A DNA stretch of 11,166 bases from a bacterium (lineage in GTDB: Bacteria; UBP15; UBA6099; JAJRTR01). The DNA lies in contig JAJRTR010000076.1 of assembly GCA_024278215.1 (NCBI GenBank), positions 1-11,166 of the forward strand. The letters run 5' to 3'. The notes beneath the pieces were generated by a model, which was given only the letters and a program-made list of their open reading frames with translations, made no database searches and was not told where the DNA came from. The stretch's first letter is position 1. Every line of letters begins with the position of its first letter. Below, one piece after another: positions 1 through 11,166 of this stretch. A program made the translations under genes and the position numbers.

Positions 1-192
1 AATGTCATAATTTGTTGATCCCCAGTTGGTATAATAGAAGTATAATGTTGGTTTTTGTAAATGATGTATTTGAATTGGATGCGGAAAGTCGACTGTAGCA
101 CCTGGAACATTAAGCAGGTCACTTGTAGTTTGAAAGGTTTTGAATACTTCAATGTTACTTAATCCGTCAGATAAGATTTCCTGATCTGCCAT
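1..192 (-). CDS. Partial hypothetical protein, probable virion component (3' end outside window)
   Basis: An open frame of 64 codons begins at an ATG at 192-190 and runs off the left edge without a stop. The protein begins MADQEILSDGL. The ATG overlaps the TAA stop of the gene before it (sequence TAATG), and a GGAGG-type ribosome binding site lies 11 bases upstream, so the start is well supported and translation is probably coupled. The visible part alternates polar and aromatic residues (for example YFYYTNWG), which suggests beta structure like its upstream neighbours. I recognise no family. Position at the end of a run of beta-rich proteins suggests another capsid, spike or minor structural protein, but this is inference only. 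Base composition is visibly more AT-rich than in the genes at 653-2721. Confidence 0.75.
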   Translation of the reverse strand, partial: MADQEILSDGLSNIEVFKTFQTTSDLLNVPGATVDFPHPIQIHHLQKPTLYFYYTNWGSTNYDI

Positions 193-653
193 TAGCCTAT
201 AAACCTCCAGGTTATTTTCAATTCTCCGGAAATATTATTTAAAGCAGTTAAATCTCTATTGAGTAGCTGAATCCGGACAACATTCGATGTCGCATGATGA
301 CTGAATTTATGAATTCCCTGGTGCTCGAGGTAGAGTCTTCGAGTTAAAATGCTGGGAGTTGTCGTTAGCTCTTTTTCAAAAACTTTAATTTCCAGTTTCG
401 ACGGATTCGCCGCGGGATGTTCCCATCGGATAAGAAAGTCGAAAATCTTGCTGTGTACGGCGTGCAGGTTGACGTTGCCGGCCGGCGCGACGCTCGGCAT
501 GTCCTTCGGAGTCGGCATATCGCGTGCGACTTCCGTGAAACAATCTTTTATGAGAATATAATTCCCAGGCGTGATGACAAAAGTATCGTCATAGATCGTG
601 TATATGCGCTCTGTGGCTTTCGTGTACTGATTCGGAAGGTTATAGAATGGCAT
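192..653 (-). CDS. Hypothetical beta-rich small protein, probable structural protein
   Basis: This 153-residue protein has no signal peptide and no membrane segment. It reads as short alternating hydrophobic strands (FVITPGNYILIKD, IFDFLIRWEH, LEIKVFEKEL, VVRIQLLNRDL, GELKITWRFIG), compatible with one compact beta-sandwich ending in an edge strand at the C-terminus. Its ATG at 653-651 overlaps the TAA of the gene before it as TAATG, and its own TAA overlaps the next ATG in the same way. That places it firmly inside the operon with coupled translation. I do not recognise the family. The size, fold propensity and position next to capsid-like genes suggest a minor capsid, vertex or receptor-binding protein of the virus-like element. 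A non-viral beta-sandwich protein cannot be excluded. Confidence 0.8.
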   Translation of the reverse strand: MPFYNLPNQYTKATERIYTIYDDTFVITPGNYILIKDCFTEVARDMPTPKDMPSVAPAGNVNLHAVHSKIFDFLIRWEHPAANPSKLEIKVFEKELTTTPSILTRRLYLEHQGIHKFSHHATSNVVRIQLLNRDLTALNNISGELKITWRFIG

Positions 654-1246
654 TATTTCTGCATCCTTTCGTCCATCGGGAACATATCGAAAACGAGCCA
701 GCCGGAGGCCGATGCGACGATCTTACCGGAGTCCCAGCCGTCCGCCAGGCGGCGGATATACATTCCGAATTTCTGGTTTTCGTTAATGACAAGCCGGATT
801 TTCAGTTTGCATCCACAAGGCGGATTCTGCGGCACCTCGATAGCGGTTTGATCTCCAAATTGACGCCCGTCGACCATGAAGACCGCAACACAAATGCCTG
901 GCATGAACATATTCGACCAGACAATCTTCGCGTCGTCGATTATAAGCTTGCGCCCCTTCGGGACTGTATATTCGAGTACAGTTACATAGCCGCCTGTGTT
1001 CGTGTCGAATTCATAGAGATTGCAGGTGGAAGTATTCGCCGTAAAAGTCAAAGGTAGCGCAGACTCCGGCTGAAAAGCGACGTCCGGAAGTCGCTTAACG
1101 GTGACTCCGCCCTGGATCTGCCGCGCTATGGGAGTCCCGAGCGTGTCGCGTTCCAGAACATTTTGTTCGGCAGGCATCGCAAGGCCGCGCCGGCCGCCGC
1201 CGATCTGGCTCGGCACATATCCCTTTTGTCCAGGGTAACCCCTCAT
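653..1246 (-). CDS. Hypothetical beta-rich protein, candidate capsid or vertex protein
   Basis: The 197-residue product has a Gly/Arg-rich, probably flexible N-terminus (residues 1-25), then a beta-rich region. Strand-like segments include residues 87-95 (YVTVLEYTV), 99-111 (RKLIIDDAKIVW), 118-126 and 147-155 (KLKIRLVIN). A VPKGRKL turn at 95-101 is of the kind often seen where capsid jelly-roll strands begin, and two close cysteines (CGC, 144-146) follow. A good RBS (AGGAG) sits 7 bases before the ATG, which starts two bases after the previous gene's TGA. The stop overlaps the next start as TAATG. No membrane helix is seen. I cannot name a family. The single-domain beta architecture and its neighbours make a single jelly-roll capsid or penton-like protein the most attractive hypothesis. 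Confidence 0.8.
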   Translation of the reverse strand: MRGYPGQKGYVPSQIGGGRRGLAMPAEQNVLERDTLGTPIARQIQGGVTVKRLPDVAFQPESALPLTFTANTSTCNLYEFDTNTGGYVTVLEYTVPKGRKLIIDDAKIVWSNMFMPGICVAVFMVDGRQFGDQTAIEVPQNPPCGCKLKIRLVINENQKFGMYIRRLADGWDSGKIVASASGWLVFDMFPMDERMQK

Positions 1247-1248
1247 TT

Positions 1249-2061
1249 TCAGACTCCTATCAGGTTCGCGCCGATAAGCGCAAGTTCGCCGGCGTTAAAT
1301 GCGACTGCCGGGTCGTTATATGCGGTGATCGTGATATTGCCATTCGCCCGGAACGGCCGTGTTATCGGCAGCACTCCGGGAAGCTTCCCCGTGCCGCATA
1401 TCGTGCGAGTATCGACCGGCGTATTAAAAAGCGTTTTGCCGGAACTGCTGTCCTCGATCTGTATCTTCCACGGCCACACACGATCATGATTCATATTCAG
1501 GTAGTAGAGCTCGAACGGCTTATCGTTTAGTATCTCGATGGTGTCGGTGATGATCTGCCCGGGAAGAGAAAACGCAATGTCGACATTGTAGGCCGTAAAC
1601 TCCGCCCTCACGTCGTTACGCGCCAGGCTGTTACGTGTATACTCGCCGAGACTCGCCGGTGGCTGCGCCGCCGCGCCGCTCCGGAGCGTCGCGCCCACCA
1701 GATAGATACTTCCGGCGTTCGCCGCAATGAGTCCGTTTCGCGCGTCGATGCGTATAGTCCTGTTACCCGCGAATATGCGGGAGACGGGAAGTATCATAGG
1801 ATACTGGCCGTCGCCCAGCAAATTCACGGATGAACAGAAGTCGCGGAAGACATATTCGTTCGAGGAAGTATCCATAATGTTGAAAACGAATTCGTTCGGG
1901 TGCGAGGATACCAGGTAGTACAACTCGAAGTCTCCACCGCTGAGCAGCACTTTCGAGGCGCTGAGCGATTCGCTTGCCGCCGTAAAATCAAGCGGAAATT
2001 CGTACACATAATAATCTGCCGGGACTGTAACCCTCGGCTGAAGTCTATTCGTAGGTAACAT
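1249..2061 (-). CDS. Tandem-duplicated beta-domain protein, candidate double jelly-roll-like capsid/spike protein
   Basis: The 270-residue protein is built from two copies of one domain, residues about 16-126 and 152-267. The copies share FELYYL (45-50 and 183-188), LPVSRIF versus LPITRPF (91-97 and 231-237), then IRIDARN versus ITITAYN, and they end in LVGATL versus LIGANL. The offset is about 138-140 residues and the linker (127-151) is Ala/Pro-rich. Both halves are almost purely beta in character, with no signal peptide or membrane helix. Start: ATG at 2061 with an AGAGGAG ribosome binding site. A 45-base gap separates it from the gene before, and the next gene starts two bases after its stop. 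Tandem jelly-rolls are the hallmark of double jelly-roll capsid proteins of tailless viruses. At 270 residues this would be a compact example, so a two-domain minor capsid or spike protein is the main alternative. Confidence 0.85.
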   Translation of the reverse strand: MLPTNRLQPRVTVPADYYVYEFPLDFTAASESLSASKVLLSGGDFELYYLVSSHPNEFVFNIMDTSSNEYVFRDFCSSVNLLGDGQYPMILPVSRIFAGNRTIRIDARNGLIAANAGSIYLVGATLRSGAAAQPPASLGEYTRNSLARNDVRAEFTAYNVDIAFSLPGQIITDTIEILNDKPFELYYLNMNHDRVWPWKIQIEDSSSGKTLFNTPVDTRTICGTGKLPGVLPITRPFRANGNITITAYNDPAVAFNAGELALIGANLIGV

Positions 2062-2106
2062 AATGAATACTCCTCTTTATTTGTCGTTATTGCTCGTTAT
2101 TACTCG

Positions 2107-2721
2107 TTACTGGACAGGCCGTTGCAGGAATCCGCCGAGCACGCACATAACCTGCTGCGTGGCTGCCAGATTCACGGGTGCGTTTGTGAACCTGATCGAC
2201 ACGTTGAATGCTTGATTCGGCTGAAGTACGATCGGTTTTGTGAGCTTGAATATACCCGAGGGATTCCGGCTACCATTCTGACCATAGATTTTCTCGAACG
2301 CGGCCGCGCTCGCATCCGCCGCGGCAAAGAACTGTGCGCCGAAACCGCTCGAAAGCAGCTTCACGGGTATTTCCAGATAGGTCTTGTCGCCAATGGTCAG
2401 CACAAGCCAGGTCTCATAGCGGAGCGCCGCGAGTATCTCGTCGGGGTCGTCTGCGAATTTCCCGAATTCGTCGTTGATGCCGACCTGTATTGAATGAATG
2501 CTGAAGCTGTTGCCGGCCGGGAGATTCCCGCCCTGGTCCATGTTCGTATGGCCCTTAGTTTTCTTCGTGCCGCTTATCGGGAGCGGCTGTCCGAATTTCT
2601 GCGTGAAAAAATCCATCTCGACCGTCGTCGCGTCCATCTCGGACGTATCGTATAGCGGCTGCTGGATTATCTGTCCGACGCCTGTCAGACCTGTAGCCTG
2701 GGCGAAGTTTTTAGTTTCCAT
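2107..2721 (-). CDS. Candidate major capsid protein (beta-rich, single domain)
   Basis: The 204-residue protein has a polar N-terminus and a glycine-rich TNMDQGGNLPAG segment (59-70) that leads into a beta strand (FSIHSIQVGI, 73-82). Further strands lie at 102-110 (YETWLVLTI), 114-122 (TYLEIPVKL) and 156-178, which ends FNVSIRF. An Ala-rich stretch at 129-143 could be an inserted helix. An extended N-arm plus a sandwich of about 150 residues is what one expects of a jelly-roll coat protein. AAGGAGA lies 9 bases before the ATG. It is the first of the beta-rich genes and follows the basic proteins, a usual place for an abundant capsid protein. I see no transmembrane segment. The capsid role is inference from architecture and context, and I have no homology search behind it. 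Confidence 0.8.
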   Translation of the reverse strand: METKNFAQATGLTGVGQIIQQPLYDTSEMDATTVEMDFFTQKFGQPLPISGTKKTKGHTNMDQGGNLPAGNSFSIHSIQVGINDEFGKFADDPDEILAALRYETWLVLTIGDKTYLEIPVKLLSSGFGAQFFAAADASAAAFEKIYGQNGSRNPSGIFKLTKPIVLQPNQAFNVSIRFTNAPVNLAATQQVMCVLGGFLQRPVQ

Positions 2722-2763
2722 TTTTCAATCTCTCCTTTTTCGTTTTTTTCTTGATTCTTATGT

Positions 2764-3375
2764 TTATAGATAGCTGTTGTTTGCGAGATAGGATGCAGCG
2801 GGAAGTGATACATACTCGCCGAGTCCCGCGCCGGCGCCGCTCATCTCTGGCAGCATCCGGATATACTCGCCGACTTCGCCGTCGAGATACAGATCGTCCG
2901 CCAGGAACGTATCCGCATACTTCTTGCCAGTCGCCGTGTCAAATAGAGTTATGCCGCCCGAAAGCAAGCCACCGACCACAAGACCGTCGCACAACTGCTG
3001 ATTCTTCTTCTTGCGCCCCAGGAAATTTTCTCCCAGGATGCCGGCCGCTATGCCGGCAATCATCTGCACGCCGCCACGCACATAGCCCGACTGCGATTTC
3101 AGAAACGTATTCACCAGGGCGCGCGCTCCCATGAAGCCGGCCATAACGGCGAGGACCTCCGGCATCAGATATGCCAGGCGTTTCGTCATCGAGGACGGTC
3201 TCGGGTTTCTCCGGACCTTCCGCTTCGTCGCCTTCTTTTTGTATATCTTTTTTGCCGGGTTCCGCTTCGTCTTTTTCTTGGCTGTTTTCTTCTTTTTAGC
3301 CATGCTTGACCCCTTTCTTTTGGTTTTCTTCCTCCCTGCGGTTTTTCTCGGATTCATGATTAGTACACTGTGCAT
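2764..3375 (-). CDS. Lys/Arg-rich protein with hydrophobic Gly/Ala-rich helices, candidate virion membrane or core protein
   Basis: The 203-residue protein has a very basic N-terminal 65 residues (runs of K/R with KRNP and RRNP motifs), then hydrophobic Gly/Ala-rich helices at about 68-88, 101-119 and 131-146, and a polar Gly/Ala/Tyr-rich tail. The design suggests an N-terminus that contacts nucleic acid or acidic lipid head groups and a C-terminal part embedded in or packed against a membrane. There are two plausible starts. ATG at 3375 lies two bases after the previous stop and has GAGGGA upstream. ATG at 3303 (residue 25, MAKKKK) has an excellent AAAGGGG site, and its product would begin like the upstream gene's MAKKK. 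I keep the longer form because the extra 24 residues are also K/R-rich. Family unrecognised. Confidence 0.82.
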   Translation of the reverse strand: MHSVLIMNPRKTAGRKKTKRKGSSMAKKKKTAKKKTKRNPAKKIYKKKATKRKVRRNPRPSSMTKRLAYLMPEVLAVMAGFMGARALVNTFLKSQSGYVRGGVQMIAGIAAGILGENFLGRKKKNQQLCDGLVVGGLLSGGITLFDTATGKKYADTFLADDLYLDGEVGEYIRMLPEMSGAGAGLGEYVSLPAASYLANNSYL

Positions 3376-3377
3376 CT

Positions 3378-3812
3378 TTATCCCTCGATTCCTCGCTCGG
3401 TGATCGTATAATCGCCGCCGATGATGTATAGTCTATTTCCTCGACTGTCGCTGCACAGCAGCGGTTTTGCCTTGTGAAAAACATGCCTGTAAGTCTCTTT
3501 CCCGCGGCGGCCCTTAGCCGCCTTATACTCGACAGCGTGCAGCTCGCCCAGGGACACCAGCACCTTCGGGACACCAGGCACTCGCGCCTTGATAACTTCC
3601 TTCGCGTCGCGCCCCCAGGAGAAGTCTTTGTAAAACGAGTCCGCCCGCCTGAGTTCACGCTCGATGGTCACCCGGGTCGATGTGTTTTTCCGGCTTGGGT
3701 TCTTCTTCTTCGCTTTTTTCGCCGTCGATTTGAGCGCCGGTTTCCGCTTCACGGCATTCTTTCTTGCGACAACTTTTCTTTTTTTCTTCTTTGCGACTTT
3801 TTTCTTCGCCAT
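3378..3812 (-). CDS. Lysine-rich nucleic-acid-binding-like protein with small C-terminal domain
   Basis: The 144-residue protein has an N-terminal tail (residues 1-47) that is mostly Lys/Arg/Ala, beginning MAKKKVAKKKKRK, like a histone tail or viral core protein. A compact domain follows, with strand-like segments VPKVLVSLGELHAVEYK (81-97), a YRHVFHKAKPLL stretch (108-119) and RLYIIGGDYTITERGI (127-142). No membrane helix is present. The RBS is GAGGT, 8 bases before the ATG. It is the first minus-strand gene after the opposite-strand cassette, and its 5' end overlaps the -35 element of that cassette's promoter. Likely role: charge neutralisation or packing of the viral genome, or a ssDNA/dsDNA-binding minor virion protein. 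That role is inferred from composition only. A ribosome-associated or chromosomal histone-like protein is less likely given the neighbours. Confidence 0.82.
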   Translation of the reverse strand: MAKKKVAKKKKRKVVARKNAVKRKPALKSTAKKAKKKNPSRKNTSTRVTIERELRRADSFYKDFSWGRDAKEVIKARVPGVPKVLVSLGELHAVEYKAAKGRRGKETYRHVFHKAKPLLCSDSRGNRLYIIGGDYTITERGIEG

Positions 3813-3819
3813 ATATAAT
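3791..3819 (+). promoter_or_regulatory. Sigma70-type promoter for the plus-strand cassette
   Basis: TTGCGA at 3791-3796, a spacer of exactly 17 bases, and a perfect TATAAT at 3814-3819. The expected transcript start near 3826 leaves a short leader carrying the GAAAGGA ribosome binding site of the gene at 3857. The -35 box lies inside the coding sequence of the divergent basic protein, so the cassette carries its promoter within the neighbouring gene. Firing here would produce transcripts convergent with the main minus-strand operon. Confidence 0.6.
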
Positions 3820-3856
3820 TACCTCAAATTTCAATATTCAGAAAGGACATAAAACT

Positions 3857-4189
3857 ATGAATCAAACACCGCCTTTAGTTCTCGAAATGCAAAATATGAA
3901 GAAATCATTGAAAAGTATTCGTAACTGGATGATCGTTTTATGTTTTTTAGGTATGACATCCATAACACTCTTTTCTGCTGGAAATGCCTATTACATGAAA
4001 TATAAGTTTTCACAGCAACGAAAAGTGATAGAATTACAATCGGAGCAAATAAAGCAAATACAATATCAACAGCTTGCCTATATGAGAAGAAATGAAGAGT
4101 TGAGAAGGCAGATTGCAGAATCACAAAAACAACAAGATACGGCGAAAACAATCGCTGACATAGCAAAGATAATTTTAACATTATTTTGA
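3857..4189 (+). CDS. Small single-pass membrane protein with coiled coil (opposite-strand cassette, gene 1)
   Basis: Start ATG at 3857 with GAAAGGA nine bases upstream; the frame also runs further upstream but without an RBS. The 110-residue product has a basic N-terminus (KKSLKSIRNW), one transmembrane helix at about 23-42, then a Gln/Lys/Glu-rich helical stretch at 50-95 that looks like a coiled coil, and a short amphipathic helix at the end (97-110). The topology, N-in with an extracytoplasmic coiled coil, resembles inner-membrane spanins and some pilus or holin accessory proteins. No catalytic motif is present and I recognise no family. The gene is markedly AT-rich (about 32% GC in 4021-4080 by count) and runs against the surrounding operon from its own promoter. 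This suggests an accessory 'moron'-type or lysis cassette acquired separately. Confidence 0.8.
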   Translation: MNQTPPLVLEMQNMKKSLKSIRNWMIVLCFLGMTSITLFSAGNAYYMKYKFSQQRKVIELQSEQIKQIQYQQLAYMRRNEELRRQIAESQKQQDTAKTIADIAKIILTLF

Positions 4190-4200
4190 GGAGCGATACC

Positions 4201-4374
4201 ATGAAAAAAGGACTCTTGACTCCTGAAGAACTGCACCAGAAGATCAGAGACACAAACAGGGTTGTGAATATAATGTTTTGGATTAATTTCATAATGTTTT
4301 TAAGTCTTTCTGTTTCCATATTTATTCTTTATAATTCAATAATTGATACGATCATGAGACTTTACGCTCAATAA
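4201..4374 (+). CDS. 57-residue single-pass membrane protein (opposite-strand cassette, gene 2)
   Basis: The ATG at 4201 is preceded by GAGGAG at 4188-4193, which overlaps the TGA stop of the previous gene, so the two are translated together. A TTG at 4186 in the same frame would put the RBS inside the coding region and is not preferred. The protein has a polar N-terminal helix (residues 1-20, LTPEELHQKIRDTNR), a transmembrane helix at about 22-44 and a short C-terminal tail. Length and topology would suit a holin-like or small regulatory membrane protein, but nothing specific identifies it. Its last 23 bases overlap tail-to-tail with the 3' end of the minus-strand gene at 4352, a convergent overlap that implies close packing or late insertion of the cassette. 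Confidence 0.75.
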   Translation: MKKGLLTPEELHQKIRDTNRVVNIMFWINFIMFLSLSVSIFILYNSIIDTIMRLYAQ

Positions 4375-4939
4375 GAACCATAGCGCTTAAAGCTGTAACT
4401 CCTCCAACAATCCAAGGTAGATTTTTTGTTATAAATACTTTGGAATTTGTTACAGATAGTAATTCTTCCGTTTTTCTTTTTGCCAGATATGCCTTTGCAA
4501 GATATGTCGTTGGAATTGCGATTATGGCCGCTATGGCAAGTCCTATAACTATCGGAGCAACCCCCAAATTAAGATCGTCAATTGTTTCGTCAGGCACGCC
4601 CGCCACCTTGAAATATGGCCATAGCAGTATTCGCAATCGGTTGTAAGCCTTTTCCGACTCGTGGAGCCTGGCGGCGAACTGCGCCTTCTCCGGGTCATCG
4701 TCCCGCATATAGGTAAGGTTGCGGCGAATCTGAAGGATGTCTCGCTTCATGCTATCGAGCATGTTCAGCATGTTATATGTTCGCACCTGAACCATCTCCC
4801 GGCCATGTCCCTGCTCCACCTGGTGGATGATCTCCACGAGATTATCTTTAACATCCTCGACCGTGCCGGTCGCTCGATGCCACCAGTCTTTTATCGTGTC
4901 CCAGGTTGAGGGTATTGTGTTTGACGCAACGAGAGTCAT
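4352..4939 (-). CDS. Membrane protein with helical N-terminal domain and C-terminal anchor
   Basis: The product is 195 residues from the ATG at 4939, which overlaps the previous gene's TGA as ATGA. An in-frame GTG at 4948 sits inside the AGGTGG ribosome binding site and is rejected. Residues 1-110 are helical and charged (WDTIKDWW, then long amphipathic stretches with coiled-coil character at 50-105). A first transmembrane helix lies at about 126-149 and a second at 173-191, ending in a basic ERKVS tail. It is the last of five consecutive genes whose proteins finish in a membrane helix plus short charged tail, but the only one with two clear helices. Virion membrane protein or membrane-remodelling factor is a reasonable guess. 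The family is not recognised. Its 3' end overlaps the opposite-strand cassette. Confidence 0.82.
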   Translation of the reverse strand: MTLVASNTIPSTWDTIKDWWHRATGTVEDVKDNLVEIIHQVEQGHGREMVQVRTYNMLNMLDSMKRDILQIRRNLTYMRDDDPEKAQFAARLHESEKAYNRLRILLWPYFKVAGVPDETIDDLNLGVAPIVIGLAIAAIIAIPTTYLAKAYLAKRKTEELLSVTNSKVFITKNLPWIVGGVTALSAMVLIERKVS

Positions 4940-5445
4940 TTCTTCCACCTGTCCACAAGAGTGAATGCGAGCACAGAGCCGGCCGCCGCCGCGCCATAAG
5001 CGATATACTTTTTCGGCACCCGCACATTCAGCAGCGGGATTGTCACGTTATCCTCATCCCCTGGCAAAGTAAAAGTTCCCGTCGCGCCGCCTGAAGGATG
5101 CACCGGCGCCGGCGCCGACGGTTTCGGATTGTACACCGGCACACTCGCTCCAGCTTCTTTTTTGCGGAGCCGATCCTGGTACCCGAGCAGCTTGCCGCTC
5201 AGCCCGTTTTTCTGCGCCTGCGTCAGCGCATACCAGTATCTCGACTTGATCGCGTTGTAATACTGCTCAAGATAGTAGTTGTCTGTCCGAGTCGGATTGT
5301 TTACCGATCTATAAAAAACAATATTGAATTTATCAATAAGCCTCTGTATCGCATCCGCCTGCGCTTCAGCCGTCGGCGGCCCGTAATAATTCGTCGCCGA
5401 CCTGCCCACTGTCCGATCTTGTATATACGAAGCTCCGAAGTTCAT
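4936..5445 (-). CDS. Tail-anchored protein with LTxAQ helical module
   Basis: The 169-residue protein has an N-terminal helical region (residues 25-98) that includes the LTQAQ motif (74-78) followed by a basic helix. A Pro/Ala/Gly-rich linker spans 100-128, a short strand VTIPLLN lies at 134-140, and VPKKY (143-147) precedes a single Ala/Gly-rich transmembrane helix (147-164) and a DRWKK tail. There is no signal peptide, so it should insert post-translationally as a tail anchor or enter a viral membrane. The segment around VPKKY closely resembles the IPKDY segment before the C-terminal helix of the protein at 6215-7132. AAGGTGA lies just before the ATG, 15 bases after the previous stop. Its function is unknown. 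I infer a virion membrane-associated protein. Confidence 0.85.
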   Translation of the reverse strand: MNFGASYIQDRTVGRSATNYYGPPTAEAQADAIQRLIDKFNIVFYRSVNNPTRTDNYYLEQYYNAIKSRYWYALTQAQKNGLSGKLLGYQDRLRKKEAGASVPVYNPKPSAPAPVHPSGGATGTFTLPGDEDNVTIPLLNVRVPKKYIAYGAAAAGSVLAFTLVDRWKK

Positions 5446-5460
5446 TATTTCACCTTCCCA

Positions 5461-6213
5461 CTATATTTTTTTGTTGACAACCAGATACAACAGATATACC
5501 CCGACCGCCACAGCCATGTATGGGTAGAACTGTCTAAACACCTTAGGCTGAGTCGCATCATATTCGATGACTGTAGGCTCCGATCGCTGGAGCGGCGGCT
5601 GTGAAGGCCCGACTGGGATAGGATGCTCCGAATGTACAGTTTTAGAAACGTAAGGATCAGTAGGAGAAGGAGGACCTTCAGGATATTGAGAATTAGCAAC
5701 TCTGATGCGCCAGACCTGCCAGGCTGCCTGTATTCTGGATATTTCGGCGGCCGAAAGATGTTTCTTGTTTCTCATCAGAAACGCATGTACCGTTGCTATC
5801 GACTTTAAGGTATTGTCTGATATTGCTGCCTTTTGAACATTCGACAGGAAAGAAACATATATCGGAAGAACTGTATATTTTCTCACAGCATCATTTTTCA
5901 TAGTGTCATCCTCTGTTGAAGTCTTTATTCCTGAAGCGGCCGGTGGAAGCTGCGCCGCTGCATAACGCGCCTTATATGTCCTCCAGGCTTTAAAAAAGCG
6001 AGTCTGAGCTGGAGTTAGTGGCATCTTGTAGATCGTTTTATAGTGCCCACTATGTTTCTTCTTCTCGAAAAAGTCATACATCATCTGATAAGTTTTTGCG
6101 TCGAGCGGTCCGCTATCAGCTATTTTTATAAAGTTCTCTACCTCCGGACATATTTTCGCCTCTCTCGCCCAGTAAGCGGCATCAGCAACGATCTTTTTGT
6201 GTTTTTGCCCCAT
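5461..6213 (-). CDS. Tail-anchored protein with duplicated helical domain
   Basis: The 250-residue protein contains two related helical domains, about 25-92 and 118-184. Each has a helix ending in EKKKH or RNKKH, then LTPAQ (66-70) or LSAAE (153-157), then a Trp-containing helix (KAWRTYKARY, AAWQVWRIRV) and a Pro-rich end. A Pro-rich linker (179-213) leads to a single transmembrane helix at 229-246 and an NKKI tail. No signal peptide and no catalytic motif are visible. The start ATG at 6213 follows the previous TGA by one base and has only a weak GGTAAGTG site, so translation probably depends on coupling. The repeat unit recurs in both neighbouring genes. Likely a structural or membrane-scaffold protein of the element, with function unknown. 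Confidence 0.85.
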   Translation of the reverse strand: MGQKHKKIVADAAYWAREAKICPEVENFIKIADSGPLDAKTYQMMYDFFEKKKHSGHYKTIYKMPLTPAQTRFFKAWRTYKARYAAAQLPPAASGIKTSTEDDTMKNDAVRKYTVLPIYVSFLSNVQKAAISDNTLKSIATVHAFLMRNKKHLSAAEISRIQAAWQVWRIRVANSQYPEGPPSPTDPYVSKTVHSEHPIPVGPSQPPLQRSEPTVIEYDATQPKVFRQFYPYMAVAVGVYLLYLVVNKKI

Positions 6214-6214
6214 A

Positions 6215-7132
6215 TCACTTACCGTTCATCCACAGGTATACCAGCAGCCCTCCGACGCCGACATAGATCACATAATCCTTCGGGATTTCGTTTCCCAGAA
6301 TATTTATAGTTTCTTTAGGCTTCGTCTCCGGCGCGGCCGCGCCCGCCGCGCGCCCGTCGCCAGGCACAGTAACATTCACCGTCGTAGTCGTTGAGGATGT
6401 CGCCGGCGTGCCCGTCGTGCCCGTTCCAGTCGTTTCGGTCGTTTCGGTCGTTCCCGTTGTTCCCGTTGTTCCCGTGCCCGTCGTTCCCGTGCCCTCATAT
6501 AAATTTATTACATGCTCGTATAGCTCCTGACTGATTTCTTTTCTCGCGAGCATATCATTGAGATACATCTTCCAGTCCGCACTACCGGCCTCATGAAGTT
6601 TTTTGATGAATGCCAGTTTTAATGTTTTATTAGTTATTGACGCCCATTTTTCGTCATTTGTCATCTGTGTAGTTCCTGTACTTGTCGTTGTAGTGCCGTC
6701 TCCACCATATGACTGTATTATCTGATCATATTTTTCGTCGCTTATTTGATTTGTGTTTTTTAAAATATCAAGTAATGACCGCCAATCTTTATTAGCGTGA
6801 TGATATTTCATTATTAATAATAATTTTTTAGATAAAGGTGGCTCCGGCTGATTCATATAAAAAACATCACTGTCATGACTCCATTTAGCGAAATTAGATT
6901 CAATACGTGAAATTTGTTCCGGAGTTGCAAGAGATTTTAAATTTTTATATTTTTTATACTGCTCGGGGAGATTTTGCCGCTTTTTCTGTTGATCGTAGTA
7001 ACTTTCAGTTTCCCAGTTTGTATAATTTGCAGCAGCATTAAGCTGTGCATCAATAATGCGGAGAAGTTTTTTGTCAGACTCTACGTCCCCGAAGTCGAGT
7101 ACAGCATCTCTGACATTGTCTAAAAAATTCAT
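6215..7132 (-). CDS. Tail-anchored protein with helical repeats and Thr/Gly-rich stalk
   Basis: The 305-residue protein starts with helical repeats. Segment 68-98 carries ATPEQISRI followed by a Trp helix and Pro-rich end. Two further related segments, about 102-146 and 171-215, share KDW/ADW, then ISDEKYDQII or ISQELYEHVI, and a Gly/Thr exit. Thr/Gly-rich low-complexity stretches follow (146-156 and 214-250). A short strand INILG (275-279) and IPKDY (283-287) precede a single transmembrane helix at 286-301 and a WMNGK tail. AGGAAA is placed just before the ATG, which follows the previous TGA by one base. Much of the gene is very AT-rich (14 of 60 bases GC at 6781-6840), whereas the Thr repeat is GC-rich. 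The layout of head, flexible stalk and C-terminal anchor suggests a surface or lumen-facing stalk protein of a membrane-bound particle. Family not recognised. Confidence 0.87.
   Translation of the reverse strand: MNFLDNVRDAVLDFGDVESDKKLLRIIDAQLNAAANYTNWETESYYDQQKKRQNLPEQYKKYKNLKSLATPEQISRIESNFAKWSHDSDVFYMNQPEPPLSKKLLLIMKYHHANKDWRSLLDILKNTNQISDEKYDQIIQSYGGDGTTTTSTGTTQMTNDEKWASITNKTLKLAFIKKLHEAGSADWKMYLNDMLARKEISQELYEHVINLYEGTGTTGTGTTGTTGTTETTETTGTGTTGTPATSSTTTTVNVTVPGDGRAAGAAAPETKPKETINILGNEIPKDYVIYVGVGGLLVYLWMNGK
6383..6493 (-). repeat. Degenerate tandem repeat encoding the Thr/Gly-rich stalk
   Basis: A short-unit degenerate tandem repeat built on 9-base units such as CGTTCCCGT and CGTTTCGGT (plus-strand sense), in frame with the gene at 6215-7132. 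It encodes GTT, ETT and similar triplets at about residues 214-250. Copy-number change in steps of 9 bases would keep the frame and change stalk length, so slippage could vary the protein between strains. Confidence 0.7.
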
Positions 7133-7133
7133 G

Positions 7134-7736
7134 TCATTTCCTCATCAGAAGAATCAGCGCGAGACCGCCGGCCACCGCCCAGGGCAGATACTGTTCCAGG
7201 TCGCGCTTTGAAATATAATCGCCCTGCGGCTGTCGCGGCCACTCGATATTACCCGGGTCGATCTCCACCGGCTGCCCCTGCGTATAATCGCCCCACACCG
7301 TCCTATCGACAAGCTGCCGCATCGTCGCATCAATCATATCCTGCGTCGGAATAACACCCGTCGCCTGAAGCGACGTCCGCACCAGCCGTTGCAAGTCAGT
7401 CCATTTTTTGCCTTTTATCAATTTTGTCGCCGTCCCTCCGATTTTTGAGGCTATACCCGTAATTGATGATTGAACACCGTCACCCAGAGCACCCACAGCG
7501 CCGAGTCCGATCAGATACGGAAGCCCCTTCAGCGGTTTGTGTAGTATTTTGTGGAAGCCTTTTTTTAGTTTTCGTGCTATTTTTTTGAAAAAACCCGACA
7601 TATTCCCATCATCCAAATAATCGGAATAAGCCCAGGCTTTCATATCAACGACTTGACCGTCCGGAAGCTGAATATCATAAAGACCACTACTCGCCAGAAT
7701 CTCAAGATCATCTTCAGTAAGATTTTTTTTAATCAT
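7134..7736 (-). CDS. Basic, amphipathic protein with C-terminal membrane anchor
   Basis: The product is 200 residues from the ATG at 7736, which overlaps the end of the previous gene by 8 bases. An earlier ATG at 7790 would add 18 residues but overlap the previous gene by 62 bases without a good RBS. After an acidic N-terminal domain (1-47), residues 49-70 form a strongly basic amphipathic helix (FFKKIARKLKKGFHKILHK). A hydrophobic Gly/Ala-rich segment (71-88), a Gly/Ser/Lys-rich part and a helical region (112-146) come next. The C-terminus is a transmembrane helix (183-198) with an MRK tail. The basic helix next to a hydrophobic Gly-rich segment resembles membrane-active peptides, so membrane penetration, pore formation or virion-membrane binding is possible. 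That is inference, and no family is recognised. Confidence 0.83.
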   Translation of the reverse strand: MIKKNLTEDDLEILASSGLYDIQLPDGQVVDMKAWAYSDYLDDGNMSGFFKKIARKLKKGFHKILHKPLKGLPYLIGLGAVGALGDGVQSSITGIASKIGGTATKLIKGKKWTDLQRLVRTSLQATGVIPTQDMIDATMRQLVDRTVWGDYTQGQPVEIDPGNIEWPRQPQGDYISKRDLEQYLPWAVAGGLALILLMRK

Positions 7737-8223
7737 AAAGGAAAAACCGCCGTTCGATATATTTTTCAGGACCTTCGCCAAAATCGACATCTCTAATAGG
7801 GTCCATATCGTAAAAGTCGCGTCCTATAAGAGCCTGAGAATATATGTGATTCCAGACACCTCGCCGTTTTTGGGCTATAACAACGAACCTTGTTTTAATT
7901 CCGACCGATTCAAGTAATGCATTTAGCAATATCACTTGATCATCACAATCGCCGCTTCTAAACTGAATTGTCTGAATCGGAGTTTGCAGAGTCTCAACCC
8001 CTGCAATATCTTTACGGTATTTGATAGTATCACGGACCCAGTTGAATATAGTTTGAGTTTCAGCCATCGCGTCACGTTCGGGAGCCGTCATAATAATTGA
8101 AAGAGCTATCTGTCGTATTTTTGGATTAATCTTAAAATCTTTGACCATCTCCGCCATAGCATTAATAGTGAAAAGAAATTTCTCCATATAATTAGAAAAA
8201 TTATACTTAATCGCTTCGATCAT
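7729..8223 (-). CDS. Transglutaminase-like cysteine protease/amidase superfamily protein
   Basis: The 164-residue protein carries the hallmark transglutaminase-like core. WVRDTIKYRKD (62-72) leads into FRSGDCDDQ (88-96) with the candidate catalytic Cys93, His126 follows in WNHIYSQA, and Asp141 closes the triad in YDMDP. The GDCDD motif followed by a helix (ILLNALLESVG) and a strand (TRFVVIA) is standard for the superfamily. Most bacterial members cleave peptide or isopeptide bonds rather than cross-link. No signal peptide or membrane helix is seen, so it would act in the cytoplasm or inside the particle. CGGAGAC lies before the ATG. It is the first gene after the hairpin region and heads the structural operon, which makes virion-protein maturation or processing, or peptidoglycan-peptide cleavage during entry or exit, plausible roles. 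Superfamily assignment is strong; substrate unknown. Confidence 0.92.
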   Translation of the reverse strand: MIEAIKYNFSNYMEKFLFTINAMAEMVKDFKINPKIRQIALSIIMTAPERDAMAETQTIFNWVRDTIKYRKDIAGVETLQTPIQTIQFRSGDCDDQVILLNALLESVGIKTRFVVIAQKRRGVWNHIYSQALIGRDFYDMDPIRDVDFGEGPEKYIERRFFLYD

Positions 8224-8389
8224 TTATTTTTGTCTCCGTGGCGAGGACGGCGGACTTTTGGATTTCCGCCGCCCCCTGATTCAGGTAAAACACCACAGGG
8301 AAAAAGTCATTTAAAAAGCCCGCGGGACTCACGCCCCGCGGTTGAAACGGGTTGCTATCGGTTGCAATTTTCAACTCCATTATTCGCAT
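8207..8389 (-). CDS. Doubtful small frame across the hairpin region
   Basis: A 60-codon frame bridges the gap between the zinc-ribbon gene and the transglutaminase-like gene, overlapping them by 35 and 17 bases. Neither of its start ATGs (8389, 8380) has a recognisable ribosome binding site. Its middle is made of the two GC-rich hairpins described separately, and the translation shows no domain or membrane helix of note. It may be a chance frame across non-coding structure. I list it because it would otherwise be the only small gene linking the two flanking genes, and it cannot be excluded from sequence alone. Confidence 0.22.
   Translation of the reverse strand: MRIMELKIATDSNPFQPRGVSPAGFLNDFFPVVFYLNQGAAEIQKSAVLATETKINDRSD
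8248..8271. repeat. Hairpin between zinc-ribbon and transglutaminase-like genes
   Basis: A 7-base perfect inverted repeat, CGGCGGA at 8248-8254 and TCCGCCG at 8265-8271, with a 10-base loop. It lies 25 bases upstream of the start of the transglutaminase-like gene, close to its ribosome binding site, so as RNA it could affect translation of the operon's first gene. A short palindrome, CCTGATTCAGG (8275-8285), lies beside it and could be an operator-like site. Confidence 0.5.
8313..8341 (-). terminator. Rho-independent terminator-like hairpin after the zinc-ribbon gene
   Basis: On the minus strand, CCGCGGG and CCCGCGG form a 7-base GC stem around an 8-base loop, followed by GC and TTTTT (8317-8313). 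It sits just downstream of the zinc-ribbon gene's stop at 8355 and would separate it from the transglutaminase-headed operon. On the plus strand the same hairpin is followed directly by TTGAAAC, which resembles the 3' end of some CRISPR repeats, and a hairpin of this kind also occurs at IS200/IS605-type ends. Only one copy is visible, so the terminator reading is preferred. Confidence 0.55.
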
Positions 8390-8966
8390 TTATTTCTTTC
8401 AATATCTTTTCCTCCTCGATCAATTCGAGGAGCGTCTGACGACTCGAAAAGATAAGGTCTTTCGTTTTAATCGAAAGTTCGATGTCGAGATAGTGAATCT
8501 CTCCACATCGCGAACATACCACCCTTGCCGCGCCGCCTGTCAGCGAGACCGTCCCCGTAAGCTCGATGCGATTTCCGCAGCAGATACAATTCACAACGAG
8601 ATTCTCGATCTCAACAGTCAGCATTTTTCCGTTTTGCCCCTTTACTCTTTTTTCCTGTGACACATTCGAATATTTTTTCAGAAACAATTTACTGTCTTCC
8701 CGAACGATCAAAGGGAAAACGCATTCCTTATCAAACGGATTCTTGTTTCGACGCGGCCGCCCCGATCTATCTCTATGCGGCTGAGCATGATGACACGAGA
8801 AAGAAGAACAACTCCCGTAAATAGTCTCGTGACCATAAGGACAAACACGATCGTGATTGCAAGGTTGACGTACCAAGCAATCTTTAACGTGCCCGTCGTC
8901 CCCTAATTCAGATTTTTTAGGTTTTCTCTCCTTCGCAGCAAAAATAAATTCCTTAGCAATAGCCAT
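8355..8966 (-). CDS. Cys/His-rich zinc-ribbon protein, possible regulator
   Basis: The product is 203 residues from the ATG at 8966 with GGGGG six bases upstream; an in-frame TTG at 8972 lies between the two and is not preferred. The N-terminal half has a Cys/His cluster (C30, C36, H38, C42, H46, C53, C58, H59, H60, H64) that could bind one or two metals, then a basic RSGRPRRNK stretch. The C-terminal half has a classical zinc ribbon with C127/C130 and C151/C154 separated by a beta-like turn, followed by a charged helix (about 168-195). No enzyme motif is visible. Such proteins usually bind nucleic acid or other proteins. It stands alone, bounded by an AT-rich intergenic region upstream and a terminator-like hairpin downstream, which fits an independently controlled regulator at the edge of the element. 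Family unknown. Confidence 0.75.
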   Translation of the reverse strand: MAIAKEFIFAAKERKPKKSELGDDGHVKDCLVRQPCNHDRVCPYGHETIYGSCSSFSCHHAQPHRDRSGRPRRNKNPFDKECVFPLIVREDSKLFLKKYSNVSQEKRVKGQNGKMLTVEIENLVVNCICCGNRIELTGTVSLTGGAARVVCSRCGEIHYLDIELSIKTKDLIFSSRQTLLELIEEEKILKEINANNGVENCNR

Positions 8967-9178
8967 AAGCAACCCCCGAATAAGATTGATAATTGAGAAG
9001 GAATTATAATTTAGTATTGTGGAAATTTGGGCAACGGACCAACAAACATATCCCTAATCAGCAACATTAATTAGTCGTGATACAGGAACATATATTATGC
9101 TACGTTGTATAGGTTTTGTTAAGTTTGACGTATTATCTTTACACTTCTTGTGATTCATGGAAGTTTTGTATTCAAGTC
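8967..9178. other. AT-rich intergenic region at the element/chromosome junction, with possible promoter
   Basis: These 212 bases hold no convincing gene. A perfect minus-strand TATAAT lies at 9003-9008, about 40 bases before the start of the zinc-ribbon gene. It has no well-spaced -35 box (TTGCCC is 20 bases away), and AATTATAATT reads nearly the same on both strands, so orientation is uncertain. Small repeats such as ATTAATTAG and two copies of AACATAT (9046 and 9087 regions) are too short to interpret. If the left block is an integrated element, its right boundary probably lies here or in the adjacent gene, but no attachment site can be defined with only one side in view. No terminator is evident after the gene ending at 9179. 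Confidence 0.4.
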
Positions 9179-10990
9179 TTATCGTATATACTCGATACCC
9201 AGCGCACGTAGTCGTTTTCTCGCGAGGTCGGCGCCGTGACTGTAGAGATCGGTTTTGATGGCGTCTTTATACCATTTTATACCGCTGTCGCGGTCATGCA
9301 ATCTATTTTTATAGATGTCACCGATGTGGACGTAGCTCATAGTGTTGTCGGGTTTTATGGCGATGGATTTTTTGTAATAGATTATGGCATTTTCGTAGTC
9401 GCCGATTTCTTCGTAAACTTTCGCGACGAGGTCCTGCTGTTCGAAGTCGTCGGGCTGGAGGTCGGCGGTTATCTTAAAATGTTCGAGTGCATTGGCTTTC
9501 TTGCCGAGTTGATAGTAGATGTCGCCGATTTTATATTGCAGCGCTATGTCGTTTTTATTCGATGGGATCAGCTCGTTTGCTTCCTTATAGAGCCTGAGCG
9601 CGGTTTTTAGTTTACCCGTTGCATAGTTCTGGTTACCGATAAGAATAAGAGAAACTGAAAGTTTTTCTTTATATTTCGAGTTTCCCGGCTTGAGTTTCAG
9701 GTATTTTCGATACTCTTCGGCAGCTTTCCAGTAGTTTTTACCTTTAAAATACATTTCGCCGAGGTCGCGGTGGGTTTCAGGTATTCCAGGCTGTTCTTTG
9801 GTGATTTTCTGATATAGCGGCATTGCTTTTTTTACTCTGCCGGTCTGCCAGTAGATGCGTGCGAGTCCGACTTCGCATGTGGAGTGCGGAGCGGGCAGCG
9901 CTACACATGCTTCGAGTTTTTTCTCAGCCTGCCCTACCCTGTTCACGCGCAGCAACATTGCAGCCTGGAAGTTGTACCACGCTGCGGGCGAAACGCGCGG
10001 GAATAAAAAGAGGAATCCCGGCACAACGAGCAGCAAAGCGGCGATTGCGGCATATACAGGCGTGAGCCTGAACCCCTGCCGGTCCGCCACGGGCGCATAA
10101 GCCATGCTCGACCACAGGATAATTACTCCACTGAGGAAGGGGAACAGCATACCCGCGCCCAGAACTTTTATCAGGGAACGCAGCGCTGACATTTTCTGCT
10201 TACTAACGGGTGGCGCGGTGTTTTTGCTCGCTGCCGGCTCCGGGGGTGTGATCCTGAAAATGTTTATTTCCGGCATAAGCGCAGTTCGTTCCTGCACATA
10301 AGTCTCATATCCGGGGCCGAGTTCGATCATTGCGTTTACAAAGCGAAACCCCATAAGCAACGCCCCGATGCTTATCACAACGGAAAAGAAAGCAAGCAGT
10401 TGCAGCAGAAAAACTCCGATGCCGCGTTGCGAAAGCGCGAAAAAGAAGCTGAACGCAAACACTGCGCTCAGAACGATTCCGGTGGACAACTGCGGCAACA
10501 AGTCGAGTTTGTCAGCGAAAATAAAAATGAAAGGAATAGAGAAAACTTCTACACTTCTGCCGCTCTCGAAGCTGAACCAGGGCAGTACGAGCCCCGGAAC
10601 AAGCAGCACGACACCGGCAAACAGCCGGAAACCGGGAGTTCTAAGCAATGTGGTTACACGATTTCGACCGGCACGCTTCGGCTTTTTGAGTTTTTCATCA
10701 TTCGAGAATTTCGGAGTTTCCGCCTGCTGTGATTTATCCTGATCGGAAGCATCATGAGGCGCGCTCCCGGCTATTTTCGTTATATCCGTTGCTTTATCCG
10801 CAATCTTTTTTTGCGACGTTTTATTGACTGTCGGCTGACGCGCCTGTCGTTTCTGAGCAGGCTTACCGCCCTGCCCTGCTGTCGAATCTCCGGCGGACTT
10901 CTGCTTGTCCTTATTAAGAGCGCTTCCGCAGTTCAAACATATATCGACACCGTCAGGAACATCATTGCCGCAATTGTAACAGTAAGCCAT
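9179..10990 (-). CDS. Zinc-ribbon, multi-pass membrane protein with C-terminal TPR repeats
   Basis: The product is 603 residues from the ATG at 10990, giving MAYCYNCG. A GTG at 10999 would add three residues and is less likely, because an N-terminal zinc ribbon normally starts this way. The ribbon is C4/C7 and C18/C21. A long charged, Gln/Lys/Ala-rich linker follows (about 25-115), then roughly five hydrophobic segments (around 121-140, 150-190, 193-217, 276-299 and 312-331). From about 335 to the end there is a series of TPR-like repeats with the usual pattern of small and aromatic residues (for example LGEMYFKGKNYWKAAEEY and IGDIYYQLGKKANALEHF). It is probably an inner-membrane scaffold presenting TPRs for protein binding; the partner is unknown. 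It appears to be a host chromosomal gene rather than part of the virus-like block. Confidence 0.9.
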   Translation of the reverse strand: MAYCYNCGNDVPDGVDICLNCGSALNKDKQKSAGDSTAGQGGKPAQKRQARQPTVNKTSQKKIADKATDITKIAGSAPHDASDQDKSQQAETPKFSNDEKLKKPKRAGRNRVTTLLRTPGFRLFAGVVLLVPGLVLPWFSFESGRSVEVFSIPFIFIFADKLDLLPQLSTGIVLSAVFAFSFFFALSQRGIGVFLLQLLAFFSVVISIGALLMGFRFVNAMIELGPGYETYVQERTALMPEINIFRITPPEPAASKNTAPPVSKQKMSALRSLIKVLGAGMLFPFLSGVIILWSSMAYAPVADRQGFRLTPVYAAIAALLLVVPGFLFLFPRVSPAAWYNFQAAMLLRVNRVGQAEKKLEACVALPAPHSTCEVGLARIYWQTGRVKKAMPLYQKITKEQPGIPETHRDLGEMYFKGKNYWKAAEEYRKYLKLKPGNSKYKEKLSVSLILIGNQNYATGKLKTALRLYKEANELIPSNKNDIALQYKIGDIYYQLGKKANALEHFKITADLQPDDFEQQDLVAKVYEEIGDYENAIIYYKKSIAIKPDNTMSYVHIGDIYKNRLHDRDSGIKWYKDAIKTDLYSHGADLARKRLRALGIEYIR

Positions 10991-11064
10991 CCGTCTCACC
11001 GTTTTTCCAGATTGGTTTCATAAGAAGAGCCAATTGCAAAATTCTGATTCTGCTGCGGTCGGCT

Positions 11065-11166
11065 GCTATTGTCCATAGCTGCGTTGTCGGCATAAAATCG
11101 TCCTCGACGTACTCTACAAGTACGCCTGCGAGGATTTTGCACCTCCGCCTTGCTCTGAACAATTTC
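11065..11166. repeat. Long imperfect palindrome, MITE/REP-like dispersed repeat (may extend past window)
   Basis: About 50 bases on each side of a 7-base centre (11113-11119) are imperfect inverted copies. The innermost 19 bases (11094-11112 versus 11120-11138) match at 14 positions, bounded by AAAATC...GTAC and GTAC...GATTTT. The outer parts pair ATTGTCCATAGC (11068-11079) with the complement of GCTCTGAACAAT (11152-11163). It lies upstream of the TPR gene. The 11000-11064 stretch between them shows no gene or clear promoter. Palindromes of this size between genes are usually non-autonomous mobile or REP-type repeats with many genomic copies. A frame of 66 codons through it is a by-product of the repeat. 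Confidence 0.65.

Follow-up and report, generated by a model that had tools for sequence, protein, structure and literature searches.

The window, the whole 11,166-bp stretch of DNA analyzed here, is the complete contig C46 of a bacterial MAG (4.55 Mb in 207 contigs), so position 1 is a contig end; a gene (W0) is cut there. A series of minus-strand open reading frames (ORFs), with structural ORFs that are all open and tightly packed, runs from position 8223 to beyond position 1 (Table 1). The earlier note had described one long minus-strand operon; the extent of the series stands, while its continuity does not, since two plus-strand membrane ORFs (W7p and W8p) lie inside it. The transglutaminase-like enzyme, five consecutive membrane-anchored proteins, two highly basic proteins and tandem duplication that the note had read from the DNA are all recovered. 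Among the window proteins, Pfam recognizes only the transglutaminase (W14), and PHROGs yields weak matches only, including W9 to a minor tail protein (E = 0.004) and W14 to a terminase (E = 0.07). Tail, portal, terminase and tape-measure families, which the note had likewise reported as absent, find no convincing Pfam or PHROGs match in the window, and an HK97-type capsid protein finds none in the window or in L041, a 62-kb relative. The window contains no Rep and no integrase.

Table 1. Genes and other features along the window
Feature	Position	Strand	Description	Basis
W0	1..192	-	start of another gene, truncated at the contig end	sequence
W1	192..653	-	downstream protein of the series	sequence
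W2	653..1246	-	beta-rich protein, 197 aa	L037 counterpart
W3	1249..2061	-	beta-rich protein with a tandem duplication; candidate for a second capsid, penton or spike protein	duplication
W4	2107..2721	-	putative single-jelly-roll major capsid protein, 204 aa	homologues and predicted fold
W5	2764..3375	-	basic N-terminus and hydrophobic region	40 K/R in 203 aa
W6	3378..3812	-	highly basic protein	43 K/R in 144 aa
W7p	3857..4189	+	small membrane/coiled-coil ORF interrupting the series	ribosome-binding-site-like AGAAAGGA before ATG
W8p	4201..4374	+	57-aa membrane protein, opposite strand	AGGAG before ATG; hydropathy 2.24
W9	4352..4948	-	protein with two hydrophobic segments	sequence, hydropathy
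W10	4936..5445	-	C-terminally anchored protein	hydrophobic segment
W11	5461..6213	-	C-terminally anchored protein	hydrophobic segment
W12	6215..7132	-	duplicated helical domain, T/G-rich linker, C-terminal anchor	sequence
W13	7134..7790	-	C-terminal anchor	sequence, hydrophobic C-terminal segment
W14	7729..8223	-	transglutaminase-fold protein, SSIP-1 gp34 homologue	PF01841, E = 3e-11
W15	8355..8966	-	zinc-ribbon protein between host flank and transglutaminase	sequence
W16	9179..10999	-	host zinc-ribbon/TPR protein, element flank	matches in genomes of the same order
Repeat	11026..11166	.	host dispersed repeat, where the contig ends	~40 genomic copies

W14 finds its best phage match in gp34 of SSIP-1 (Salisaeta icosahedral phage 1), an annotated structural protein (E = 4e-17 in the phage collection); direct comparison of the two gives 32% over 136 aa (E = 3e-22). 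C93, H126 and D141 of W14, the residues expected for catalysis in a transglutaminase fold, are invariant between the two proteins. W14 is also homologous to the N-terminal part of larger proteins in five related contigs, L023, L027, L032, L041 and L046 (L046:8381-9550, E = 3e-21). Transglutaminase-core domains are common in cells, including in plasmid-borne genes of Burkholderia and rhizobia.

W9–W13 each carry a hydrophobic C-terminal segment, with best 17-mer Kyte-Doolittle values of 1.5–2.0 versus −0.04 to 1.5 in eight other window proteins. By position, W13 corresponds to the part fused to the transglutaminase in gp34 and L023, and an ATG slightly downstream of 7790 may be its true start. 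W11 is weakly similar to L046:7142-7882 (z 4.4); the similarity of W9 to its positional counterpart, L046:6579-7139, is not significant (81/1000 shuffles). The basic protein W6 is kept in the family just before W5 (L046:6086-6586, E = 2e-6), and among the 69 proteins of the L023/L027 and SSIP-1 sets it best matches the one at the W6 position. The family counterpart of W5 lies directly before the capsid gene. Similarity of W5 to L046:5421-6065 is reached in 0/1000 shuffles and ranks second in L046, behind the membrane protein 6579-7139. The best SSIP-1 match of W5 is gp44, which is not significant alone.

The AlphaFold2 model of W4, built with 11 homologues (A6), has a pLDDT of 73 and a pTM of 0.72 and is beta-rich, with ten listed strands and two short helices; an earlier model, based on five sequences, reached a pLDDT of only 43 and was set aside. 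The protein is predicted as one barrel, as opposed to a double jelly roll. The earlier note had proposed comparing the prediction with known capsid folds, and this comparison places a viral capsid protein on top: one Foldseek match in the PDB falls below 0.001, the capsid chain of SPV1 (E = 6e-4), and VIA-align ranks the same chain first (Z 8.6, 139 residues, rmsd 3.7). The next VIA-align matches include proteins of vaccinia (D13), PRD1/PR772, STIV, HHIV-2, HCIV-1 and SH1. The scores are middling, with SH1, HHIV-2 and HCIV-1 chains at Z 6.4–7.0 and some non-viral beta proteins at 6–7, and the model therefore supports, rather than proves, a capsid-type jelly roll in W4. The top viral model in Foldseek, I1ZBH9 (211 aa), may be an SSIP-1 protein; gp46 and ORF35 are both 211 aa long, and the model is left out of the evidence. 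A W4-family profile puts gp46, gp47 and gp45, in this order, at the top of the 57 SSIP-1 proteins; its direct comparison with gp45/46 alone is not significant (P = 0.09). Homologues of W4 occur on eight IMG/VR contigs and in two other MAGs (L037, E = 6e-18, and L041), with none in the other genomes of the order or in ~380 further genomes.

The halves of W3 share 32% identity across 120 aa (E = 1e-17), a score well beyond that of 1000 shuffles, and the second half resembles L046:4317-4715 (0/1000 shuffles); the L037 counterpart is single-domain. The best SSIP-1 match of a W3-domain profile is gp47, not significant alone. As the large capsid protein of P23-77 consists of two stacked barrels (PMC4958249), W3 is a candidate partner of W4. 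W2 has a counterpart of equal length (197 aa) and equal place in L037 (E = 0.002, 0/1000 shuffles), and W1 has no detected homologue. The other four downstream proteins besides W4 presumably also adopt beta folds.

Relatives were found through a scan with a W14+gp34 alignment, DNA motif scans and W4-based scans. IMG/VR scans with the single proteins W4, W3 and W14 found no relative, the phage collection has no match for W4, W3 or W2, and genomes scanned with a preliminary alignment of the capsid protein gave no match. The W14+gp34 alignment led to L023 (44.9 kb), where a W4 homologue is encoded as well (E = 7e-10); the other IMG/VR contigs with one are L027, L028, L029, L030, L032, L033 and L036. 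The named genomes are L037 ('bacterium CSMAG_1533', 10.4-kb contig) and L041 (Planctomycetota, 62-kb contig). L029, L030, L036 and L041 share an identical capsid protein sequence and are therefore not independent. L038–L040 and L051–L053, chance motif matches that carry no W4 homologue, were rejected.

Gene order is shared across these contigs. L032 and L037 run from the transglutaminase through anchored proteins to W6-like, W5-like and W4-like genes, L033 has the order W6-W5-W4, and L027, L029 and L041 carry extra W4 paralogues, inverted, between the W6-like and W5-like genes. The closest relative, L037/L046, has six collinear counterparts (W14-W6-W5-W4-W3-W2). L037 encodes a rolling-circle HUH-type Rep (PF23343, E = 7e-6) immediately to the right of its transglutaminase gene, on the upstream side; in the window, W15 and host sequence occupy this place, and the Rep of L037 has no match in the genome that carries the window. 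This placement differs from the prediction of the earlier note that replication genes lie left of position 1. As for the packaging ATPase that the note had anticipated, no FtsK/A32/HerA-type enzyme occurs among the tested proteins of L046, the larger relatives or the window, of which the left side is missing. L037 further encodes an endolysin-like M15 protein (phrog_894, E = 4e-4), and L041 a phage-type helicase, an integrase/serine recombinase and a dNMP kinase.

On the right, W16 is matched in 6/6 genomes from the order to which this MAG belongs (E from 2e-45 to 3e-93), and several of the ~40 genome copies of the terminal 141-bp repeat lie at other contig ends. Because W16 is conserved in the order and the repeat is dispersed in the genome, the right part is host chromosome. 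Codon usage and GC agree on the two sides of the junction. The host flank supports a chromosomal linkage of the structural block, in line with the integrated state that the earlier note had proposed as one option. A hairpin with a T-run follows W15 (8320-8341), and W15 may be of viral or host origin. An empty-site comparison places the gene that follows W16 in relatives next to a helicase gene on another contig of this genome. Neither circularity nor exact end repeats are found in the window or L046.

SSIP-1 has no tail, contains an internal membrane and has two capsid protein types of the vertical single-barrel group (PMC4958249, PMC6356626, PMC6260650), and its genome is described as hardly resembling anything in GenBank (PMC6356626). 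It is an unclassified dsDNA phage, known from one isolate and with no formal taxon. Its gene gp34 is followed, as W14 is in the window, by several small C-terminally hydrophobic or anchored proteins, and then by gp44–gp48. W14 alone provides a statistically significant match to an isolated virus, whereas W5-gp44, W4-gp45/46 and W3-gp47 are paired by rank and position; none of these rankings is significant alone, yet jointly they repeat the SSIP-1 gene order. One significant homologue, together with the gene order, makes the locus SSIP-1-like. For two capsid protein types, the window offers one candidate (W4) and a possible one (W3), and L027 and L041 encode W4-type paralogues. Unlike the window, SSIP-1 is a 43.8-kb free circular phage in which gp34 is fused to the anchor part that W13 encodes separately from W14; the window lacks a counterpart of its 7-kb gene gp43, its gp40 is a KaiC/AAA_25-type ATPase, and most proteins of the two share no detectable similarity.

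The Halopanivirales (Sphaerolipoviridae, Simuloviridae and Matsushitaviridae; kingdom Helvetiavirae, since 2025 in the realm Singelaviria) are tailless viruses with an internal membrane and single-jelly-roll capsid proteins (PMC12642351, PMC12714852). The W4 model aligns with their SH1, HHIV-2 and HCIV-1 chains, and the Simuloviridae use an HUH Rep, as does L037. In contrast, no sequence similarity to the window is found, the FtsK/HerA packaging ATPase is not found here, and the profiles of the order describe no transglutaminase-fold virion protein (PMC12642351, PMC12714852). A placement in Helvetiavirae/Singelaviria would be a fold-level resemblance (PMC12714852) seen in a predicted model. 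SPV1 (Sulfolobus polyhedral virus 1, Portogloboviridae), source of the best structural match of W4, is an archaeal virus, and the resemblance is at fold level only (5–11% identity). FLiP (Finnlakeviridae) and PM2 (Corticoviridae) are tailless, have an internal membrane and possess genomes near 10 kb (PMC6260650), similar in size to the L037 contig. Their capsid proteins are double jelly rolls, whereas W4 is predicted as a single barrel; W3, presumably beta-folded, has two repeated domains.

We consider it very likely that ~1-8223 is the module for virion structure of an SSIP-1-like virus, icosahedral, tailless and with an internal membrane, and that it resides in a bacterial chromosome. Three findings support the virus reading, which the earlier note had put forward as the structural half of such a virus: the gp34 homology, the capsid-type barrel predicted for W4, and a gene order shared with virus-like contigs and with another MAG. 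In such a virion, W4 would be the vertical single-jelly-roll major capsid protein of a shell built with a second capsid protein, and W3, W2 and perhaps W1 and W0 would be further capsid, penton or spike proteins. W9–W13 would be held in the inner membrane of the virion by their C-terminal anchors, and contacts of W5 and W6 with DNA or lipid, made through their basic stretches, would tie DNA, membrane and shell together. W14 may be a virion-borne transglutaminase-fold enzyme acting in cell-wall entry and penetration or in assembly and maturation. What we infer from these genes is the virion with its membrane, its assembly and a second capsid protein, as well as the entry role, the enzyme activity and any present-day activity.

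The block might instead be a decayed or domesticated remnant, left after the loss of replication genes and now inert or serving the host. The Rep that adjoins the transglutaminase in L037 and is missing here would fit, as would codon usage and GC that match the host; we nevertheless find a remnant rather unlikely, given open, closely spaced structural ORFs and a left side that is missing, where replication genes may therefore lie. An assembly or binning error, by which viral DNA came to be linked to or grouped with a genome not its own, is conceivable for a small MAG contig with a broken left end, but an order-conserved host gene, a genome-wide host repeat and uniform composition across the junction on that same contig leave it very little room.

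It is similarly improbable that the structural genes belong to a tailed phage or gene transfer agent and went unrecognised. The weak W9 and W14 hits in PHROGs point that way, but the 41 proteins of L041, like those of the window, include no match to tail, portal, terminase, tape-measure or HK97-type proteins, and both the barrel predicted for W4 and the link to tailless SSIP-1 argue against it. Least credible is a conserved cellular surface or secretion locus: although the wide cellular occurrence of transglutaminase-core domains would allow it, W4 is absent from the order's other genomes and the ~380 more, and its homologues occur on viral contigs of IMG/VR and have genes for a Rep, an endolysin-like protein, an integrase and a phage helicase as neighbours.

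For the chromosomally linked SSIP-1-like module, a wider proposal can be made tentatively. The window and L037 may represent a compact (~10-15 kb) lineage of single-jelly-roll, membrane-containing bacterial viruses with a rolling-circle Rep and a transglutaminase-fold virion enzyme and without an FtsK/HerA packaging ATPase; a taxon of at least family rank over several bacterial phyla, possibly including ssDNA-packaging forms, might unite them with SSIP-1 and the larger viruses from IMG/VR and Planctomycetota. The literature searched, which is incomplete, describes neither SSIP-1 relatives nor a transglutaminase in viruses of this kind. Apart from the transglutaminase, the structural proteins of this locus find no convincing Pfam or PHROGs match, so that proviruses like it would escape annotation pipelines. 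Matching gene sets in unrelated bacteria suggest a virus type far wider than SSIP-1, long an orphan phage of a salty pond, which would gain a lineage over several bacterial groups with a recognizable gene order and capsid signature (QPLYD...TN[LM]...G.L). Since 2025, the single-jelly-roll viruses have formed a realm separate from Varidnaviria, named Singelaviria (PMC12714852). The finding bears on their reach into bacteria and on whether one branch is marked by a transglutaminase-fold enzyme in the virion.

The 10.4-kb contig of 'bacterium CSMAG_1533' (L037/L046), the nearest relative of the window element, encodes a Rep, a structural block and an endolysin-like gene, and is possibly a near-complete virus or provirus, small at ~10 kb. 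An overlap of its termini that would prove circularity was not found.

Among larger relatives, the 62-kb Planctomycetota contig L041 (G388:C205) carries at least four paralogues of the W4-type capsid protein, and its main capsid protein is identical to that of the IMG/VR contigs L029, L030 and L036. The larger relatives, as seen in the IMG/VR contig L023 and in L041, have a gene of the GP88 family (PF17338) on the upstream side of their transglutaminase. Capsid paralogues are inverted in L041 and in the IMG/VR contig L027, at a place in the block near that where two small membrane ORFs with good ribosome-binding sites interrupt the minus-strand structural series of the window.

Coordinates of features in the window and its relatives
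Feature	Sequence	Position	Strand
Two small membrane ORFs	window	3857-4374	+
W12	window	6215-7132	-
Terminator-like hairpin	window	8320-8341	
W15	window	8355-8966	-
141-bp repeat	window	11026-11166	
Near-complete virus or provirus (possible)	L037/L046	1-10414	
Capsid paralogue region	L041 (G388:C205)	27040-47750	
GP88-family gene	G388:C205	38881-40671	
GP88-family gene	L023	418-2088	
Transglutaminase match	L005	5297-5479	

Within the window, W12 has a duplicated helical domain in addition to its T/G-rich linker. W15, a Cys-rich zinc-ribbon ORF between the transglutaminase and the host flank, is followed by a strong terminator-like hairpin. The 141-bp repeat in the host flank has ~40 nearly identical copies throughout the host genome and forms the end point of several contigs. 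The transglutaminase-fold protein W14 finds a weak match (E=1e-3) in Geoglobus acetivorans pleomorphic virus 1 (L005), a pleolipovirus, also a membrane virus.
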